Shown here: positions 1 to 64,000 of the stretch, piece after piece | Layout: each line of letters opens with the position of its first letter | Numbering within the stretch: position 1 is the first letter of the stretch | Assembly: GCA_019637335.1 (NCBI GenBank) | Contig: JAHBVV010000019.1 | Location: forward strand, 64,391-128,390 | Source of the DNA: Candidatus Hydrogenedentota bacterium | GTDB taxonomy: Bacteria; Hydrogenedentota; Hydrogenedentia; Hydrogenedentales; JAEUWI01 | Direction: 5' to 3' | Length of the DNA: 64,000 nucleotides | Notes under the pieces: model-generated | What the model was told of the DNA's origin: nothing | Seen by the model: only the letters and a program-made list of their open reading frames with translations | Databases searched by the model: none | Program-made: the position numbers and the translations under genes

Positions 1-528
1 GCGGCGCTCCGCTTCAAGCGCGTAGAGCCCCTGCTGCCGAACCAGATCCAGCGCGCGGGAGTAGCCGCCGGGAATGGCGGCGTCGAGCGCGGGTTTGCCG
101 ATGTCATGCAGGAGGCCGGCGGGGTAGGCCAGCAGGGCGTACGGGCTCTGGATCTTCCCGGCGATGGTTCGCGCGTACCGCGCCACGGCCAGGCTGTGCT
201 TCCAGTGGGCTTCCAGGTTGAGGCCCGGATTGCGGGGTGTGTCGAAGAGGCGGGGCGCGACGTTTTCGAGCACGATCTCCGCAACGCGCGCCAAACCCAG
301 CTTGATCAATTGCGCTTCGAGCGGCGCGTTGGCGGGCAGGCGTGTTTCATGCGCGGCGACCGCGCGAAGCGCGCCGGCGGCGGCTTCGTCGTACGCGGCA
401 AGCGCCGCCAATTCCTCCCACAGGACCGTGCCGGCGTCCAGCGCGAGGAGTATTTCTCGCGCCAGATGCGGCAACGCCGGTAACCCTTGCAAGGAGGTGA
501 TCCGGTGTTTGACGTCTGAGTTGGTCAT
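1..528 (-). CDS. HDOD-domain signalling protein, N-terminal part (runs off left edge)
   Basis: The reverse strand reads open for 176 codons from an ATG at 528 to base 1, so the gene is cut by the window edge. The N-terminus (about residues 14-60) has the helical pattern of an HDOD domain, with LPALPHLAREIL near residue 17. A degenerate HD signature, LLHDIGKPAL, with His141-Asp142 follows after a conserved-looking helix around HWKHSLAVARYA. HDOD proteins are regulatory relatives of HD-domain phosphohydrolases, found in motility and stress signalling and usually without catalysis. The ribosome site is weak: GGGA lies directly before the ATG, so a start further upstream cannot be excluded. The C-terminus and any fused domain are not visible. 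Confidence 0.85.
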   Translation of the reverse strand, partial: MTNSDVKHRITSLQGLPALPHLAREILLALDAGTVLWEELAALAAYDEAAAGALRAVAAHETRLPANAPLEAQLIKLGLARVAEIVLENVAPRLFDTPRNPGLNLEAHWKHSLAVARYARTIAGKIQSPYALLAYPAGLLHDIGKPALDAAIPGGYSRALDLVRQQGLYALEAERR

Positions 529-1123
529 TCCCAAGTAGCGACAAACGGTATCGCTATTCCTGCACTTCGCACACGATGGTTCCAGACGAGCGCTTCGCAC
601 GCTACGAATTGCTGCGTCGGAAACCTGAAGCTACTATATCATGTATAGGCGAGAAACGCCAACACAATATATGAGCCTGTCGCGGGCCGCAGCCCACCCT
701 CCCATTGAGATCCCAAGTACCGCGATTCCGGTTGCCCGGAAACGACGGTAGCGCCATGATAGCAGCAAATGGCGACAAAGTGTCAAATTTTTGCCGTGCG
801 GGTTTCCTGCCGCCGCCGGTGTGCGCGTGACGCCGGATTTACACCACGATCCGCCAATCACTTGTTCTCCCGGCTATATGGACCAACCTGTTCTCATCGC
901 CGTCGGGGATCCACAATCAACCCAAGCGTTCAACGTGCGCCAACGTTGGCTCAGTCTTCGAGGCTGAGGCAGCGCGAGCGGTGGGTTCGATCAGCGCATC
1001 AAGGCCACGAGCCCAGCCCGGGAATCCCAAGACGAATCAGCGATTTTTCATTCGTGGTAACACTATGGCGGGATGATGCGCCGACCGCCTTTAATGGTCA
1101 GCCTCGGCCACGGCGATCCTGTT

Positions 1124-1213
1124 GCGCCTTTCGGCGCTGAACACAGCCGGGACGCCCGCCTCCGGCGCGTCATGGAGCTGTGCCACTTTCTTTTCGAGGT
1201 GGTCTTGGTGGGG
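1124..1213. repeat. 90-base direct repeat, left copy
   Basis: This segment starts with the palindrome GCGCC-TTTC-GGCGC and continues through GGGACGCCCGCCTCCGGCGC into GAGCTGTGCCACTTTC and TCGAGGTGGT. An almost identical 90-base segment lies at 1411-1500. The two copies flank the shorter 45-base units. Several GC-rich hairpins could form. No gene is present. Confidence 0.8.
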
Positions 1214-1248
1214 GGCAGGGGATTTTTTTGGAGGCGGGCTCGCGTTGC

Positions 1249-1268
1249 CGCGGACACGAATTTCCGCG
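1249..1268. repeat. Palindromic extragenic element, copy 1
   Basis: CGCGGACA-CGAA-TTTCCGCG is an 8-base inverted repeat with one mismatch and a 4-base loop. It is followed by GATCCT and a GCGCC/GGCGC palindrome. A second copy with the same order of parts lies at 54859-54878, more than 53 kb away. Confidence 0.75.
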
Positions 1269-1275
1269 ATCCTTT

Positions 1276-1455
1276 GCGCCTTTCGGCGCTTTGGACAGGC
1301 GGGACGCCTATCCTACATTTGCGCCTTTCGGCGCTTTGGACAGGCGGGACGCCTATCCTACATTTGCGCCTTTCGGCGCTTTGGACAGGCGGGACGCCTA
1401 TCCTACACTTGCGCCTTTCGGCGCTTTGGACAGGCGGGACGCCCGCCTCCGGCGC
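1276..1455. repeat. Four tandem 45-base units with paired hairpins
   Basis: Units begin at 1276, 1321, 1366 and 1411. Each begins GCGCCTTTCGGCGC, a 5-base-pair hairpin with TTTC loop, and continues to AGGCGGGACGCCT, a second 5-base-pair hairpin with GGA loop. The first three units are nearly identical and end in ATCCTACA. The fourth switches into the longer 90-base repeat. There are no unique spacers between units, so this is not a CRISPR array. Confidence 0.9.
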
Positions 1456-1705
1456 GTCATGGAGCTGTGCCACTTTCTTTTCGAGGTGGTTTTGGTGGGG
1501 TCAGGAGAACTCGTAGAAGCGGGCTCCCTTTGCCGCGCTCCCTCGCATGTTAACCGACCGTTCGCGCTATAGCCGCGCGTCACTGCTTCAGACGGCTATA
1601 CCGTTTCCATTCGCGCAAATTCGTGTCCATTCGCGGTTCAGGTGTCTCGGATTGCGGCCCGAGGCGCTCCTGCGCGCGTTTGCGATGGCATGTCCGCGGG
1701 CCATC

Positions 1706-2797
1706 TTACAGCGCGATGGCTGCGATGAGCCCGTGAAACAGGCGGTGGGTGACGAACACGCAGGGCTTCAACAGCAGGCTCGCGAAAGCCCAGCACATCA
1801 AAAAGCCAATGGCGCCTTCCATGCGCACCGGAAAGTGGTTTGCGATGAGGAGCAGCTTGATCATCAGCGACACGAGCAGGGCCAGGCCCATGAGAATGCC
1901 CGCGACGGGTCCGAACACCATGCCGAAATAGTTGCCGGCGAAGTTGACGAAAAGGTTGAGGATCGTGAACACAACGCCGAGCCAGGCGAGCGTGGGTAGA
2001 TCGTCGCGGAATCGTTCGCCATCCAGCGCGCCAATGAGGTGGAGCGCCAGATATAGTGCGGCGGCGTGAGCGCATACGCTGATGCCGAAATTCATCGTCC
2101 GGATGACCCATATCCAGGCGCGGGGGAGATCGGCCGCGTTCTCGGGGGCCGCCGAAAAGAACATGGCCACCCAGGTTTCAACCGGCAATACATTCACGAG
2201 AAGCAGGGTGATGGCCGCGATACCCACGAAGACGAGAATCTCGCGCTTTTTTCGGGCGCGGCTCTCGTCGCTGTCACCGGGACGTGGTTCGGGCGCCCGC
2301 GGGCGGGGCGGATCGGGCCGGTAGAGCGTGCGCCGCTCGTTTTCCGAAGGCGGCGCATAGGCGCGATCCGCCTGGGTCGCGCAGATGTGGCACAGGTCCC
2401 CGCCGGGCCGTTGGTTGACGTCCCACGCGCCCCGGAAGGGCCGCTGGCAGCGGGCGCAACATCCTGCCGGGCCGGGGCGCGCCGCGTGTTCGCGGATCCC
2501 ATCCTGCCAGGCGCGCGAAACCGCGGGGGATTCGGGTTCGCTTTCCACCGGCGCGCCCGGGCTCTCAAAGGAGCGGGATGGTTCCTCTGTTGGCGGCGGC
2601 GATTCGAATTCTCCCGTGGCCGGGGAGAAGGGATCCGCCGGATAGGCCGCCTCGGGGAACAGGCTGGAGGCGATCGCCGGATCGCCGCCGGTTTCCGATA
2701 GCCGGCGCCCGCAGGCGACGCAGTACCTTGGTTCCCCGTAGACATAGGCGTCGATCCGGTTCAATTGTCCGCAGCCGCACGTGATGTCGCGCCCCAT
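1706..2797 (-). CDS. Zinc-ribbon membrane protein of unknown function
   Basis: The 363-residue protein starts at an ATG preceded by GGGAGGAG at good spacing. Near the N-terminus, paired cysteines CGCG and CVAC resemble a zinc ribbon. A second Cys pair set, CARC and CHIC, lies about 90 residues later. A long Pro/Glu/Ser-rich linker separates the two, and another separates the second ribbon from the membrane. The C-terminal half carries about four to five hydrophobic segments, beginning with EILVFVGIAAITLLLV. The likely arrangement is cytoplasmic ribbons tethered to a membrane domain. I do not recognise the family. It is divergent from rsgA, with 140 bases between the two starts. Confidence 0.75.
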   Translation of the reverse strand: MGRDITCGCGQLNRIDAYVYGEPRYCVACGRRLSETGGDPAIASSLFPEAAYPADPFSPATGEFESPPPTEEPSRSFESPGAPVESEPESPAVSRAWQDGIREHAARPGPAGCCARCQRPFRGAWDVNQRPGGDLCHICATQADRAYAPPSENERRTLYRPDPPRPRAPEPRPGDSDESRARKKREILVFVGIAAITLLLVNVLPVETWVAMFFSAAPENAADLPRAWIWVIRTMNFGISVCAHAAALYLALHLIGALDGERFRDDLPTLAWLGVVFTILNLFVNFAGNYFGMVFGPVAGILMGLALLVSLMIKLLLIANHFPVRMEGAIGFLMCWAFASLLLKPCVFVTHRLFHGLIAAIAL

Positions 2798-2937
2798 GAA
2801 ACTCCTCCCTCTTGAATTGGTCTTCCGGGTATGTGTCTACGCCGATCGCCCGCCTTGTGGCAAACGGCGAGGAGTGCGCATACTTAGTGTACGCCATGGG
2901 GCGGGCAATTATTCGGCCCGCAACAGGGATCCGTAAC

Positions 2938-4008
2938 ATGACAGGCACGCTGGAAGAGCTGGGATACACGGCGTCGCTGCGGGAGCACTATAATTCCGTC
3001 GCGGCGGAGGGACAATGCCCCGGGCGCGTTGTGGAAGCATTTCAGGAGTTGTACACGGTGAGCACCGGCGGCCGGGCGCTTCGGTGCACGCTGTCGGGCC
3101 GATTGCGCTCGCGGCTGGCCGATCGCGCGGCGTATCCCACGACGGGCGACTGGGTCATCCTGGCCCCGGCCGACGCGACTTCGGGGGTCATCCACGATCT
3201 GATGCCCCGGCGCGGCGTGTTGTTACGGCGAGCGGCGGGGGAACGTTCCGCCGCCCAGGCGATCGCCTCCCACATCGACGTCGCCGTGATCGTGCAGTCC
3301 GCCGACCGCGATTTCAGCGTGAACCGCATCGACCGGTACATTTCAATTGCGCGCGCCGCCGATATAAGGCCGATCGCGGTGATCAACAAGGCGGACCTGG
3401 TTTCTCCCGAGGCCATCGGGGAACTGTGCGCCGCGATTTCGTCCCGCCATCCCGGCCTGCATGTCGTGACGAGCAGCGTCGTGGAAACCGGTGGGCTGGA
3501 GGGCTTGCGCGCCGAACTGCTTCCGGGCGAGACGTGTTGTTTTCTGGGCTCGTCCGGGGTGGGTAAGTCCACGCTGATCAATGCGCTGATGGGACACGAA
3601 TGCGCGGCGACCGGCGCGGTTTCCGAGGCGACGCAGCGCGGCCGCCACACGACGACCAGCCGGACGCTGTTCGCGTTGCCCGGCGGCGCGCTGGTGATCG
3701 ATACGCCGGGGATGCGCGAACTGGGGCTTGCCGATTCCGGCGCCGGGGTGGAGGATAGTTTTGCCGAAATCCGCGACCTGGCGCGGGCGTGCCGCTTTTC
3801 CGATTGCAGCCATCAGGAAGAGCCGGGCTGTGCGGTGCGGGCGGCGATCGACGAGGGATCGTTGGCGCCCGCGGCGCTGGACAGCTACCTCCGGTTGCGC
3901 CGGGAAGCGCGACGATTTGAGCAGTCCGCGGCGGAGCTCCGGCGGACGGAGCGCAAGCACGGGAAGATGATCAAGCAGATTCTTCGGGAAAAGCGCGATC
4001 GCTGGTAG
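2938..4008 (+). CDS. rsgA: Ribosome small-subunit biogenesis GTPase RsgA
   Basis: RsgA is a circularly permuted GTPase that helps late maturation of the 30S subunit. The order of motifs here is the permuted one: NKAD at residues 150-153 comes before the P-loop GSSGVGKST at 204-212 and DTPG at 255-258. An OB-fold-like region precedes the GTPase, and a C-terminal zinc site follows with Cys285, Cys290, His292 and Cys298. The 356-residue length from the ATG at 2938 fits the family (about 350). The frame is open upstream to about 2812 with an earlier ATG at 2896, but the preceding 42 residues do not look like RsgA and would approach the neighbouring divergent start. An AGGG 10 bases before the chosen ATG is a moderate ribosome site. 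Confidence 0.95.
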   Translation: MTGTLEELGYTASLREHYNSVAAEGQCPGRVVEAFQELYTVSTGGRALRCTLSGRLRSRLADRAAYPTTGDWVILAPADATSGVIHDLMPRRGVLLRRAAGERSAAQAIASHIDVAVIVQSADRDFSVNRIDRYISIARAADIRPIAVINKADLVSPEAIGELCAAISSRHPGLHVVTSSVVETGGLEGLRAELLPGETCCFLGSSGVGKSTLINALMGHECAATGAVSEATQRGRHTTTSRTLFALPGGALVIDTPGMRELGLADSGAGVEDSFAEIRDLARACRFSDCSHQEEPGCAVRAAIDEGSLAPAALDSYLRLRREARRFEQSAAELRRTERKHGKMIKQILREKRDRW

Positions 4009-4015
4009 CGCGCGA

Positions 4016-4615
4016 CTATTCGGATTCCCCGGATGGTTCCTCGAAGCCGTAGAGCGCGAGCAGCTCGGCGTGGCGTTTCAGGGCGGCCCGGGGGCCGCCG
4101 CCATCACGTCGACCGATACACTGCGCGACGGGGGCGCCCGCCCAGATTTCATTGGGGCCCACGTCCTTTTTCACCATGCTTCGCGGAAGGATAACCGCGC
4201 CGTCGCCGATGGTCACGCCAGGTAGGATATAGGTGTGCGGGCCGATGTAGCAGTTCTTGCCGATGATGATGGGCGCAGTCTGGTGCGGGGTCAGGCGCCA
4301 GTGCACATCCGTGCCGTGAAAGGTGTGGTTCATGTCCCGCAGCACGGCGTAGGGCTCGATGCGGGTTCCGGCGCCGATTTCCACGCGATCATTGCTCGCG
4401 ATCATGACATGCACGCCCAGCTCCACCTCGTCGCCGACGAGGATCCGTCCCTGGCCGTGCGTCCGCAGGAGGACATTGTTTTCCACCACGCAGCGCGCCC
4501 CCAGCTCCACGTGACCCTTGATCTCCAGGTAATCGCAATCGAATCGGCAGCCAGGGCCAACCTTTTTGAATTTTTTCTGGAATCGGCGCGCGCGCCAGGC
4601 ATCAAAGAAGCTCAT
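4016..4615 (-). CDS. Left-handed beta-helix (hexapeptide) acyltransferase
   Basis: The protein has 199 residues and belongs to the trimeric hexapeptide-repeat transferases that O-acetylate sugars or polysaccharides. The repeat pattern [LIV]-G-x4 is visible through IKGHVELGARCVVENNV, ILVGDEVELG and VEIGAGTRIEPYAV. A loop with HTFHGTDVHW follows, then the terminal coils IIIGKNCYIGPHTYILPGVTIG and the closing IWAGAPVAQ typical of the family. The ATG at 4615 has GAAGGA about 8 bases upstream. The reading frame continues much further upstream, but that part has unrelated composition. It converges tail to tail with rsgA (7 bases between stops) and is divergent from the gene at 5006. The substrate cannot be read from sequence. 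Confidence 0.85.
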   Translation of the reverse strand: MSFFDAWRARRFQKKFKKVGPGCRFDCDYLEIKGHVELGARCVVENNVLLRTHGQGRILVGDEVELGVHVMIASNDRVEIGAGTRIEPYAVLRDMNHTFHGTDVHWRLTPHQTAPIIIGKNCYIGPHTYILPGVTIGDGAVILPRSMVKKDVGPNEIWAGAPVAQCIGRRDGGGPRAALKRHAELLALYGFEEPSGESE

Positions 4616-5005
4616 TGGGTTTATCCTTCGGGCGGTATTGTACTTGCGGAGCCGCGGGCGCACAACCCGCGCGGGGTGCGCGTCGAATTTGTGCATGCTC
4701 CGGAGAGTGTAAGGGCGCGGAAGCTGACCACAATATGTAGTGCCACTGAACAAATCGCAGTTTTTTCCGGAATCGTGAATTGGAATTCTGTAGGTCGCTA
4801 TTCGATTCAAATAGAAAGACTTAGCGTTTTCGTGATGTGTACGTTTTTCGGAAATTTTATTGTACAATTTTGTACTTGCACATATATTGTGTACGTGATA
4901 CCATGGAGCCCGGCATCGAGGATTGGGAACGGATCCTGCCCTGTATCGATGATCCAGCTGGTGTGAAATGGCGCCAATGCGGGCCGGGGAAGGCGAGTAG
5001 GTTAC
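4616..5005. promoter_or_regulatory. Divergent promoter region, AT-rich
   Basis: This 390-base gap separates the acyltransferase (-) from the radical-SAM-like gene (+). The part at 4740-4905 is markedly richer in A and T than the surroundings and contains the short palindrome TTGTACAA near 4860. A candidate promoter reading rightwards is TTGCAC at 4876-4881 and TACCAT at 4899-4904 with a 17-base spacer. I see no small gene in it. Confidence 0.4.
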
Positions 5006-6649
5006 ATGGGAACCCGAATACACCTGTATGCCCTGCCGGGGCTGCCGATCCGTCTTGAGGATCTGACGCCCCAACCCCTGCTGGCCCGTTGCGCGGGGGC
5101 CTTATCGGCGCGGGGCCACGTCGCGCGCATCTACGACGCGGGGTCGCTGGCTTGCCTGGATCAACCGGAGACGCGTGCGCTCGCGCATATGATCGCGGAG
5201 AGCGGGGCGGGGCCCTGGCCGCGCCATTTTCCGGGGGGATTGGGCCGCATCGCCCGTGCGCTCCGCCAGCACCGTGCGGCTCGGGTGCGGCGCGTGGTGG
5301 CGGAGGAATGCGAACGCCCGTGCCCGGCCGTGATCGTGATTCAGATCGGGCGCCAGAAGGACGTTCCGGAGGCCCGGGCGCTTGCGGCGGCCTTGCGCGA
5401 GCGCCGTCCACAATCCGTGATCGTGGTGGTGGGCGCCTTCGTAAACGCCTTTGCGCGGCCATTGCTGGCCGCCGCGGGCGAATTCGACGCCGCTTGCACC
5501 GGGCCGGCGGAGTCGGTGCTGGCGGGCCTGGTCCGGTCGCGCCGGGATCGTTCCAGCTGGGACCGAATTCCGGGGCTCGTGTATCGGCGCGGTGCGTCGG
5601 TCGCCGCTGGATCGGCGCGCATGCGGCCGCTGGAGCCGGACTTCGCGCCAGCCGCCTACCATCCGCGGGTGTATCCCGCGCTCCTGCACGCGGGCAAGAT
5701 CAAGCTGTTTACACTGCAGCACAGCACCGGCTTGCGCCATGCGGGCCACTATCGCGGCGAATGGGCGCGGCGGCCGGTGCACGTGCGCGAGGCGCGGCAG
5801 TTGCGCGCCGAGATGCTCTACCTCTTTGAACTGTACGGCGCGCGCGCCTTTCACATCGCCGGCCCCCATACACCGCGCGAGGCCGCCCTCGAACTGGCGC
5901 ACGAGTGCGCCACGCTTCCCTTCGAACTCGTGTACGCCCGTGACGGCCACGTTCTGGAGACGGATGGCGAGCTGCTCCGCGCGCTCGTCCGCTCGGGGTG
6001 CCGTGTAATTCGATTCGGCTTGTTGACGGGAAGCCAGCGCCTTTTGTCGGATTACTACGGGGAGGACTGGACCGTCAGCGAGGTCGAGGCCTGCATGCGT
6101 ATGTGCCGGGCGCACGGAATGCGCCGCCACGTCTCGTTTGTATACCCGTGCCCGGAAGACGACCGCCACACCGCCGCGGAGACGATCCGGATGATTCAAC
6201 GCTGCCAGCCCGACAGCGCGTGCTTCTCGCTGCCCGAGCTCGCGCCCGGCAGCGTCTGGTTTCAGCATGCGCGGGCCTGCGGCTTCGGCATGCCCGGGGG
6301 GCGCCTGGCTCGTTGGGTGGGGGGGCATGGCGTTGCCGCGGAAGTGGCGGGCCGGCCGCCGGTTCGCCCCTTCACGATGCGGGGCCTCTGGGGACGCGCC
6401 CTGGCGCAGCAGATTCGGTCGTTGTCCTCGGAAATTGAACGCCGCGGAATCCCCATCGAATCGGGTGGCGCGTCGTGTCTGCTGTCGGAAGTCGACCCGG
6501 GCGCAAGCGGCCTGGGCGGCCTGCTCGCGCGGCTTGACCTGGACCCGCTCCATGCTACTATTGACTCCTACAACGGCCGGGCCACGGCCTCCATCGACAC
6601 ACTGGATCTTTCCCCGCCGGCACGGATGCGGGAAGCGGTAGGGAACTGA
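5006..6649 (+). CDS. B12-binding/radical-SAM-like protein lacking the cluster cysteines
   Basis: The 547-residue protein has the layout of the cobalamin-binding-domain radical SAM group. An N-terminal Rossmann-like region of about 170 residues is followed by a TIM-barrel-like part with LYGARAFHIAGPHTPREAALE and VIRFGLLTGSQ. The position where the family carries CxxxCxxC has Thr241, His245 and His248 with exactly the same 3- and 2-residue spacings (motif HSTGLRHAGHY). A normal [4Fe-4S]-SAM cluster is therefore not expected. The N-terminal domain also lacks an obvious DxHxxG cobalamin motif. The gene ends 7 bases before the ketosynthase-like gene, so the two are probably co-transcribed. Function is unknown: it may be a scaffold, or an enzyme using another cofactor. 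ATG 5006 was chosen because a purine-rich GGGGAAGG lies upstream. Confidence 0.6.
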   Translation: MGTRIHLYALPGLPIRLEDLTPQPLLARCAGALSARGHVARIYDAGSLACLDQPETRALAHMIAESGAGPWPRHFPGGLGRIARALRQHRAARVRRVVAEECERPCPAVIVIQIGRQKDVPEARALAAALRERRPQSVIVVVGAFVNAFARPLLAAAGEFDAACTGPAESVLAGLVRSRRDRSSWDRIPGLVYRRGASVAAGSARMRPLEPDFAPAAYHPRVYPALLHAGKIKLFTLQHSTGLRHAGHYRGEWARRPVHVREARQLRAEMLYLFELYGARAFHIAGPHTPREAALELAHECATLPFELVYARDGHVLETDGELLRALVRSGCRVIRFGLLTGSQRLLSDYYGEDWTVSEVEACMRMCRAHGMRRHVSFVYPCPEDDRHTAAETIRMIQRCQPDSACFSLPELAPGSVWFQHARACGFGMPGGRLARWVGGHGVAAEVAGRPPVRPFTMRGLWGRALAQQIRSLSSEIERRGIPIESGGASCLLSEVDPGASGLGGLLARLDLDPLHATIDSYNGRATASIDTLDLSPPARMREAVGN

Positions 6650-6656
6650 GCGCGCC

Positions 6657-7901
6657 ATGGAAGTAAACGCAGTCGTTATCACGGGGATGGGGGTCCTGTC
6701 CTGCAATGGCATAGGCCGGGAAGCGTACTGGGATGCGATTGCGTCCGGACAATCGGGGATCCGGCGGATAAAGCGCTTTGACGCCTCGGACTTGCCCTGC
6801 CAGATCGCGGGGGAGCTGTGGGACTTCAATCCCGAAGATTTCATGAAAAAGAACGTGGTCCGCAACTGGAACCGGCACGTGCACCAGGCGATTGCCTCTT
6901 CGAGGCTGGCGGTACAGGACGCGAACCTCAAGGGCGCGGGCTACGATCCGGAACGGATCGCCGTGGCGATGGGGACGAGTATCGGGTCGCCCGACGAGGC
7001 GTACCGCGGGCACATGGAGGCGATGGAGAGCGCGGGGTACAAGAAGATCAACAAACTCGCCTCCTCGGCGTTTTCCGGACACTCGGCCACGGTGCACGTC
7101 TCCATTGATATTGGCGTCCGCGGCCCCGCGATTACCATTGCGAGCGGCTGCGCGACGGGGCTGGACGTGTTGAACTGGGGATACAACCAGATCCGGCTGG
7201 GCCAGGTGGACGCGGCGGTCGTGGGCGCGACGGAATCCCCCATTTTTCCGCTATCGCTGGCGTCCGCGTGCTCGCTGGGCATACTGTCGAAGCGCAACGA
7301 TGATCCGGCGGGCGCCATGCGCCCCTTCGACCGGCACCGCGACGGGATCGTGTTGAGCGAGGGCGCCTGCACGCTGGTGCTCGAGCGCGCGGACCGGGCC
7401 CGGGCGCGCGGCGCGCACATTTTCGCGGAAGTTGCCGGCACGGGGTCGGCGGCGGAGGGCCAGAATCCGCTGATGCTGGAGGCCGAGGGGAAGACGCTGG
7501 CGCGGGCGATCGAGACCGCGATTTCCAGCGCGGGGATCAACCGCTACGACATAGGCTGCATACAGGCCCACGGGGTGTCGCTGGACATGTACGACCGCTG
7601 CGAGACCAACGCGTACAAGCGGGTCTTCGGCGAGCAGGCGTACCGGATACCCGTAAGCGCGGTGAAATCGATGATCGGCCAGTCCTATTCCACGGGCGGG
7701 CTGATGGGCGTGGGGGCGGCGCTCCTGACCCTGGAGCGCGGGATTCTCTCGCCGACGTTGAACCTCGAGGACCCCGATCCCCTGTGCGACCTGGACTTCG
7801 TCCCCAACCGCGCCCGCCTCAACGACATCGACACGGCGCTCGTGGTTTCCATCAGTTTCGGGGGCACGCACTGCGCCTCCGTCCTGCGTAAGGTTGCCTG
7901 A
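6657..7901 (+). CDS. Beta-ketoacyl synthase (FabF-like) with altered active-site triad
   Basis: The 414-residue protein is a full-length thiolase-fold ketosynthase of the FabF/KAS I-II type. The nucleophile is Cys165 in ASGCATGLD. The first histidine is His305 in IQAHGVS and the lysine is Lys337. The second catalytic histidine, normally in a KSMTGH motif, is Gln342 here (KSMIGQSYSTGG). In this family the Cys-His-His set drives acyl transfer, decarboxylation and condensation, so the change may alter decarboxylation or substrate range. It lies between the radical-SAM-like gene and the first sensor kinase, with 2 bases between its stop and the next start. It could make a specialised lipid or polyketide. 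It is unlikely to be the housekeeping FabF, but that is inference. Confidence 0.85.
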   Translation: MEVNAVVITGMGVLSCNGIGREAYWDAIASGQSGIRRIKRFDASDLPCQIAGELWDFNPEDFMKKNVVRNWNRHVHQAIASSRLAVQDANLKGAGYDPERIAVAMGTSIGSPDEAYRGHMEAMESAGYKKINKLASSAFSGHSATVHVSIDIGVRGPAITIASGCATGLDVLNWGYNQIRLGQVDAAVVGATESPIFPLSLASACSLGILSKRNDDPAGAMRPFDRHRDGIVLSEGACTLVLERADRARARGAHIFAEVAGTGSAAEGQNPLMLEAEGKTLARAIETAISSAGINRYDIGCIQAHGVSLDMYDRCETNAYKRVFGEQAYRIPVSAVKSMIGQSYSTGGLMGVGAALLTLERGILSPTLNLEDPDPLCDLDFVPNRARLNDIDTALVVSISFGGTHCASVLRKVA

Positions 7902-7903
7902 AC

Positions 7904-10420
7904 GTGCCCGCGCATTCCTTCATCATAACCTCCTCCCTGCTGGTGCTGGCGGCGCTTTCGAGCTGCCTGATGGGGCTGGTGGTCTTGATGCGGAATCCCG
8001 AGCGCATAACGCACCGCGTCTTCGCGCTGCTCGCGTTCAACCTGAGCGTGTGGTCGATGGGCGTGTTCCTCATTGTCCACTCCCAGAGCGAAGAGACCGC
8101 GCGGCTGTGGATCATGGCGACGTTCGCGGTGGCCAGTTTTCTTCCCGCGACCTTTTACCATTTTATTGGCTATTTCCCGGACCAACGATTCCGCGGGATG
8201 GCGTGGTACCTCTACCTGCTCTACGGGATGGCCTTTGGCCTGACCGCGCTCGTCAACACGCGCTGGTACATTAAATCCCTCACCTTCGTTCCGGGAGATG
8301 TTCCCAAGGCGACCTACGGGATCGTATTTGAAGTGTACGGCGTCATGCTGGTGGCGACGATGGTGTTGATGTTCGCCAACCTGTTCCGGAAGCTCCGGAA
8401 ATCCGAGGGCATACAGCGGCGGCAAATCGAACACGTCCTGGCGTCCATATTCGCGGGCGTGGGCCTCGCCTCGGCCACGAACGTCATCGCGCCCGCGGTC
8501 TTCGATATCGACAACACGCAACTCTACGGCCCGTGCTTCATGGTGCTGATGATGGCGGGGCTGGCCTACACCATGGTCCGCTACCACCTGCTGGATATCT
8601 GGCTTGTCATCTCGCGCACCACGGCCCACGTGGTGGTGACCTGCATCATCTTCCTGATGTATTTCTCCGTGGTGACGCTGACGCACGCCGCATTCATCCA
8701 GGCGGGCCCGGAGTACACCATTCTCAGCATCGCGCTGACGTCCATGCTGGTGGCGGTGGTCATCCAGCCGCTGCGCGAGCGGGCGCAACTCGTGCTCGAT
8801 CGGGTGATCCGGCACCGCCGCTACGACGCGGAGGCGCTGACCCAGCGGATCGTCCGCGTATCGAATAAGTACGTCCAGCTCGACCAGATTATGGATCGCG
8901 TATCGGTCGATCTGCGCCAGACCATGGGCGTGACCGGGTTCCGGCTGCTCCTGGCGGACCGGGATCGCGGCCCGGAGTTGCACACGGCGTTCGTCTCCGG
9001 GGCGGTGAGCGGGGAAATCGAACAGCCCCTGGATTTCGTGCTGGAGTATGTCGGCGCGCATCACGAGCCCCTGCTCCTCGAAGAACTCGAGCACCGCGCG
9101 CCAAACCCGCATACCGTCCTGCTCGCGCGGCAGCTGCGGGAGCTTGGCGCCCTGGTGCTGATGCCGCTGGTGACGCAATCGGGCGTGCTCGGGATGGCCC
9201 TGCTTGCCGAGAAAGACACCAGAGAGCCCTATACCCTGGAGGACTGGCGGGTCTTCAACACGATCGCCGGGTCGCTCGCGGCGGCGGTGGAAAACGCGCG
9301 GCTGTATACCGAGCTCGAAGAGCTGAACGGCCACCTCGAGCTCATTCTCCGCAACATGCGCGGCAGCGTCATCGCGGTCGACAACAAGGGCGTGATCAAC
9401 ACGATCAACCAGGAAGGCCGGTCCATGCTGGGGCCGGTGGTCCCCGGGATGACCCTGGATGTGCTGGACACAAAGGTCGCCCGGCTGCTCCAGATGACGC
9501 TGGACAACAAGCGCGATATCCTCGACGTGGAGACGACGATTATCAATGGCGTGGGCGAGGAGATGCCCGTGGCCATGTCTACTTCCTGCCTGGAACTGCC
9601 GGGCCAAGGGATGAAGGGGGCGATGGTGCTGATCCACAACATGACGCAGATCAAGCGCCTGGAATCGAACGTGCAGCGCGCGGACCGGCTGACGTCGATC
9701 GGCACCATGGCGTCCGGGATGGCGCACGAGATCAAGAATCCGCTCCAGTCGATTAAGACGTTTACGCAGCTCCTGCTCGACCGCTTCGACGACGCGGACT
9801 TCCGGAAAACCTTTGCGGAGGTGGTCCCGCCGGAGGTGGACCGGATAGACAGTATTGTGACTCGGCTGCTTCATTTTGCGCGCCCCAAGCCCGTCTCCTT
9901 CCAGCTTCACGACCTGCGCGGCATTATCAAGAACGTATTTGCGCTGGTGCGGAATCAGCTCCGAAAGGAGGGCATTCACCCCGATCTGGATCTTCCAGAG
10001 GACAACGTGGATGTGATGGCGGACGACCAGCAATTGCATCAGGTGTTCCTGAACCTGGTGTTGAACGCGATCGAGGCGTTGTCCGACGCCCATAATCCGG
10101 TGATTGAGGTTCGCGTGTGGACGGGGCACGGGCGGCTGCAGCAGCGGGGTACGGGCCTGCGCCACGAAGTGCCCTGCGTGCGGGCCACAATCCGGGACAA
10201 CGGGTGCGGGATTACGCGCGACCACATGAAACAGCTCTTTACTCCGTTCTTCACCACGAAAAGCGACGGAAGCGGACTCGGCCTTTCCGTCGTTCACGGC
10301 ATAGTAACGGAGCATCAGGGCGTGATCGATGTCACCAGCACCCCGGGGGCGGGATCGTCCTTTACCGTCACGCTGCCGCTCGCCGGCAGCATGGAGACGA
10401 TTGAAAGGGTTGGCTTATGA
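7904..10420 (+). CDS. Seven-TM-type sensor histidine kinase with GAF and PAS
   Basis: The 838-residue protein starts at GTG 7904, 2 bases after the ketosynthase stop, with AAGG 10 bases before it. The first about 290 residues contain seven or more hydrophobic helices, like the 7TM N-terminal region of histidine kinases. A GAF-like domain (about 310-460) and a PAS-like domain (about 465-570) follow. The HisKA box GMAHEIKNPLQSIKTF carries phospho-acceptor His608. The ATP-binding domain shows the N box (LNLVLNAIEAL), DNGCGI, FTPFFTTK and GSGLGLS. All catalytic elements look intact. It overlaps the next gene by 4 bases (ATGA) and probably feeds the response regulator at 12311. Confidence 0.92.
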   Translation: MPAHSFIITSSLLVLAALSSCLMGLVVLMRNPERITHRVFALLAFNLSVWSMGVFLIVHSQSEETARLWIMATFAVASFLPATFYHFIGYFPDQRFRGMAWYLYLLYGMAFGLTALVNTRWYIKSLTFVPGDVPKATYGIVFEVYGVMLVATMVLMFANLFRKLRKSEGIQRRQIEHVLASIFAGVGLASATNVIAPAVFDIDNTQLYGPCFMVLMMAGLAYTMVRYHLLDIWLVISRTTAHVVVTCIIFLMYFSVVTLTHAAFIQAGPEYTILSIALTSMLVAVVIQPLRERAQLVLDRVIRHRRYDAEALTQRIVRVSNKYVQLDQIMDRVSVDLRQTMGVTGFRLLLADRDRGPELHTAFVSGAVSGEIEQPLDFVLEYVGAHHEPLLLEELEHRAPNPHTVLLARQLRELGALVLMPLVTQSGVLGMALLAEKDTREPYTLEDWRVFNTIAGSLAAAVENARLYTELEELNGHLELILRNMRGSVIAVDNKGVINTINQEGRSMLGPVVPGMTLDVLDTKVARLLQMTLDNKRDILDVETTIINGVGEEMPVAMSTSCLELPGQGMKGAMVLIHNMTQIKRLESNVQRADRLTSIGTMASGMAHEIKNPLQSIKTFTQLLLDRFDDADFRKTFAEVVPPEVDRIDSIVTRLLHFARPKPVSFQLHDLRGIIKNVFALVRNQLRKEGIHPDLDLPEDNVDVMADDQQLHQVFLNLVLNAIEALSDAHNPVIEVRVWTGHGRLQQRGTGLRHEVPCVRATIRDNGCGITRDHMKQLFTPFFTTKSDGSGLGLSVVHGIVTEHQGVIDVTSTPGAGSSFTVTLPLAGSMETIERVGL

Positions 10421-12333
10421 ACGTGCTCCTGGTCATTGCGGAGGACCGGGGCGTCTGGGAAGCCTTGCGGGCATCCCTTCCGGAGGGCGACCTGGTGCTG
10501 CACGAGCTCGACGTGGCCACGGCGCGCCGCCGCATCGCATCCGTGAACGTTGACGCGATATTTCTGGACGACACCTCGCTCTCGGGGGAGAATCTGGTCG
10601 AGGCGGTGAAGGACATGGCGCCGGGCATCCCGCTGGCGGTGCTTTCGAACCGGGAGGACCTGCTGACGCAGGCGGCGCTGACCCGTTCCGGGGCGAACGC
10701 GGTGCTGACGAAACCGTTTTCCTGCGAATCGCTTCAGGAGGCGCTGGCCTCGCTGCTCCACACGACCTACATTGCGGCGGGCGCGTCGCAGCCGGTGGAC
10801 GTGCCCGCGTTGCCCGGCGCGTCGCTCGGCCAGCACCAGATGGCGCTGCGCTGGATCAGCCGCCTCACGAACTGCAAGGCCGATTTGGAACGGCTGGCCC
10901 ACCGGCTGATGGAGGGCGCGGTCGACATTTTTGACGCCACGCGCTGCTGCCTGCTGCTGGAGCGGGAAGGCCAGGTTGCGGTGGCGGCTTCGCACGGGCT
11001 CAGCGACCACATTACGGGCCAGTTGCGACTCTCGTTCAGCCAGGGCTTGATGCACTGGTTCGACAGCCACGCCTGCCTGTTCGACATCATGGCGATCCGG
11101 TCGGCCCCGGAGGCCATTAAGGAGTTGCAGGTGCTGAACGGGATTCTGGCCGCGCCACTTATGCGGGACGGCCAGGTCTTTGGCGCGCTGGTGCTGGGCG
11201 ACAAGGCGTCCGGCCTTTCCTACGTGCAGGAAGAGCGCGAGCTGCTGTCACTTTTTGTCCGATCCGTTGAGATACTCTTTGAAGACGTCTACGGGCGAAA
11301 CCGGCCCGGCTACCAGGGCCCTGCGCAGCTCATGGCGAGCGATCTGCCCGTGGGGATGGTGGAAATCTCTCCGGAGCGGAAGGTGGTGGCGATGAACCGG
11401 CGCGCGGAGGCGCTTCTACAGCTGCCCGCGACGAAGGTGGTAGGTTCGAGCGTCCAGCGGCTCGGCTCGGCCTTCGCCGACGTGGTGCTCCGCAGCATTG
11501 CGCGGAACGAGCCGCGTTACCACGAAGTCATCCGCGATCCGGTGACGAACGGCCAGCTGAGCATCAACGTGGCTCCGGGCGACGCGGGCGGGGCGATGGT
11601 GGCGTTTCTGCCGCAGACCGAGGAGCGCGTTTCTCAAGAGGAAATCGCCTACAGCCCGTTCTGGGAGTACCTCGCCACGCGCGTGGCGCAGGAAATTAAA
11701 AATCCGATGGTCGCGATCAACACCTTCGCGCAACTGCTGCCGCGGAAGTACGATTCCGAGGACTTTCGGGACGCCTTCAGCCGGGTGGTGCAGCAGGAGG
11801 TGGAGCGGATCAACCGGGTGGTGGAGACGCTCTTCGAGTTTGCCCGTAACCCGAGCCTGCGCCTGCAGCAGTGCGACGTGAACGACACGGTGCGATCGGT
11901 GCTCGCTTCGTTCGAGTCGGAGCTTGCGCGCCATGCGATCAAGTTGGATCAATCGTATGATCCCGAAGTCCTGCAGACGGAGCTGGATCCCGTTTTCATC
12001 AAGCAGGCGGTGCACAACGTCGTGCAGAACTCGATCGAGGCCATGCCCGCCGGGGGCACGATTCAGGTGCGCACGGCGCGCCGGGACAAATCGATCGAGA
12101 TCCGGATATCGGATTCCGGCCCCGGCGTTTCCAAGGAAGATTCCGACCTGATCTTCCTGCCGTTCTACAGTACGAAAGAGCAGGGTATGGGCCTGGGACT
12201 GACCATCGCCAACCGCATCCTGCACCAGCACCAGGGCGCCATACGCTGGGTCACCGACGAGAAGGAGGGCAACTATTTTGCGCTCCAGATACCCACGACG
12301 GAGCTAAGCCATGCAAACGATCCTGGCCATTGA
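10417..12333 (+). CDS. Receiver-GAF-PAS histidine-kinase-like protein with Gln at the phospho-acceptor site
   Basis: The 638-residue protein begins with a receiver-like domain of about 120 residues: a candidate Asp in DAIFLDD and Lys in LTKPFS are retained. A GAF-like domain (about 150-290) and a PAS-like segment (about 305-400) follow. The dimerisation helix reads RVAQEIKNPMVAINTFAQLL: the histidine of the usual HEIKNP is Gln425. The ATP-binding domain keeps VVQNSIEAM, DSGPGVS, FLPFYSTK and GMGLGL. It should therefore bind ATP but not autophosphorylate at the usual place. It may act as a pseudokinase partner of the kinase encoded just upstream, or as a phosphatase or sensor subunit. It overlaps both neighbours. 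Confidence 0.85.
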   Translation: MNVLLVIAEDRGVWEALRASLPEGDLVLHELDVATARRRIASVNVDAIFLDDTSLSGENLVEAVKDMAPGIPLAVLSNREDLLTQAALTRSGANAVLTKPFSCESLQEALASLLHTTYIAAGASQPVDVPALPGASLGQHQMALRWISRLTNCKADLERLAHRLMEGAVDIFDATRCCLLLEREGQVAVAASHGLSDHITGQLRLSFSQGLMHWFDSHACLFDIMAIRSAPEAIKELQVLNGILAAPLMRDGQVFGALVLGDKASGLSYVQEERELLSLFVRSVEILFEDVYGRNRPGYQGPAQLMASDLPVGMVEISPERKVVAMNRRAEALLQLPATKVVGSSVQRLGSAFADVVLRSIARNEPRYHEVIRDPVTNGQLSINVAPGDAGGAMVAFLPQTEERVSQEEIAYSPFWEYLATRVAQEIKNPMVAINTFAQLLPRKYDSEDFRDAFSRVVQQEVERINRVVETLFEFARNPSLRLQQCDVNDTVRSVLASFESELARHAIKLDQSYDPEVLQTELDPVFIKQAVHNVVQNSIEAMPAGGTIQVRTARRDKSIEIRISDSGPGVSKEDSDLIFLPFYSTKEQGMGLGLTIANRILHQHQGAIRWVTDEKEGNYFALQIPTTELSHANDPGH

Positions 12334-13696
12334 CGACGAGCTGAGCATTCGCGAATCGTACCGGATGATCCTGGGCGACGACTACCGGGTTCATGTCGCG
12401 GAGGATGGCGAAGCCGCGCTGGAAGTGCTCTCGGAAAAGCATGTGGACCTGATTCTCCTGGATCTGACCATGCCGCGGATGAGCGGCATGGACTTTCTAG
12501 AGCGGCTGGAGGAGCGCGGCGAGACGGTTCCCGTGATTATCGTCACCGGGTCGAACACGGTGGATATCGCCGTGCGCGCAATCAAGAAGGGGGCGCGCGA
12601 GTTCGTGATCAAGCCCTTCGATCTGGACGACCTCCTCGCCCTGGTGGAGCGCACGCTGGAGGAATTGCGCGAAAAGCGCGAGCTCTCCACGCTCCGCGAG
12701 CAGGGCACGGCCGGCTTCGACAACATCATCGGGAACGCGCCCGCGCTCATGGAGGCCCTGGCCAAGGCGCGCCAGGCGATGGACGTCGATTCGACCGTGC
12801 TCATTACCGGCGAGACCGGAACCGGCAAGGACGTGCTCGCGCGGGCCATCCATTTCGGCGGCGGGCGCAAGGACAAGCCCTTTGTTCCCCTGTCGTGCTG
12901 CGCCATTCCCGCGAACCTGGTGGAGAGCGAGTTGTTCGGGCTTACCCGCGGCGCCTTCACCGGGGCCACCGAAAGCCGCATCGGCAAGATGCAGGTGGCC
13001 GACGGCGGTTCACTGTTTCTCGACGAGATCGGCGAGATGCCCGTGGAGGCCCAATCAAAGCTCCTGCGGGTGCTGCAGGAAGGCACCTTCTACGCCGTGG
13101 GCGGCAACCGCGAGATTGAAGTGGACGTGCGCTTCATCTGCGCCACGAACCGGCCCTTCGACCGCGCCATCGCCGAGGGCCTGTTCCGCCAGGACCTGTA
13201 CTACCGTATCAACGTGCTGCCGATCACCATGCCGCCCCTGCGCAAGCGCCGCGAGGATATCCCCCAGCTCGTGGCGCACTTCGTGGCCAAGCACGGGCCG
13301 CGCGTAAACTCGCGGGTCCAGGATTTCGAGCCCCGCGCGCTGTCCCGCCTGGCGGCGTGCCAGTGGCCCGGGAACATCCGGGAGCTCGAGAACACGGTGG
13401 AGCGGATCCTCGTGTGCCACAGCAGCGAGCGGGTCATTCGCGCGGAGTTTCTGAACGGCATCGTTGCCGCGGAGGGAGGCGTCGAGGTCAGCGGCCTGGA
13501 GGACTTCGCGGGTCTGCCGTTGCAGGAGGCGACGCAGCGCCTGGAGCGGCACCTGATCAAGAAAGCCCTTGAACAGTGTAATTACGTGCAATCCCAGGCC
13601 GCCGACGCGCTCGGCACCACGCGCCGCATCCTGAAATACAAGATGGACCAGCTCGGCATCACCGACGATCACGACAAACATTCGATAGCGAGTTAG
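12311..13696 (+). CDS. NtrC-family sigma-54-dependent response regulator
   Basis: The 461-residue protein has the three standard parts. The receiver domain (1-120) has phospho-acceptor Asp51 (LILLDLTMP) and Lys101. The AAA+ domain has Walker A GETGTGKD at 167-174, GAFTGA at 214-219 for contact with sigma-54, and a Walker B-like LFLDEIGEM at 235. The C-terminal Fis-type helix-turn-helix is in EQCNYVQSQAADALGTTRRILKYK form. It starts inside the previous gene (23-base overlap), forming a kinase/pseudokinase/regulator cassette. The targets are unknown. A sigma-54 factor must exist elsewhere in the genome. It is followed by a long repeat region, so it probably ends the operon. Confidence 0.95.
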   Translation: MQTILAIDDELSIRESYRMILGDDYRVHVAEDGEAALEVLSEKHVDLILLDLTMPRMSGMDFLERLEERGETVPVIIVTGSNTVDIAVRAIKKGAREFVIKPFDLDDLLALVERTLEELREKRELSTLREQGTAGFDNIIGNAPALMEALAKARQAMDVDSTVLITGETGTGKDVLARAIHFGGGRKDKPFVPLSCCAIPANLVESELFGLTRGAFTGATESRIGKMQVADGGSLFLDEIGEMPVEAQSKLLRVLQEGTFYAVGGNREIEVDVRFICATNRPFDRAIAEGLFRQDLYYRINVLPITMPPLRKRREDIPQLVAHFVAKHGPRVNSRVQDFEPRALSRLAACQWPGNIRELENTVERILVCHSSERVIRAEFLNGIVAAEGGVEVSGLEDFAGLPLQEATQRLERHLIKKALEQCNYVQSQAADALGTTRRILKYKMDQLGITDDHDKHSIAS

Positions 13697-14454
13697 GGTT
13701 CGTGGCGCTTACGCCGGGGAGCGCGTGGTACTGAATCGAGCGCCACGAAGAACACATGGCAGCCTGTTGGCGCAACCGAATATGGGATCACCACGAATGG
13801 CATGGGGCAGCCGCTGGCCGCAACCAAGGAATTGATCACCACGAAGGGCACGAAGTCCACGAAGGAAAGAAGTTGGAGAAGGATTGATATTCACGCGACG
13901 GCGCAGAGGAGAAAAGGCGCAAAGGAGATGATCCAGGGCGCGATGCGCGGTTACGGTGGGCGGGGATTGGATTTGGAGCCACAAAGAGCACAGAGATCAC
14001 AAAGAACACGGGGTGCCTCTGGCCGCAGCCAGGGAACTGATTACCACGAAGGGTACGAAGAGAAACAGAGAAGGGCTTTAACCGCAGAGAACGCAGAGAG
14101 CGCAGAGGATGGCTCTTGTACGCAGATGAAGTAGGTGGTTGAATGAGGGTGCGTTTTTGACCACGAATGGACACCAATGCAGACGAATGCGCCGGGAGCG
14201 GCGGCTGGCCACGATCAGGATTTGTGACCACGGATTACACGGATGACACGGATAGCAATTGGTTCCGGTCGTTGAGGCGTGCCGGCGGCTGCGTGCGTTT
14301 TTCGACGCAGCCTGTTCGGATTGTTCAGCATCGGAATTGTAGCGGGGTTGAACGGGTGGCGGGTTGTTCGGTCTCGTCTGGATCGCGCAAGTGGTTCAAG
14401 ATGAACGTGCATGCGCTTAATTCAGCTTTTTTGAAAAGCAGAAGGTGATGCATA
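13697..14454. repeat. Non-coding block of degenerate 9-base-period repeats
   Basis: The block is a patchwork of short phrases repeated with shifts of nine bases. Examples are CACGAAGGGCACGAAGTC near 13838, CACAAAGAGCACAGAGAT near 13981, CGCAGAGAACGCAGAGAG near 14082 and CACGGATTACACGGATGA near 14228, plus CACGAATGGACACCAATG near 14162. The phrase with ACTGATTACCACGAAGGG occurs twice (about 13833 and 14038). Translations in any frame are repetitive and charged, and I do not accept them as genes. Repeats of this kind are known to be scattered between genes in Planctomycetes-like genomes. The function is not visible. Confidence 0.75.
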
Positions 14455-15411
14455 ATGGCGCAAATGGAAACGTCTAGAACACGAAGACGCGTATTAATCG
14501 TGATCGCGGCGGTGGCTGTCCTCGGGGTCGCCTTTTACCTGCATTTCTTTCTCTTTCGCAGCATGGGGTCGGGCCCCGCGGGTCCGCCCGTGCCCCTGGC
14601 GCCCTTTGAATCGGTCTGGACCGATCGGCCGGTGCTCCTGCTGGGGCTGGGCGACAGCGTTACCGCGGGCTATGGCGCATCCGAAGGCAAGTCCTACGTG
14701 GCCCGGCTTGTGAAGAATCCGGAAGACGAGTTCGAGGACATGGCCGGGCGCAACCTGGCCCGTGTTTTCCCCAATCTGACGGTCCGCAACCCATCCGTGA
14801 GTGGCTCGACGTCGTTGGACCATGTGCGCGACCAAATCCCCGAGATCGAAGTCCAGCCCGAGGAGACCCTCGGCATTGTTGTCCTGACCACGGGCGGCAA
14901 CGACCTCATCCACATGTACGGCAGGACGCCGTCCCGGGAAGGCGCCATGTACGGCGCCACCCTCGAAGAGGCCGAACCCTGGATTGCTAATTTCGCGGCG
15001 CGGCTCGATGGCATGATCGAAGACATCGCCGCGAAATTTCCCGGCGGCTGCCAGATTTTCCTGGCCAACATCTACGATCCGTCCGACGGCGTCGGCACCT
15101 TCGCGCCGGTTGGCCTGCCGGAATGGCCGGACGGCCTCGCCATCCACGCGAAGTACAACGACATCATCGCGCGTTGCGCCGAGCAATACGATTTCGTTCA
15201 CCTTGTGGACATGCACCGTGAATTCCTCGGCCATGGGCTCTTTTGCCGCCAGTTTTGGCGTGAACACTACGACGCGGGCGATCCGCACTACTGGTACTTC
15301 ACCAACCTCGAAGATCCGAATGATCGCGGCTACGACGCCATACGCCGCCTTATGCTGAACGCGATGGCGGGCGTTTTCGCGGGCGAAGCGGCGCCGACCC
15401 GGGCGGGCTAG
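14455..15411 (+). CDS. Membrane-anchored SGNH/GDSL-family hydrolase-like protein
   Basis: The 318-residue protein has one N-terminal membrane helix (about residues 12-35, VLIVIAAVAVLGVAFYL). A SGNH-type domain follows on the outer side. Block I is GLGDSVTAGYG with candidate nucleophile Ser68, the block II region is SVSGSTS, and block III is GGNDL. The usual C-terminal DxxH catalytic pair is not clear: the expected place reads LEDPNDRGYDAI, with Asp where His is normal, though DPHYW just upstream could supply a His. SGNH enzymes are esterases or lipases. The ATG at 14455 has AGAAGGTGA at good spacing. The gene starts a run of plus-strand genes after the repeat block. Confidence 0.75.
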   Translation: MAQMETSRTRRRVLIVIAAVAVLGVAFYLHFFLFRSMGSGPAGPPVPLAPFESVWTDRPVLLLGLGDSVTAGYGASEGKSYVARLVKNPEDEFEDMAGRNLARVFPNLTVRNPSVSGSTSLDHVRDQIPEIEVQPEETLGIVVLTTGGNDLIHMYGRTPSREGAMYGATLEEAEPWIANFAARLDGMIEDIAAKFPGGCQIFLANIYDPSDGVGTFAPVGLPEWPDGLAIHAKYNDIIARCAEQYDFVHLVDMHREFLGHGLFCRQFWREHYDAGDPHYWYFTNLEDPNDRGYDAIRRLMLNAMAGVFAGEAAPTRAG

Positions 15412-15459
15412 CCGATTTTTCACGCCCCACCGGCTTTCGCCCGGGGCAGGGGATTGCAC

Positions 15460-16236
15460 ATGGAATACCGGAACCGAGACGATGTTATCCAACGTTTTGA
15501 CGGGCTCGACATGGACGCAGAAGGCCGGGAGTACCTGGCCTTCAACGCGGCCCGATATGTGCGCCTCCTGGAGCGGGCCGTCCACTGCCGGCAATTGTTG
15601 GATGTGGAGGCCGCGCGCGTGCTTGACGTGGGGCCGTCGTTTTTCACGGCCCTCCTTCGCGACGCATTCCCCCGGGACGCCATTCTCGCGCTGGGAATCG
15701 ATCACGCGGCCTCGCGGGGCGGGCACTGGCCCCCGGCGCTGGCGCTCGATGGCGTTACGTTTCACGGCTACGACCTTCGCTCCGCGGGCGACCCCGAATC
15801 GTGGCTCCGGATAGAGCCCGTGCATCTCATCGTGTTCTCGGAAGTCCTGGAGCACCTCCATCTCGCGCCGTCCCACGTGCTGTCATTCTTCCAGTCGCTC
15901 CTGGCGCCGGGCGGCTATCTCCTGCTCACCACGCCCAACGCAGCGACCCTGCCGAAACGCCTGCGCTTTGCGCTGCTGGGAAAGAATCCCATTCCCCTGT
16001 TCCGGGAAAACGCGGAAAACCCCGGGCATTTTCGCGAGTACAGCCGGGAAGAACTGCGCGCGGTCGGCGAGGGCTGCGGCCTCGAAGTGGTCGAGTCGCG
16101 GATCTACAACGACACCTACGCGCTCGAGCTCGACAAGTACCACACGCCCAAGGGGCGGCTGATACGCCTGCTCTCGGACATCGCACCCGAGAGCATGCGC
16201 GAAAACCACTACGTGCTATACCGTAATCCGGCGTAG
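15460..16236 (+). CDS. SAM-dependent methyltransferase (class I)
   Basis: The 258-residue protein has a Rossmann methyltransferase core. The SAM-binding first strand is ARVLDVGPSFF, the acidic end of strand two is GIDHA, and the post-core motif is LIVFSEVLEHL, followed by LLAPGGYLLLTTPNA. The VLEHL and LLLTTPN phrasing resembles methyltransferase type 11/12 proteins linked to sugar or ubiquinone-type substrates. The C-terminal part, FREYSREELRAVGEGCGLEVV, is also typical. The ATG at 15460 has GGGGCAGGGGA just upstream. The gene lies 48 bases after the SGNH gene and is probably co-transcribed with it. The substrate is unknown. Confidence 0.85.
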   Translation: MEYRNRDDVIQRFDGLDMDAEGREYLAFNAARYVRLLERAVHCRQLLDVEAARVLDVGPSFFTALLRDAFPRDAILALGIDHAASRGGHWPPALALDGVTFHGYDLRSAGDPESWLRIEPVHLIVFSEVLEHLHLAPSHVLSFFQSLLAPGGYLLLTTPNAATLPKRLRFALLGKNPIPLFRENAENPGHFREYSREELRAVGEGCGLEVVESRIYNDTYALELDKYHTPKGRLIRLLSDIAPESMRENHYVLYRNPA

Positions 16237-16278
16237 CGGGCACGGTTCCCGCCCCTGCGCGGGCGCGGCCTTTTCTGC

Positions 16279-16284
16279 TATGAT
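16279..16284 (+). promoter_or_regulatory. Candidate extended -10 box before the PfkB kinase
   Basis: TGCTATGAT occurs in the 140-base gap, with TG one base before the hexamer TATGAT. It is 93 bases upstream of the start codon. No clear -35 hexamer is present. Confidence 0.3.
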
Positions 16285-16376
16285 CCCGCCTTCCGCGCGG
16301 CCCTGGCGGCGCGGCGACTAGCGAAGCAACCCGCGGCCCGAAGCGCCGCGTACCTCCCGGGAAGGAATCTCATCGC

Positions 16377-17276
16377 ATGCGCATTACCGTTGTTGGCTCC
16401 GTCGGACTGGATACCGTTGAAACCCCGTCGGGCCGCGTGGAAGACGCCCTCGGCGGCGCCGCCGTCTACTTTTCCCTGGCCGCGGCGAATTTCGTGCCGG
16501 TCAATCTGGTCGGCATTGTCGGGGACGATTTTCCCGATGCGCACATCAAGCTGCTGCAATCGAAGCCGATCAATCTGGACGGCCTGGAGCGCGCGCCGGG
16601 CAAGACCTTCCGCTGGACGGGAAAATACCACGACGATGTGAACGAGCGCGACACGCTGGACACCCAGCTCAACGTCTTCGAGACGTTTCACCCGAAACTG
16701 CCGGAAAGCACGCGCGACGCGCCGTATCTCTTCCTGGGGAACATTCACCCCGCGCTGCAACTGGAGGTGCTCGACCAGGCGAAGCCGAAGTTTATCGGCC
16801 TCGACACCATGAACCTCTGGATCGACATCACGCTGCCCGAGTTGAAGGCCGTACTCGCGCGCGTCGACTGCCTGATCATAAACGACGGCGAAGCGAAGCA
16901 GCTTACCGGCGAGCTGAACCTGCGCGACGCCGCGCGCGCGATCCAGGGCATGGGACCGTCCATCGTCGTGATTAAGAAGGGTGAGCACGGCTGCATGCTC
17001 TTCGGCGCGGGCGGCGAAATCTTCGCCATTCCGGCGCTGCCGCTGGAGGTTGTGATGGATCCGACCGGCGCGGGCGACAGCTTCGCGGGCGGCTTCATGG
17101 GCTACATTGCGCAATCGGACGCCACCGACTTCGACACGTTGAAGCAGGCGGTCGTGTATGGCAGCGCGCTGGCTTCCTGCACCTGCGAAGCCTTCGGGCC
17201 AAGCGCGCTGGCGGCGGCGGACGCGGCCCGGGTGGAGGCGCGCTACCGGGCGTTTCAGGCATTGACCGCGTTCTAG
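16377..17276 (+). CDS. PfkB-family carbohydrate/nucleoside kinase
   Basis: The 299-residue protein matches the ribokinase/PfkB fold. It has the N-terminal GSVGLDTVETP and LGGAAVYFSLAAA (substrate lid and Gly-Gly signature). The C-terminal signature DPTGAGDSFAGGF contains the catalytic Asp and the anion hole. The family phosphorylates sugars or nucleosides with ATP. The short N-terminal substrate motif and LIINDGEAKQLTG are typical, but the exact substrate cannot be read. It precedes a Tat-exported oxidoreductase and an isomerase-like protein, which may mark a sugar utilisation group. A weak GGGAAGGAAT lies about 8 bases before the ATG. Confidence 0.92.
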   Translation: MRITVVGSVGLDTVETPSGRVEDALGGAAVYFSLAAANFVPVNLVGIVGDDFPDAHIKLLQSKPINLDGLERAPGKTFRWTGKYHDDVNERDTLDTQLNVFETFHPKLPESTRDAPYLFLGNIHPALQLEVLDQAKPKFIGLDTMNLWIDITLPELKAVLARVDCLIINDGEAKQLTGELNLRDAARAIQGMGPSIVVIKKGEHGCMLFGAGGEIFAIPALPLEVVMDPTGAGDSFAGGFMGYIAQSDATDFDTLKQAVVYGSALASCTCEAFGPSALAAADAARVEARYRAFQALTAF

Positions 17277-17326
17277 GCCGCGCCGGAAACCGGCATACGC
17301 CGCATTTGCATCGCGGCGGCGCCTGG

Positions 17327-17332
17327 TATATC
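17327..17332 (+). promoter_or_regulatory. Candidate extended -10 box before the Tat oxidoreductase
   Basis: TGGTATATC occurs in the 163-base gap, with TG preceding the TATATC hexamer by one base, 107 bases upstream of the start codon at 17440. It fits the recurring -10 pattern of the window. Confidence 0.3.
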
Positions 17333-17439
17333 CTGCTTTTCTACAAATAACACCTCGTAATGCGCGGTGTTCGCGGCTGCCAGGCAACTAGCGGCCCGGC
17401 GCGTTCACGGCCATACCCATATTCAGAAGGAGCCATCCC

Positions 17440-18693
17440 ATGTCAGTTACCCCGTCCCGCCGGGACTTCCTCAAGACGGCCTCGCTGAGCGCCGCCGCCG
17501 TATCCATGAGCGCGGCAAGCTACGCCCGCGTCAAGGGGGCCAATGAACGCATCAACCTGGGCCTGATCGGCTGCGGGCGGCGCGGCGTGGGCGCGCACAT
17601 GGCCGGCGTCCACAACCACGATAAGGATGAGAACGTGCAGTTCGTGGCCGTCTGCGACCCGTGGAAGGTGTCACGGGACAGCGCCGCCGAGCGCGTGAAG
17701 GAGTGGTACGGGATCGACGCGAAGCAGTTCGTGCACTATGAAGAGTTGCTCGCGCTGGACGATGTGGACGCCGTGATGATTGCGTCCTGCGACCACCAGC
17801 ACACCATACACCTCGAGGCGACGGCGAAGGCGGGCAAGGATACCTATTGCGAGAAGCCGCTCGCGAATGACTTTGCGTCGCTGAAAACCGCGGTGGAGGC
17901 GGTGGAGAAAAGCGGCATCATCTGCCAGATCGGCACGCAGCTCCGGAGCTATCCGAGTTTCACCGGCGCCCGGGCCGTGGTGGAGTCGGGCGTCCTCGGG
18001 ACGATCAGCCGCGTCGAGCAGGTGCGCAACAGCGCCGACCCGTACTGGTATGGCTACATTCGGGACGTGAAGCAGGAAGATGTGGCGTGGGACGTGTTCG
18101 ACATGGGCACGTCGAGCCGGAGCTTCGATCCCGTGGCCTACTCCGCGTGGATGGGCTACATGGAGTATTCGCAGGGGCCGGTGCCGCAGTTGGGCGTGCA
18201 TTTCCTTGACCTGGTGCACTACATCATGGGATCCGGCTGCCCGAGCAGCGCGGTCTGCCAGGGCGGGGCCTTCATCTGGAAGGACGAGCATGAATTCACC
18301 GCGCCGGATCAGGTGAACGCGCAGTACGTTTATCCCGAAGGCTTCATGGTTTCCTACACCTCCAACTTCGGAAACGGCAGCGGCAACCTCTTCAAGGTCT
18401 ACGGCACGCGCGGCACGATGGACCTGACGGATTGGAACAACCCGAAGATAACCAAGGACGGCTGCAAGAAGGGCGAGACCCCGCTGGAGCCCGGCGATGG
18501 AAACGTCGCCCCGGTGGAGCGCCCGAACCACGTGTTGAACTGGTTGCGCTGCCTGCGCACCCGGGAGACGCCCCACGCGCCGATCCAGGCGGGCTACGAT
18601 CACTCGATCGCCTCCATCATGGCTGTCGAATCCCTGGCGACGGGCCGCCGCCAGACCTACGATTTCGAAAAGAAAATGATAGTGGCCGGATAG
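17440..18693 (+). CDS. Tat-exported Gfo/Idh/MocA-family oxidoreductase
   Basis: The 417-residue protein starts with a twin-arginine signal: SRRDFLKTAS, a hydrophobic stretch to about residue 30 and ASYA before the mature part. The NAD(P)-binding Rossmann motif is INLGLIGCGRRGVGAHM. The family dinucleotide/substrate signature EKP occurs in YCEKPLAND. A C-terminal alpha/beta substrate domain follows. These enzymes oxidise or reduce sugars, inositols or amino sugars with NAD(P). Tat export implies folding with cofactor before export, as in many planctomycete-like paralogues. The start has GAAGGAG about 8 bases upstream. The neighbour 50 bases on is an isomerase-like Tat protein, so they may form a two-gene sugar-modifying unit. 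Confidence 0.92.
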   Translation: MSVTPSRRDFLKTASLSAAAVSMSAASYARVKGANERINLGLIGCGRRGVGAHMAGVHNHDKDENVQFVAVCDPWKVSRDSAAERVKEWYGIDAKQFVHYEELLALDDVDAVMIASCDHQHTIHLEATAKAGKDTYCEKPLANDFASLKTAVEAVEKSGIICQIGTQLRSYPSFTGARAVVESGVLGTISRVEQVRNSADPYWYGYIRDVKQEDVAWDVFDMGTSSRSFDPVAYSAWMGYMEYSQGPVPQLGVHFLDLVHYIMGSGCPSSAVCQGGAFIWKDEHEFTAPDQVNAQYVYPEGFMVSYTSNFGNGSGNLFKVYGTRGTMDLTDWNNPKITKDGCKKGETPLEPGDGNVAPVERPNHVLNWLRCLRTRETPHAPIQAGYDHSIASIMAVESLATGRRQTYDFEKKMIVAG

Positions 18694-18743
18694 TCCGGAT
18701 TCGGGTTGGGCATGCAGCGGCTTCGGGCCGCGGGAGATTTCGT

Positions 18744-19646
18744 ATGAACCGGCGTGATTTTCTATCCAATTCGGCGGCCGCCGCGGTTGCCGCGGGATTG
18801 GCGCCGCGCGCATCGCACGCGGTGGCGGCGGAACCGGCCGATGCCTGGAAGGTCGGTTGTTTTACCCGCCCCTGGGCCGATCACGAATACACGATCGCGC
18901 TCGACGCCATCGCCGAGGCGGGCTTCACGTGGTGCGGCTTCATGAACACCACCCGGAACGGCAAGGGCGGCCAGATGCTCAACTGGGACACCCCGCTGGA
19001 AGAGGCCGCGGCGATGGCCGAGGCCGCCAAGTTGCGCGGGCTGAAGGTGGCGGCGGGCTGGGGCGGACGCTTCCCCACGGAGCAGGGCCTCGACGCCGGC
19101 ATCGCGGGCCTGAAGAAGCTCATTGACGTCAGCGAGGCCGCGACGGTGCCCGATATTCTGCTTGGCGGCGAGGGGCGCGCCGAGTTTCTGGAGGTCTACG
19201 AGTCGGCGATTAAGGCGTGCCTCGATTATGCGGCGGGCAAGGGCGTGCGCATCTGCATGAAGCCGCACGACACCTTCAATTTCACCGGCGAAGACTGCAA
19301 AAAGACGATGCAGCGGATCGGGCATCCGAATTTCGCGTTCTACTACGATCCGGGCAACATCCTGCACTACTCCAAGGGCCAGCGCGCGCCGGAAATGGAC
19401 AGCGAAAGCATCGGCGATGTGGTGCACGGGATGTGCGTGAAGGACTACCGGGAAGGCCAGAGTGTGAACATCACGCCGGGGACGGGCCAGGTGGACTTTC
19501 CGAAGGTAATGGCCAACCTGCGCGCCGCCGGTTTCCAGGGCGGGCCGATGATCATCGAATGCCTGAACCCCGGAACGCTCGACGAACTCCTGGCGGAGGC
19601 GAAAAAGACCAAAGCCTTCGTAGAGCAACTTATCGCCGGGGTGTAG
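18744..19646 (+). CDS. Tat-exported sugar phosphate isomerase/epimerase-like TIM-barrel protein
   Basis: The 300-residue protein has the Tat signal MNRRDFLSNS followed by an Ala-rich hydrophobic stretch to about residue 30. The rest is an AP-endonuclease-2/xylose-isomerase-like TIM barrel. It shows repeated strand-helix units with metal-ligand candidates: Glu in LLGGEGRAEF, His and Asp in MKPHDTFNFTG, Asp in YYDPGNIL, His in VVHGMCVKDY, and the terminal Glu in MIIECL. Family members isomerise or epimerise sugars or inositols. GGGAG 7 bases before ATG 18744 fixes the start. An earlier in-frame start inside the upstream gene is not needed. It converges with the type II secretion operon with only 4 bases between the stop codons. 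Confidence 0.88.
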   Translation: MNRRDFLSNSAAAAVAAGLAPRASHAVAAEPADAWKVGCFTRPWADHEYTIALDAIAEAGFTWCGFMNTTRNGKGGQMLNWDTPLEEAAAMAEAAKLRGLKVAAGWGGRFPTEQGLDAGIAGLKKLIDVSEAATVPDILLGGEGRAEFLEVYESAIKACLDYAAGKGVRICMKPHDTFNFTGEDCKKTMQRIGHPNFAFYYDPGNILHYSKGQRAPEMDSESIGDVVHGMCVKDYREGQSVNITPGTGQVDFPKVMANLRAAGFQGGPMIIECLNPGTLDELLAEAKKTKAFVEQLIAGV

Positions 19647-19650
19647 CCCG

Positions 19651-20145
19651 CTACCGTTGCGGGCGCGGCAGCCGGATCGTCAGATCGCGGTTCTGCTCGC
19701 GCCACCGGTATCGAAATACGGCCTCTTCTCGCGTGAAAGACACGAGTTCGCACCCGTTGTAGGCTTCGCCTATGGCCATCCACGCGTCCTCGGGCCCGTC
19801 TTTCAGGCCCACGCGCATTTTGTCGCTCCCGATTTGGCCCGGGCGCATCGCGAGCCCCTCCAGCATCTTTCGGAGATCCGGCGCATTCGGCGCGGGCGCT
19901 GGAGCGGCGGGCGCATCCGGGATCAGCGGGCCCCAGAGTTGGGGTTTGTCCAGGATGGGGTTCAGGACGGCCGCATAGTCCAGGTCGCCCCGGATGGTGG
20001 CGGGCGCGCGGTCGGGTACCCGCTCCAGCTCGCGCGCAAGATCCGCCCGGATCGCGTTCATGGGGCTGAAGACCAGGTCCCAGCCGATCTTCATCGCGAT
20101 CAGCAGGACGACGGCGGCGGTTGCCCGATACAGCCTAGTATCCAT
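19651..20145 (-). CDS. GspC-like type II secretion inner-membrane protein (probable)
   Basis: The 164-residue protein has a single N-terminal membrane helix (about 7-25). A Pro/Ala-rich stretch follows, then a small C-terminal domain of the GspC homology-region type: GEAYNGCELVSFTREEAVFRY and then an alternating strand pattern ending LTIRLP. GspC links the inner-membrane platform to the outer-membrane secretin. The assignment rests on layout and position as last gene of the gsp operon rather than on a strong signature. A PilP-like or GspN-like identity is possible. The start ATG overlaps the end of gspM by 11 bases. Confidence 0.5.
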   Translation of the reverse strand: MDTRLYRATAAVVLLIAMKIGWDLVFSPMNAIRADLARELERVPDRAPATIRGDLDYAAVLNPILDKPQLWGPLIPDAPAAPAPAPNAPDLRKMLEGLAMRPGQIGSDKMRVGLKDGPEDAWMAIGEAYNGCELVSFTREEAVFRYRWREQNRDLTIRLPRPQR

Positions 20146-20770
20146 CCGCCGCCTCCTGGCCCGGGTCATGGACCACGATCCGGGCCAGCCGAATTCGTGC
20201 GGCGACTTCCGATCGCGCGGGATCCCGCCGCAGGTCGATGTGGTCAATGCGCAGGGATTGCGGGCTGGACTGTATGCGCTCGAGGTAGGCCAGCAGGTCC
20301 GGGAGCGGCGCGGGCGGCAGGTCGAATTCGATCTGGTACTCGCGGAACCCTTCGCCGCCATCGATCAGGCGTCCGCCCCGCAGCTCCGGGATCGATACCA
20401 GCGCGTCGCCCTCGCTGTCGGTGCGCACCGGCACGCCGTTCTCGTCCAGCGGCGGGGGATAGCGGTAGGCGAGCCGGTAGATTTCCTGGCGGAGGCGATC
20501 GCGGATTTCCGATTCGGTCCAGGCGCTGGAATGCTGGGCGGCGGCGGCGGCGAATCGCGCTTCCACACTTTGCCGCCGGGCGATCTGGTAGGCCTGGTTG
20601 ACGATGTCCGACTGGAGGCGGCTGATTTCGGCGTCGAGGCGATCGAGCGAATCCAGCGCGGCGCGCCCGCCGAGGACGGCCAGGAAGAGGGCGGCCAGGC
20701 CGGCGGTCGCGACCGCCAGCAGGCGTTCCCGGGGAGAGCGCGCGGCCCAGGCGTCAGCGAGGCGCGGCAT
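20135..20770 (-). CDS. gspM: Type II secretion protein GspM-like
   Basis: The 211-residue protein has a short cytoplasmic start, one membrane helix (about 18-38, LLAVATAGLAALFLAVLGG) and a coiled-coil segment around LDRLDAEISRLQSDIVNQAYQ. A ferredoxin-like periplasmic domain ends in a repeat of alternating strands. This matches GspM/PilO, which dimerises with GspL in the inner-membrane platform. ATG 20770 begins MPRLADAWAARSPRERLLAV, the typical GspM N-terminus. The frame upstream overlaps gspL and has unrelated composition. It overlaps gspL by 17 bases and the GspC-like gene by 11, indicating tight translational coupling. Confidence 0.75.
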   Translation of the reverse strand: MPRLADAWAARSPRERLLAVATAGLAALFLAVLGGRAALDSLDRLDAEISRLQSDIVNQAYQIARRQSVEARFAAAAAQHSSAWTESEIRDRLRQEIYRLAYRYPPPLDENGVPVRTDSEGDALVSIPELRGGRLIDGGEGFREYQIEFDLPPAPLPDLLAYLERIQSSPQSLRIDHIDLRRDPARSEVAARIRLARIVVHDPGQEAADGY

Positions 20771-22214
20771 TGCGCGTTCCTTCCTGCGGGACGGGAATGG
20801 TGACGTGGTAACTGAGCACCGCCTCGTTACGTTCCTGGATCGCGGTTTCGTACTGGCTGTGGGCGCGCGCGAGGAGCGCCATGCCGCCTTCTCCAAGCGC
20901 GCGGAGGCTGCCGAGGAATTCCCCGAGCACCAGGTCCTTCGAGCGCGCCCGCCCCCAGATGTCAAGCCCCTGATCGCGATTGTAATCTACCCGCGTAATG
21001 GTGAAATCGGATGGGGGGGCCGCCTGGGCAACGGCCGAGAGCAGTTCCAGAAAAGTGGCCTCGCCTTCCACCTGGCGCGCAATGACCTGAAGGCGTTCCA
21101 GCTTTACGGCGATATCCCCCGCTTCGGGGGCCTGCGATTCATACTGTTGCCGGAGTTCCCGCACCAGGAGGGCCCGCTGGATCCAAGCCTGGGCGAACCA
21201 CGCGGCCAACACAACCAGGACGATGCCCGCGGCGCCCGCCAGGCGCAGGGCCCGCCGCTGCACGCCGCGCAGGGCGCGATCGCGCGTTACGGACGCGGGC
21301 AGCAGGCTCAGCGACACCGGCGCGCGGCCCGCCGCCATGCATGCGGCGCCCAGCGCGGCCAGCGGCAGGCGACCGGCCAGGTCCGCCGGGTTTTCGATCA
21401 TGGACCCGATGTCCAATACCGGGGCGCAGGACTTTTCAAGGAGTTCGCCGAGGAAAGCCGCGATATCCTCCGCGCGTGCGATATCGCCGCTGGTGTAGAC
21501 CTGATCCGCGCCCAGCCCGTCCTCGCACTCCCGGCGGCAGGCCGCGAGGGCGTCGCGCGTTTCGTAGGCGAGGAACTCGCGGCTTTCGGCGGTGTCCAGC
21601 GTCAGGGGCGTTGCGTGCGCGACGCCCCGGGTGAACCGGGGCAGACCGTTGTCCGTCACGAGCACTTCCAGGCTGCGCGCGCCGGCGTGCGCGAAGGCGG
21701 AACGTTCTGTGTGGTCTCCGGGGGATTGAGCGAGGGCCGCGTGGAGGCAGATTGTGCTCAGGTACACATCGCGCGGCTCCAGCCCCGCGCCGGCCAGCAG
21801 CGCGAGGTGGCGCTCGAGGGTCTCGCGCGGGATGGCGGCGACCAGCACGCGCGAATCGCCCGAGGGAAGATCCGACAGGCGCGCATGGCTGAAAAACTGC
21901 GATTCCGGCGCGGCGGGGGAGTATTCGCTCGCGGTGAGCGCGATCATCGAGGCGATCTCGCGGTCATCCCGCGCGGGGAGGGTTACAATGCGGGCGGTGG
22001 TTTCGTGGCGGGGAATTATGCTGTAGATTGCGTCGCGGCGCACGCCGCGGGTCTCCACGAAGCGCGCCAGCGCGGCGCTGGTGAGCGGCGACCCGAGATC
22101 TTCGGTGTCCAGCGCCTCTACGCGAAACCGTTGCCCCACCGGCGTCAGGGCCACGTGCGTGATGCAGTCATCCCCCAGTTGAAGAATGGAATATGCTGCG
22201 TCACTGCGAGCCAA
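20754..22214 (-). CDS. gspL: Type II secretion GspL-like protein (PilM/PilN-like layout)
   Basis: The 486-residue protein has a cytoplasmic actin-like fold of about 320 residues (YSILQLGDDCITHVAL at the start, PVLDIGSM near residue 275). A single membrane helix lies at about 326-348 (GIVLVVLAAWFAQAW), followed by a coiled coil and a ferredoxin-like periplasmic domain. That is the GspL layout. GspL recruits the GspE ATPase to the platform. The start is most likely TTG at 22214. The strong GGAGGA lies 6 bases before it, while the only upstream starts in this frame lie inside gspK without such a site. The start overlaps the end of gspK by 14 bases. Confidence 0.75.
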   Translation of the reverse strand: MARSDAAYSILQLGDDCITHVALTPVGQRFRVEALDTEDLGSPLTSAALARFVETRGVRRDAIYSIIPRHETTARIVTLPARDDREIASMIALTASEYSPAAPESQFFSHARLSDLPSGDSRVLVAAIPRETLERHLALLAGAGLEPRDVYLSTICLHAALAQSPGDHTERSAFAHAGARSLEVLVTDNGLPRFTRGVAHATPLTLDTAESREFLAYETRDALAACRRECEDGLGADQVYTSGDIARAEDIAAFLGELLEKSCAPVLDIGSMIENPADLAGRLPLAALGAACMAAGRAPVSLSLLPASVTRDRALRGVQRRALRLAGAAGIVLVVLAAWFAQAWIQRALLVRELRQQYESQAPEAGDIAVKLERLQVIARQVEGEATFLELLSAVAQAAPPSDFTITRVDYNRDQGLDIWGRARSKDLVLGEFLGSLRALGEGGMALLARAHSQYETAIQERNEAVLSYHVTIPVPQEGTRNAAPR

Positions 22215-23175
22215 GGGATTCCTCCGACCACGAAAGCAGGATGGGGGCGCCGGAACCGTTTGGCAGGCGCACCACGGCGCTACACGCGGCGCGGATGCGT
22301 CCACCGCGCCGTGTCGCCAGTCCGGTAATCTTAAAAAAGTCCGAATCGAACTTGCAATGGCGCTGGAGGGATTGCATCGCGTCGCCCGCGAGGCCCGTCG
22401 CGGACGCAAACTGCTCCCAACTCGTGTAGGGGCGATCATCTGCGGTTCCGGGCGCGCCATCGTCGCCTTCGCGCCACGCCACGATGGTTTCCGCGTCTTC
22501 CTCCGTGACGTTGGGAATGCGCACCAGCACGCCGGCGGGGGCGGTGTTCACATTGATCCGCCCGTCGCCGAAGGCCGCCAACAGATCGCGCAAGCCGGGT
22601 GTTTCGCCCGCGCCGCGCCAGGCCGCTTCGTCCACGTCGTCGAGGTCGCGAAGCTCGGCGATATCGTGGAAGCGTACCGGTCCCTCGCCCGGCGATGCGC
22701 CCGAGTCGCCGACGCCCGTGCGGCGCGCGTGGATTGCGCGCAGGGCCGATCGCGTGAGGCCGGGCAGGTTCTCCAGGATCTCCAGGGGCGCCGTGTTGAT
22801 ATCGATCCGGCGCTCCAGGTCTTCGATGCGCACGAGAGCGACGTCCTCGTCGAAGCCCTCGCCCGGATCCAGCAGGCCGCCGGCGGCGTACAGGTCCAGG
22901 GGCCGCGCCCAATCCTGCCCGAGGTAGTTGATCGGCGCCAGGGCCGCCTCGGGGATGGGGTCGAATTGCGCCTTCAGATCCATCAATTGCAGCTCGACCA
23001 GGCCGCGTTCCACCGCGCCGCGCGCCGCCAGCCGGCACTGGGTGGTGTCGAGGCTGTACCGCGCCGCCTGCACCTCCAATCGCGCCCGGTGGTGGTACGA
23101 AAGCGTCACCACGGTCAGCATGGCCACCACCCAGAGCACGCTGACCAGAACATAACCGCCGCGCGCCGGGCTCAT
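22201..23175 (-). CDS. gspK: Minor pseudopilin GspK
   Basis: The 324-residue protein begins SPARGG then YVLVSVLWVVAMLTVV, a prepilin-type leader with cleavage after Gly. Ser at +5 replaces the Glu found in other pseudopilins, as is known for GspK. The large mature domain carries two helix-hairpin-like motifs, DINTAPLEILENLPGL and VNTAPAGVLVRIPNV, both diagnostic of GspK. GspK caps the pseudopilus tip with GspI and GspJ. It overlaps gspJ by ATGA and gspL by 14 bases. Acidic loops such as DDGAPGTADD may bind calcium. Confidence 0.93.
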   Translation of the reverse strand: MSPARGGYVLVSVLWVVAMLTVVTLSYHHRARLEVQAARYSLDTTQCRLAARGAVERGLVELQLMDLKAQFDPIPEAALAPINYLGQDWARPLDLYAAGGLLDPGEGFDEDVALVRIEDLERRIDINTAPLEILENLPGLTRSALRAIHARRTGVGDSGASPGEGPVRFHDIAELRDLDDVDEAAWRGAGETPGLRDLLAAFGDGRINVNTAPAGVLVRIPNVTEEDAETIVAWREGDDGAPGTADDRPYTSWEQFASATGLAGDAMQSLQRHCKFDSDFFKITGLATRRGGRIRAACSAVVRLPNGSGAPILLSWSEESLGSQ

Positions 23176-23903
23176 GGTGCGCTCTCCAGCATGCGGGCGA
23201 TCTCCCGGGCGTCGCGCTGCCGGTTGAGGGTGCGCGTGACCAAAACCGTCTCGAAGGAAAGGCGTTCCTCCGGACTCCGATCGTCCTCCAGGATTATGGA
23301 AACGGCGATGGCCTGCGGTAGGCCCCAGCCGGGCTGGTGGCGATCGGCGCGGCGTGGCTCGACCGGAACCGGCGGGCCGCGCCAGTACTCCGGGTCGGGC
23401 CGCGCGACCCAGAGGTAGCGCACCTGGAATTCCCGCACCCCCCGGGCCGCCACGAAACGGGCTTCGTTCCGCACGCGAATGCGCGTTTCATCCAGCGCCG
23501 TCGCGTCCCGGACGGCGCCGGGCAGCACGCCCTCGACGATGGCCTCCTCACGGACGAGGGTGGCGTTCGCGCGATCGTGGCGGTAGCGTATCCGCATGAG
23601 CCGACGCCCCTCGCCGGACGTTACATTGACTGGCTGCGCGACGGCGTACATGGTAAACCCGTCGTCCGCGCCTTCGAAAAGCTGGCTGCCTCCCGCGTGC
23701 AGGTTGCTGTATTCCTGTTCCAGGAGATCCAGCACGTGCCGGGCCTGGCGGTGGAGCCCGCTGTCGCCCTCGGCGGATCGCCAGGCGGCGATGGTGGTCT
23801 GAAACAGGGAATACACCGACGCCATTACGATGCTCAGGAGCACCGTCGCGACGAGCACCTCGGCCAGCGTGAAGCCACCCCGGCTCGCGCGGTTCGGATT
23901 CAT
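23172..23903 (-). CDS. gspJ: Minor pseudopilin GspJ
   Basis: The 243-residue protein carries the prepilin leader ASRGG-FTLAEVLVATVLLSIVM with Glu at +5. A globular domain fits GspJ in length and order. GspJ forms the tip complex with GspI and GspK. ATG 23903 overlaps the gspI stop as ATGA. The C-terminus ends with strand-rich sequence and a Gln/Arg-rich helix, and overlaps gspK by 4 bases. Confidence 0.88.
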   Translation of the reverse strand: MNPNRASRGGFTLAEVLVATVLLSIVMASVYSLFQTTIAAWRSAEGDSGLHRQARHVLDLLEQEYSNLHAGGSQLFEGADDGFTMYAVAQPVNVTSGEGRRLMRIRYRHDRANATLVREEAIVEGVLPGAVRDATALDETRIRVRNEARFVAARGVREFQVRYLWVARPDPEYWRGPPVPVEPRRADRHQPGWGLPQAIAVSIILEDDRSPEERLSFETVLVTRTLNRQRDAREIARMLESAP

Positions 23904-24364
23904 TGGCCCACCCCGCCGGGATCGGTCCAGAGGCGTCCGGGCGCGATCAGGGTGGCGGCGGACACCGAAACCGGCTCTCCGGCGCGGGTCCAGCGTATCT
24001 CGAAGTGGACCCGGCCCATCGGGTGCTTCATGGCGGCTTCCAGTGTGGCGCGCCGCGCGGGATCGAGTCCCGGCGGGAGGTCGGGGGGCTCCAGCGGCGC
24101 CTGCTCGACGTACCACGCGTATTCGAAACGATCAAAGGGGGGCTCGAAGACGCCCGACTCGGTCGCGCCGTCCGCGAGGCGCGGGGCGAGGTCGACCTCC
24201 GCCGCAAGCTGATCCAGCAGGATACGCGCGACCGTGTAGTCCCGCGCCAGCCCGCGCGCCTGAATCGCGGTGTAGAGCGCCTGCTGGACCGCCGCGGCCG
24301 TGATGCTGAGCACCGCCATCGCCGTCACGGTTTCGACGAGAATATAGCCGCGGCGTCCCCTCAC
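23900..24364 (-). CDS. gspI: Minor pseudopilin GspI
   Basis: The 154-residue protein starts RGRRG-YILVETVTAMAVLSITAAA, a prepilin leader with Glu at +5. The short leader and the small mature part are usual for GspI, as is a position between GspH and GspJ. GspI is the nucleating subunit of the tip trimer. It overlaps gspH and gspJ by 4 bases each (ATGA). The phrase RRWTLEAAMKHPMGRVHFEIRW-like strand region near residue 125 fits the family's C-terminal sheet. Confidence 0.8.
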   Translation of the reverse strand: MRGRRGYILVETVTAMAVLSITAAAVQQALYTAIQARGLARDYTVARILLDQLAAEVDLAPRLADGATESGVFEPPFDRFEYAWYVEQAPLEPPDLPPGLDPARRATLEAAMKHPMGRVHFEIRWTRAGEPVSVSAATLIAPGRLWTDPGGVGQ

Positions 24365-24879
24365 GGCGCGACCTCAACACCGCCCAGGATGCCCGTGGTG
24401 CTTATGGTGGCGCCCGGCTCGTCCCCGCGCGCCAGGCGGATCCGGACGCGGTCGCAGGCGCCGTTGGGCAGGCACGCCACGTAGGAGAGCCGGCGCGCGC
24501 GATCCGTCCGGGCGTCGAGGCGCGCGATGCGTAGGCCGGGAGGCAGCGTATGGAGGCCGCCCGCCGCCGGGTCCGCCAGCGGTTCGAAGCGCTTGTCATG
24601 GCCATCGCCGCCGGCCCAGCCCTCAAGCCAGTAGGTCTGCGCGCGCTCATCGAGATACAGCCGGATTTCCCGTCCCTCGCGGACCGCGAGTTCCTGCGCG
24701 TAGAGCAGGCGCGCCACCAGGTCGCCCTGGGCGCCGCGCCGTTGCAGGGCGGTGACCGCGCTGCCATACAACGGCACGATAACGGCGGTCAGGACCGCCA
24801 GGATACTGACGGTAACGATAAGCTCCAGCAGGGTGAAGCCGGGTCCCGATCGGATTCGGCGTGGCGCCAGGGCGGGCAT
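24361..24879 (-). CDS. gspH: Minor pseudopilin GspH
   Basis: The 172-residue protein has the prepilin leader SGPG-FTLLELIVTVSILAVLTAVIVP with Glu at +5. The strand-rich domain that follows includes LAVREGREIRLYLD, common in GspH. Start ATG 24879 lies 2 bases after the gspG stop. An upstream start within gspG is possible but would add an unrelated 24-residue leader. GspH is the minor subunit between the tip and the main GspG filament. Confidence 0.85.
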   Translation of the reverse strand: MPALAPRRIRSGPGFTLLELIVTVSILAVLTAVIVPLYGSAVTALQRRGAQGDLVARLLYAQELAVREGREIRLYLDERAQTYWLEGWAGGDGHDKRFEPLADPAAGGLHTLPPGLRIARLDARTDRARRLSYVACLPNGACDRVRIRLARGDEPGATISTTGILGGVEVAP

Positions 24880-24881
24880 GC

Positions 24882-25277
24882 CTATTCCATCACGGAATCG
24901 CGCGTGACGTCGTCCTCGGTGCCGGGGACGCCATCCGGTCCGGAGGACCAAATCTGGTAATCCGCCAGGCGCGCGCTGGAGGCCGGCTTGTAGTTGTAGG
25001 GGTTGCCCCAGGGATCGGGGCGCACGGATTCGACGTAATTGCGCTTGCCGTTCACCGCGGCGGTCAGCGCGTCCAGGGACGGGGGATAGGTGTCGTTGTG
25101 GTCGAGGGCGTAGAGCCCGATCGCTGTGGACAGGCTCGCGATGTCCCCCTTGGCCGCGCGGATTTGGGACTCCCGGACACGCCCTCCGAAGGTGACCACG
25201 ACCATCCCAGCGAGGATGCCGATGATGACCGTAACCAGGATCAGTTCGATCAGGGTGAAACCGCCGTTGTTTCGCAT
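24882..25277 (-). CDS. gspG: Major pseudopilin GspG
   Basis: The 131-residue protein begins RNNGG-FTLIELILVTVIIGILAGMVV, an excellent prepilin leader with Glu at +5. It continues with AAKGDIASLSTAIGLYALDHNDTYPPSLDAL, the GspG hallmark, then DPWGNPYNYK and a C-terminal acidic loop SSGPDGVPGTEDDV that binds calcium in the family. GspG is the main filament subunit of the type II secretion pseudopilus. It is the first gene of the operon. GGGA lies 9 bases before the ATG. An upstream in-frame ATG would cover the promoter-like TATACT. Confidence 0.95.
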   Translation of the reverse strand: MRNNGGFTLIELILVTVIIGILAGMVVVTFGGRVRESQIRAAKGDIASLSTAIGLYALDHNDTYPPSLDALTAAVNGKRNYVESVRPDPWGNPYNYKPASSARLADYQIWSSGPDGVPGTEDDVTRDSVME

Positions 25278-25343
25278 TCCGTGGGTTCCCGTGCGTTTTG
25301 CCTGCGCGCTGGCGGCGCGTACGCCCGCTGCGCCGCGCTTTTC

Positions 25344-25377
25344 AGTATAGTACACGCGGCTTCGGCGCGCCAGTCAA
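25344..25377 (-). promoter_or_regulatory. Candidate promoter of the gsp operon
   Basis: On the reverse strand TTGACT at 25377-25372 is followed by TACTATACT. The hexamer TACTAT has a 19-base spacer, and TATACT (25349-25344) a 22-base one. It lies 67-100 bases before the gspG start, in the gap after the preceding minus-strand gene. TATACT matches the box found before other genes in the window. Confidence 0.4.
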
Positions 25378-25395
25378 AATCTCCTCGGCGAATCC

Positions 25396-26523
25396 TCAGA
25401 GCCGGAACCGCGCGCCGCGCCGTTTGAACGACAGCGGTGGGCCCGGGCTGTTCTCTGCCTCCAACGGCGTGGATTCCGCGAATGGCGTTGTTTCGCCCGA
25501 CGGATCGGGTTCCTGGATTGGCGGCGCGGGCGCCTCGGGAAGCTCCGCGAGCGGCGCATACCCATCCTCTGGAATGCGCTGCGGGCCGCGCCGACGCCGC
25601 GCGGGGAGGGGCTGCGGAAAAACCGGATCGTGGTAGACGCGGACCGATGCGGCCGCGCCGGCGGGCACGAGGCTGTAACCGATGATATCGCCCAGGTCGA
25701 TCAGGAAGGCCAGCGCCAGGAAGAAGATTTCCTTCCAGCCGACGCTCTCCGGATCGAAGAGGCGCTCGAACACGGCGAAAAGGGGGCTTTCCAGGGCGAC
25801 CGGCTCGGGCATGGCGATTCCCGCGAGCGCGCCCGCGTTCTTGACCGCGACGCGGAGTTCGTCCTGCAGCGCTTCAACTTCGGCGATGTTCTCGGGCCGC
25901 CGCCCGGCCAGGATCGCGTCGGCGGCTTCCTGTTCGGCGATGGCCGCGTCAATCGCCGCAAGTTCCACGGCCACCTCGTGCCCCAGCACGGTCAGCCGGT
26001 GGTCTTCCGCGCGCGCGCGGTTTCCGTAGCCGGCGGGGGCTTCGCGCAGGCCCCGGATCTCGGCCTCCAGCTCGCCCGTCTGGCGGGCCAGTATTTTCTC
26101 GCCGTCCTGCTTCCGCGCCAGCAGGCCGGCGCGCACTTCCGCGAGGTAGGTGTCGTAGGCGCGCTTGACCTTGTCGGTGGCGTGCCGCAGATAAAACTCC
26201 CGGTCACCGACGCGGTACAGCACGTCCATGTTGAAGGTAATGGATACCGAGGCCACCACGGTCAGCCCGATAATGCCAACGAGATTCAAACGCTTTTGCC
26301 CGTCAATAATGGCGAGTTTCAACGCGAACAGCATCAAACCGATGGCGACCGACAGGCCCAGGGCGAAAATGGAACAGTTCCACGTGCCGAGCATTCCCAA
26401 AGGGATCGGGATGATCGGATCCGGCAGTACGGAATCTCGGAGACTCGCGTAGGTGGTCCACATCGAGACGATCGTCAGGAGGAGCATGGCGAAAAAGATG
26501 GCGAGTCGTGATATGACGCCCAT
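25396..26523 (-). CDS. Membrane protein with central coiled coil, unknown function
   Basis: The 375-residue protein has three N-terminal hydrophobic helices (about 4-28, 43-72 and 79-105). A long charged, Ala/Glu/Arg-rich region of about 120-240 that should form a coiled coil follows. Another membrane segment lies near 262-290 (IFFLALAFLIDLGDIIGYSL), then a Pro-rich tail. I do not recognise the family. It lies upstream of gspG on the same strand with a 118-base gap, so co-transcription with the secretion genes is possible but not shown. AGGGAG lies 10 bases before the ATG. It is divergent from the PHP gene. Confidence 0.7.
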   Translation of the reverse strand: MGVISRLAIFFAMLLLTIVSMWTTYASLRDSVLPDPIIPIPLGMLGTWNCSIFALGLSVAIGLMLFALKLAIIDGQKRLNLVGIIGLTVVASVSITFNMDVLYRVGDREFYLRHATDKVKRAYDTYLAEVRAGLLARKQDGEKILARQTGELEAEIRGLREAPAGYGNRARAEDHRLTVLGHEVAVELAAIDAAIAEQEAADAILAGRRPENIAEVEALQDELRVAVKNAGALAGIAMPEPVALESPLFAVFERLFDPESVGWKEIFFLALAFLIDLGDIIGYSLVPAGAAASVRVYHDPVFPQPLPARRRRGPQRIPEDGYAPLAELPEAPAPPIQEPDPSGETTPFAESTPLEAENSPGPPLSFKRRGARFRL

Positions 26524-26627
26524 GAAATGAGATCTCCCTGTTCGGTGGTGAGCAATAGGACCCGATGCAGCGTTGCGCCCAGTCTACTGATCCGCGGCGC
26601 GCGAGAAAAGGTTCCCTGGAGCGTTGG

Positions 26628-26663
26628 GACAGAGTGGACAGAGTGGACAGAGTGGACGCGGTG
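26628..26663. repeat. Short 9-base tandem repeat (GACAGAGTG)
   Basis: Three exact copies of GACAGAGTG are followed by the variant GACGCGGTG, in the divergent gap between the membrane protein and the PHP gene. It resembles the 9-base period of the non-coding blocks elsewhere. Confidence 0.7.
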
Positions 26664-26696
26664 GATTCGCCGCGTCGAATGGACGGGGTGGACGTT

Positions 26697-26726
26697 TTGC
26701 CCGGACGCCCGCCATGTGACTATACT
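26697..26726 (+). promoter_or_regulatory. Candidate promoter of the PHP-domain gene
   Basis: TTGCCC at 26697-26702 and TATACT at 26721-26726 are separated by 18 bases. The -10 hexamer is the one that recurs in the window. The start codon is 57 bases downstream. Confidence 0.45.
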
Positions 26727-26782
26727 TGCGCTGCATTCCGCAGGGGGCGCGGGTCCAAGCTCCCCAAGTCATTCGAGGCGCC

Positions 26783-28162
26783 ATGTTGTTCAAATCGAAG
26801 TCCCCCCGTAAGCACCGTTCGCTGTTTCGCCGCCTGGTGCGCGGCTTTCTTGTTGCGGGCCTCGCGCTGATGCTGCTGCTGAGCGCGATGGTGCTCTGGT
26901 TCGCGCGCGGCGCGCTCTACAACCGGTTCGTCTATTTCCCGAAGGAGGTAGCCGCGTGGGAGGCGATCCGGAACAACCGCCTGGAGGTGACGCTTGACGA
27001 TGGCTGGGGGGCCTATCGGGGCAATTGCCACAGCCACTCGCACGTTTCGCACGACAGCGACGTGCCGTTCGAGGAGATTCTTGCCGCGCTGAAGTCCGCC
27101 GGCAACGACTTCATCTTCATGACCGATCACGTGGTCGATAACATCGCGGACTACTCGATCCAGTGGAAGGGCCTGTACGACGGCGTCCTGTTTGTCCGCG
27201 GCTACGAAATGGGCTACGGGTTCCTGCCCTGGGGCCTGCCGGACGACACTATCTTGAAGCGCGACGAGGAGATAGAGGTGCTGGCGCGCCAGATCCGGGA
27301 ACGCGGCGGGATACTGTTCTTCGGGCACACGGAGGAAGAGCGCCAGTGGGACTTGCCCGAACTCAACGGCATGGAGATTTACAACCTCCACACGGACACG
27401 AAGGACGAGGATCTCTGGTTTCTGCCGGATTTGCTGGCGAATATCCTGATAAACAACGGAAAATACCCCGACCAGGTGATCCGGCTGTTTTTTGATCCCC
27501 AGACCGAGATTCTGGCGCGCTGGGATGAACTGAACAAGACCCGCCGCATCACGGGGATCCAGGGCACGGACGCGCACCAGAACCAGGGTTTCCGCGGCGT
27601 CTACACCGCCGAGAATACGTTCCAGATCTGGGACACCAGCCCGGAGATGTTGACGGAGTTCAACCTGAACTTCCTCACGCGGACGTTGTTGCGCGTCTTC
27701 TTCGGCGCGTTCGCTCCGGGCGACGAGTTGTTTCATTTCCAGCTCGATCCGTACGAGCGCGTGGTGCGCTACTCCTCAACGCACATTCTCGCCCATGAAC
27801 TGACGGAAGCGGCGCTGTGCGAGAGCCTCGAAAAGGGACGGGCCTACGTGGCCTTCGACATGATCGCCGATGCGCGGGGCTTTGTCTATCTTGCCGAGGA
27901 CGGCGGGCGCCAGGCGGTGATGGGCGAATACCTGCCTTTTTCCGAATCGGTTCGTCTCCGCGCCGCGGCGCCGAACGTCGGGCGCATCAAGGTGTTGCGC
28001 GATGGGGCGGTCGTCCACCAGGTCGATGGCGCTGCGTTGGACTGGCGGCCCGGCGCGCCGGGGAACTACCGGATCGAGGTGGAGTTGTACATCGTAGACC
28101 GCTGGGTCCCATGGATTTACAGCAACCCGATTACCCTGACGGAAGGGGGCGCGCCCACCTGA
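26783..28162 (+). CDS. Membrane-anchored PHP-domain metal-dependent phosphoesterase-like protein
   Basis: The 459-residue protein has one N-terminal membrane helix (about 18-44) and an outside PHP domain. Metal-ligand motifs are CHSHSHVSHDSD near residue 80, MTDHVVDN, the His in FFGHTEEE, and GTDAHQN near residue 260. These together give the usual multi-metal PHP site. PHP proteins hydrolyse phosphoesters; the membrane-bound form is often annotated only as PHP domain-containing. The C-terminal part (about 370-459) looks like an Ig-like beta domain. The start ATG 26783 is close to GAGG. An alternative longer frame starting at 26726 would include the -10 box. The Ser-His cluster before the Asp is a family feature. 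Confidence 0.85.
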   Translation: MLFKSKSPRKHRSLFRRLVRGFLVAGLALMLLLSAMVLWFARGALYNRFVYFPKEVAAWEAIRNNRLEVTLDDGWGAYRGNCHSHSHVSHDSDVPFEEILAALKSAGNDFIFMTDHVVDNIADYSIQWKGLYDGVLFVRGYEMGYGFLPWGLPDDTILKRDEEIEVLARQIRERGGILFFGHTEEERQWDLPELNGMEIYNLHTDTKDEDLWFLPDLLANILINNGKYPDQVIRLFFDPQTEILARWDELNKTRRITGIQGTDAHQNQGFRGVYTAENTFQIWDTSPEMLTEFNLNFLTRTLLRVFFGAFAPGDELFHFQLDPYERVVRYSSTHILAHELTEAALCESLEKGRAYVAFDMIADARGFVYLAEDGGRQAVMGEYLPFSESVRLRAAAPNVGRIKVLRDGAVVHQVDGAALDWRPGAPGNYRIEVELYIVDRWVPWIYSNPITLTEGGAPT

Positions 28163-28263
28163 TTCTCGGGCCGCCTGGTATGGAAAACCCGACCGCCGCG
28201 AATGCACCCGGTATGCGGGCGCTGTCGGTTTTGTAATGCGTGCTTGACAAGGCGCGCGTTTCC

Positions 28264-28277
28264 GCCGATGATACAAT
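28264..28277 (+). promoter_or_regulatory. Candidate extended -10 box, possibly leaderless start
   Basis: TGATACAAT at 28269-28277 is an extended -10 form (TG, one base, TACAAT). Transcription would begin about 28284, only about 4 bases before ATG 28288, which suggests a very short or no leader. TTGACA at 28242 is present, but 22 to 24 bases away is too far for a standard spacer. Confidence 0.35.
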
Positions 28278-28287
28278 CGTGGTGCGT

Positions 28288-30897
28288 ATGACGGCTAGCA
28301 GGCGAACACATAGTACTTTTGGCGGCTCGCGCCCGGCCCGGGTCCGGTGGTGGGGTGTGTTTGCGGGGCTGGCGCTCCTGGTTGGCTTTCTCGCGCCCCG
28401 GCCCGCGTTTGGCGTCTCCCCCTGGGATCCGGCGGCCCCGTATGCCGACGCCTACCGATCCGGGCGGTACGCCGAAGCCCTGGAAGAGCTTGATCGCGCC
28501 ATTGCGGGCGAGTTGGGCCAGCCCCCCGCCTCGTGGCTCGCCGATCAGGCGGAATTGCTCTGGATCGTGGGACGCCACAGTAAAGCGATCACGGTGATGG
28601 GCGATGTGGTGCGCCGCGTGTATGAGCCCGCCTTCACGGTGCGGCTGGCCGCGATGTACCGGGAATTGGGCCAATCCCTCGACGCCCAGGTGGCCGTGGA
28701 TCTGGCCGTCCAGCAGAGCCGGTCGCGCCAATCACCGTCGTATCTGCGCGAAAACCTGATCGCGATCGGCCAGATCGCGCTCTGGCAGGGCGAGAACCCG
28801 CGCACGATCCTTCAGTTCTACCAGCAGCGGGTCTTGCAGCGCTACCCCGATTTTGTGGCGGGCTACGTGGCCGCCGGTCAGCTCGCGCTCGACGGCTACG
28901 CCTACGATCTGGCCGAAAAGTATTTTCAGCAGGCGCTGGACCGCGATTCCATGCGGCAGCCCGCGCTCGCGGGCATGGCGGAGACCTATTACCGCGCCGG
29001 GGATCCCGCCTTTGAGGGCATCGCGGAACTCTTGCGCGCCATCAATCCGAACCATTCCCGGTTGCTCCAGCTGCTCGCCGAACGCGCGCTCATGGGCGGC
29101 AATCTGGATGAAGCGCGCGCGCTGCTCGATACCCTCCTCGGGTTCAATCCCGCGCATGGCGGCGGCCTTGCCCTGCGGGCGGCGGCGGCATTTCTCGCGG
29201 GAGACGGCGAAAAACAGCGCGAAGCGCTCGCGCGCCTGGCCGAGATCAATCCCGCCAGCGGAGAGGGATACCGCATCCTCGGCGATCTGGCCGCCCGCCA
29301 CTACCGCTTCGAAGAAGCCGCCGCGTTTCTGCGGCAGGGCGTCGCAATAGACCCCGAGAATGTCCGCGCGCGCGCCTCACTGGGGCTGAATCTGCTGCGG
29401 CTGGGCGAGGACGCGGAGGGACGGACGATTCTGGAGGAGGTGTTCGAGGACGATCCCTACAACGTGCAGGTCTACAACATGCTCGAAGTGCTGGATTCGC
29501 TGGACGCCTTCGAGACCGTGCGCAACGCGAATTTCACGGTCACGCTGCCCAACCTGGAGGCGGCCGTCATGGGCCCGGACGCGGTCGGGTTGCTGGAGGA
29601 GGCGCTCGCGCGTTACGAGACCGAATACCAGGTCGGGGTGAAGCGCCCGGTCCACGTGCAGTTTTTCGACGATCACGACGAATTCATGGTCCGATCAATT
29701 GGTCTCCCGGGCAATCCCGGGCATCTGGGCATCTGCTTCGGCAACCTCGTTACGATGGACTCGCCGCGCGCTCGCGAGCCGCGATCCATGAACTGGCGAT
29801 CGGTGCTCTGGCACGAGTTCGTGCACGTGATCACGCTCCAGAAAACCGCCAACCGGATCCCGCGCTGGCTGTCGGAGGGGATCTCGGTGTATGAGGAGGG
29901 GCAGCGCGATTCCTCCTGGGGGCAGCCGCTGGATCCGGATTTCCAGCCCCTGCTGGCACCGGGAGAGTGGCCGGACATGGCCGCGCTCGAGCGTTACTTC
30001 GTGGCGCCGGAGTCGCCGATCCACCTGATCTTCGGTTACTTCCTCGCGGGGGCTTTTGTCGAGTCCTACGTGGACGCCTATGGCAAGCCGGCGCTCGTCG
30101 CCGCGCTGGACGCCATCCGCGATGGCGCGCTGGCGAACGAGGCGCTTGTCGGGGCCGCGGGCGTGGACGGTGGCCAGGTGAACGAAGCGTTTGCGGCGCA
30201 CCTGGCCCGCGTGTGCGCCCCGCTTCTGGCCGCGGCCGAGGAAGGCGATCGAAATGACCCTGCTCCGGAAGGTTTTTTTGGGGAGGAGCACGGGCCGGAT
30301 ATCGAGGCCGTGGAACTGGCGCTGCGCGGTCAGAAAGCGCTGGATTCGGGCGAGATCAATCAGGCCATCGAACACTTCGAGGCCGCCGCCGCGCAATTGC
30401 CGGCGCTTCCCGGGGACCTCAACCCGCTTCGCAACCTGGTTGAAATCCGGCGAGCATCCGGCGATCTCGAACAGTGGTACCAGGAAGTGCGCCGCCTGCA
30501 GCGCCACGTTCCGACCGCGTTTGACGAGACCAAGGCGCTCATGGAGGCGCTCGAAGCCGAGGGCGACTGGCCGCGCGTGCTGGACCTTGCGCGCTGGTGC
30601 GCCGGCATCGATCCCTTTGATGTGGAAGTCCACAGCGCGCAAATGCATGCCGAGCGCGCCCTGGGCGATCGGGAAGGCTTAATGGCGACGCTGGACCGCC
30701 TTGCCGCGCTCGACACGGCCCAGGCGGATACCTACCGTCTCGGGAAGGCGCGCGTGCTGTTTGAGTCGCGGCGATTGCCGGAAGCGCGCAACGAAGTGCT
30801 CGCGCTCCTCGAGCGCTATCCGGCCTACCGGGAAGCGCAGGAATTGCTGCTGGAGCTTCACGAGACAGACACGGAGGTTCACCGTGAAGCGGAGTAG
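28288..30897 (+). CDS. TPR protein with peptidase-MA-like gluzincin domain, secreted
   Basis: The 869-residue protein has a signal-anchor stretch at about 19-42 (WWGVFAGLALLVGFLAP). Helical tetratricopeptide-like repeats cover about 50-420. A metallopeptidase domain has HEFVH at 509-513 and a third ligand Glu530 in LSEGISVYEE (HExxH-x16-E spacing), which places it with the peptidase MA-like gluzincins. More TPR-like repeats continue to the end. It is the first gene of the MoxR/Bat-type operon and overlaps the next gene by 14 bases. I chose ATG 28288, since an earlier start would cover the -10 box. Such proteins may act in envelope assembly or turnover; that is inference. Confidence 0.8.
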   Translation: MTASRRTHSTFGGSRPARVRWWGVFAGLALLVGFLAPRPAFGVSPWDPAAPYADAYRSGRYAEALEELDRAIAGELGQPPASWLADQAELLWIVGRHSKAITVMGDVVRRVYEPAFTVRLAAMYRELGQSLDAQVAVDLAVQQSRSRQSPSYLRENLIAIGQIALWQGENPRTILQFYQQRVLQRYPDFVAGYVAAGQLALDGYAYDLAEKYFQQALDRDSMRQPALAGMAETYYRAGDPAFEGIAELLRAINPNHSRLLQLLAERALMGGNLDEARALLDTLLGFNPAHGGGLALRAAAAFLAGDGEKQREALARLAEINPASGEGYRILGDLAARHYRFEEAAAFLRQGVAIDPENVRARASLGLNLLRLGEDAEGRTILEEVFEDDPYNVQVYNMLEVLDSLDAFETVRNANFTVTLPNLEAAVMGPDAVGLLEEALARYETEYQVGVKRPVHVQFFDDHDEFMVRSIGLPGNPGHLGICFGNLVTMDSPRAREPRSMNWRSVLWHEFVHVITLQKTANRIPRWLSEGISVYEEGQRDSSWGQPLDPDFQPLLAPGEWPDMAALERYFVAPESPIHLIFGYFLAGAFVESYVDAYGKPALVAALDAIRDGALANEALVGAAGVDGGQVNEAFAAHLARVCAPLLAAAEEGDRNDPAPEGFFGEEHGPDIEAVELALRGQKALDSGEINQAIEHFEAAAAQLPALPGDLNPLRNLVEIRRASGDLEQWYQEVRRLQRHVPTAFDETKALMEALEAEGDWPRVLDLARWCAGIDPFDVEVHSAQMHAERALGDREGLMATLDRLAALDTAQADTYRLGKARVLFESRRLPEARNEVLALLERYPAYREAQELLLELHETDTEVHREAE

Positions 30898-31717
30898 GCT
30901 GTTCCCCGCGCTGATCCTTTCCGGCATGCTGCTATTGCCCGCTCCGCTGCTCTGGGGCCAGGGCCGGTGGGGCTGGGGCGGCGCTGAACAGAATCTGCAG
31001 GTTGGCGGGCATCCGTTTCCGGGCAACAGCTTCACGTTCTGCCGGATACAGTACGACAGCGACACGTCCGGGCGGCGCGGCTGGGGCAAGTGGCGGACGG
31101 ACTACCCGGATTCCGACTACAACTTCATGTTGCGCTTGTCGCAGTTGACGAGCATTGCGGTGACGCGGCACCCCGACGGCGATTTCCGGCACGACATCGT
31201 CCGCCTGGACCAGCCGGAGTTGCGCAATTATCCCTTCATCTACATGATCGAGGTGGGGGACATCATGCTCTCGGAGGCGGAGCGCGAGGGGCTGCGCAAT
31301 TATCTCCTGCGGGGCGGCTTCCTGATGGTGGACGATTTTTGGGGGGAGCGGGAATGGCGAAACTGGTGTTACGAGTTTGACCAGGTGCTCCCGCCGGACA
31401 AGTATCCGCGCTTCGAGATCCCGCTGGACCACCCGATTTACCACATTGTGTTTGACATCGACGAAGTGCCACAGGTGCCCTCGATCAACCGCTGGCTCTA
31501 CACTGGCCTCACTTTTGAGACCAGCGATTCACGGACCCCGCACATCTGGGGGGTCAACGACGAGAACGGGCGGCTCATGGCGGTGATCTGTCACAACACC
31601 GATCTCGGCGATGGCTGGGAGCGCGAGGGGCACAATCACGAGTACTTCCAGGAGTTTTCGGTCAAGAAGGCCTACCCCATGGGCATCAACATTGTGGTGT
31701 ATGCGCTGACCCACTGA
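30884..31717 (+). CDS. DUF4159 protein, secreted
   Basis: The 277-residue protein starts at GTG 30884, with GGAGG 6 bases before it, and begins with a signal peptide (MKRSRLFPALILSGMLLLPA form). The rest matches DUF4159: LRLSQLTSI, YPFIYMIEVG, LRNYLLRGGFLMVDDFWGE and the C-terminal NTDLGDGWE. DUF4159 proteins occur beside MoxR, DUF58 and vWA genes in many bacteria. The role is unknown. The domain resembles a glutamine-amidotransferase-like Rossmann fold without the catalytic residues. The start overlaps the TPR-peptidase gene by 14 bases. Confidence 0.85.
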   Translation: MKRSRLFPALILSGMLLLPAPLLWGQGRWGWGGAEQNLQVGGHPFPGNSFTFCRIQYDSDTSGRRGWGKWRTDYPDSDYNFMLRLSQLTSIAVTRHPDGDFRHDIVRLDQPELRNYPFIYMIEVGDIMLSEAEREGLRNYLLRGGFLMVDDFWGEREWRNWCYEFDQVLPPDKYPRFEIPLDHPIYHIVFDIDEVPQVPSINRWLYTGLTFETSDSRTPHIWGVNDENGRLMAVICHNTDLGDGWEREGHNHEYFQEFSVKKAYPMGINIVVYALTH

Positions 31718-31768
31718 CGGGCCGGCCTGCGAACGGCCCCCGGGCCGCCTGAACGAAAGGATTCACGG

Positions 31769-32800
31769 ATGAACGACAATCTGGAGACGGCGCAGGCCCC
31801 TTTCGAACCGGCCGCGCTGGACCGGTTGCGCGAAGGGCGCGCGCGGATGCTGGCGGAGTTGCGCAAGGTCATCGTGGGCCAGGACGCCGTGGTGGACTCC
31901 TTGATGCGCGTGCTGTTTTCGGGTTCGCACGGGCTGATCACCGGCCCGCCGGGGCTCGCGAAGACCTTGCTCATTCGGTCGGTCGCGCAGATTCTCGATC
32001 TGGATTTCAAGCGCATCCAGTTTACGCCCGACCTCATGCCGAGCGACATTACCGGGACCGAACTGATCGAGGAAGATCGTAACACCGGCCACCGCGACCT
32101 GCGTTTTGTGCCGGGGCCGGTCTTTACCAATGTTTTGCTCGCGGACGAAATTAACCGCACGCCCCCGAAGACGCAGGCCGCGCTGCTCGAAGCCATGGAG
32201 GAGAAGCAGGTCACCGTGGCGGGCCAGCTGCGCCCGTTGAACAAACCGTTTTTCGTGCTCGCGACCCAGAACCCCATCGAACTCGAGGGGACCTACCCGC
32301 TGCCCGAGGCGCAGCTCGACCGCTTCATGTGCAGCATCAACATCGGCTACCTGAGTGAGGACGAAGAGCTTCGCGTGGTCACGCAGACGACCGCGCCCGC
32401 CGGGGAGGCGCCGCAGCCCGTGTTTTCCGGCCAGGACATGCTGGATTTCGCGCGGCTGGTGCGGTTGGTGCCCGTAGCGGATCCCATCGCGCGCTACGCG
32501 GTGCGCCTGGTGCAGGCGAGCCGCCCGCTGGAAAAGGAGTCCCCGGACTTCGTGAAACAGTGGGTCGGCTGGGGCGCGGGCACGCGTGGCAGCCAGTACC
32601 TGGTGCTCGCGGCGAAGGCGCGTGCGCTGCTGGCGGGGCGTTTTCACGTCGCCTCGGAGGATATTCGCGCGGTCGCGCACGAAGTCCTGCGGCACCGTAT
32701 CCTGACCAACTTCCGCGCGGAGGCGGATCAGGTGCGCGTGGACGATGTGATCGATCGCCTGCTGGAGCACGTCCCGGGCCCCGCGGCCGAGGGAGGTTGA
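31769..32800 (+). CDS. MoxR-family AAA+ ATPase
   Basis: The 343-residue protein is a MoxR AAA+ ATPase. Walker A is GPPGLAKT, Walker B is VLLADEINRTPPKTQAALLEAMEE, and sensor-type FFVLATQNPIELEGTYPLPEAQLDRF follows. The C-terminal lid domain is complete. MoxR ATPases act as chaperone-like factors for metal insertion or folding and pair with vWA proteins, usually next to DUF58 genes as here. GAAAGGA precedes ATG 31769. There are 51 bases after the DUF4159 gene and 10 bases before the DUF58 gene. Confidence 0.95.
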   Translation: MNDNLETAQAPFEPAALDRLREGRARMLAELRKVIVGQDAVVDSLMRVLFSGSHGLITGPPGLAKTLLIRSVAQILDLDFKRIQFTPDLMPSDITGTELIEEDRNTGHRDLRFVPGPVFTNVLLADEINRTPPKTQAALLEAMEEKQVTVAGQLRPLNKPFFVLATQNPIELEGTYPLPEAQLDRFMCSINIGYLSEDEELRVVTQTTAPAGEAPQPVFSGQDMLDFARLVRLVPVADPIARYAVRLVQASRPLEKESPDFVKQWVGWGAGTRGSQYLVLAAKARALLAGRFHVASEDIRAVAHEVLRHRILTNFRAEADQVRVDDVIDRLLEHVPGPAAEGG

Positions 32801-32810
32801 GCGCATTCCC

Positions 32811-33746
32811 ATGCCCGCCATCGTCCAACGCAACATAGCGCCCGAGGAACTGGCGCAGGTGAAGGACCTCTGGCTCCTGGCGCAGACGCTGGTGGCGGGG
32901 CAGCAGTTGGGCCTGCACCGCAGCCCGCATTCCGGATCGTCGGTCGAATTCGCGCAATACCGACCCTACACCCAGGGGGACGATCCGCGATTCGTGGACT
33001 GGCGGCGTTACGGGCGGACGGACCGCCTGCACATCCGGGAATTCCACGAAGAAACGAATATGCGCTGCACCCTGCTGCTGGATTGCAGCGCATCCATGGG
33101 CTACGGCACGACCGCGCTGACGAAGTTCCGGTATGCGCAGATTCTGGCGGCGTCCCTGGCGTGGCTTCTGACTCTGCAGCACGACGAGGTGGCGCTGGCC
33201 GCCTACCACGAGAGTATCTGCTGCCACATTCCGTTCCAGCGCCGGACGCATCAGGTGCGGCGCCTGATCGCGGCGATCGAGCAGCAAGCGCCCGCGGGTC
33301 ACACCGAGACGGCGGAGGCGCTGGCGTGGGTGGGCAATGTCATGACGGCGCGGGGCATGGTGGTGCTCATCAGCGATCTGTTGCAGCCGCTGCCCGTGGT
33401 GGAGACGCAGCTGCGCGCGCTGCGGGCGCGCCGGCACGACGTGCTCGTGTTTCAGCTGGCCGACGTGGCCGAGGAGACCTTCCCTTTCGGGCCGGAGGTG
33501 ACCTTGCGCGACGCCGAGGGGCACGAAGAGCGCCCGGCGAATCCGGACCGGGTGCGGGAAGCGTATCTTGCGAATCGCGCGGCGCATTTTGACCGCATTC
33601 GCGAGGTCTGCCTGGCCTACGAGATCGATTACGAGCCCCTGCGCACCGATCGCCCGTTGGACTCGGCGCTGCAGCAGTTCCTGCACCGCCGCGCCCACGC
33701 GCTCCTGACGACGAGCAAGCGCGCGCTTTCGACGGGGGGCGGCTGA
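32811..33746 (+). CDS. DUF58 protein with vWA-like fold
   Basis: The 311-residue protein carries the DUF58 signature FAQYRPYTQGDDPRFVDWRRYGRTDRLHIREF. A vWA MIDAS-like motif DCSASM at about residue 90 follows, then the continuing VWA fold (VVLISDLLQPL). DUF58 proteins accompany MoxR and supply the vWA partner. The gene lies 10 bases after moxR and its stop overlaps the next start by one base (TGATG). Confidence 0.95.
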   Translation: MPAIVQRNIAPEELAQVKDLWLLAQTLVAGQQLGLHRSPHSGSSVEFAQYRPYTQGDDPRFVDWRRYGRTDRLHIREFHEETNMRCTLLLDCSASMGYGTTALTKFRYAQILAASLAWLLTLQHDEVALAAYHESICCHIPFQRRTHQVRRLIAAIEQQAPAGHTETAEALAWVGNVMTARGMVVLISDLLQPLPVVETQLRALRARRHDVLVFQLADVAEETFPFGPEVTLRDAEGHEERPANPDRVREAYLANRAAHFDRIREVCLAYEIDYEPLRTDRPLDSALQQFLHRRAHALLTTSKRALSTGGG

Positions 33747-35827
33747 TGGGCTTGCTGATGCCGCTGCTGATGGGCGGGGCCGCGCTCGCCGTGCTGCCGT
33801 GGATCATCCACCGCATCCGGCGTCCCACGCACCAGCCGACGCCCTTCAGCAGCCTGATGTTCGTCCCGGAGACGCCGCCGCCCGTGCGCGAGCGCAAGCG
33901 GATCGAGCATCCCTGGCTCATGCTGCTGCGCATGCTGATCCTAATCGCGCTGGCGCTGGCCTATGCCCGCCCGTACCAACTGGTTCCCGCCGCCGCGGAG
34001 GGCGAGGGGCCCGCGGATCGGGAGCACGTCATCCTGGTGGATGCCTCCATGAGCGCGGGCGCGGATTTTGACGCCATCCGATCCGCCGCCCTGGCCGCCC
34101 TGGACGAGGTGAACGGCGCGGAGCGGGTGGCGGTGGTCGCGTTCGATACGGCGCCGCGCCTGATCGTCCCCCTCGCGGGACCCGGCGCCGCGCGGGGGGC
34201 GCTCGAATCGCTGGCGCCGTCCGAAGGGGCCACGCGTTTTGTTCCCGCGCTCCGGTTCGCGGAGCAATTGCTGGAACCCGAAGCCGCCGTCGCGGAGGAG
34301 GAAGCCGCGCAACGGATCATACACCTGGTGAGCGACTTGCAGCGGAGCGGCCTGCCCGAGGGCGAGGCCGGCTATACCCTGGCGCGCGGGGTCCAGTTAC
34401 GCGCCGTTCCCGTGGCGGTTCCCGTGGGGAATCAGGCGGTGGAGGCGGTGGCGCTGGAGCCGCGCCCGCCGAATAGCCTGCATCTGCGCGCGCGCGTCCG
34501 CAACCACGGGCTGGAGCACGCCGATGGTATGCTGCAAGTATGGATCGGGGAGCAACTGGCGGCGGAAAATCCCGTGAGCATTCCGCCGGGCGGCGTGGCG
34601 GCCGTGGCCCTGGCCGCGGAGGCCGACCTGGCCATGTCCCACGAGGGCGAAGTGCGGTTGCGGGTGGCCGACGCGGTCGCCGCGGACAACGCGCACTACT
34701 TCGTGTTCCACCCGGAGCCCGCGCGGATCGTCGGCATGCTGGCGTCGGGTACGGACGCGCGATTTCTCGAGGCCGCCATCGCGGAAAGCCAGCCGGTTCC
34801 ATGGCGGTTGTCCCCGCTTACGCCCGATGCGGTCTCGACTGAAGCCCAGACGGGCGCGCTGCCCGAAGTTATCATTGTCGCCGGGCTGGAGACCGCGCCG
34901 GACGGCCTGGCGGAGGCGCTGCAATCGTACGTGACTTCGGGCGGGCGGATCCTGCTCATTCCCGGGCCGGGCGGCCTTGCGGCTCCGCTTTCCGATGCGC
35001 TGCTGTCCCCCGCCGGCGTGGCGGCGGGCGCCCCGCGCTACGATCAGGCGGATCCGCGCCGCTTTTCGAGCATGAACTGGATCGATTTCGACCACCCCGT
35101 GTTTCAAGCGTTCAGGAGCGCCGCATACAGCGATTTTTCCATGGTGCGGTTCCACAATTACCACCGTCTGGACGCGCCCGCGGACCTGCGGGGGGCGGTG
35201 ATCGCCCGCCTGGACGATGGCGTCGCCGGCGATGGCGATCCCGCGCTGGTCGCGTTCGAGGTGGGCGCGGGCCGGGCCGTGGTCTGGGCTTTTCCGCTGG
35301 ATCCGGCCTGGACCAACCTCACGCGCACCCGGCGTTTCGTGCCGCTGATACACGAGTCCATCGCCTTGTTGCTGCCTGCCCTGCCCCCGCGCCGCGATCA
35401 CCGGGCCGGCCTTCCGCTGACGCCTCCGCCCGAGCTTGCCGGCCAGGCGGATGCGCTCCGGATGCGGTGGCCCGGCGCGGCCGATCCCGTGGCGTGGGCG
35501 GCGGATACGGCGCGCGCGCCACGTGCGGGGTTTGTGCGCTGGTTGCCCGGAGATGACGCCGCCATTCCGGTGGTGGAGCCCGTGAACACGGATCCCGCCG
35601 AAAGCGATTTGCGCCCGTTTACGGTGGAAGAGTTTCTGCTGCGGGCCGGCGCGGTGACGGCCGATCTGGAGTCGGCCCCGGCGGAAGCCCCCGAAACCGT
35701 GGGGAATGTTGTACACTGGGAGTATGCCTATTCGGTACTCGTAATCCTGGCGGCGGCCCTCTTTCTCGAAACGGGCCTGGTCTTGTGGCATCGCCGCCGG
35801 GGCATCCGGGAGCAGCGCGTGACATGA
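33746..35827 (+). CDS. BatA-like membrane vWA protein
   Basis: The 693-residue protein begins with the Bat-type N-terminus: a short membrane helix, then PTPFSSLMFVPETPPP, and a second helix LMLLRMLILIALALAYARP. A vWA domain has DASMSAG as MIDAS (residues about 95-100) and VSDLQRSG. A long periplasmic part of beta-sandwich type follows. The C-terminal region ends with a last membrane helix near residue 665. Bat proteins are tied to oxygen tolerance and envelope stress in some bacteria; that role here is inference. The start overlaps the DUF58 gene by one base and the end overlaps the next by ATGA. Confidence 0.88.
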   Translation: MGLLMPLLMGGAALAVLPWIIHRIRRPTHQPTPFSSLMFVPETPPPVRERKRIEHPWLMLLRMLILIALALAYARPYQLVPAAAEGEGPADREHVILVDASMSAGADFDAIRSAALAALDEVNGAERVAVVAFDTAPRLIVPLAGPGAARGALESLAPSEGATRFVPALRFAEQLLEPEAAVAEEEAAQRIIHLVSDLQRSGLPEGEAGYTLARGVQLRAVPVAVPVGNQAVEAVALEPRPPNSLHLRARVRNHGLEHADGMLQVWIGEQLAAENPVSIPPGGVAAVALAAEADLAMSHEGEVRLRVADAVAADNAHYFVFHPEPARIVGMLASGTDARFLEAAIAESQPVPWRLSPLTPDAVSTEAQTGALPEVIIVAGLETAPDGLAEALQSYVTSGGRILLIPGPGGLAAPLSDALLSPAGVAAGAPRYDQADPRRFSSMNWIDFDHPVFQAFRSAAYSDFSMVRFHNYHRLDAPADLRGAVIARLDDGVAGDGDPALVAFEVGAGRAVVWAFPLDPAWTNLTRTRRFVPLIHESIALLLPALPPRRDHRAGLPLTPPPELAGQADALRMRWPGAADPVAWAADTARAPRAGFVRWLPGDDAAIPVVEPVNTDPAESDLRPFTVEEFLLRAGAVTADLESAPAEAPETVGNVVHWEYAYSVLVILAAALFLETGLVLWHRRRGIREQRVT

Positions 35828-38800
35828 CAAACAGCAACCGCCCCTTGCCCCCCATGCTTGCGCAGCAGCTTGCCCGCGTGCTGCGGCGCTACCGCCGCGT
35901 TCGCTTCCTGCGCGCGAGTGCGCGTTTTCTCGCCTTCTCGGGCGCGGCGGCCGCGTTGCTTGCCCTGGCGGCGGCGGGCGGCGCGCCCGTTGCCGCCATA
36001 GCGGCCACCGCGGTCGCCGCCGTAGCGTTTCTGGCGGGCTACTGCTTCCTTCCGATCCTGCGGCGTCCGGCGACCCTCCAGGAAATCGCCGCGCATATCG
36101 ACGCGCGCCATCCCGAACTTCAGGATCGGATCCTGAGCGCCGTTGCCCTGGCGGAGTCCGGCGGCGAGGCGCCATCGGCCTGGATGCTGGAAAACCTGCT
36201 GGCGGAAACCCAGCAGCGCGTGAAAGGGACGCCGCTGGACGATTTTATCAATCCGCTGGAGTACCGCGTGCTGGTGGCGGCGGTGTGCGCCGGCGGCGTC
36301 GTGATCGCGGCCGGGCTTATCGCGGCGGGCTGGCGCTGGAGCGCTATCCAGGACGCTTCGGACGAGGAAACGGCGGCGTTGGCCGCGGCCCCCTTCACCG
36401 TGGAGCCGGGCGATGCGACAGTTCAGCCGGGCGACAACCAGATCATCTGGGTGACCTCGCCCGATGTGAACGCAACCAAGTATATCCACTGGGAGCAGGG
36501 CGGCCGGGAGCAGCGGGCGGTGCTGGCCTCGAGTTCGACGCCCGAGGTTTCCTTCCACACCTTCGAGGCCCTGCGTGAGGGCCTGTTCTACCGGGTTCGC
36601 GTCGGGGAGCGGGAGTCGGAACGTTACGAAATCAAGGTGGCCCGGCCACCGTCCGTGGAATCGATCCAGATCACCTACACCTACCCGGCGTACCTCCGTT
36701 TGGAACCCCGGGTCGTACCCTTTGCCGGCGACATTGAGGCCGTGGAGGGCACGGAAGTCGCCCTTCGCGTGGAGGTGAACAAGCCCCTGCGCCAGGCGGT
36801 GCTGGCCCTCGACACCGGATCGCAGATTCCCCTCGCCGCCGCGGGCGAATTGGCGTGGGAGACCGTGTTCACCCTGGAGGAATCCGGCGATTACCGGGTG
36901 GCGCTGCTGGACGAGGCGGGCGATATGAACCCGATGCCCGCGCGCTACGCGATCACGGTGCTGCCCGACAACCCGCCCGCCATCAAGGTTCGCTATCCGC
37001 GCGGGGACACCGAGGTCCTCGCCCTGGAAGAGGTCCCCCTGGCGTTCACGGTGGAGGATGATTTTGGCGTTTCCGCCTACGGCATTGAGTACACGATCGC
37101 GGGACAGGAACCCGTACGGCTTGCGTTGAACGGCGATTCGCCACTCGCGCGAGAGATTGTGGGCGACCACCTGTTTGCCCTGGAGGAACTCGGATTGCAG
37201 GGTGGTGACCTCGTGACCTGGAGTGTGTGGGCCACCGACCTGAAACCCGATCGCGCCGATTTTGAAGTGGTGGGCGATCCGTTCTTCCTCGAAGTGCGCC
37301 CGTATGTGCGCCGCTACCGCGAAAGCATCACCAACGCGGGCGGCGGCGCGGCGGCGGGAGAGGCGGGCCAGGGCCGCGATCCGCTCGGCGACCAGCGCGG
37401 CGTGGTCATCGCGCTGCACAATCTCCGGAAGCGCGCGTCGGGCCTGGGCGAAGAAACCTACACCACCGATGCGGGCCGGATCGCCGAGGCGCAGGCGGAG
37501 ATTCGCGGCACGCTGGAGGGCGCGCTGGGAATGGCGCCGCCGGATCGCGCGATCTTCGGGCGGCGCGCGCTGGAGTCGATGGTGGCCGTGGAGGACGACA
37601 TAGCCCGCGCGGCGTGGCCGGAGCCCGAAGAGGCGCTCGGCGACGCGCTGGCTGCCGCCCAGGAGGCCATGCAGTGGCTCAAGAAGCTGGAGCCCGAATT
37701 GCGGGACGTGATGCGCGCGCAGGGCGGCGGTGGCGGTGGCGGCGGAGGCGGCGGGAGCGCGCAGGGAGAGATCGATCAGCTGGAACTGGCCCGGCGGACC
37801 GGCTTCCAGGAGGAAGCGCGGACCAGCCAGCAGGCGGCGGCGGAGCAGGAAGCGCTGCGGAAGGGACTCGAAGATCTGGCGCGACGCCAGGAAGTGCTGA
37901 ACGAGGACCTTGGCGCGTTGCTTTCGGAAAATGAAGCGGCCCGGGACGAACGGGAGCGGGCGCGGCAACTGGAACGGCTTCGCGAAGAGCAGCAGCGGCA
38001 ATTGGAGCGGCTGGACCAGCTCGCCAACGAATTGGCGCGCAGCCCGATGGATGCGGCGCAGCGCGAGGAGGCGCGCGAGGCGCTTCAGGAGGCGCGCCGC
38101 AATATGGAGACCAGCGCCGAGTCCGCGCGGCGAGGCGAATTGCAGCAGGCGCGATCGGCGGGGAGCCGCGCGGCGCGGGATCTCGAAAGCGTGGAGCGGA
38201 ACCTGGATATGCTGACGCGCGAAGCTGCGGCGGACCGGCTCGCGGCGCTGGAGGAAGGCATGCGCGGCTTGCGGGAGCGCCAGGCGGGCGTGCGGGAGGA
38301 GGTGGACGCGCTACGGGAGATGGAGTCGCTCCCCGGCTTGGAGGGACAGGAGCGCCTGGCGGCGCGGTCCGAACAGCTTCGCGGCGAAAAGGAGTTGCTT
38401 GCGCGCGACACGGAGGCGTTGATCCGGGACGCGGGCGGACTTTCCGACCAGCTTCGCCAGAATCAGGAGTTGTTGTCGCGCAAACTGGGGGATTGGGCGC
38501 GGCGCACCAGCCGGGATGGCGTGGTTACCGATATGGAGTCCGGTCTGCGGTACGTGGAGTGGGGCGCCTGGGAGCCGCTGGCCGAAACCGAGCGCCAGGT
38601 GGACCGAAAGCTCGAACAGGCGGCGGGGGCGCTTGAAGGGTTGCGGCGCTATCTCCCGGGGGACGAGAAAGAGGATCTGGCGCGCGCGCTGGACATGCTC
38701 CAGGAACTGGGGGGCGTATCGGAAGAGGCCGGTGAGGCGTCCGAGGCGGGCGAAACCGGTGAGGCTGGCGCTGGAGGCGATTCACGCGCGGAGACCGACG

Positions 38801-39603
38801 CGGAGGCGGGGCGCGGGGAAGGCGCTTCCGAGCCCGGCGGCGATGGCGCGAGTTCTCAACCGGAAGCGGAGGCCCGGGAATCCCTCGCCCGGCGGCCTGA
38901 CGCGCCTGGCGCGTCCGGCGATCCGGCGGGGCAGGGCGATCCGTCCGCCGAGGGCGAAGCGTCTGGCCCCGGCGTCGCGCCGCAAGATGGCCAACAGACC
39001 GAAGGCGGCCAGGAATCCGGGGAAGGCGCCGGAGAGACGGGCGCGCCGGGCGAAACGGCCTCCGCACAATCGGGCGGCGCGAACGGCGATACGCCGGGAG
39101 AGGGTGCGGCGCCGGGCGAAGGTGGCGAAGCGCCCGGCGGAGAAGGCGGCGAGTCCGGGCGCGAGGGCGCGCGCGCGGATGGCGCCCGCGGTGACGGCGC
39201 GAGCGGCATCCAGACCTCGGAGACCTTCCGCGGCGGCGGCGCGGACTCGCGCGACGGCTTTTTCGATCAGGACATCTGGGAGTGGCGGCCGACCATCCGC
39301 GACGCGGCCTCGCTGCTGCCCCGGGAGTCGTCCGTGCGCGGCGCGCTGGAGCAGGTCGAAATGGATTTGGGCCGCCTCCAGCGCGAGTACAACAACGGCA
39401 AGCAGCTTCCCGATGCCGGGGAATTCGAGCAGGTAGTGCGCCGCCCGCTCCGGGACGCGATCGCGGCGCTGGAAGACGAGGTGCGCGCGCGTCTGGATAG
39501 CGAGCGGCAGTGGATTGAGGACGAGGGCGCGATCCCGCCGCAATACGCGGATCGCGTTTCGGAGTATTTCCGAACCCTCGCCGATACCCCGGCGGCGCCG
39601 TAG
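35824..39603 (+). CDS. Large DUF4175-like membrane protein with coiled coil and low-complexity region
   Basis: The 1259-residue protein has two N-terminal hydrophobic segments (about 30-72 with alanine-rich helices) and another near 150-175. A strand-rich periplasmic part up to about residue 500 follows, then a poly-Gly run near residue 640. A long Glu/Arg/Ala-rich coiled coil spans about 660-960. A Gly/Glu/Ala-rich disordered stretch spans about 970-1140, and a short ordered end follows. The architecture fits DUF4175-type proteins found in MoxR/Bat-like operons. I chose ATG 35824, which overlaps the previous stop as ATGA; a longer frame starts inside the upstream gene. The disordered part is probably variable between strains. 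Confidence 0.8.
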   Translation: MTNSNRPLPPMLAQQLARVLRRYRRVRFLRASARFLAFSGAAAALLALAAAGGAPVAAIAATAVAAVAFLAGYCFLPILRRPATLQEIAAHIDARHPELQDRILSAVALAESGGEAPSAWMLENLLAETQQRVKGTPLDDFINPLEYRVLVAAVCAGGVVIAAGLIAAGWRWSAIQDASDEETAALAAAPFTVEPGDATVQPGDNQIIWVTSPDVNATKYIHWEQGGREQRAVLASSSTPEVSFHTFEALREGLFYRVRVGERESERYEIKVARPPSVESIQITYTYPAYLRLEPRVVPFAGDIEAVEGTEVALRVEVNKPLRQAVLALDTGSQIPLAAAGELAWETVFTLEESGDYRVALLDEAGDMNPMPARYAITVLPDNPPAIKVRYPRGDTEVLALEEVPLAFTVEDDFGVSAYGIEYTIAGQEPVRLALNGDSPLAREIVGDHLFALEELGLQGGDLVTWSVWATDLKPDRADFEVVGDPFFLEVRPYVRRYRESITNAGGGAAAGEAGQGRDPLGDQRGVVIALHNLRKRASGLGEETYTTDAGRIAEAQAEIRGTLEGALGMAPPDRAIFGRRALESMVAVEDDIARAAWPEPEEALGDALAAAQEAMQWLKKLEPELRDVMRAQGGGGGGGGGGGSAQGEIDQLELARRTGFQEEARTSQQAAAEQEALRKGLEDLARRQEVLNEDLGALLSENEAARDERERARQLERLREEQQRQLERLDQLANELARSPMDAAQREEAREALQEARRNMETSAESARRGELQQARSAGSRAARDLESVERNLDMLTREAAADRLAALEEGMRGLRERQAGVREEVDALREMESLPGLEGQERLAARSEQLRGEKELLARDTEALIRDAGGLSDQLRQNQELLSRKLGDWARRTSRDGVVTDMESGLRYVEWGAWEPLAETERQVDRKLEQAAGALEGLRRYLPGDEKEDLARALDMLQELGGVSEEAGEASEAGETGEAGAGGDSRAETDAEAGRGEGASEPGGDGASSQPEAEARESLARRPDAPGASGDPAGQGDPSAEGEASGPGVAPQDGQQTEGGQESGEGAGETGAPGETASAQSGGANGDTPGEGAAPGEGGEAPGGEGGESGREGARADGARGDGASGIQTSETFRGGGADSRDGFFDQDIWEWRPTIRDAASLLPRESSVRGALEQVEMDLGRLQREYNNGKQLPDAGEFEQVVRRPLRDAIAALEDEVRARLDSERQWIEDEGAIPPQYADRVSEYFRTLADTPAAP

Positions 39604-39615
39604 AATGGGGGTGTT

Positions 39616-43268
<3,653 letters not shown>

Positions 43269-43291
43269 TGGATTATCGCCGCGCGCCCGCC

Positions 43292-43297
43292 TATAAT
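43292..43297 (+). promoter_or_regulatory. Perfect TATAAT just before the PLD gene
   Basis: TATAAT ends 8 bases before ATG 43306. Transcription would start at about 43304, giving almost no leader. There is no strong ribosome site, only GGGCGG between the box and the ATG, so the message may be leaderless. Confidence 0.45.
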
Positions 43298-43305
43298 GGG
43301 CGGCT

Positions 43306-45021
43306 ATGAAGCGAGGCATTACACGGATAGCGGTTCTGGCCTGGGCCGCGATCGGGGGGCTGTCCGTTTGGGCCGCGGGGGCGGACGCGGTTTCTCCCCT
43401 GATGGCGTTTGCGTGGGAACTCCAGGACCGCACGCCGGCCGGCCAGGACCCGGAGCGCGGCAACCACGTGGCGGTCGTCGACCACGGTCGGGACGCGCTC
43501 TTGTTGCGGGTCCACCTGATCCGGCACGCCCAATTCAGTATCGATATCCAGACCTTCATTCTGGCGAACGACGAGAGCGGGCGCTACCTGGCGTATGAGC
43601 TCATTCAGGCGGCGCGCCGCGGGGTGAAGGTGCGGCTGCTCGCGGACCACTTCATGTCCGCCCGCGATGTGGAGTGGGCGGCCTTTCTGGCGTCGGTTCA
43701 CCCGAACCTCGAACTCCGCTACTACCGCCCGCCCACCGGCCAGATGAACCCCTCCAAGGCCGAATTGCTGCTGCACGGTCTGCTCTTCTTCCAGCAGGCC
43801 AACCAGCGGATGCACAACAAGGTGATCCTTATCGACGGGGCCATCGCGGTCACCGGCGGGCGCAACATCGACAACCACTACTTCAACCAGAGCTTGACCT
43901 ACAATTTCTACGACCTGGACGCATTGGTCTCGGGCCCGGTGCTGCCGCGAATGGCCGCGTCGTTCGAGGAATTCTGGACGTGGCGCCGATCCATACCCGC
44001 GGAGCAGCTGGGCGACGTCCAATCGCGCATCCGGCGGGGCGCCGTCCGTGAGCGGTCATCCCGGGCGGATTTTGAGATTACGGGATACTTCGACGATATC
44101 GAAGCGCAGGCGGATGATCTCTCGCTGATCGCCCGGCGCTTCGTGGCGCCCCTGGAAGAGGCGGACCGCGTGCGCTTCCTGGCGGACCATCCGGGGAAGA
44201 ACCGCCTGATCGGGTTCTGGGGCGGCGGCAAGGGATCCCGCGCCATCCGCAAGACTATCCGAAGCGCGGAAGACGAGCTGCTGCTCCAAAGCCCCTACCT
44301 TATCCTCAACTGGAAGGCGCGCTACCAGTTCCGGCAGATGCGGCGGGACAACCCCGACATGGACATCATCGTGTCCACGAACAGCCTCGCCGCGACCGAC
44401 AACACCCTCGCCTACTCCGCCAACTACAAGCTGCGCACGGCTTACATCCAGACTATCGGCATGGAAATTCACGAATACATGCCCCACCCCGAAGAACTCT
44501 ACGAGCACCTGCCCAACTTCGACACCCTCAAGGAGCGGTCCGAAGCCGCCGGCATCTACGGCGATCCCTTCCTCTGCATCCACGCCAAGGCCTTTGTGGT
44601 GGACAACAAGATCGCCTATATCGGCTCCTACAACATGGACCCGCGATCCGACAACCTCAACACCGAAATCGGCCTCCTCATTGAAGACCCCGCCATCGTC
44701 GCCCGCGTCCGCGAATGCATCCTCGGACGGGCGCGCCCCGAAAACGCCTGGGTCATCGCCCGCCGCGAATTCCCCCTGGCCGACGTGAACTACCTCGTCG
44801 AGGGCATTTTCGGCTGGAGCCCGGTCGACGTCTGGCCCATACGCAACACCACCAGCTTCGAACTCATCCCCGGCAGGGAACCCGTCCCCCCGGGCCACCC
44901 CGACTTCTACACAAACTACCGGGACGTAGGCAGCTTCCCCGGCGCGCCCGTGGGTTCGGTGAAACAGTTGCAGACCAGCCTCTTCAAGATGTTTAACACG
45001 CTGGCGATACCGATGCTGTAG
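43306..45021 (+). CDS. Phospholipase D/cardiolipin synthase-like protein, exported
   Basis: The 571-residue protein has an N-terminal signal or anchor (about 7-28, AVLAWAAIGGLSVWAAG). Two HKD motifs follow: HNKVILIDGAIAVTGGRN near residue 170 and HAKAFVVDNKIAYIGSYN near 427. These make the paired active site of phospholipase D-type phosphatidyltransferases. The overall length and the N-terminal motif DIQTFILANDESG fit the cardiolipin synthase-like group, but the export signal is different from the classical membrane enzyme. It is 37 bases from the previous gene, and has its own TATAAT, so it may be transcribed separately. Substrates are unknown. Confidence 0.85.
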   Translation: MKRGITRIAVLAWAAIGGLSVWAAGADAVSPLMAFAWELQDRTPAGQDPERGNHVAVVDHGRDALLLRVHLIRHAQFSIDIQTFILANDESGRYLAYELIQAARRGVKVRLLADHFMSARDVEWAAFLASVHPNLELRYYRPPTGQMNPSKAELLLHGLLFFQQANQRMHNKVILIDGAIAVTGGRNIDNHYFNQSLTYNFYDLDALVSGPVLPRMAASFEEFWTWRRSIPAEQLGDVQSRIRRGAVRERSSRADFEITGYFDDIEAQADDLSLIARRFVAPLEEADRVRFLADHPGKNRLIGFWGGGKGSRAIRKTIRSAEDELLLQSPYLILNWKARYQFRQMRRDNPDMDIIVSTNSLAATDNTLAYSANYKLRTAYIQTIGMEIHEYMPHPEELYEHLPNFDTLKERSEAAGIYGDPFLCIHAKAFVVDNKIAYIGSYNMDPRSDNLNTEIGLLIEDPAIVARVRECILGRARPENAWVIARREFPLADVNYLVEGIFGWSPVDVWPIRNTTSFELIPGREPVPPGHPDFYTNYRDVGSFPGAPVGSVKQLQTSLFKMFNTLAIPML

Positions 45022-45080
45022 GCCGCCTGACTCAATGCAGGCCGGTTGGACGCGCCGCGGAATATATCGCGGACGCCCGC

Positions 45081-45109
45081 TTGAAATTGGACACGGGCGC
45101 TGCTATTGT
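45081..45109 (+). promoter_or_regulatory. Candidate promoter of the beta-propeller/EG-repeat gene
   Basis: TTGAAA at 45081-45086, a 17-base spacer and TATTGT at 45104-45109, with TG one base before the -10 hexamer. The start at 45241 is 131 bases downstream. This is the best spaced -35/-10 pair in the window. Confidence 0.5.
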
Positions 45110-45240
45110 GCGAATTGAGTACGGTTGGGCAACCAGTTTTGTCCCGCGCGTATTGTGTGTGTGCGAAGTTCTATCTGGATCAGGGGTGCTGGCCCCGGCT
45201 CAGCCGCGTGATGCGGCGACGCTCGGGGGGAGGATTGGAC

Positions 45241-47616
45241 ATGAACTTCGCCGAGTTGCCTGGAATTCGACCCTCGTCTATATCAATGGCGCTATGCTGG
45301 CTGTTGATCGTCTGCGGGGCGGGCGCTCCCAACGCGGCCGCGCAACTCTATGACCCGGTGCAGACTGTTGAAAATGGGGTTGATGGCGTAACCGGACTGG
45401 AAGGCCCCAACCGTATCGCCTTGTCGCCGGATGGCGCGTTCGCCTACGTCGCCTGCTCGTTCTCAAACGCCGTGGCCGCGTTCTCGCGCAATCCCACCAC
45501 GGGAGAGCTTTCTTTCCTGGAGGTACACGTGGATGGCGAGAATGGCGTGGATGGGCTCGAAGGGGCCGAAAGCGTCACCATTTCACCCGACGGGATGCAC
45601 CTTTACGTCGCGTCAAGGACAGACGATGCCGTAGCGCTTTTTGCCCGCGATGCGGAGACGGGGCAGTTGACGTTTGTCGAAGCGTACTTCGATGATCAGG
45701 ATGGTGTCGCCGGACTCAATTTCGTCTTTGCGGTGGTTGTGTCGCCGGACGGCGCCCATGTCTATACGGCGGCGCTGCTCGACCGCTCTATTGCTGTCTT
45801 CTCGCGGAACGCAAGTACCGGCGCGCTGTCCTTCATTGAGGCGCATGTGGACGGCCAGAATGGCGTTGACGGCCTGGACAGCGTCCTGTCAGTCGCCGTA
45901 TCGCCGGACGGCGCCCATGTCTACAGCGCGGCCCAGGGGGACAATGCGTTGGCGGTCTTCTCGCGCGACGGCGTCTCCGGCCAATTAAGTTTCGTCGAGG
46001 TCCATGTTGACGGGGAAGACGGCGTAGAGGGGCTGGAGGGCGCGCGATCCGTCGCGGTCTCGCCCGATGGGGCGCATGTGTATGCTACGGGTCCAAAGGA
46101 GACGGGCGTTGCCGTGTTTTCCCGGGATGCCTCCAGCGGCGCGCTGGCCTTTATCGAGGCGGCCTTCAATGGCGGCGCCACTGAAGTTACGGGCCTCCTG
46201 AACCCGCACAGCGTGACGGTATCGCCCGATGGCGCGATTGTGTTTGCGGCTTCCGGTGTTTCGCAAAGCACGTTCGCACGCGATATCGAAACCGGTACGC
46301 TGGTGTATCTCGGTGGCATTACGGAAGCTCCGGACAGCCAGTTCACGCTTCTCGGGGCCTTTGAAGCGACCGTCTCCTCCGATAGCCGATTCCTCTACCT
46401 CGGCGCCTCCCAGGCCGAGGCGGTGCAGGTGTTCCGAGTAGATGCCGACCGTCCGTCCGTAACGATCAGCCGGGCTCCCACCCAGGCGGACCCGACCAAT
46501 ACCGCGCCGCTGGAATTCGACATTGTTTTCTCCGAGCCGGTTACGGGCTTCGTAGCCAGTGACCTGCTCATCGAAGGCGCCGGCTCGGTCTCGGATTTGA
46601 GTCTGATTGACGTGGATGGTGAAGTCTTTGCGCTCACGATCGCGTCCCTGGACGGCGACGGAGCGATCGCGGTGTCGGCGCCCGCGGGCGTGGCGCTCGA
46701 CGCCGCGGGCAATCCAAACCTTGCCTCCGTGGGGCTTGATAACACCATAACAATAGATACGACGCCGCCGGTGATCAGTGTGACCAGCCCGGAATTGACC
46801 ACCGTCGTACAAGGCGAAACGTTCACGGATCCTGGTGCGACGGCCGTGGATGCTCTTGATGGCGCCGTAATCGTTACGGTGGGCGGAGATACGGTGGACG
46901 CAAGCGCCTCGGTCGGAACGGAGTTCGTCATAACCTACGATGCCGTGGACAGCCTCGGCAACAGCTCGCAGGCCACGCGTATCATTACCGTTGTGGGGGT
47001 CGGCGCCGAGGGAGAAGGCGAGGGAGAAGGAGAAGGAGAAGGAGAAGGCGAAGGCGAGGGCGAGGGCGAAGGTGAAGGAGAAGGAGAAGGAGAAGGAGAA
47101 GGAGAAGGAGAAGGAGAAGGAGAAGGAGAAGGAGAAGGAGAAGGCGAAGGCGAAGGAGAAGGCGAAGGCGAAGGTGAAGGCGAAGGTGAAGGTGAAGGCG
47201 AAGGTGAAGGTGAAGGTGAAGGTGAAGGCGAGGGCGAGGGCGAGGGCGAGGGTGAAGGCGAGGGCGAAGGCGAAGGAGAAGGTGAAGGTGAAGGTGAAGA
47301 GGACTTGGCAACCATTGCCCAGACGTTGCTTGATGGCTTTGGAGCGGGCGATGCCGACAGTGACGGTCAACTGACACTCGACGAGGCGCGCGACATTTTC
47401 TCGCCGCTGACGGACAGCCAGTTTTCAGCTTTGGACAGCAATAACGACGGCGCATTGAGCGCTGCCGAGCTGCAAGCGGCCATTGGTGGTCCGACTGGCT
47501 GCGCTTGCCCGCAGGCCGGCGCCAAGGGCCTGCGCGATTCCCTGGGTGACCTGTTCCTGCTGGGTATTGGCCTGTTGGCGTTGCTGGTCTTGCGTGGCGA
47601 TACGGCCATAGAATAG
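45241..47616 (+). CDS. Secreted beta-propeller protein with Ig-like domains, Glu-Gly linker, EF-hands and C-terminal sorting-like tail
   Basis: The 791-residue protein starts at ATG 45241, with AGGA 6 bases before it, and has a signal peptide to about residue 35. Residues 45-400 are six or seven propeller blades of about 51 residues with the phrase SVAVSPDGAHVY and acidic loops HVDGENGVDGLEG. They resemble lactonase/YVTN propellers. Ig-like domains follow (about 405-510 and 512-586). Residues 590-687 are Glu-Gly repeats. EF-hands lie at 704-715 (DADSDGQLTLDE) and 732-743 (DSNNDGALSAAE). The end has GCACPQ (Cys754, Cys756), a short hydrophobic helix at about 771-785 and one Arg. The tail suggests membrane transfer and processing; that is inference. 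Confidence 0.85.
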   Translation: MNFAELPGIRPSSISMALCWLLIVCGAGAPNAAAQLYDPVQTVENGVDGVTGLEGPNRIALSPDGAFAYVACSFSNAVAAFSRNPTTGELSFLEVHVDGENGVDGLEGAESVTISPDGMHLYVASRTDDAVALFARDAETGQLTFVEAYFDDQDGVAGLNFVFAVVVSPDGAHVYTAALLDRSIAVFSRNASTGALSFIEAHVDGQNGVDGLDSVLSVAVSPDGAHVYSAAQGDNALAVFSRDGVSGQLSFVEVHVDGEDGVEGLEGARSVAVSPDGAHVYATGPKETGVAVFSRDASSGALAFIEAAFNGGATEVTGLLNPHSVTVSPDGAIVFAASGVSQSTFARDIETGTLVYLGGITEAPDSQFTLLGAFEATVSSDSRFLYLGASQAEAVQVFRVDADRPSVTISRAPTQADPTNTAPLEFDIVFSEPVTGFVASDLLIEGAGSVSDLSLIDVDGEVFALTIASLDGDGAIAVSAPAGVALDAAGNPNLASVGLDNTITIDTTPPVISVTSPELTTVVQGETFTDPGATAVDALDGAVIVTVGGDTVDASASVGTEFVITYDAVDSLGNSSQATRIITVVGVGAEGEGEGEGEGEGEGEGEGEGEGEGEGEGEGEGEGEGEGEGEGEGEGEGEGEGEGEGEGEGEGEGEGEGEGEGEGEGEGEGEGEGEGEGEGEGEGEGEEDLATIAQTLLDGFGAGDADSDGQLTLDEARDIFSPLTDSQFSALDSNNDGALSAAELQAAIGGPTGCACPQAGAKGLRDSLGDLFLLGIGLLALLVLRGDTAIE
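47008..47302 (+). repeat. 6-base microsatellite encoding the Glu-Gly linker
   Basis: About 49 units of GAAGGA/GAGGGC/GAAGGC/GAAGGT type encode an uninterrupted Glu-Gly run. Both strands are open in several frames, which produces Ser-Pro and Leu-rich shadow frames. The third-base variation between Gly codons suggests selection to keep the peptide while limiting slippage. Confidence 0.95.
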
Positions 47617-47634
47617 GTGATCCAACGGTGTTGA

Positions 47635-47666
47635 ACCCGCGGGCGGCGCGCTTGCCGCCCGCGGGT
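47635..47666 (+). terminator. Strong 13-base-pair hairpin after the EG-repeat gene
   Basis: ACCCGCGGGCGGC and GCCGCCCGCGGGT form a perfect 13-pair stem with loop GCGCTT, 18 bases after the stop codon. The tract after the stem is CTTGCATG, poor in T, so it may be a terminator of the Rho-independent type with a weak U-tract or an mRNA-stabilising hairpin. Confidence 0.6.
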
Positions 47667-47760
47667 CTTGCATGATCTCGTATTTTTGCGGTACGGTTCC
47701 CGGGAGCAACAGCCGGGTGCGATTGTGGGTGCGCCCGGAGATTCGAAAGGGCGCGATCGC

Positions 47761-49230
47761 ATGAACCGAAGAACTTTTCTCCAGTCCACGGCCCTGGCCG
47801 GCCTCACCGCGGCGGGGTTCGGCGCGAAGGCCGACGCCGGGACGTCCCGGCCCAACATCCTCTGGATCATGATGGACGACTGCCGTCCCGACGCGCTGAG
47901 CTGCTACGGCCAGCCGTGGGCGCGGACGCCGAATATGGACCGTATCGCGGAGCGGGGCGTGCGCTTTGAGGCGGCGGTGACCCAGTGCCCGATCTGCATT
48001 CCGTCGCGGTCGTCGATGAAGACCTCGCACTACTGCCACGAGTTCGGTCTGATGTCGATGGGCGATCCGCCCGTGAACCCGCCGTACACGTACCGGAAGG
48101 AAGCCCATTTCCCGGACCTGCTGCGCAGTTGGACCGGCGTGGGCATGCAGCCAACCTGCATGGGGAAGGTGCACGCGTTTCGTCCCGACTGGGATGTGGA
48201 GGACCGGCCGCGCTTCCGGACGTCGGACCGGCGCTCGGAAGGGGGGCAGTATCCGCCGGTCAACCTGACCACGCACGGCTGGCAGATTGGCGGGACGGTG
48301 GAGGCGCACGCGGGAGACACGCGCACGGCGCTCATTGGCGATGGCGCCCTGGAGAAGCTGGACGCCTTCGCGGCGGCGGGGAAGCCGTTCTTCCTCCGGG
48401 TTTCGTTTCACGCGCCGCACGTGCCTATCGAGGTTCCGCCGGAATTCATGATCGATCCGGAATCGGTGAAGCTGCCCCTGCCGTCACAGGAGGAACTCGA
48501 CAGCAAGCCGCGTTTCGAGCGGGAGCAGCTCCGCGTCTACTCCGGCACGCTCGATCTCACGCCCGAGGCGATTCAGATCGCACGCGGGACCTACTACGGC
48601 ATGGTGTGGCAGGTGGACCATGAAGTGGGCCGGATCCTGGCCAAACTCGACGAGCTCGGCCTGCGCGAGAACACCATCATCGCCATCTGCTCCGATCACG
48701 GCCTCCAGCTCGGCGAGCACGGCGTCCACAAGAAGCGCAGCTTCTACGAGCAGACGATCCTGACTCCGCTGGTCATTGCGGCGCCCGGCAAGCTGAAGCC
48801 TGGCACAGTCGTCTCCGACCAGGTGGAAATGATCGACTTCATCCCCACGCTGATGGACCTCAGCGGCCTGGAGATTCCCGGAGATATTCGCGGGCGCAGC
48901 CTTGTGCCGCTGATGAACGGCGGAGACGGCGGCCGCGCGGTGACGTTTTCGGAGATCGACCAGAGCGGCTCGATGTACGACGAATTGCGAAAGGATTCCG
49001 GGCGCCAGGTGATGGCGCGCACGCGCGACTGGAAGCTGATCGAGTTCCGCGACCCGCGCGTGCTGGATCCGGATGGCGCGCTCCATGACCTGAAGAACGA
49101 CCCCGGCGAGACGCGGAATCTGTTTCACGATCCCGCCCACCAGGACACCGTGGCCCACCTGCGGCGGCTGCTGGCCGCGTGGGAGGCCGACACCGGCTAC
49201 GGTGCGGCCCCCGCGCCGGAAGGAGCATGA
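47761..49230 (+). CDS. Tat-exported type I sulfatase
   Basis: The 489-residue protein begins with a Tat signal MNRRTFLQSTALAGLTAAG. A sulfatase fold follows with metal-binding NILWIMMDD at about 32-40. The formylglycine motif C-I-P-S-R is at residues 79-83 (Cys79), so it can be converted to formylglycine. Later motifs include CSDHGLQLGEHGVHKK and the C-terminal domain with LHDLKNDPGETRNL. The family removes sulfate from polysaccharides or small sulfate esters. The activating enzyme must be encoded elsewhere. ATG 47761 is preceded by GAAAGGG at 11 bases. A longer frame upstream is not convincing. Confidence 0.95.
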   Translation: MNRRTFLQSTALAGLTAAGFGAKADAGTSRPNILWIMMDDCRPDALSCYGQPWARTPNMDRIAERGVRFEAAVTQCPICIPSRSSMKTSHYCHEFGLMSMGDPPVNPPYTYRKEAHFPDLLRSWTGVGMQPTCMGKVHAFRPDWDVEDRPRFRTSDRRSEGGQYPPVNLTTHGWQIGGTVEAHAGDTRTALIGDGALEKLDAFAAAGKPFFLRVSFHAPHVPIEVPPEFMIDPESVKLPLPSQEELDSKPRFEREQLRVYSGTLDLTPEAIQIARGTYYGMVWQVDHEVGRILAKLDELGLRENTIIAICSDHGLQLGEHGVHKKRSFYEQTILTPLVIAAPGKLKPGTVVSDQVEMIDFIPTLMDLSGLEIPGDIRGRSLVPLMNGGDGGRAVTFSEIDQSGSMYDELRKDSGRQVMARTRDWKLIEFRDPRVLDPDGALHDLKNDPGETRNLFHDPAHQDTVAHLRRLLAAWEADTGYGAAPAPEGA

Positions 49231-49235
49231 ACCCG

Positions 49236-49937
49236 ATGCGAGGTTATTGGCATTTCGCGCCGGCCCTGGCGCTTCTCGCGCTTTCCACCCTCCTGAACGC
49301 GGCCTGCGCGCCCGGGAAGGGCGACGAGCCGGCGTTGGACCTGGCTTCGGCGGAGGCCGGCTTGCGCGAGGAAGGCAGCGGCGATGCGCAGCCGGAGGAA
49401 ATGGCGCGGGTGCTGGGGCTGGATCCGGCGGCCGCGTCGGCCCTGCGCGACGCCTTCGCGCGGCGCGACGCCGAGGTGGAGGCGTGGATCGCCGGCGAGC
49501 GCGGCCAGCGCCTGATCCGGCTTGAGGCGGAGATGTTCGCGGCGGTGGAGGCGCGCAAGCTCGACGACGTGAAGCGAGCCACCGCCGAAGCCACCCCGCT
49601 CCGCGACGAATTGCGCCAACTCATCGCGGACCACGAGACGTCCATCCTCGATTCGCTCGGCCCGGAGCGCCGCGTGCAGTGGGAGGGCTACGAGGTGGCG
49701 AAGAAGATGCTGGACCTGATGCAGCCGCTGGAACTCAATTTTCAACAGGCCCAGGCGATCGAGCAGGGCGGGCCCGCCGCCCTGGCCCAGGCGATGCGGG
49801 CCGGGGAACCCAACCCCCAGGCCGCCGCCTTTCTCGAACTGGAAAAATGGGTCGAGGAGAGCGTCCTGACGCCCGACCAGCGCGCCGCCTACCAGGACAT
49901 CAAAGCGTCCAACAAGCTCCGGAGCCTGAGCATCTGA
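49236..49937 (+). CDS. Small secreted helical protein, unknown function
   Basis: The 233-residue protein (or 236 if translated from ATG 49227, which overlaps the sulfatase stop) has a signal peptide ending in LLNAACAPG. The Cys could be a poor lipobox. The mature part is alanine-, glutamate- and arginine-rich and likely all helical. Near the end ESVLTPDQRAAYQDIK resembles the LTxxQ motif of Spy/CpxP-type periplasmic proteins. AGGAG is 10 bases before ATG 49236 but only one base before 49227, so the second start is preferred. It ends 7 bases from the convergent 41-residue gene. I do not recognise a clear family. Confidence 0.65.
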   Translation: MRGYWHFAPALALLALSTLLNAACAPGKGDEPALDLASAEAGLREEGSGDAQPEEMARVLGLDPAAASALRDAFARRDAEVEAWIAGERGQRLIRLEAEMFAAVEARKLDDVKRATAEATPLRDELRQLIADHETSILDSLGPERRVQWEGYEVAKKMLDLMQPLELNFQQAQAIEQGGPAALAQAMRAGEPNPQAAAFLELEKWVEESVLTPDQRAAYQDIKASNKLRSLSI

Positions 49938-49944
49938 CCCGCGG

Positions 49945-50070
49945 TCAGTGCTTGAAATGGTGGTGATACCGTTCCGGGTGCTCGTTCATATTCCGGAACT
50001 CGTGGCGGATGGCCCCCGCCAGCCCCAGGCTCAACAGCGCGATAAGCAGCATAAACACATACGGCAGCAT
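49945..50070 (-). CDS. 41-residue membrane miniprotein with His-rich tail
   Basis: The reverse strand encodes 41 residues starting MLPYVFMLLIALLSLGLAGA. A single membrane helix is followed by a charged end with a run of three His and HFKH. GGAGG lies 7 bases before ATG 50070, an excellent ribosome site, and the gene is in a gap without other genes. A TATAAT at 50163-50158 lies upstream. Short proteins of this size are often missed. The function is unknown. Confidence 0.6.
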   Translation of the reverse strand: MLPYVFMLLIALLSLGLAGAIRHEFRNMNEHPERYHHHFKH

Positions 50071-50157
50071 GGCAAAACCTCCATGTGTCCCGCCCGCGGG
50101 CGCGACACGGTTCGCCCTCGACTCCGGCAGCCCCCGCCGTGTCTCTATTCGTTCTTC

Positions 50158-50163
50158 ATTATA
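50158..50163 (-). promoter_or_regulatory. TATAAT -10 candidate for the 41-residue gene
   Basis: A perfect TATAAT on the reverse strand, 88 bases before the ATG. There is no clear -35. The remainder of the 50071-50390 gap holds the mannosidase terminator and nothing else that I can identify. Confidence 0.35.
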
Positions 50164-50337
50164 GGCCGATTCGGAGAAAGGCGCCAGGAATATTCGCGCA
50201 AGCGGGCCAGGATCGCCCCAAATCGGAGCGGATGGGAGGGATGAAGGAAGCGATTGGGAGCGTGGGGCGCAGATTCGACCGCGCTCCCATTTGTCGCGCT
50301 CTTGTTGATGGTGTCCGGGCATTGCCGTGAGAACAAT

Positions 50338-50373
50338 AAAAAAACGGCCGCCTCCAATTTCGAAGGCGGCCGT
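50338..50373 (-). terminator. Rho-independent terminator of the GH38 gene
   Basis: On the reverse strand ACGGCCGCC pairs with GGCGGCCGT (9 pairs) around an 11-base loop, followed directly by a run of seven T. It lies 18 bases after the stop codon at 50391. Confidence 0.9.
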
Positions 50374-50390
50374 GGCGTTGCGATGTGTGA

Positions 50391-53183
50391 TTACGCCAGC
50401 ACGAATTCCAGCGTCACAATCTTCTTGTGGGGGACGTCGAGCTCGATGCGCTGGCCGGCGGCCTTCAGTTCTTCCCGGCGCTCTTCGTTGAGGTTCGTCA
50501 GCCACGCCGCCTTGATGGGGCGGGCGACTTTCAGCGCGCCTTTCACGGCGTGCGCCGTCGGGTTGAATAGGCGGACCACATAGCTGCCGGGGCGGTCTTC
50601 GTGCTGCTTGAACGCCGTCAGTTGCAGGTTGTCCCCTTCCAGGGTCAGGAAGCTCATCGACTTCGGCAGCGCGCCCGCGTGGGGACCGGCCTGGGCAGGT
50701 TCGAGGGGCAGGTTGTGGTCTTCCGCCTGCGCGTATACTCCGTTTTCCCAATCGCCCGCGTGCGGGTAGATGGCGTAGCTGTATTCGTGCGCGCCGAGGC
50801 AGTGCGACCGCTCCATCTCGGGGTGCGTCTCGTAGCGGCCGAAGATCGGGCAGTTGCGGTAGGTGAAGGCGCGGATGAACGTAATCGCCACGGGGCGATC
50901 GGCGCTGTCCATCGCCTCGTATTCCCGAAGGCCCGAGTTGTTGAGGATCGCGAGGCCCTGCTTGCCGTCCGTCATGTCGACGAAGCGGTGCATGGGGTAC
51001 TGCGGGTTCGGCTTGCCGTAGTACGGTGTTCCCGGCTTCACGTGAATGTCCCGCGAGATAACGTCGAAACCCGCCTCGGAATCCGTCCGGTCGCAGTCGA
51101 GCCGCGTGGGGAAGACGGCCCGGAGGCGGTGGTGCTTGCAGGTGTTCTCGAAGCTCGTCGTCACGTCGAGACGTTTCGCGCCCGCGCGCAGCGTGAAGCG
51201 GCTTGTCACCAGCATCTCCCGGCGCTCCTTCGTGCGCTTCGTGTGCGGCATGTGCTCGGACCGGAAGTGCTCGTCGAGCTCGTCCTCGATCGACACCGGG
51301 ATCTGCATGTGGTAGTCCACGCGCACCCGCGCGAAGAGCGGGCCCGCCTCCTCCAGCGCGATGGCGCAGGGGAACCCGTGCGACGTGATAATCTCGTTCT
51401 GGTCCGGCTTCATGTGCACCCAGCTGTGCCCGGTCTCGCCGCAGTCTTCGAGGTAGTGCAGGCCGGTGAACGTGTGGCCCGTCTCCTTCTGCGTCAGATC
51501 GAGCGTGCCGTCGGCGTTGAACTTCACGCGCAGGTGCTCGTTCTCCAGGATGTTCGTTTCCGGCGCCAGCGATCCTTCGAGGTAGTCGAATTTCTCGGCG
51601 CGGACGAGGTGGTAGGTCTTGTAGCCGTACGCGGGAATGTCCTTCACTTCGATGTGGCAGCGCACGCGCAGGCTGTTCAGCTCGATGGAGACGTCCTGCA
51701 GGTTGCGCACCAGCGAGCACCAGGGGAACTGCTCCTTCACCTGGATGCGGCCCACTTCCTGTCCGTCGGGCGAGACCACCTTGAAGGCCTCGTAGCCCAT
51801 GTTGTCCGGCAGGTCGATATACGCCGACACCACGCCGCTGCGCGGGAAGGGCGTCCCGTTGAATACCGTCAGCACCGCGTCCTTGTCGTCCAGATCGCTG
51901 TTGTCGATCGCGATCTGCACGGCCTGCATACCGCGGCGTGTCAGGCCCTCACACAGGATGTTGATCTGATCGTTGCGGTAGAGGGAGTCCTTCTCCATCT
52001 GGTCGATGCCCGCGCCCGTGATGGTGTCGTGGGGGTGGTTTTTCAGGAGCAGCCGCCAGCAGCGGTCCAGGGCGGTTTTTTCATAGCGGCCGCCGGCCAT
52101 GCTGCCGATCACGCTCCAGGGCTCGCCCTTGCGCTGGATACTGATCTCGGCGGCGTTGTTGCCCTTTTTCAACACCTGGCGCGCGCTGATCACGTCGCCG
52201 TAGAGGTGCGTCCACTTACCCACGGAGCCGGGGTAGCGGAATTCGCCCTTGATGGGCTCCAGCGGACCCACCTCCCGGCGCATGGCGTCCATGTAGTCCT
52301 TCAGGTTCGAGAGCTTGATCTCGTGCTCCGGCATCAGCTCCTGGCAGAGCTTGATGATCTCCGATTCCTTCGGGTCGGGGTTCGAGGTGTCGAAGCCCTG
52401 CATGCAGCAGATCTGGCTCGTGGTGAAGTGTTCCGACTCGTCCTTCACGAGCTTCAAGAGCTGGTCGCGGATGGGTCCGTCGTTCCACTGCTTCTTCTTG
52501 TCGTCCAGCACGTAGTAGTGCGCGCGCGGGTTCGCGTCGCCCGCCATGCGGAAGGGGGCCGCGCCCCGGTCCCAGTCGTAGCGCTTGAAGACGTCATCGC
52601 TGCCGTAACGGAGCACGCGGTACACATAGACGTAGTAGCTGAAGCGGCTCATGCAGCCAAAGCGCATGCCCAGCAGCTGGGAGCCGTCCGGACCTTCCAG
52701 GAGGAACTCGCTTTTCGGCGTGGTGATGCCCCGGTAGAAGATGATCGTGTCGATGTCGAAGCCCTGGTAGATCTGCGGGATCTGCGAGGTCTGCCCGTAG
52801 CTGAAGGGGGTGTAGCCGACCTTCGAGACCGCCCCCAGCGACGCCGCGACGCGGTGGCCCACCACGAGATTGCGCACGAGGGACTCGCCGTTGACGATGT
52901 ACTCCTCCGGCAGGCTGTACCACGGCCCCACGATGAGGCGCCCGGATTTCACGTGCTTCTCGACCGTGGCGCGCTTCTCGGGGCGGAGTTCGAGATAGTC
53001 CTCCACGCAGACCGTCTGCGAGTCCATCGTGAACGACTGGAAATCCGGGTCCGTATCCAGGAGTTCGAGCAGCTCGTCCATGAAATCGAGCAGGAGCAGG
53101 CGCGTTTCCTCGAACGGATAGCCCCATTCGCGGTCCCAGTGGGAGTTGGAGACGACGTGAATGGTTTTGCGTTGTTCGGACAT
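50391..53183 (-). CDS. GH38 alpha-mannosidase-like protein with altered nucleophile position
   Basis: The 930-residue protein has the GH38 N-terminal metal/substrate motif SHWDREWGYP (His15, Asp17). The usual later motifs follow, including HPHDTITGAGID and the glycosyl hydrolase 38 C-terminal beta-sandwich. GH38 enzymes remove alpha-mannose from glycans with a zinc-bound substrate. The segment that usually contains the nucleophile Asp (PDSFG) reads GYTPFSYGQTSQIPQI, giving Phe127 at that place. ATG 53183 has AAGGAGA at good spacing. The frame extends 78 residues upstream with Pro/Arg-rich sequence that I exclude. The terminator follows the gene. It has no close operon partner. Confidence 0.88.
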   Translation of the reverse strand: MSEQRKTIHVVSNSHWDREWGYPFEETRLLLLDFMDELLELLDTDPDFQSFTMDSQTVCVEDYLELRPEKRATVEKHVKSGRLIVGPWYSLPEEYIVNGESLVRNLVVGHRVAASLGAVSKVGYTPFSYGQTSQIPQIYQGFDIDTIIFYRGITTPKSEFLLEGPDGSQLLGMRFGCMSRFSYYVYVYRVLRYGSDDVFKRYDWDRGAAPFRMAGDANPRAHYYVLDDKKKQWNDGPIRDQLLKLVKDESEHFTTSQICCMQGFDTSNPDPKESEIIKLCQELMPEHEIKLSNLKDYMDAMRREVGPLEPIKGEFRYPGSVGKWTHLYGDVISARQVLKKGNNAAEISIQRKGEPWSVIGSMAGGRYEKTALDRCWRLLLKNHPHDTITGAGIDQMEKDSLYRNDQINILCEGLTRRGMQAVQIAIDNSDLDDKDAVLTVFNGTPFPRSGVVSAYIDLPDNMGYEAFKVVSPDGQEVGRIQVKEQFPWCSLVRNLQDVSIELNSLRVRCHIEVKDIPAYGYKTYHLVRAEKFDYLEGSLAPETNILENEHLRVKFNADGTLDLTQKETGHTFTGLHYLEDCGETGHSWVHMKPDQNEIITSHGFPCAIALEEAGPLFARVRVDYHMQIPVSIEDELDEHFRSEHMPHTKRTKERREMLVTSRFTLRAGAKRLDVTTSFENTCKHHRLRAVFPTRLDCDRTDSEAGFDVISRDIHVKPGTPYYGKPNPQYPMHRFVDMTDGKQGLAILNNSGLREYEAMDSADRPVAITFIRAFTYRNCPIFGRYETHPEMERSHCLGAHEYSYAIYPHAGDWENGVYAQAEDHNLPLEPAQAGPHAGALPKSMSFLTLEGDNLQLTAFKQHEDRPGSYVVRLFNPTAHAVKGALKVARPIKAAWLTNLNEERREELKAAGQRIELDVPHKKIVTLEFVLA

Positions 53184-53683
53184 GGGTTCTCCTTGCGGGC
53201 GCACCGGTTTTCGGGCGTGGGGGAATTTCAGGGACGGTTCTGGAGGGTGTGGGGGCGTCCGCGCCGCAACAACGGGGACAATACCGCCACACTCGGCCTG
53301 AAATGGTGCCTTTTCGGCGCTTCCGGAGTCAACTTTTCGGTCGCGAAAGCCCGAAATTCCGGTATCCGGCCGCAGGGCAATCGCATTTAAACTTCCAACT
53401 CGAGCCGAGCGCCACATGAAACACCTTCAATGTTAAAAAAGGCGTGTGTTGGAGCGCTGGCATTTCGCCTGCGGCGAATCCCGGACCTTGCCGGCACAGA
53501 TGCCGGCGCTCCAAAACGCTCACTATCGTTGATTCAAGGTTCCAAATTGACTCAAGTTTACGCCCATATACCGAGATCGAGTCTAAATGCGATTGCCCTG
53601 TCCGGCAGCGCGCGGGGTGGATTCCGTAATCGATTCGGGGTATGCTGCTTCCAGGCGGTATTTCCCGCGGAGGAATGGGCGCA
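53184..53683. other. Divergent gap with a repeat element
   Basis: This 500-base gap separates the GH38 gene (-) from an alpha/beta hydrolase gene (+). It holds the inverted-repeat element at 53449-53514 and short AT-richer stretches. TATGCT at 53641-53646 precedes the hydrolase start by 37 bases and may be a -10 box. I see no gene. Confidence 0.5.
53449..53514. repeat. 66-base element with terminal inverted repeats and internal hairpins
   Basis: The left end TTGGAGCGCTGGCAT and the right end ATGCCGGCGCTCCAA are inverted copies (14 of 15 match). Between them are the palindromes TTCGCC-TGC-GGCGAA and GCCGGCA-CAGA-TGCCGGC. The layout is like a REP doublet or miniature mobile element without coding capacity. 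Confidence 0.75.
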
Positions 53684-54496
53684 ATGAAGGGCAGGATCGT
53701 GCTTTGTCTGGTGATGGCGACGACCGCGGCGTTTGCGGACGACGCCGGCGTGCGGGAATCGACCCAGTTCGGCGCGAAACGGCTCGATTTTACTGTGGAC
53801 GGCGCGCCGGGCTTTGTCATCGAGCCGCCGGTCCGCAAATTCGACAAGAACCATCCCTGGGTCTGGTATGCGCCCACGTTCCTGGGGCGCCACCCCGACC
53901 CGAGCCACGAATGGTACTTCAAGCCCCTCCTCGACGCCGGGTTCTACATTGCGGGCGTCGAAGTGGGGGAGTCCTTCGGCAGTCCAGACGGCGTCGCCGC
54001 CTACCAGGCCTTCCACACCCACGTAGTAGCCGCGTATAACCTGTCGATCAGGCCCGTGTTGCTCCCGCAGAGCCGGGGCGGGCTCATGCTCTACAACTGG
54101 GCCGTTGCGCATCCGGAGTCCGTCGGCGCCGTCGCGGGGATATACACCGTGTGCAGTTTCACCAGCTATCCCGGCGTGGAGAAGGCCGCGCCCGCGTATG
54201 GGCTGAGCGCGGCAGACCTGGAAGCGCGCCGGGCAGACTTCGAACCCATCGAACGCCTGGCGCCGCTCGCCCGGGCCGGGGTCCCGGTGTTCCACATACA
54301 CGGCGACGCCGACGCGGTCGTGCCGGTGGAGGAGAACGCGGGCAAGCTGGTGGCGCGTTACCGAAACCTGGGCGGGACCGCGACCCTGAAGTTGGTGGCC
54401 GGGAAAGGACACGAGGTGTGCGACGAGTTTTTCAAGGACCCGGAGTTTCTGGCATTTATGCTGGAGCACGGCGGGAGGGCGCGACATGACGAGTGA
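53684..54496 (+). CDS. Secreted alpha/beta hydrolase
   Basis: The 270-residue protein has a signal peptide (MKGRIVLCLVMATTAAFADD). An alpha/beta hydrolase fold follows with the nucleophile elbow LPQSRGGLM, the Asp candidate in HGDADAVVP, and His in GKGHEV near the C-terminus. Family members are esterases or lipases; the closest pattern is the prolyl-oligopeptidase/esterase-type. GGAGGA at 53669-53674 lies 9 bases before ATG 53684. An upstream ATG at 53675 is too close to it. It overlaps the next gene by 11 bases. Confidence 0.82.
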   Translation: MKGRIVLCLVMATTAAFADDAGVRESTQFGAKRLDFTVDGAPGFVIEPPVRKFDKNHPWVWYAPTFLGRHPDPSHEWYFKPLLDAGFYIAGVEVGESFGSPDGVAAYQAFHTHVVAAYNLSIRPVLLPQSRGGLMLYNWAVAHPESVGAVAGIYTVCSFTSYPGVEKAAPAYGLSAADLEARRADFEPIERLAPLARAGVPVFHIHGDADAVVPVEENAGKLVARYRNLGGTATLKLVAGKGHEVCDEFFKDPEFLAFMLEHGGRARHDE

Positions 54497-54794
54497 AGAT
54501 CAGAAACGGCTGGCGGCGCTGGAATGGCGCGTGGCGCGCCTGGGCATGTGGAACAAGTTGCTCGTGGTGCTGGTGCTGTTTGCGCCGTTGTATCACGGGC
54601 TCCTGCAGCCGCTCGTGGAGAGCTGGCTCGTGCCCCTTGTCTACACCAGCCCGGAGCGCCTGAAGTACATGGCGGGGCCGCGCTACGAGTTTGCGTTCCT
54701 GCTCGGCGCCTTCGCGCTGGTCACGCTGGTTATTGCGCTCATCCTGATTTTCCGCGATGACCGGGCCGTGCGCCAGATGCGCCAGCGCCAGTAA
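54486..54794 (+). CDS. Small two-helix membrane protein, unknown function
   Basis: The 102-residue protein has a charged N-terminus, two hydrophobic segments (about 20-40 and 70-92) and a basic C-terminal tail. It overlaps the preceding hydrolase gene by 11 bases, which suggests coupled expression. I see no motif that identifies it. Confidence 0.55.
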   Translation: MTSEDQKRLAALEWRVARLGMWNKLLVVLVLFAPLYHGLLQPLVESWLVPLVYTSPERLKYMAGPRYEFAFLLGAFALVTLVIALILIFRDDRAVRQMRQRQ

Positions 54795-54858
54795 CCGGCG
54801 CGGCGGGCCGGTGATTCAAGCGGTCAATTGTGCCGTTGAAATTCCGGGCTCTTTCTGC

Positions 54859-54878
54859 CGCGGACACGAATGTCCGCG
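54859..54878. repeat. Palindromic extragenic element, copy 2
   Basis: CGCGGACA-CGAA-TGTCCGCG is a perfect 8-pair palindrome in the gap before the next gene. It is followed, as at 1249-1268, by GATCCT and a GCGCC/GGCGC palindrome. The distance between the two copies makes them a dispersed family. Confidence 0.8.
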
Positions 54879-54935
54879 ATCCTGGTGCGCCGCACGGCGC
54901 CGAAGACAGGCCAATCAACAACAGGAGGGCAGGCA

Positions 54936-56006
54936 ATGTTCGTGGTGACCAATCGGGAAGTGTTCCCCAGGCGTCGTGGATTCGACATGTTCGGGAAGAA
55001 ACCGGCGGCGGGCGCGGATACGCTGCGGCTGGTGGAGGCCACCGGATCGCCCGGGAACTGGCGGCTGGAGCTGCTCAAGGACCGCGCGGATGAGGCGATG
55101 AAGGCGCGCGCGGGGCTTTCCGGCCGCGGGCCCTGGTATGCGAGCGACTACGCCGCCGCATTGCTGCGGGAGAAGCTCCGGGGCCCCAACGGGCCGCGCA
55201 ACCTGCTGTTCTTCGTGCACGGCTTCAACAATGACGTGGAATCCGTCCTGGATCGCGCCTGGGGCTTCGAGCAGGCCTACGGCGTGGAGGTGGTTCCGTT
55301 CAGCTGGCCGGCCAACGGCGGCGGGGCCTGGGGCGTCGCCAGCAACAAGAGCGACAAACGCGACGCGCTGAATTCCACGGGCGCGCTCGACCGGTGCATC
55401 GAGCGGATCGGACAATTCATTGAGCAATTCAACGAGGAAGGCCTCGATCGCATCCGGAAAGCGGCGCGCCTGGCCCACCCCGACGACAAGGAGCAGGAGG
55501 ACGCGTTTATCGCGCGGGAGATGGCCCGGGCGTGCCCGATACGCGTCAGCATGCTGCTGCACAGCATGGGCAACTACCTGTTCAAGCACCTGCTTCAATC
55601 GAGCACCTACCACGCGCGCGATCTGGTGTTTGAAAACGTGATTCTCGCCGCGGCCGACACGAACAACCTGGACCACGCCCGCTGGGTCGATGAGATCCGC
55701 TGCCGCAACCGGGTCTACATCACGATCAACGAGGACGACTCCGCGCTGCGGGTTTCCCGGATGAAGGCGGGCGACCAGCAGCGCGCGCGCCTGGGCCACT
55801 ACACCTATGGCCTCGATTCATCGCAGGGGGTCTACGTCAACTTCACGAAGACCAAACATGTCGGCGATTCCCACGCCTACTTTGAGGGCGAACCGGTGGA
55901 GAAGAACCCGCGGGCGAAGGCGTTTTTTCAGGCCGCCGTCAACGGCGAAACCGCGGAGACGCCCCTGCCCTACAACGCCGCGAAGAACCTCTACGGCATC
56001 GAGTAG
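54936..56006 (+). CDS. DUF900-like alpha/beta hydrolase
   Basis: The 356-residue protein has the DUF900 lead motif LLFFVHGFNND. The nucleophile elbow LLHSMGNYLFKHLLQ follows near residue 210, and then ENVILAAADTNN typical of the family. It has no signal peptide. DUF900 proteins are uncharacterised alpha/beta hydrolases. ATG 54936 has AGGAGGG 7 bases before it. An upstream start at 54870 would include the palindromic element, so it is less likely. The stop is 4 bases from the convergent esterase. Confidence 0.82.
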   Translation: MFVVTNREVFPRRRGFDMFGKKPAAGADTLRLVEATGSPGNWRLELLKDRADEAMKARAGLSGRGPWYASDYAAALLREKLRGPNGPRNLLFFVHGFNNDVESVLDRAWGFEQAYGVEVVPFSWPANGGGAWGVASNKSDKRDALNSTGALDRCIERIGQFIEQFNEEGLDRIRKAARLAHPDDKEQEDAFIAREMARACPIRVSMLLHSMGNYLFKHLLQSSTYHARDLVFENVILAAADTNNLDHARWVDEIRCRNRVYITINEDDSALRVSRMKAGDQQRARLGHYTYGLDSSQGVYVNFTKTKHVGDSHAYFEGEPVEKNPRAKAFFQAAVNGETAETPLPYNAAKNLYGIE

Positions 56007-56009
56007 CGC

Positions 56010-57137
56010 CTACTCCGCGACGAGTTGGGTCGCCGTGGCCTCGGGCGGCTTGAGGTACGTGTCCATCCACGCGTACATCAGCGCACGCGACTCGTGCGGC
56101 ACGCTGTGGCCCCGCCCGTGTACGAAAAACGCGTAGTTCTCCGGCGCGCCCGCGATCTCGTAGAGGTCCGCTGTTGCAAGCATCATCAGCACCCGCTGGC
56201 GCTGCGTCGCCGGGTTGCCGTCGTTCAGCCCGTCAATCTGCAACATCGCCCGGGGCGCCACCAGCGCGACCATGTGGTGGAAATCGATCGGCGGCAGTTC
56301 GTTGTTCAGCAGGCCCGGGCGCAGGTGCTTGAAGTAGACATACCAGCGATCACGCGACCAGTTGAGCACGGCCGGGTTGTGCCGGAAGGACGGCGCCGAG
56401 CAATTCGAGGCGCCCGCCTTCACGCGCTCGTCGTAGGCCGCCAGGAAGATGGTTCCGTGCCCGCCGAGGGAGTGGCCCAGCGCGCCGATGCGGTCCGAGT
56501 CCACCTCTGGCAGCGTTTCGAGCACATCGATGGCGATGCTGTGCTCGTAGGTGAACTTGCCCACCGCCGTCCACTCCGGGTGCTTCTCGTGGAACGCTGA
56601 TGTGTCGTAGGAGCCCTTCTCGGGGATGCGGTGGCCCGAAACGAAGTGCTCCGGCGCGATCGCCACATAGCCGCGCCGGCTCAGGTGATCGAGGTAGGCC
56701 TTGGTGGAATCATCCACCAGCCCAGCGGCCTGCTTTCCGCCTTCGTCGAAGGTGCCGTGCAGCGCCACCACCGCGGGAAACGGGGCCTCGCCGGCCAGCG
56801 GGATGCCGAGGTACGCATAGGCCCGTTCGCCCGCTTCCACGGCGTAGCTGATCAGCTTGCGGGTGTAGACGCCATCCACCACGGCGCTCTCGTGCTCCTG
56901 AACGTCCAGCGGCGGCTTCTCGGGCTTGTGCTGGTCGCGGAGCAGATCGAGAAAGGCCTGCTTGATCGCCGGGCGCCGCGCTTCCCAGTCCGCCTTCGAT
57001 TCGAGGCCGTCCGTGAGGTCGGTCCACGAGGATTCAACCGGCGGCGCCTCCATCAGGGGGTTGGGCGCCGGGGCCTGTGCGGATGCACCCGCAGACAACA
57101 GACAAGTAATGAGCACGAACGGTTCACAACATTTCAT
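56010..57137 (-). CDS. Secreted dienelactone-hydrolase/acetyl-esterase-like protein
   Basis: The 375-residue protein has a signal peptide (MKCCEPFVLITCLLSAGASAQ). An alpha/beta hydrolase core shows VVALHGTFDEGG, nucleophile elbow GHSLGGHG, a likely Asp in LQIDGLNDGNP and His in HGRGHSVP. The best match by phrasing is the dienelactone-hydrolase-like or acetylxylan-esterase-like group. AGGAGG lies 13 bases before ATG 57137, a rather long spacing. An earlier in-frame start at 57212 would overlap hicA. It lies downstream of the first hicA gene on the same strand. Confidence 0.78.
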   Translation of the reverse strand: MKCCEPFVLITCLLSAGASAQAPAPNPLMEAPPVESSWTDLTDGLESKADWEARRPAIKQAFLDLLRDQHKPEKPPLDVQEHESAVVDGVYTRKLISYAVEAGERAYAYLGIPLAGEAPFPAVVALHGTFDEGGKQAAGLVDDSTKAYLDHLSRRGYVAIAPEHFVSGHRIPEKGSYDTSAFHEKHPEWTAVGKFTYEHSIAIDVLETLPEVDSDRIGALGHSLGGHGTIFLAAYDERVKAGASNCSAPSFRHNPAVLNWSRDRWYVYFKHLRPGLLNNELPPIDFHHMVALVAPRAMLQIDGLNDGNPATQRQRVLMMLATADLYEIAGAPENYAFFVHGRGHSVPHESRALMYAWMDTYLKPPEATATQLVAE

Positions 57138-57165
57138 GAGTTTCGAAGTGCCTCCTCTCAAGAAG

Positions 57166-57390
57166 CTACAGTAGTTCAATGAATTCGTCGACCGACAGTC
57201 CGCTCTGTGCAATTATCGATTTCAGTGTTCCCCTCGGCAGTTCGCGGGTATGGACAGGAACAATCACCCGCGCCCCTCTGTTGGGATTGTGCAGCAGAAG
57301 ATGGCTGCCGCGCTGGCGCCGCTCTTTGAACCCAGCTTTTTTCAGCGCCGCAACCACGTCTCTGGGCACAAGTGACGGCAACCTGCTCAC
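57166..57390 (-). CDS. hicA: HicA toxin, copy 1
   Basis: The 74-residue protein matches HicA mRNA interferase. It has LVPRDVVAALKKAGFKERRQRGSHLLLHN with the conserved Gly-Ser-His and a double-strand-RNA-binding-like fold, then HTRELPRGTLKSII. HicA cleaves mRNA. It overlaps hicB by 4 bases (ATGA) and follows hicB in order, the reverse of the E. coli order. It is about 65 percent identical by eye to the second HicA. Confidence 0.92.
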   Translation of the reverse strand: MSRLPSLVPRDVVAALKKAGFKERRQRGSHLLLHNPNRGARVIVPVHTRELPRGTLKSIIAQSGLSVDEFIELL

Positions 57391-57632
57391 GCAACCGCCG
57401 GTGGTTCGATATGGATGACCGTGTCTACCGGAGCGCTAATTTGATCATGCGGGATGGGCATTCCGTCTTCCACGAGAACCTCCAGGTACAATCCAATGGC
57501 CTCTTTCGCCATGGCCATCGCGTGATCGTAGTCTTCGCCCCAGGTTACACATCCGGGCAGCGAGGGGACGGTCACCGTGTAGCCGCCCTCCGGTTCCGGC
57601 TCTAGGTGTATTCGGTACGCGTGTTTCGCCAT
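57387..57632 (-). CDS. hicB: HicB antitoxin, copy 1
   Basis: The 81-residue protein matches the short HicB family: AYRIHLEPEPEGGYTVTVPSLPGCVTWGEDYDHAMAMAKEAIGLYL. It is the RNase-H-like partial fold without a DNA-binding tail. It neutralises HicA by direct binding; without a helix-turn-helix it may not repress its own promoter. GGAG lies 10 bases before the ATG. The extended -10 TGCTATACT at 57663-57658 is upstream. Confidence 0.92.
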   Translation of the reverse strand: MAKHAYRIHLEPEPEGGYTVTVPSLPGCVTWGEDYDHAMAMAKEAIGLYLEVLVEDGMPIPHDQISAPVDTVIHIEPPAVA

Positions 57633-57657
57633 GATATCGGTCTCCTACATATCCCTG

Positions 57658-57666
57658 AGTATAGCA
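57658..57666 (-). promoter_or_regulatory. Extended -10 box of the first hicBA pair
   Basis: TGCTATACT on the reverse strand, with TATACT at 57663-57658, 26 bases before the ATG of hicB. There is no good -35. Confidence 0.5.
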
Positions 57667-57717
57667 GAATTGCCTCGAGGCGCCACTGACGCCAGGGCAA
57701 TCATTCAAGATCCTGGG

Positions 57718-57942
57718 CTAGAGCAAGTCATTGAATTCGTCCTCTGCAAGATCGCTCTGGCGAACAATGGACTTCAGCGTTCCCCGTGGCAATTCGCGGG
57801 CATGAGCCGGAACCGTGACGAGGCGCTCACGCACAGGATGCCAAAGATGGAGGTGGCTGCCGCGCTGCCGGATTTCTTTGAATCCGGCCTTCTTCAGTGC
57901 CGCGATGACCTCGCGTGCGGTGAGGGACGGCAGGCGACTCAT
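57718..57942 (-). CDS. hicA: HicA toxin, copy 2
   Basis: The 74-residue protein reads LTAREVIAALKKAGFKEIRQRGSHLHLWH with the same Gly-Ser-His and a C-terminal HARELPRGTLKSIV. It follows its own hicB with a 4-base overlap. It is collinear with the first copy. The gap to the first module is 85 bases. Confidence 0.92.
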   Translation of the reverse strand: MSRLPSLTAREVIAALKKAGFKEIRQRGSHLHLWHPVRERLVTVPAHARELPRGTLKSIVRQSDLAEDEFNDLL

Positions 57943-58184
57943 ACGGCGGCAGGCGTTGTAACCTCGACGACAACATCGATAGGCTCCGCAAATGATTCCT
58001 GAGGAACAGGCTGACCGAGTTCCGAAAGGACCTCGATATGCCCCTCAATGGCTTCTTTCGCCATAGCCATCGCATGCTCGTAGTCTTCGCCCCAGGTCAC
58101 GCACCCCGGGAGTGAGGGTACCGTGACCGTGAAACCGCCTTCGGGCTCCGGCTCCAGATGAATGCGGTACGCAAGTTTGCCCAT
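57939..58184 (-). CDS. hicB: HicB antitoxin, copy 2
   Basis: The 81-residue protein reads AYRIHLEPEPEGGFTVTVPSLPGCVTWGEDYEHAMAMAKEAIEG, nearly identical over the first 45 residues to the first copy and then different. ATG 58184 is chosen because AGGAGGTGA lies 6 bases before it. A GTG at 58193 would overlap that site. The divergence in the C-terminal half suggests separate toxin pairing. Confidence 0.92.
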   Translation of the reverse strand: MGKLAYRIHLEPEPEGGFTVTVPSLPGCVTWGEDYEHAMAMAKEAIEGHIEVLSELGQPVPQESFAEPIDVVVEVTTPAAV

Positions 58185-58209
58185 GGAATTCACCTCCTGT
58201 GTTTAATGG

Positions 58210-58218
58210 AGTATACCA
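58210..58218 (-). promoter_or_regulatory. Extended -10 box of the second hicBA pair
   Basis: TGGTATACT on the reverse strand with TATACT at 58215-58210, 26 bases before the hicB ATG, the same distance as in the first module. The arrangement was duplicated together with the genes. Confidence 0.5.
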
Positions 58219-58321
58219 GAAGCAGTTGCTACCGGCTTATTGCCGGTCGGGGGGGTTGACGATAATTCCGTTCCGCACCGCCATTACTTCGACCGGTTTG
58301 CGCGCGCGGAATCGCGCTCCC

Positions 58322-58327
58322 TATACT
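58322..58327 (+). promoter_or_regulatory. Candidate -10 box of the FG-GAP gene
   Basis: TATACT lies 26 bases before ATG 58353, with AGGAG between. A weak TTTGCG 19 bases upstream could be the -35. Confidence 0.45.
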
Positions 58328-58352
58328 GCCGGGAAGCCACAGGAGCAGCACG

Positions 58353-59591
58353 ATGAACCCCACACGATTACTTCTTGTCCTTGCCATCGCGTCCGCCGCA
58401 TCGACCGGCGCCTTCCCCGCCTTCCAGGAACACGTCATCAACCCCGACGCCGGCACCGGGCTCGCCATCACCGTCGCCGACGTCAACAACGACGGGAAAC
58501 CCGATATCGTCGGCGTTAGCTCGGACGACGTGGCGTGGTACGAAAATCCCACGTGGGAGCGGCATCTCATCGCGGACACCATCCGGAATTCCAACGTCTG
58601 CATCGCCGCACACGACATCGACGGCGACGGCATCCCGGAGTTCGCGCTGGGCGCCGACTGGCAATTCAACAACACCGAGTCGGGCGGGGCGCTGTTTTTG
58701 CTCAGCCACCAGGGCGATGTGAAGCAGCCGTGGAAGGTCACGACGCTGGTGGAAGAGGAACCCACCCTGCACCGGATTCAATGGGCGGACCTGGACGGCG
58801 ACGGAAGGAAGGAGCTGGTGGTCGCCCCGCTCAAGGGCCGGGGCTCCACGGGGCCGGACTTTACGGACGCCGGCGTGAAGTTGTATGCCCTTTTCCCGGG
58901 AGAGGATCCGCTGGCGACGCCCTGGCGGGAGGAAGTCATCAGCACCGATTTTCATCTCGTTCACAATCTCTTTGTTCACCCACCGCGCGATGCTTCGAGG
59001 AGCCTGGCCCAGTCGGTGACGTTCGCGGCCCGGGAGGGGCTGATGACCTTCGGCCGAAATCGGGAAGAGTCTCCGCCGTACAGAGCCAGTCAATTTAACA
59101 AGGTTCTGGCGCATCCATTGATTCCCGAGGGCGCGGGCGAAGTGAAGAGTGTGGAAATTGCGCCGCTCTCGGGCCAGCGGGCGCCGCGTTTTCTCGTGGG
59201 GACCATCGAACCCTGGCACGGCCATCAGGCGGTCGTGTATCTCGGGCCCGATGCCGAGGGCGAGATGTCGCGATTCGTCCTGGACGATCAACTCAAGGGC
59301 GGTCATGCGGTCTGGTTCGAGGATTTTGACCGCGACGGCGCGCCGGATATGCTCGTCGGCTTCCGCGAAAAGGCGGGGCCGAAGAACCTGCCCGGCCTGA
59401 ATATCTACCAGCTCGCCATCGGCGAGGACGATCAGGTCACCGCCGAAAAACACATCATCGACGACGGCGGCATGGCCACGGAAGACGCGCTGGCCGCCGA
59501 CATGAACGGCGATGGTTGGCCGGATGTGGTGGCCTACGGCCGGGCCACGAAGAACATCAAGTATTACGAGAACCTCGGCGCCAATGAATAA
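58353..59591 (+). CDS. Secreted FG-GAP/VCBS-repeat protein
   Basis: The 412-residue protein has a signal peptide (MNPTRLLLVLAIASAASTGA). Repeats with calcium-type loops such as VADVNNDGKPDIV, AHDIDGDGIPEFA, WADLDGDGRKELV, FEDFDRDGAPDML and ADMNGDGWPDVV follow. These are FG-GAP/VCBS blades of an integrin-like propeller with Asp-rich calcium loops. Such proteins bind surfaces or partners outside the cell; no enzyme motif is visible. AGGAG lies 7 bases before the ATG. Its end overlaps the next gene by 8 bases. Confidence 0.88.
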   Translation: MNPTRLLLVLAIASAASTGAFPAFQEHVINPDAGTGLAITVADVNNDGKPDIVGVSSDDVAWYENPTWERHLIADTIRNSNVCIAAHDIDGDGIPEFALGADWQFNNTESGGALFLLSHQGDVKQPWKVTTLVEEEPTLHRIQWADLDGDGRKELVVAPLKGRGSTGPDFTDAGVKLYALFPGEDPLATPWREEVISTDFHLVHNLFVHPPRDASRSLAQSVTFAAREGLMTFGRNREESPPYRASQFNKVLAHPLIPEGAGEVKSVEIAPLSGQRAPRFLVGTIEPWHGHQAVVYLGPDAEGEMSRFVLDDQLKGGHAVWFEDFDRDGAPDMLVGFREKAGPKNLPGLNIYQLAIGEDDQVTAEKHIIDDGGMATEDALAADMNGDGWPDVVAYGRATKNIKYYENLGANE

Positions 59592-61059
59592 CCGCCTCAT
59601 CGCCTGCATCCTGCTCTTCGCCGTGCTGGCGGGTTGCGGCGCCCCGAGTGAAAAAGAGGCCCCGCAGGATTCCCCGGTGTCGCTGGAAGGGTTCAATGTG
59701 GTCGTTATCCTCATTGATTCCCTTCGGGCCGATCACCTCGGGGCCTACGGGCGTCCGGGGCCGACCTCCCCGTTCATTGATACCCTCGCCAGCGACGCCG
59801 TGGTCTTCGGCGAGGCGCACGCCCCATCGTCGTTCACGCGCGAGTCCGTGTCGGCCCTGTTCACCGGGAAACTGCCTTCGCAGAGCGGCGCCACGGGCTG
59901 GGCGGCCCGCCCCTCGGGCCCGCGGCTGGGCCCGATCTTCCGGGAAGCGGGCTACGCCACCGGATTTTTCAGCGAGAGCGTGGTCGTAAAAGGGCCCGCC
60001 TACACCGAGGGCTTCGACGACTTCGAGTTTTTCGACCTGACCAACGCCGACCGCGAGCACGCGCCGCGGCTGTCCGAACGCGCGCTGGAATTCGCGAAAA
60101 AGCATGCCGCCGATCCCTTCCTGATGTACGTCCACTATCTCGACCCGCACGGCGAATACTATCCGCCCGCGGAGTACGCGGCCCGATTCGTGGACCAGCC
60201 CCCGGAAGTTCCGCTGACCCTCTATGAATCCGGGGAAGGCGTGATCAACGTCCGCGCGCACCGGAATGCGCTCGTGGCGCGGGGATTCGCGCCGGGCCAG
60301 AAAGACTTCGAGGACTGGCGCGGAACCTACGAAGCGGAGATCGCCTATGTGGACGACGCCGTGCGTATGCTGGTGGAGGGCCTCGAAGCGCTCGGTGTCC
60401 TGGATCGCACGTTGCTCGTCGTGACCTCGGACCATGGGGAAGAATTCCTGGAGCACGGCTACGTGGAGCACGCGTGGACGGTGTACCGCGAGAGCACGCA
60501 CGTGCCGCTGCTGCTGCATGTGCCCCGCGCGCTGTCCCCCGCGCGTATCGACGCCCGCATCTCCACGGTGCGCATCCTGCCCACGCTGTTGTCGCTGGCC
60601 GGCCTCGAAACGCCCGCCGGGCTGCCGCGCCCGCTCATCGAGGAGGCCGGCGGCAAGGTGGAAGCCATCTCGGAGCCCGGCCCCGTGATTTCCGAGAACC
60701 ACATCGAGTTCCGCAACTCCTCGGTCGCGCTGCGGGATGGGGATTGGACCTACATCGCGTGGTTTCGCGAAATCCCGCCCGAATCGCGCCACACCGCCCT
60801 GCGGATCGACGGCGAGAAAATCGCGGCCGGCGCGCCTTTTCCGATCGGGGCCACGCCCGTGCGCGAGGAGCTTTTCAACACGGCATCCGACCCGGATGAA
60901 CAGCGGGATATCGCCGCCGCCCAACCGGACGCGCTGGAGCGCATGCGCGGGCTGCTCGAGGCCTACCGTGAGGCGTGCCGGGGCGCTGCGGAGGGCGCCC
61001 CGCCCGAAGGCGCGGACGATGCCGCCCGCGAAGCCCTGGAGACCCTCGGCTACCTGTGA
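59584..61059 (+). CDS. Sulfatase-fold lipoprotein with Thr at the nucleophile position
   Basis: The 491-residue protein has a lipoprotein signal with lipobox LAGC (Cys18). The alkaline-phosphatase/sulfatase fold follows: VVVILIDSLRADHLG (metal Asp45), VTSDHGEEFLEHG and a C-terminal FNTASDPDEQRDI. The position of the formylglycine Cys reads SSFTRESVSALFTG, so Thr85 stands where Cys/Ser is in sulfatases, without CxPxR. That places it closer to phosphodiesterase or phosphoethanolamine-transferase-type members than to a formylglycine sulfatase. It overlaps the FG-GAP gene by 8 bases. ATG 59584 has no strong ribosome site, consistent with coupling. Confidence 0.82.
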   Translation: MNNRLIACILLFAVLAGCGAPSEKEAPQDSPVSLEGFNVVVILIDSLRADHLGAYGRPGPTSPFIDTLASDAVVFGEAHAPSSFTRESVSALFTGKLPSQSGATGWAARPSGPRLGPIFREAGYATGFFSESVVVKGPAYTEGFDDFEFFDLTNADREHAPRLSERALEFAKKHAADPFLMYVHYLDPHGEYYPPAEYAARFVDQPPEVPLTLYESGEGVINVRAHRNALVARGFAPGQKDFEDWRGTYEAEIAYVDDAVRMLVEGLEALGVLDRTLLVVTSDHGEEFLEHGYVEHAWTVYRESTHVPLLLHVPRALSPARIDARISTVRILPTLLSLAGLETPAGLPRPLIEEAGGKVEAISEPGPVISENHIEFRNSSVALRDGDWTYIAWFREIPPESRHTALRIDGEKIAAGAPFPIGATPVREELFNTASDPDEQRDIAAAQPDALERMRGLLEAYREACRGAAEGAPPEGADDAAREALETLGYL

Positions 61060-61085
61060 AAAGTCGCGGGCGCGCCCCGGCGATT

Positions 61086-61094
61086 TGCTATACT
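61086..61094 (+). promoter_or_regulatory. Extended -10 box before the epimerase gene
   Basis: TGCTATACT with TATACT at 61089-61094, 30 bases before ATG 61125. It is the same nine bases as before the first hicBA pair. Confidence 0.5.
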
Positions 61095-61124
61095 GCCGCC
61101 GGTGGGCGAAGGGATGGAATCGGA

Positions 61125-61997
61125 ATGCAGCACCTGGAAAACGAATTCCTGAAGGTCTCCGCGAGCGCCAGTGGCGCGGAGCTGAGGCGCGTATTCGACA
61201 AGCAGCACAGCCTGGAACGCCTGTGGGAGGGCGATACCGCGGTCTGGAACCGCCACGCGCCCATCCTGTTCCCCATCGTCGGGCGGCTGCTGAACAATCA
61301 ATACACCTATGCGGGAAAAAACTACGAACTTCCCCAGCACGGCTTTGCGCGAGACCATGTCTTCGATGTGAAGCGCGAAACGGACGCCACCTTGTCCTAC
61401 ACGCTGTCGGACTCCGAGGCGACGCGCGAGGTCTACCCCTTTGCGTTTCACCTTCAGGTGGACTACACCCTGGTGCGGAATCAGATCCGGGTCGACTATA
61501 CCGTGACCAATCCGGGGCGCGAGACCATGCATTTCTCGATCGGCGGGCATCCGGGATTCGCGTGCCCGCTGCTGGAAGACGAGCGGTTCAGCGACTACTA
61601 CATCGAGTTCGAGAAGCAGGAGACTTGCGCGCGCTGGTACGCCAACGAAAACGGGCACATCCACCGCGCCGAGGAAGACTATCTGCTCGACACCAACATC
61701 ATCCCCTACACCATCGATCGCTTCAAGGAGGACGCCCTCATCTTCAAGGACCTCCAGTCGAAAACGGTGGCGATTAAGAGCTTCAAGAACAGCCATGCGG
61801 TGACGATGGACTTCGCGGGCTGGCCCTATCTCGGGATCTGGAGCAAGCCCGGCGGTGCGCCGTTCATCTGCCTGGAGCCGTGGTACGGGATCGCCGACCA
61901 CGTCGGGCACGATGGCGAACTCACCCGCAAAGAGGGTATTATGGCGCTCGAGCCCGGGCTCAATTTCTGTTGCTCCTACGGGCTTACCTTTACCTGA
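61125..61997 (+). CDS. Aldose 1-epimerase family protein
   Basis: The 290-residue protein fits the galactose mutarotase-like/aldose 1-epimerase fold. It has the N-terminal motif LFPIVGRLLNNQYTYAGK, ELPQHGFARDH, a central IGGHPGFACPL carrying His, and the C-terminal ICLEPWYGIADHVG. The group contains epimerases of glucose-6-phosphate and hexoses as well as proteins of unknown substrate. ATG 61125 was chosen over a longer frame that begins inside the previous gene. The GGGA upstream is weak. Confidence 0.88.
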   Translation: MQHLENEFLKVSASASGAELRRVFDKQHSLERLWEGDTAVWNRHAPILFPIVGRLLNNQYTYAGKNYELPQHGFARDHVFDVKRETDATLSYTLSDSEATREVYPFAFHLQVDYTLVRNQIRVDYTVTNPGRETMHFSIGGHPGFACPLLEDERFSDYYIEFEKQETCARWYANENGHIHRAEEDYLLDTNIIPYTIDRFKEDALIFKDLQSKTVAIKSFKNSHAVTMDFAGWPYLGIWSKPGGAPFICLEPWYGIADHVGHDGELTRKEGIMALEPGLNFCCSYGLTFT

Positions 61998-62069
61998 TCC
62001 GGTGGCGCCGGACGGGCCATTTTCTTGTGCAGCGGGCTTCGGCCAATTAACCAGAAGGAAGACACCATT

Positions 62070-63209
62070 ATGCCAATGAGTCAACTATGCCGCGCCGCGG
62101 CGGGCGCGGGCGCCATCGCAATCGCCTGCGGAACGGCCCTGGCCCACCCGGGCCACGTTCACCCCGAAACGCGCCCGGACCAGAAGCCGCTTGTGGTGGC
62201 GCAGGCCGGCGATGCGGCCGCGCCGTCGGTCGCGAAGGGCGTCACGGGCCAGGGTGACCTGGTTTTCAAGGTGCTTCACACCTCCGCCGCGCTGCCCGAG
62301 GCCGCGCACGCGGGGCTGAACGCCGCGCACGGCGGCTTTGCCGTGGACCGGCGCCCCGGCAAGGGCGAAGTGTATTTCGCGCTGCCCAATGTGGGCATCA
62401 TCCGCATCAGCGCGGACCTCAACACCATTGAGGTGTTGCCGACGGACGGGGAGATGGCCGCGACGAACATGCACAATACCACCATCTGGTACGCCGACGG
62501 CGACAAGACCTACCTGACCTTCCCCGGCAATGCCACGAACAAGGTCTACACCACCACGGCCGATGGCGCGCTGGTGGACACCCTCGACGCGCCGACGGCG
62601 GACACCGCGTTCGACAACGAGACGGTCTCGGCCTATTTCGACAATCCCGAGAACAAATTCGTGCCGACGGACGTGGAAGTGCTGGACAACCGCTTCTATG
62701 TGGCGACGGGCTATTCCAGCCTGGACTTCGTGCTGACGGCGGATGTGGAGACGGAGAGCGGCGTTTCCTCCGAATGGGCGCCCTTCGCGTTTGGCGGCAA
62801 GGGCGATGGCCCCGGCCAGTTCGGCACGGGCCACGGCATCACCGTCGATCCGGCGGGCAACATCACGGTGGCGGACCGGCCGAACAGCGAGTTGGAGTCC
62901 TTCACGAAGGATGGCGCGTTCCTGGGCACGCTGCCCCTGCCGAAGGGATCGCTCCCCTGCGACGTCGACTATCAGAGCGGCTACACCGTCGTGGGCTGCC
63001 TCAAGGGGCCGGACGAGAACCTCGGCGCGCCCATTTACATCGTGAAAGACGGCGAAGTGGTCTCGACGATCATGATCAAGGAAGACCTCGGCCTGGAGAA
63101 GTTCACCCACATCCACAATGCCGTGATGGTGGAGCGCGACGGAACGTTCTATATCATCGCCCAGGCTTGGAATCCGGGTGACTTCGCGATTCTGGAGCAG
63201 GTGAAATAA
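62070..63209 (+). CDS. Secreted beta-propeller protein, His-rich N-terminus
   Basis: The 379-residue protein has a signal peptide (LCRAAAGAGAIAIACGTALA). A HPGHVHPE stretch that could bind a metal ion follows. The rest is a strand-rich propeller with NHL-like phrases GPGQFGTGHGITVDPAGNITVADR. I see no enzyme motif. AAGGAA lies 9 bases before ATG 62070, with another ATG six bases later. A good terminator follows. Confidence 0.75.
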   Translation: MPMSQLCRAAAGAGAIAIACGTALAHPGHVHPETRPDQKPLVVAQAGDAAAPSVAKGVTGQGDLVFKVLHTSAALPEAAHAGLNAAHGGFAVDRRPGKGEVYFALPNVGIIRISADLNTIEVLPTDGEMAATNMHNTTIWYADGDKTYLTFPGNATNKVYTTTADGALVDTLDAPTADTAFDNETVSAYFDNPENKFVPTDVEVLDNRFYVATGYSSLDFVLTADVETESGVSSEWAPFAFGGKGDGPGQFGTGHGITVDPAGNITVADRPNSELESFTKDGAFLGTLPLPKGSLPCDVDYQSGYTVVGCLKGPDENLGAPIYIVKDGEVVSTIMIKEDLGLEKFTHIHNAVMVERDGTFYIIAQAWNPGDFAILEQVK

Positions 63210-63225
63210 GACGTGGGTTAAACGT

Positions 63226-63257
63226 AAAGCCCCCGGCCAACGCCGGGGGCTTTTTTT
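63226..63257 (+). terminator. Rho-independent terminator
   Basis: AAAGCCCCCGGC, loop CAAC, GCCGGGGGC, then seven T. The stem is 9 GC-rich pairs. It lies 17 bases after the stop of the propeller gene. Confidence 0.95.
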
Positions 63258-63288
63258 GTGGACAGCTTGGACGGAGGGTGGCGCCCGG

Positions 63289-64000
63289 TCAAAGCGAAAT
63301 CGTCTCCCGCGCCGCGTCAAATCGGGCGGTTTTGCCCTCGCGCAATGCAAGATAGCCCATAATCAGCGCGGTCTGCGTCTCGTAGGCCAATTGCGCGTCG
63401 CTCCACGTGTCGACGCGGCCCTCCGCTCGGCACTGCACGAGGTTGCGGAAGTGCAGGTAGGTGTCTTCGCCGTGCTCAATCGCGAAGCGCGCGGCCTGCT
63501 TTTCGCTCCCCTGGGCCGGGCGGAACACGATCTCCTCGCCTTCCAGGGTCAGGCTGCCGTCCCACCCCCGGACCAGCGGAAGCCGACCGCCCGCGCCGCG
63601 CGAGACCGTGCCCTGATCGTCGTTGCCCTGCGTGCCAAGCACCGCGATGGTCAGCCCGCTCGGATAATCCACCAGCATGTTGAAGGTATCGGGCACCTCG
63701 CGCTCCTGGTAGCGGAACTTCCCGCCCGTGCCCACCGCGCTGGAAGGCATGCCCGCGCCGAGGATACTGGTAACCGGCGTCAGGCAGTGGGGGAAGAGGT
63801 CGGTGCAGGGGCCGCCCGCGTAGTCCTCGTACATGCGCCAGCGGAAGAAGCGGCTCACGTCGAAATCGCGCTTGGGCGAGTCGCCGAGGAAGGCCTCCCA
63901 GTTCAGATCGGGTCCGGCGACCGCGTTGGGATCGTCAATCGGCATGCCGCGCTCGCCCCAGTCGCCCACGCGGAAGTAGCCGCACTCGGCGTGTATGGGC
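63289..64000 (-). CDS. Gfo/Idh/MocA-family oxidoreductase, C-terminal part (runs off right edge)
   Basis: The reverse strand reads open from the window edge to the stop at 63289, giving at least 237 residues. A GTG inside (63969) is not the real start, since the frame continues in the same style upstream (IHAECGYFRVGDWGERGMP). The sequence has C-terminal-domain features of Gfo/Idh/MocA proteins: WEAFLGDSPKRDFDVSRFFRWRMYEDYAGGPCTDLFPH, RYQEREVPDTFNMLVDYPSGLTIAV and the end ALIMGYLALREGKT. The N-terminal NAD-binding part and any Tat signal are outside the window. It converges with the propeller gene across the terminator. Confidence 0.88.
   Translation of the reverse strand, partial: PIHAECGYFRVGDWGERGMPIDDPNAVAGPDLNWEAFLGDSPKRDFDVSRFFRWRMYEDYAGGPCTDLFPHCLTPVTSILGAGMPSSAVGTGGKFRYQEREVPDTFNMLVDYPSGLTIAVLGTQGNDDQGTVSRGAGGRLPLVRGWDGSLTLEGEEIVFRPAQGSEKQAARFAIEHGEDTYLHFRNLVQCRAEGRVDTWSDAQLAYETQTALIMGYLALREGKTARFDAARETISL

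Follow-up and report, generated by a model that had tools for sequence, protein, structure and literature searches.

Cobalamin-dependent radical-SAM methyltransferases such as TsrM, TokK and CysS, together with their relatives AprD4, BchE, HpnJ and ApyD, share with the protein studied here both the domain order, a B12-type Rossmann domain (putative here) followed by a TIM barrel, and the predicted fold. Compared to the TsrM/TokK/CysS group, however, this protein, encoded in a 64,000-nucleotide stretch of a Candidatus Hydrogenedentota genome (the window, meaning the whole stretch analysed), lacks CxxxCxxC as well as the VESGS Glu and possesses a new DDxHT motif and an AVGN tail. A radical-SAM fold without the cysteine motif is also present in the 'pseudo-rSAM' proteins of peptide-modification systems (e.g. 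NCBIfam TIGR04150). These belong to another subgroup and another context than the window protein, and TIGR04150 was not among its NCBIfam matches. Cysteine-less radical-SAM-like proteins are already known elsewhere, so that the kind itself is not new. In the open papers searched, nothing relevant was found on radical-SAM pseudoenzymes or on Hydrogenedentota radical SAM proteins, nor any description of a near-universal, phylum-specific B12-type family with graded losses.

The Radical_SAM match to the window protein (Pfam PF04055, residues 253-396) is sub-threshold, its 24.2 bits not reaching the gathering score of 29.5, and the NCBIfam matches (ApyD, HpnJ, BchE) are weak. An AlphaFold2 model built from a 25-sequence alignment (the window protein and 24 relatives) reached a pLDDT of 88.8 and a pTM of 0.90, and Foldseek placed TsrM on top of the PDB matches (E 3e-19, TM 0.65), followed by AprD4, CysS, MgmA and TokK; a cysteine-bearing relative, modelled in the same way, gave the same set of fold matches. 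The window protein is thus predicted to combine a radical-SAM (beta/alpha) barrel with a B12-type domain, in agreement with an earlier note on this DNA, which had held the fold to be preserved on both sides of the motif. The SAM-site motifs are degenerate, AGP standing for GGE after strand 2 and LLTGS for VESGS (FFGxES in outgroups). All features are collected in the table.

Table. Features of the locus, in window coordinates
Feature	Position	Strand	Basis
Cluster-less B12-binding/radical-SAM-fold protein, 547 aa	5006..6649	+	ORF, Pfam, model, fold search
B12-binding-like Rossmann region, residues 101-175	5306..5530	+	Pfam PF02310 E 6e-5, below cut-off; model and fold search
HSTGLRHAGHY, residues 239-249, degenerate cluster loop; Cys columns 243/247/250 are L/G/R; HxxH at 245/248	5720..5752	+	alignment
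LLTGSQRLLSDYY, residues 339-351; S343 and Q344 invariant in 59/59 rows	6020..6058	+	alignment
VYPCPEDDRHTAAETIRMIQ, residues 379-398; D386, H388 and E392 in 50/50 cluster-less rows	6140..6199	+	alignment
C-terminal AVGN-stop tail; peptide conserved, codons vary	6635..6649	+	alignment
KAS-II (FabF)-like synthase; Cys165-His305-Gln342 for Cys-His-His	6657..7901	+	sequence
7TM-GAF histidine kinase of conserved operon	7904..10420	+	
REC-like/GAF histidine kinase of conserved operon	10417..12333	+	
Sigma-54 response regulator of conserved operon	12311..13696	+	

CxxxCxxC is absent from the window protein on inspection of its sequence and likewise from its three genus relatives (3/3), all of which share GxxHxGHY; since these come from independent assemblies (L032-L034), the missing motif is not a sequencing error. 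The earlier note had read HSTGLRHAGHY as lying exactly where the family has CxxxCxxC, with Thr241, His245 and His248 in the cysteine positions. The stretch is there and the motif is not, but the register is off by two residues. In the 59-row alignment that sets the cysteine columns, which includes nine relatives keeping SRGCxxxCxxC, the motif-bearing rows run S240-R241-G242-C243-xxx-C247-xx-C250, and the window protein has L243, G247 and R250. Its Thr241 sits in the column of the SRGC Arg, H245 lies two residues past the first cysteine column and H248 one residue past the second, both beside cysteine columns. Column-for-column replacement of Cys by Thr/His/His is ruled out by this alignment, and the TxxxHxxH spacing is a coincidence of the two-residue slip, because the three residues fall outside the cysteine columns. 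A His at 248 is already found in the cysteine-bearing L045 (SHGCDFTCHGC). Among the 12 rows set around the window's subclade, no loop position but G242 is better conserved than H245 and H248, each present in 9 rows, against 2-5 for the other columns of 243-250, so that a role for HxxH within this subclade is plausible. Outside it, HxxH is missing in most cluster-less rows, and about 19 of the 50 have lost part of the loop; HxxH is no general replacement for the cysteines.

Nearly every Hydrogenedentota genome keeps a single copy of the gene: a profile search finds the family in 67 of the order's 68 genomes, and in all 38 of those of good quality, although the weakest matches may be other B12 radical-SAM proteins. 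A contig search with closer alignment rows (A2) returned 26 loci, nearly all from Hydrogenedentota, and a single-protein scan of the genome contigs returned no match. Among 58 Hydrogenedentota proteins, 45 carry none of the three cysteines, five carry one, none carries two and eight carry all three. Each of the five full-length orthologues outside the phylum (L148-L152) has the canonical CxxxCxxC, and in four of them (L148, L149, L150 and L152, the last listed together with L081) the KAS, kinases and regulator are adjacent; L151 is canonical and lacks the KAS/kinase module. These four same-operon orthologues show full-length homology and the same five-gene order, but differ from the window protein in keeping SRGCxxxCxxC and FFGxES and in having no tail. 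With the motif intact in every one of these other-phylum orthologues, mostly within the same operon, the cluster is ancestral and the change is a loss. The earlier note had counted homologues with CxxxCxxC in the aligned columns as evidence against its reading; they exist, in eight Hydrogenedentota and in all other-phylum orthologues examined, and point to loss from a canonical ancestor and not to a misreading. With the motif columns left out of the rSAM tree, the loss takes 3 changes, and an independent KAS tree gives 3-4 changes of cysteine state, a single change being found in 0% of 200 bootstraps. As a best estimate from these trees, the cluster would have been lost about three times.

The rSAM-like gene opens a five-gene unit (5006-13696) of rSAM-like protein, KAS, two histidine kinases and sigma-54 regulator that is common to Hydrogenedentota and other phyla. 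All readable Hydrogenedentota copies of the KAS-II-like synthase, like L081/L152, have a Cys-His-Gln triad, and L148-L150 have Cys-His-Asn; either triad is unusual for the FabF family. With respect to INDEPENDENCE from the module, families f11 (17 genomes) and f7 (4) as well as genomes G007 and G029 were without KAS and first kinase at the thresholds used, and most of them have the rSAM-like gene. Because this gene stays where KAS and first kinase are absent, the cluster-less protein is not only a KAS partner, and an obligate partnership is unlikely, the protein being retained in f11 and f7. No consistent replacement neighbour was seen at the module-less loci. In four module-less loci (L038, L069, L073 and L074) the gene beside the rSAM-like one appears, by eye, to encode a PfkB-like sugar kinase, which may be chance. 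Elsewhere in the window lie a long array of 37 copies of a 9-base repeat (42919-43253), another of 48 copies of a 6-base repeat (47011-47299), and a near-perfect 45-base tandem repeat of 3.8 copies with 99% matches (1273-1443).

Loss of the cysteines is accompanied by conservation elsewhere in the barrel, S343, Q344, P381, D386, H388 and E392 being present in 50/50 cluster-less rows. Hydrogenedentota copies, including those bearing the cysteines, carry GSQRLL, YPxPxDDxHTxAET and the tail, whereas the outgroups have FFGxES, YPAPFETxxT and no tail; the FFGxES Glu is lost in nearly all Hydrogenedentota copies and kept in L054, L057 and L074. Most rows end in AVGN or AVAN, with differing codons and whatever gene lies downstream. 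The idea that the tail merely reflects the ribosome-binding site of KAS was rejected, since the codons vary and the tail persists without KAS downstream. As cysteine-bearing Hydrogenedentota copies also carry the new features and outgroups do not, these features probably came first; in the simplest order of events, the stem would have acquired a new function and the cluster, no longer needed, would then have been lost repeatedly. Close cluster-less pairs have a dN/dS of 0.09-0.18, compared to 0.13-0.15 for cysteine-bearing pairs and 0.03-0.11 for the adjacent KAS. Given these values, the cluster-less copies are clearly constrained, under purifying selection. The earlier note had suggested a pseudo-enzyme or a different cofactor. 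The cysteine-less barrel is a lineage trait under such selection, and loss of ancestral catalytic residues in a gene that selection retains would fit a pseudoenzyme, or else a new function; the one-for-one replacement by Thr/His/His does not hold, and a different cofactor is possible, with HxxH confined to the window's subclade.

Our preferred reading, with moderate confidence, is that a cobalamin-binding radical-SAM enzyme gave rise to the window protein, which has been neofunctionalised and no longer does radical chemistry. As relatives in other phyla show, the ancestor was canonical and opened the operon, with the KAS-II-like synthase, both histidine kinases and the sigma-54 regulator downstream of it. 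In the Hydrogenedentota stem, the far half of the barrel acquired two conserved motifs that make up a new site (GSQRLLxDxYG, YPxPxDDxHTxAETxR) and the AVGN tail was added at the C-terminus; nearly all copies lost the VESGS Glu. With a new job that did not need SAM cleavage, the [4Fe-4S]-binding loop may then have decayed about three times, as the trees suggest; strongly supported (starred) branches alone, in the rSAM and KAS trees, force only one change of state, which weighs against this part. As to the mode of action, we infer a ligand-binding or a scaffolding or regulatory role through the barrel pocket, without radical chemistry and perhaps still with cobalamin; where the two-component system is present, the protein may regulate or scaffold near it, the pocket serving for binding.

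Conserved barrel residues could, however, also mean a new catalytic activity, and the main rival is a new non-radical enzyme in which H283, C382, D385/D386, H388, E392 and the subclade HxxH build a novel active site that might bind metal. D386, H388 and E392 are without exception in the cluster-less rows, H283 and C382 are each found in 36/50 of these rows against 1/9 of the cysteine-bearing ones, and each His of HxxH in 9/12 of the subclade. DDxH is present in cysteine-bearing relatives too, though, most cluster-less rows have no HxxH, and the H283/C382 contrast is inseparable from ancestry, the independent pairs being too few to link these residues to Cys loss; we regard this rival as possible and rather unlikely. 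Less probable still is a cluster-free cobalamin-dependent methyltransferase or B12 carrier or sensor, in which the B12-binding half is kept and the cluster alone is lost. A putative N-terminal B12-type domain is retained (Pfam below cut-off; model) and the top fold match, TsrM, is a B12 radical-SAM methyltransferase, but TsrM itself bears a cluster, going by the title of PDB 6wte, and conservation is highest in the C-terminal half of the barrel. That the protein is still a radical-SAM enzyme, its cluster held by His or other Cys, is highly improbable. In its favour are the 14 Cys that the window protein retains, the near-invariance of C332 and the nearby HxxH. Against it, cysteine-bearing rows have C332 just as often, the cluster-less rows share no new conserved Cys trio, about 19/50 of them miss part of the loop, and Glu340 is lost as well. 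A non-functional, decaying gene, to which the fast divergence relative to the neighbours might point (46% identity to L032 versus 89% for KAS), was already disfavoured and has a close to negligible probability, a pseudogene being ruled out by the low dN/dS and frames intact in 67/68 genomes, next to the invariant residues and tail.

To the broader statement, a phylum-wide B12 radical-SAM family converted to a cluster-free function, with DDxHT, SQRLL and the AVGN tail arising first in cluster-bearing proteins and the Fe-S site then decaying repeatedly, we give an even chance. It is unusual for a radical-SAM protein to have lost its defining cofactor site and still be nearly universal in a phylum, and such proteins should not be annotated as radical-SAM enzymes. 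Cysteine-bearing and cysteine-less orthologues in one order and in the same operon offer a direct test of a radical enzyme's conversion and, if the proposed reading is true, would line up as natural intermediates between a radical enzyme and a non-radical protein, a rare kind of series.
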